Assembly: GCA_945869365.1 (NCBI GenBank)
Contig: CAMBOW010000099.1
Coordinates: forward strand, 1-5,771
Reading direction: 5' to 3'
Origin: Flavobacterium psychrophilum
Lineage (GTDB): Bacteria > Bacteroidota > Bacteroidia > Flavobacteriales > Flavobacteriaceae
DNA: 5,771 nucleotides
Shown here: positions 1-5,771 of the stretch, piece by piece
Numbering within the stretch: position 1 is the first letter of the stretch
How the letters are laid out: the number at the start of each line of letters is the position of its first letter
Translations under genes and position numbers: made by a program
Notes under the pieces: generated by a model
Told to the model about the DNA's origin: nothing
Seen by the model: only the letters and a program-made list of their open reading frames with translations
Database searches by the model: none

Positions 1-1776
1 GCACATCCGCGAATTATTCAAGAATCAGTCCCCTTTACCATGGAAGCCGACTCCTTAAACGCTTCTATTTTAGGCGAAGATGCCGTTCCTGGTACTCCCG
101 AATTTGATTTATTCATCAACCAAGCGCGCAGCGAAATCACGGTAAAAGCGGGTCAAAAATGTACGGCCATTCGTAGAATGATTGTCCCAGCTAACGTAAT
201 GGATGAGGTACAAATTGCTTTGGGAAAAGCCTTAGACAAAGTAACGGTAGGCGATCCTCGACTCAAAGAGGTGCGTATGGGCGCATTGGTGAGCAAAGAC
301 CAAGTGAATGTGCTGAAAGGAAGAGTCCAGGAATTAAGCCAAACGGCTCAACTCGTTTATGGCGATTTAGAAAAAATCAACTTGATAGGTGCCGATGCAA
401 AAGGAGCGTTTGTATCCCCAATTGTATTGCGCGAAGACCATCCGTTTACCAATTTGTCCGTACACGAAACCGAAGCCTTTGGACCAGTTTCGACCTTGAT
501 GCCCTATGCAAATCTAGACGAAGCCATTGCATTGGCGCAACTGGGTAAAGGTTCTTTGGTGTCGTCGATTGTGACCAATTCAGATGCGATTGCCAAAGAC
601 TATGTGGTGAATGCCGCTTCACACCACGGAAGAATTTTAGTGCTCAACCGCGAAAATGCCAAACAAAGTACCGGACACGGTTCACCCTTGCCGCAGTTGG
701 TGCATGGAGGACCTGGACGTGCCGGTGGTGGAGAAGAAATGGGCGGTGTGCGCGGAATTACGCATTACATGCAGCGCTGCGCCATACAAGGTTCGCCCAC
801 TACATTAACTGAAATTACCGGAATTTACCAAGCCAATTCGGCCTACAAAGAAATTACCCAACATCCGTTTCAGTACCATTGGGAAGACATTCAACCGGGC
901 ATGTCGTTGCGTACGCACAACAGAACAGTTACCGATACCGACATCATCAATTTTGCCAACATTACCTGGGATCATTTTTATGCCCACACCGATATTACTT
1001 CGCTTGACGGCAGTATTTTCAAGAAACGAACGGCTCACGGCTACTTTATTTTGGCCGCTGCAGCAGGCTTGTTTGTCTACCCCAACAAAGGGCCAGTGGC
1101 TGCCAATTACGGCTTGGAAGAATGCCGTTTCTTGCGTCCCATTTACCACAACGACACCGTGTATGTGCGCCTCACCTGCAAACAAAAAGTAGATCGTGAC
1201 GTGGCTTCGGCTGAACATCCGAGCGGCATTGTGAAATGGTTTGTAGAGGTGTTTGATACGACCGATGAGTTGGTGGCTGTGGCAACCATTCTCACGATGG
1301 TGCAAAAGAAACAGGAAGTTTTGGTTGAAATGACCGACGAAAAAATAGCTGAATGCCTCCATAAATTAACTGAAAATTCAAAACCAAGTTGGGGCATTTT
1401 AACGCCACAGCACCTGTTGGAACATTTGGAACATGGCTATAAAATCATGTCGGGAGAAATCCAGGATTTTGACATTGTCACGCCCGAAAAGATTTTGGAT
1501 AAAGTGCACAACACCTTATACAATTACGAGAAATTCCCCATGGGAACCAATTTCCCCACCATGAAAAAAGGCGAAGTTGAAAAATTAATTCATCCCGATT
1601 TTGACACGGCCAAAGCCAAATTTTTTGAAGCCAGAGCACAGTATAAAGCCTTTTTCAACGAAAATCCAGAGGCCATTTTAAAGAATATGGTTTTTGGCGA
1701 ATTGAATAAATATGAATCGTACTTACTAGAACGAAAACATTTGAATCATCACTTTGAACAATTTAATATTTTGTAA
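1..1776 (+). CDS. paaZ: PaaZ, bifunctional oxepin-CoA hydrolase / semialdehyde dehydrogenase (5' end outside the window), with C-terminal DUF1569-like extension
   Basis: PaaZ opens the oxepin-CoA ring with its R-specific hydratase domain and oxidises the resulting aldehyde with its NADP-dependent aldehyde dehydrogenase domain in aerobic phenylacetate catabolism; it is cytosolic. The frame is open from base 1, so the ATG at 40 is internal. The segment FTMEADSL has the catalytic Glu (43-45), and [10 protein letters not shown] has the nucleophilic Cys (160-162), 39 residues later as in E. coli PaaZ (E256/C295). The dehydrogenase part ends near the [20 protein letters not shown] motif. A MaoC-like hotdog hydratase follows (about 865-1329) with the WDHFYAH motif, Asp at 970-972 and His at 985-987. 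By alignment to E. coli about 241 residues are missing, giving about 830 in full against 681 in E. coli. The excess is a 148-residue tail (1330-1773) resembling DUF1569/DinB-like proteins, with His-rich ends ([11 protein letters not shown] and [10 protein letters not shown]). Identity of the first two domains is very secure; the tail assignment is less so. Confidence 0.95.
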
Positions 1777-1784
1777 AATAATTG

Positions 1785-1862
1785 GGAGCTATTTCCAGCT
1801 TTCCACTAAATCTTTTCTTTTTTAAAGAAAAAAAGAAAAGGATGCCGTTCCAATCTGGGCTA
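1785..1862 (+). repeat. Dispersed intergenic repeat after paaZ, with imperfect dyad symmetry
   Basis: This element starts nine bases after the paaZ stop with GGAGCTATTTCC and ends with CCAATCTGGGCTA. Its core is a perfect 12-base inverted repeat (1812-1823 against 1829-1840). The first ten conserved bases, AGCTATTTCC, recur at the very end of the window, about the same distance after the ilvE stop, so it looks like a 3'-end-associated dispersed element. From memory, sequences of the form GGAGCTATTTCC ... GGGGCTA with a T-rich/A-rich core recur between genes in Flavobacterium genomes; I cannot verify this here. Its function is not known to me; a role in transcript termination or 3'-end protection is inference. 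Confidence 0.7.
1812..1840. terminator. Possible weak bidirectional terminator hairpin
   Basis: CTTTTCTTTTTT (1812-1823) is perfectly complementary to AAAAAAGAAAAG (1829-1840), leaving a five-base loop. The stem is almost all A-T pairs and no T-run follows it on the + strand, so it is not a textbook intrinsic terminator. Its place right behind paaZ and its symmetry make a termination or RNA-end role possible, no more. Confidence 0.3.
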
Positions 1863-1880
1863 GAATTAGAGTAAAATAGA

Positions 1881-1920
1881 AAAATCTGTGAAAATCAGTT
1901 AAATCTGTGTCATCCGTGGC
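1881..1920 (+). repeat. Short tandem AATCTGTG-type repeat upstream of the crotonase gene
   Basis: Four degenerate units, AAAATCTGTG, AAAATCAGTT, AAATCTGTGT and CATCCGTGGC, follow one another; their ATC cores lie at 1884, 1894, 1903 and 1912, so the period is 9-10 bases. The array ends 12 bases before the ATG at 1933. From memory, runs such as ATCTGTG ... ATCCGTGGC are scattered between genes in Bacteroidota. It could sit in the leader of the downstream gene; no promoter of the TAnnTTTG type is seen beside it. Confidence 0.6.
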
Positions 1921-1932
1921 CAAAAAATAATT

Positions 1933-2685
1933 ATGATAGAAGCATACGTAAAACAACAAATACAAAACAATATCGCCACGATCGAGTTCTTCCATCCAGA
2001 ACAAAACTCATTACCCGGCACTATTCTGGCTCAATTGGCGAATACGATTACCGAAGTTGGAACTAACAATGAGGTACAAGTGATCATCCTAAAAAGCGGT
2101 GGCGATCGAACCTTTTGTGCCGGAGCCAGTTTTCAGGAATTGATTGCGATTGATGATGCGGCTACCGGAAAAGTATTTTTCTCCGGCTTTGCCAATGTGA
2201 TTAATGCCATGCGCAAGTGTCCGAAGTTTATCATCGGGCGCATTCAAGGAAAAACAGTGGGTGGGGGAGTTGGCATTGCCGCTTCAACCGATTATTGCAT
2301 GGCTACTCAATTTGCTTCCATCAAATTAAGTGAACTCAACGTGGGCATCGGACCTTTTGTGGTTTCACCCGCCATCGAACGCAAAATGGGCGTATCTGCT
2401 TTGTCGCAAATTGCCATTGACGCCAATACCTTTTATGACGCCAACTGGGCCCGAGAAAAAGGCTTGTATGCGCAAGTTTTTGAAAGCATTGAAGCAATGG
2501 ATGCAGCCGTGCAAGCCTTTGCCGAACATTTGTGTACGTACAATCCCGAAGCCATGCTCGAAATGAAAAAAGTTTTTTGGCGTGGCACCGAAAATTGGGA
2601 CGAATTATTAGCCGAACGAGCCGCCATCAGCGGACGCTTGGTGTTGTCTGATTTTACGAAAGAAAAATTACAGAAGTTTAAATAA
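1933..2685 (+). CDS. Enoyl-CoA hydratase/isomerase family protein (crotonase superfamily), probably of the phenylacetate pathway
   Basis: A 250-residue protein of normal length for a crotonase-fold acyl-CoA enzyme. The first oxyanion-hole segment is FCAGASFQEL (residues 61-70) and the second is GKTVGGGVGIAASTD (106-120), followed by LSELNVGIGPFV. Aligned with rat mitochondrial enoyl-CoA hydratase, Glu164 is kept as E134, while the position of Glu144 is G114 (exactly 20 residues earlier, as expected). With one acid instead of two, isomerase or other crotonase chemistry is as plausible as plain hydration. It sits between paaZ and paaY, so a role as PaaF-like hydratase or PaaG-like isomerase in phenylacetate degradation is inferred from context, and I give no symbol. 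The ATG at 1933 is preceded by an A-rich leader and an in-frame TAA at 1900, leaving little room for another start. No Shine-Dalgarno motif is present, as is usual in Bacteroidota. Confidence 0.9.
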   Translation: MIEAYVKQQIQNNIATIEFFHPEQNSLPGTILAQLANTITEVGTNNEVQVIILKSGGDRTFCAGASFQELIAIDDAATGKVFFSGFANVINAMRKCPKFIIGRIQGKTVGGGVGIAASTDYCMATQFASIKLSELNVGIGPFVVSPAIERKMGVSALSQIAIDANTFYDANWAREKGLYAQVFESIEAMDAAVQAFAEHLCTYNPEAMLEMKKVFWRGTENWDELLAERAAISGRLVLSDFTKEKLQKFK

Positions 2686-2752
2686 GGTGGTAGGATTTAG
2701 GTGGTAGGTCTTAGAAGGAAACCTACAACCCACAACCTACAACCCACAACCT
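2686..2752 (+). repeat. Spacer of 7-base repeats, G-rich half and complementary C-rich half, able to form a hairpin
   Basis: The repeat begins at the base after the crotonase stop. The left half has heptamers GGTGGTA (2686 and 2700) alternating with GGATTTA and GGTCTTA; the right half has ACCTACA (2721 and 2735) alternating with ACCCACA (2728 and 2742), ending in ACCT. The halves are near-complementary: 2700-2709 pairs with 2721-2730 at 9 of 10 bases, and 2686-2694 with 2736-2744 at 8 of 9. The transcript could form a two-part stem between the crotonase and paaY. It stops six bases before the paaY ATG, whose leader is a plain run of A. Effects on processing or translation are inference. Confidence 0.75.
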
Positions 2753-2758
2753 AAAAAA

Positions 2759-3355
2759 ATGACCTATTCATTCAACGGATTCACCCCCGTGGTACACGAA
2801 AGCAGTTTCATCCATCCGCAAGCCGCGGTTACGGGCAACGTGATTATTGGCAAAGACGTCTATGTAGGACCTGGCGCAGCCATTCGCGGCGATTGGGGCG
2901 AAATTATCATCGAAGACGGCTGTAACGTGCAAGAAAATTGTACCATCCACATGTTTCCGGGCAAGTCGATGGTATTGAAAGCCGGCGCACACATTGGGCA
3001 CGGGGCAATCATACACGGAGCCAACATTGGCGCCAATTGTTTGGTGGGAATGAATGCCGTAATTATGGATGACGTAACCATTGGCGAAGACTGTATCATT
3101 GGGGCTTTGAGTTTTGTGAAAGCCGGTACGCAAATTCCCAACCGCAAAATGGTGGTGGGCAATCCAGCCGAAATTATCAAATCGGTTACGGATGAGATGA
3201 TCGAATGGAAAACCAAAGGAACGGCTTTGTACCAACAATTGCCCCAGCAGTGTTTTGATACCCTGAAAGTCGTTGAACCTTTGCGAGAAATCCCAAAAGA
3301 CAGGCCTTCACAAGAAGCGTTTTATGCAACATTAGTAGAATTTAAAAATAAGTAA
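2759..3355 (+). CDS. paaY: PaaY, phenylacetate-pathway acyl-CoA thioesterase of the gamma-carbonic-anhydrase fold
   Basis: The 198-residue protein is a left-handed beta-helix (hexapeptide-repeat) protein, closely similar throughout to E. coli PaaY, including the N-terminal GFTPVV, VYVGPGAAIRGDWG, HIGHGAIIHG, LVGMNAVIMD and C-terminal VEPLREI segments. Metal ligands of the gamma-carbonic-anhydrase family are visible as H64, H81 and H86, and the family's active-site Arg, Asp and Gln as R43, D45 and Q58. PaaY proteins hydrolyse dead-end CoA thioesters that form when the reactive ring-opened aldehyde of the PaaZ step cyclises, protecting the CoA pool; that role is family knowledge. Finding it two genes after paaZ supports the name over a generic carbonic anhydrase or acetyltransferase. 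The start at 2759 matches the E. coli N-terminus. No Shine-Dalgarno motif is seen; seven A residues run into the ATG. Confidence 0.95.
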   Translation: MTYSFNGFTPVVHESSFIHPQAAVTGNVIIGKDVYVGPGAAIRGDWGEIIIEDGCNVQENCTIHMFPGKSMVLKAGAHIGHGAIIHGANIGANCLVGMNAVIMDDVTIGEDCIIGALSFVKAGTQIPNRKMVVGNPAEIIKSVTDEMIEWKTKGTALYQQLPQQCFDTLKVVEPLREIPKDRPSQEAFYATLVEFKNK

Positions 3356-3418
3356 TTAGTCGTTAGTGATAAGTTATTAGTAATTTACTTGATGACTTTC
3401 GACTTTCGACTTTAAGAC
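3356..3418 (+). repeat. Spacer of nine degenerate 7-base repeats between paaY and the E2 gene
   Basis: Reading in sevens from the base after the paaY stop gives an unbroken array: TTAGTCG, TTAGTGA, then TAAGTTA, TTAGTAA, two divergent units, then TTCGACT twice (3398-3411) and TTAAGAC. The TTCGACT part is the reverse complement of the AAAGTCG-type units found inside the E2 gene at 3909-3943. Only nine bases, including an in-frame TAA at 3419-3421, separate the array from the E2 ATG. No bacteroidal promoter (TAnnTTTG) is convincing here. I see no gene in the spacer. Confidence 0.7.
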
Positions 3419-3427
3419 TAAAACAAT

Positions 3428-4687
3428 ATGTTCGAATTCAAACTGCCCAAAATGGGTGAAAGCATTACCGAAGCGACCATCCTCAACTGGGTTAAAGCAG
3501 TAGGCGATTACGCAGAAGCCGAGGAAATTATTTTGGAAGTCGCCACCGACAAGGTAGACAGCGAAGTGGCCTCGCCAGTTTCGGGCGTGATTACTGAAAT
3601 CTGTTTTCAGAAAAACGAGGTGGTGGAAGTAGGTTCCATCTTAGCTCTAATTGAGGTGGTAGGTGAAAAGGTGGTAGGTAGTAGAAAAGAAGAGGTAGTT
3701 ACTAACACAACAACCGACAACCGACAACCGATAACTGATAACCGACAACGGCCAACGGACAACTTCATCAGTCCTCTCATTATTTCCATCGCCCAAAAAG
3801 AAAACCTATCCATAGAAGAATTACAAACCATCCCGGGTTCTGGTGCCGACGGGCGTTTGCAAAAAAGCGATGTATTCACTTATCTTAATAATAGAAAATA
3901 TCCACTTCAAAGTCAAAAGTCAAAAGTCGAAAGTCCAAAGTCAGCGTTTCCAGCTCCAAAAATTAATTTCGTAGAAGGCAAAGACCGCATCGTCGAAATG
4001 GACCGCATGCGCAAGCTCATTGCCGACCACATGGTCTATTCCAAGCAGACGTCGCCGCATGTGACTTCGTATATTGAGGTAGATGTAACCAATTTGGTGC
4101 AATGGCGCAACGACAACAAAGATGCTTTTCAGGCTAAACACCAGCAAAAACTCACGTTTACCCCCGTTTTTGTACAGGCCGTAGCCCAAGCTATTGTTGA
4201 TTTTCCGATGATTAATGTGTCGGTGGATGAGAAAAATATTATCGTTCACCAAGATATTAATATCGGAATGGCCACCGCCTTGCCCTCTGGAAATTTAATT
4301 GTTCCGGTGGTGAAAAATGCCAATCAAAAAGACTTGCTTGCCTTGGCCACAGACGTGAATACTTTGGCTGAAGCGGCTCGAACGAATCGATTAAAACCCG
4401 AACAAATACAAGGTAGTACCTTCACGATTTCCAATGTGGGCACCTTTGGCAGTTTAATGGGAACGCCCATTATCAACCAACCCGAAGTGGCCATTTTGGC
4501 TTTTGGCCTGATTAAAAAACGAGCCGAAGTGCTCAGCACACCCCAAGGCGACGAAATTGCCATCCGCAGCATGATGTATTTGTCACTTTCCTTTGATCAC
4601 CGTGTAGTCGATGGCTTTTTGGGCGGATCCTTTTTGCGCAAAGTTGGCGATTACCTCGAACAATTTACCACTCAACAAACTATTTAA
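3428..4687 (+). CDS. Dihydrolipoamide acyltransferase (E2) of a 2-oxoacid dehydrogenase complex, probably branched-chain type
   Basis: E2 forms the core of the dehydrogenase complex and moves the acyl group from lipoyl-lysine to CoA. In order: lipoyl domain (residues 1-77) with K42 in EVATDKVDSEV as the lipoylation site; linker 1 (78-113); peripheral-subunit-binding domain (about 114-152, with SPLIISIAQKENL and GADGRLQKSDV); linker 2 (153-185); and catalytic domain (about 186-419) with the DHRVVDG motif, H391 and D395. The PKMGESITEATI start and ATDKVDSEV signature resemble flavobacterial branched-chain E2 rather than 2-oxoglutarate E2 (which has a DSDKA-type site) or pyruvate E2 (ETDKA). The ilvE gene 14 bases downstream agrees. 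The start is fixed by an in-frame TAA at 3419-3421 and alignment of the lipoyl domain. Oddly, both linkers are encoded by short DNA repeats (listed separately) instead of the usual Ala/Pro-rich sequence. E2 identity is very sure; substrate class about 0.75. E1 and E3 genes are not in the window. Confidence 0.95.
   Translation: MFEFKLPKMGESITEATILNWVKAVGDYAEAEEIILEVATDKVDSEVASPVSGVITEICFQKNEVVEVGSILALIEVVGEKVVGSRKEEVVTNTTTDNRQPITDNRQRPTDNFISPLIISIAQKENLSIEELQTIPGSGADGRLQKSDVFTYLNNRKYPLQSQKSKVESPKSAFPAPKINFVEGKDRIVEMDRMRKLIADHMVYSKQTSPHVTSYIEVDVTNLVQWRNDNKDAFQAKHQQKLTFTPVFVQAVAQAIVDFPMINVSVDEKNIIVHQDINIGMATALPSGNLIVPVVKNANQKDLLALATDVNTLAEAARTNRLKPEQIQGSTFTISNVGTFGSLMGTPIINQPEVAILAFGLIKKRAEVLSTPQGDEIAIRSMMYLSLSFDHRVVDGFLGGSFLRKVGDYLEQFTTQQTI
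3655..3684 (+). repeat. Intragenic copy of the GGTGGTAGG repeat, at the start of E2 linker 1
   Basis: GGTGGTAGG occurs at 3655-3663 and again at 3670-3678, followed by TAG, inside the E2 gene just after the lipoyl domain. The same nine-base word occurs twice in the spacer before paaY (2686-2694 and 2700-2708). The spacing is 15 bases here, a whole number of codons, and 14 in the spacer. It encodes VVGEKVVGSR. Used in the E2 frame, the TAG within the word is not read as a stop. Confidence 0.65.
3713..3763 (+). repeat. Intragenic array of seven 7-base repeats (ACCGACA type) encoding E2 linker 1
   Basis: Units of seven run in phase from 3713 to 3761: ACCGACA twice, then ACCGATA, ACTGATA, ACCGACA and two diverged units, ending in AC. 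Because seven is not divisible by three, three units make 21 bases, and the protein repeats every seven residues (TDNRQPI, then TDNRQRP, then TDN; residues 96-112). The other two frames are closed by stops at 3732-3734 and 3736-3738; the E2 frame alone is open. The array separates the lipoyl domain from the subunit-binding domain. Confidence 0.85.
3909..3943 (+). repeat. Intragenic array of five 7-base repeats (AAAGTCN) encoding E2 linker 2
   Basis: Five perfect-phase units of AAAGTCN (N = A, A, G, C, A) lie between the subunit-binding and catalytic domains of E2 and encode a Ser/Lys-rich stretch (SQKSKVESPKS, residues 162-172). The complementary form, CGACTTT, makes up part of the spacer just upstream of this gene (3394-3413). 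In this orientation the unit has no stop codon in any frame; in the opposite orientation TGACTTT would supply TGA. Confidence 0.85.
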
Positions 4688-4701
4688 ACATAACGCAGAT
4701 C

Positions 4702-5757
4702 ATGTCTTATTCTATTTCTATTACCAAAACAACTTCTTCTACTGTTCAAAATGTAGACATCAACAACATTCCCATGGGTATTGCCTTCACCGATCATATG
4801 TTTGTGTGTGATTACGAAAACGGGGCCTGGGTTAACCCAAGAATAGAGCCTTTGCGTGCCTTGCCGATGCATCCTGCTTCGATGGCCTTGCATTATGGAC
4901 AAGCCATTTTTGAAGGCATGAAAGTAACCATGGGCCAAGACCAAACCCCATTGTTATTCCGTCCAGAAAAAAATGCTGCCCGACTCAATAAAAGCGCTGA
5001 CAGAATGGGCATGCCTGAGTTTCCCGAAGATTTGTTTTTGCAAGGCTTGATCGAGTTTGTGCGCATCGAACGCAATTGGGTTCCTACTCAAGAGGGAAGT
5101 GCCTTGTATTTGCGTCCGTTTATGTATGCCGACGAGTCATTTATTGGCATGCGTGCCGCGACCCATTATAAATTTATTATCATGGCCTCACCAGCAGGAC
5201 CGTATTTTAATCGCCGCATTCGGTTGTATGCCGAAACACATTATGTGCGTGCCGTCAATGGAGGAACTGGCGAAGCCAAAGCGGCTGGAAATTATGCTGC
5301 GGCCATTCGTCCTACTGAGTTTGCCAAAGCCAAAGGTTACGACCAAGTCTTGTGGTTAGACCCGAACCATTTTGAATACGTGCAAGAAGTGGGTACTATG
5401 AACATATTCTTCAAAATTGCGGGCAAATTCTACACGCCCGATTTGAGTGGATCCATCTTGGCCGGAGTAACGCGCATGAGTGTAATCGAATTGTTGCGAC
5501 TCAAAGGCTACGAAGTGATTGAACGTCCAATTTCCCTAACCGAAATTAAAACCGCCATCGCCGACGGCACGCTCGAAGAAGGTTTTGGCGTGGGAACCGC
5601 CGTAGGAATTGCCTTGATTGAAGAAATTGGCAACGAAGAGTTTACCTTAAAATTCCCCGAATCCAATCCGGTAGGGGAAGAAATCAATACCCAGATCAAC
5701 GAAATCAAAGTGCAAAAATCACCCGATGTTTTAAATTGGTTAGTATCCGTTAAGTAA
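4702..5757 (+). CDS. ilvE: Branched-chain amino-acid aminotransferase (class IV PLP fold)
   Basis: The enzyme transfers the amino group between leucine, isoleucine or valine and 2-oxoglutarate, in the last step of synthesis and the first of degradation. The 351-residue length is that of the large, eukaryote-like BCAT class. Visible landmarks are HYGQAIFEGMK (residues 64-74), the YLRPFMYA segment (136-143), the PLP-binding lysine K193 in GGTGEAKAAGNYAAAI, EVGTMNIFF (229-237) with the conserved Glu and Asn around the cofactor, and the phosphate-binding SILAGVTRMSVIEL (251-264). The redox CxxC of mammalian BCAT is absent: GTAVGIALIEE stands there. The gene begins 14 bases after the E2 stop, too close for a normal promoter, so the two are probably cotranscribed and work in the same branched-chain route. 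The ATG at 4702 gives the N-terminal length expected in flavobacterial relatives; the next Met (residue 25) would cut into the fold. No Shine-Dalgarno motif is seen. Confidence 0.95.
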   Translation: MSYSISITKTTSSTVQNVDINNIPMGIAFTDHMFVCDYENGAWVNPRIEPLRALPMHPASMALHYGQAIFEGMKVTMGQDQTPLLFRPEKNAARLNKSADRMGMPEFPEDLFLQGLIEFVRIERNWVPTQEGSALYLRPFMYADESFIGMRAATHYKFIIMASPAGPYFNRRIRLYAETHYVRAVNGGTGEAKAAGNYAAAIRPTEFAKAKGYDQVLWLDPNHFEYVQEVGTMNIFFKIAGKFYTPDLSGSILAGVTRMSVIELLRLKGYEVIERPISLTEIKTAIADGTLEEGFGVGTAVGIALIEEIGNEEFTLKFPESNPVGEEINTQINEIKVQKSPDVLNWLVSVK

Positions 5758-5761
5758 ATAC

Positions 5762-5771
5762 AGCTATTTCC
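5762..5771 (+). repeat. Start of a second copy of the post-paaZ dispersed repeat, cut by the window end
   Basis: The last ten bases, AGCTATTTCC, are identical to 1787-1796, and begin five bases after the ilvE stop compared with eleven after the paaZ stop, in the same orientation. The rest is outside the window, so this is a suggestion from a ten-base match and its position only. Confidence 0.5.

Follow-up and report, generated by a model that had tools for sequence, protein, structure and literature searches.

Linkers of an E2 acyltransferase and loops of other Flavobacterium enzymes as likely slots for exchangeable 7-bp and palindromic repeats

Both interdomain linkers of an E2 acyltransferase, and recurring sites in other enzymes of Flavobacterium, hold 7-bp tandem arrays in some species and dispersed palindromic repeats in others, with units that vary between species at the same site. 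We think it somewhat probable (roughly 0.55) that these linkers and loops are slots that have been overwritten in short tracts from dispersed repeats or from other strains, with selection keeping the protein. A preliminary description of the DNA studied here had reported one array, in the first linker of the E2 protein, and read it as a dispersed repeat that was tolerated as a linker. The relatives support that reading, but it is too narrow: the second linker is filled likewise, many relatives have filled linkers, whose units vary from species to species and are exchanged as blocks, and such sites exist in other enzymes, where some of the fills are palindromic repeats.

The window, by which we mean the whole stretch of 5,771 nucleotides of Flavobacterium psychrophilum that was analysed, encodes by open reading frames and Pfam matches an aldehyde dehydrogenase-MaoC protein (its start cut off), an enoyl-CoA hydratase, a hexapeptide-repeat protein, the E2 acyltransferase and a class IV aminotransferase. 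The E2 gene lies at 3428–4687 on the plus strand and encodes 419 residues, comprising a lipoyl domain (residues 3–75, positions 3434–3652, PF00364), an E3-binding domain (residues 113–149, positions 3764–3874, PF02817, 24.2 bits against a cut-off of 23.7) and a catalytic domain (residues 185–414, positions 3980–4669, PF00198). The order lipoyl, E3-binding, acyltransferase is that of a 2-oxo acid dehydrogenase E2, to which we assign the protein; its acyltransferase activity and assembly into a complex are predicted. Its nearest matches lie on contigs titled Flavobacterium or Flavobacteriaceae, with 86, 84 and 82% identity over the best segment. A structure model of the E2 protein had a mean pLDDT of 43 and was left unused. 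The aldehyde dehydrogenase-MaoC protein (window 1–1776) ends in about 190 further residues for which Pfam gives no match at E 0.001.

Tandem Repeats Finder (TRF) reports the array described earlier at 3710–3763 on the plus strand, with period 7, 7.7 copies and 85% matches. Because it codes for residues 95–112, between the lipoyl and E3-binding domains placed by Pfam, it constitutes linker 1, the position that had been proposed for it. In register from 3709 it reads AACAACC GACAACC GACAACC GATAACT GATAACC GACAACG GCCAACG GACAACT, and the E2 frame translates as TDNRQPITDNRQRPTDN. The other two sense frames contain stops, so that the E2 frame is indeed the only open one; the frames differ only because the units have drifted, since a perfect stop-free 7-bp array encodes one cyclic 7-residue peptide in all three frames. 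Two arrays of the gene were absent from the preliminary description. The weaker, of AGGTGGT type, lies on the plus strand at the start of linker 1 (3654–3684, residues 76–86; TRF, 72% matches, 8% indels) and was not recovered by a stricter lag-7 scan, and the other, of AAAGTCA type, lies on the plus strand in linker 2 (3909–3943, residues 161–172; TRF, 5 copies, 89% matches) and was found by the lag-7 scan also. The likeness to nearby spacers that had been pointed out is borne out by TRF, which reports a repeat of GGTGGTAGG type with period 14 at 2685–2714, a 7-bp array AACCTACAACCCAC at 2720–2753, directly upstream of the gene at 2759, and a 7-bp array GACTTTC at 3394–3413, upstream of the E2 gene. 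By sequence comparison the reverse complement of GACTTTC is the unit type of the linker-2 array, and linker 1 is GT-rich at its start and CA-rich at its end, resembling the spacer 2685–2753.

These tandem 7-bp units exceed chance. In the E2 gene the lag-7 score peaks at 29.5, against a maximum of 14.5 in 2000 codon shuffles of the gene and at most 22.5 in 5000 synonymous-codon redraws of the linker peptide; since both fall short, the 7-bp period resides in the DNA and is not dictated by the peptide. That selection maintains the in-gene arrays for a function of the DNA or RNA, as a hairpin or binding site, is very improbable: the spacers at 2680–2760 and 3353–3430 fold better than shuffles (z −2.24 and −2.98), as such a function would predict, but for the E2 linkers this is not so (z +1.15 and −0.43), for which reason a hairpin role of the coding arrays was rejected, and the units are not conserved between species. 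In the foldable spacers, repeat arms of opposite sense lie between a stop and the following start.

We scanned 66 Flavobacterium-like loci (the window, L001–L064 and L072), with genes assigned by simple ORF calls, as in the outgroup and F. lacus scans below; the close relatives are mostly metagenome-derived. The scan found 208 arrays at lag 7, at most 17 at each of the other lags from 4 to 13, and 145 at the harmonic lag of 14, and one mononucleotide shuffle per locus gave none at any lag. The two E2 linkers accounted for 80 of the 94 coding lag-7 arrays (50 in linker 1, 30 in linker 2), and the remainder of E2 had none; the other 14 fell in ORF calls of other genes, 11 of them no farther than a tenth of the ORF from its end. 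Linker 1 carried an array in 38 of the 66 loci, linker 2 in 30 and either linker in 47; by the threshold used, the other 19 had no E2 array. Heptamer arrays are common elsewhere in related genomes, the source genome being covered by the window alone, so that the lack of further arrays that would have counted against the preliminary reading is not seen. Fifteen outgroup loci (13 titled Aquimarina, about 171 kb) yielded one coding array and ten others, and their aligned linkers, inspected by eye, held no peptide of TDNRQ type, in keeping with the earlier view of the segment as a repeat that entered or expanded there. Three of the Flavobacterium-like E2 loci (L025, L026 and L033) are on contigs titled Bifidobacterium breve or Sphingobacterium thalpophilum, record labels that for this reason look wrong.

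The units of the E2 arrays differ between species and comprise 134 cyclic types; they are T-poor on the sense strand and encode peptides mostly rich in T, N, Q, P, K, R, S and E. Within these loci, 60 of the 134 types, making up 73% of unit occurrences in E2 arrays, are also present in non-E2 arrays. The T content is 7.7% in E2 arrays against 25.7% in arrays between co-directional genes, and 53 of 89 of the latter have stops in all three sense frames, which argues that the reading frame filters the contents of the slots.

Linker fills change rapidly and in whole blocks. In four pairs of loci with E2 cores 0.92–0.94 identical (L002/L003, L001/L003, L010/L014 and L004/L006), one linker is 0.85–0.98 identical and the other 0.47–0.62. 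In a set of 62 E2 proteins whose cores are 0.90–1.00 identical to the window's, three linker-1 classes, into which all but one protein fall, are joined with four linker-2 classes in 11 of the 12 combinations, and protein pairs with cores 0.992–0.994 identical carry a differing linker. The protein nearest to the window's (P0002) has the window's linkers, and P0008, with a core 0.992 identical to that of P0002, differs from it in linker 1. A quick tree of 65 cores (L072, with an incomplete start, omitted; 23 of 62 inner branches poorly supported) requires at least 27 class changes for linker 1 and at least 23 for linker 2, counts that carry no shuffle baseline. Of 42 variable core columns, 70 and 71 track the linker-1 class (V 0.66 and 0.89) and 151 and 154 the linker-2 class (V 0.82 and 0.77), and more distant columns have values of 0.14–0.63. 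Linker classes evidently reassort among close relatives, and the exchanged tract, judged from the core columns, appears to be short yet to extend beyond the array.

Array sites are not confined to this protein. In 1.43 Mb of the 3.5-Mb genome of F. lacus, an isolate, there are 52 lag-7 arrays, 31 outside ORF calls and 21 within them, several of these at ORF ends. The hosts identified by Pfam include MnmE, EPSP synthase (four arrays), B12-dependent methionine synthase, an aminotransferase I/II that from its motifs we take to be AONS-like, RmlD, a phosphoglucomutase-family enzyme and a two-domain FAD/FMN protein in which the array sits between the domains. In 23 of 30 genomes EPSP synthase (AroA) has arrays, which fall at four recurring sites and vary in their units by species. 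The AONS-like enzyme has them in 9 of 26, at one common site, with a second array elsewhere in one row. An identity filter left 29 of 30 sequences in the AroA set (L207 out) and 26 of 27 in the AONS-like set (L234 out); the paralogues L235–L237 are not in the AONS-like counts. A strict pattern, ACAACCNACAACCNACAAC, is found in 56 of 150 sampled genomes of the genus of F. lacus. Across the E2 families of six genomes, with PdhC-like and SucB-like named by resemblance, arrays are present in the orthologues of the window's E2 in 6 of 6, in the two-lipoyl PdhC-like E2 in 1 of 6, in a second E2 in 1 of 5 and in SucB-like E2s in 0 of 6 (fragment L123 omitted).

The AroA slots are nearly constant in length, slot 3 having 17 residues in 88 of 120. 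A slot value below 0.5 was found for 51 of 179 AroA pairs, an overcount because an absent N terminus was scored as 0 for its slot. According to a structure model (mean pLDDT 74), slot 1 would fall in a low-confidence N terminus, slot 2 at a helix end and the next loop, slot 3 in a strand and the next loop, and slot 4 in a β-hairpin. A conserved phase of a CAAnnnn skeleton at the AroA sites was dropped: the qualifying rows numbered only 2 of 19 and 8 of 29, and no clean result emerged. The B12-dependent methionine synthase of F. lacus (L125:1195–4269, minus strand) has a DUF559 domain (residues 430–535) between two B12-binding domains. One metagenome-assembled genome (MAG) has a second AroA copy (G006:C78:10983–12347), in three matched pieces within one open frame of 468 residues, with 7-bp repeats at the first gap. 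An AONS-like match at G009:C11:31488–32630 contains one TAA.

The same sites also hold repeats of another kind: where some species have 7-bp arrays, other species have dispersed palindromes. Motif matches, some of them weak, place palindromic repeats within E2 linkers in 11 of 66 loci, in 8 of 29 AroA rows and in the AONS-like slot in 6 of 26; of the AroA matches, four lie in a fifth loop near residue 360 and the remainder in slots 1–3. The slot-3 fill of F. aquatile AroA is one of 24 genomic matches to its repeat (at most 3 mismatches), and that of G016 is one of 10 matches of a different repeat, which in G004 occupies both E2 linker 1 and the AONS-like slot and in G007 the AONS-like slot. 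A hairpin, CCCCTCCTTTGGAGGGG, is in AroA of G004 and G020. Reversed-pattern controls for these palindromic-repeat genome searches gave no matches. In E2 linker 1 of L054 and L063 the terminator-like palindromes CCCGAGACTTCGGGA and CCTGCCGATCAAGGCAGG adjoin in frame; L057, with a core 0.947–0.983 identical to theirs, is without those two.

Local slippage, or transient misalignment by 7 nt, could have given birth to arrays and homogenized them in place at any site that the protein can spare, without sequence being copied in from outside. This account would fit the dominance of period 7 in coding and spacer arrays alike and the near-constant AroA slot lengths, as well as the recurrence of changed bases: within arrays a changed base is repeated 7 positions on at rates of 0.604 (E2, n = 4219), 0.708 (AroA, n = 2425) and 0.649 (AONS-like, n = 37), against about 0.03 outside arrays, the row pairs not being independent. 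Slippage alone is insufficient, however, because palindromic repeats with genomic copies stand in the array sites; linker blocks moreover swap together with a few flanking residues, and AroA units are shared with the remainder of the genome. We regard it as an unlikely explanation by itself.

The similarity of AroA units to arrays elsewhere in their own genome is 0.174 against 0.050 (0 of 20000 permutations), and they are nearer to their own genome than to that of the nearest relative (p 0.0115, one of three tests). Sharing between AroA and E2 beyond the nearest relative is suggestive (p 0.084), and in G023 AroA and both E2 linkers share the unit AACCCGC. When up to 3 mismatches are allowed, the 31-bp linker-2 array of L001 and L003, which is not the window's, recurs in 11 of 12 genomes, and reversed controls gave no match. 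Thirty of these places were retrieved, some of which overlap; 17 are in ORFs of at least 90 residues, and 7 of the 17 are E2 linkers. E2 units resemble the other arrays of their own genome no more than they do the nearest relative's (0.076 against 0.083, p 0.72), and E2 shares no units with the AONS-like gene (0.114 against 0.121). A modest permutation signal for E2 units drawn from their own genome was removed by the nearest-relative control, and that candidate was rejected. Because E2 units are equally near the relative's genome, the support in E2 for exchange between strains is no weaker than that for copying within the genome, and the E2 result fits strain exchange or common descent better. 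No donor-recipient event was caught in the comparisons.

This E2 result, with the travelling of flank residues with the linker class and the occurrence of four linker-2 classes in 11 of 12 combinations with linker 1, would also follow if ancient linker alleles were merely shuffled by homologous recombination among strains or species and none were newly written. We consider this rather improbable, and a little more so than slippage, since the E2 arrays across species contain 134 cyclic unit types, one unit type occurs in several genes of one genome (AACCCGC in G023) and the palindromic fills are dispersed in their own genome.

Many rows are metagenome-derived and the MAG G006 has two AroA loci, so that repeats might have misled short-read assembly into chimeric linkers. 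As an origin of the arrays this artefact is disfavoured and has little probability, given that 10 of the 17 loci (among the 66) without MAG in their title carry E2 arrays, that several enzyme genes of the isolate F. lacus contain arrays and that open frames are maintained; the swaps between 99%-identical cores may be chimeric.

In the overwriting of slots that we favour, repeats of a genome would be copied into them through template switching or ectopic conversion, fills would spread between strains by homologous exchange, and misalignment by 7 nt would maintain the uniformity of arrays. Selection would filter the fills for frame, lack of stops and a tolerant site. Both the arrival of fills by copying and the role of selection as a mere filter are what we infer from these patterns. 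Overwriting would be tolerated because linkers and loops presumably demand little sequence, and the single cyclic peptide of a stop-free 7-bp unit in every frame gives this tolerance a simple base. A stronger version, which we hold tentatively, is that core enzymes carry fixed repeat-exchange slots, which ongoing copying rewrites with any dispersed repeat at hand, array or palindrome, so that non-coding repeats would go on supplying new peptide to central enzymes and close strains would differ in how their linkers are combined.

Dispersed repeats in frame in conserved genes, as found here, have their nearest precedents in palindromic elements of Rickettsia and in REPs. Rickettsia palindromic elements (RPEs) are dispersed repeats in frame in conserved metabolic genes (PMC10969869), and REPs occur inside ORFs of several species, with different REPs at about the same recB site in two Xanthomonas species (PMC3733652). 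As far as the available portions of these papers go, both resemble the present case in that dispersed non-coding repeats are in frame in conserved genes, and recB is a precedent for filling of the same site. RPEs differ as palindromes of about 150 bp with a peptide of their own, whereas the fills here are mostly many-unit 7-bp tandem arrays, tens of bases long; the window's E2 arrays are tandem direct repeats, with palindromes only in some relatives. Unlike what those portions describe for RPEs, the sites here are fixed, arrays and palindromes of different families interchange and linker classes appear to recombine. TAACTGA heptamers are 7-bp direct repeats in spacers of Beggiatoaceae and some Bacteroidetes, with some in ORFs, and repeats between units of modular proteins were argued to be perhaps tolerated (MacGregor 2015, PMC4679880). 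In the available portion of that paper they are alike in being 7-bp direct repeats of spacers and some ORFs and differ in being a single fixed unit mainly upstream of starts, with ORF cases that mostly concern protein ends or hypothetical proteins. Units of ACCGACA and ACCGATA type predominate in the window array, in which TAACTGA occurs once. Mrazek and colleagues (as told in PMC4679880) reported that tandem units of 7 nt are in excess in some genomes, for which polymerase slippage was proposed. The tandem excess is common to both; theirs is a genome statistic, and that partial account mentions no fixed protein slots with interchangeable fills. A search of the open-licence PMC literature listed no paper on in-gene 7-bp arrays of Flavobacterium, which does not prove that none exists. 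As far as this search shows, what is new is that core enzymes carry a set of recurring slots whose fills, 7-bp or palindromic, are interchangeable, and that the linkers recombine freely.

If the overwriting of slots is true, non-coding repeat DNA would be a steady source of protein sequence in housekeeping enzymes, and the natural set of exchanged linkers would reveal which sequences can join the domains of a multidomain enzyme. The coding slots would also log unit changes against a conserved background, so that the question of why 7 nt dominates in some bacteria would become directly testable.
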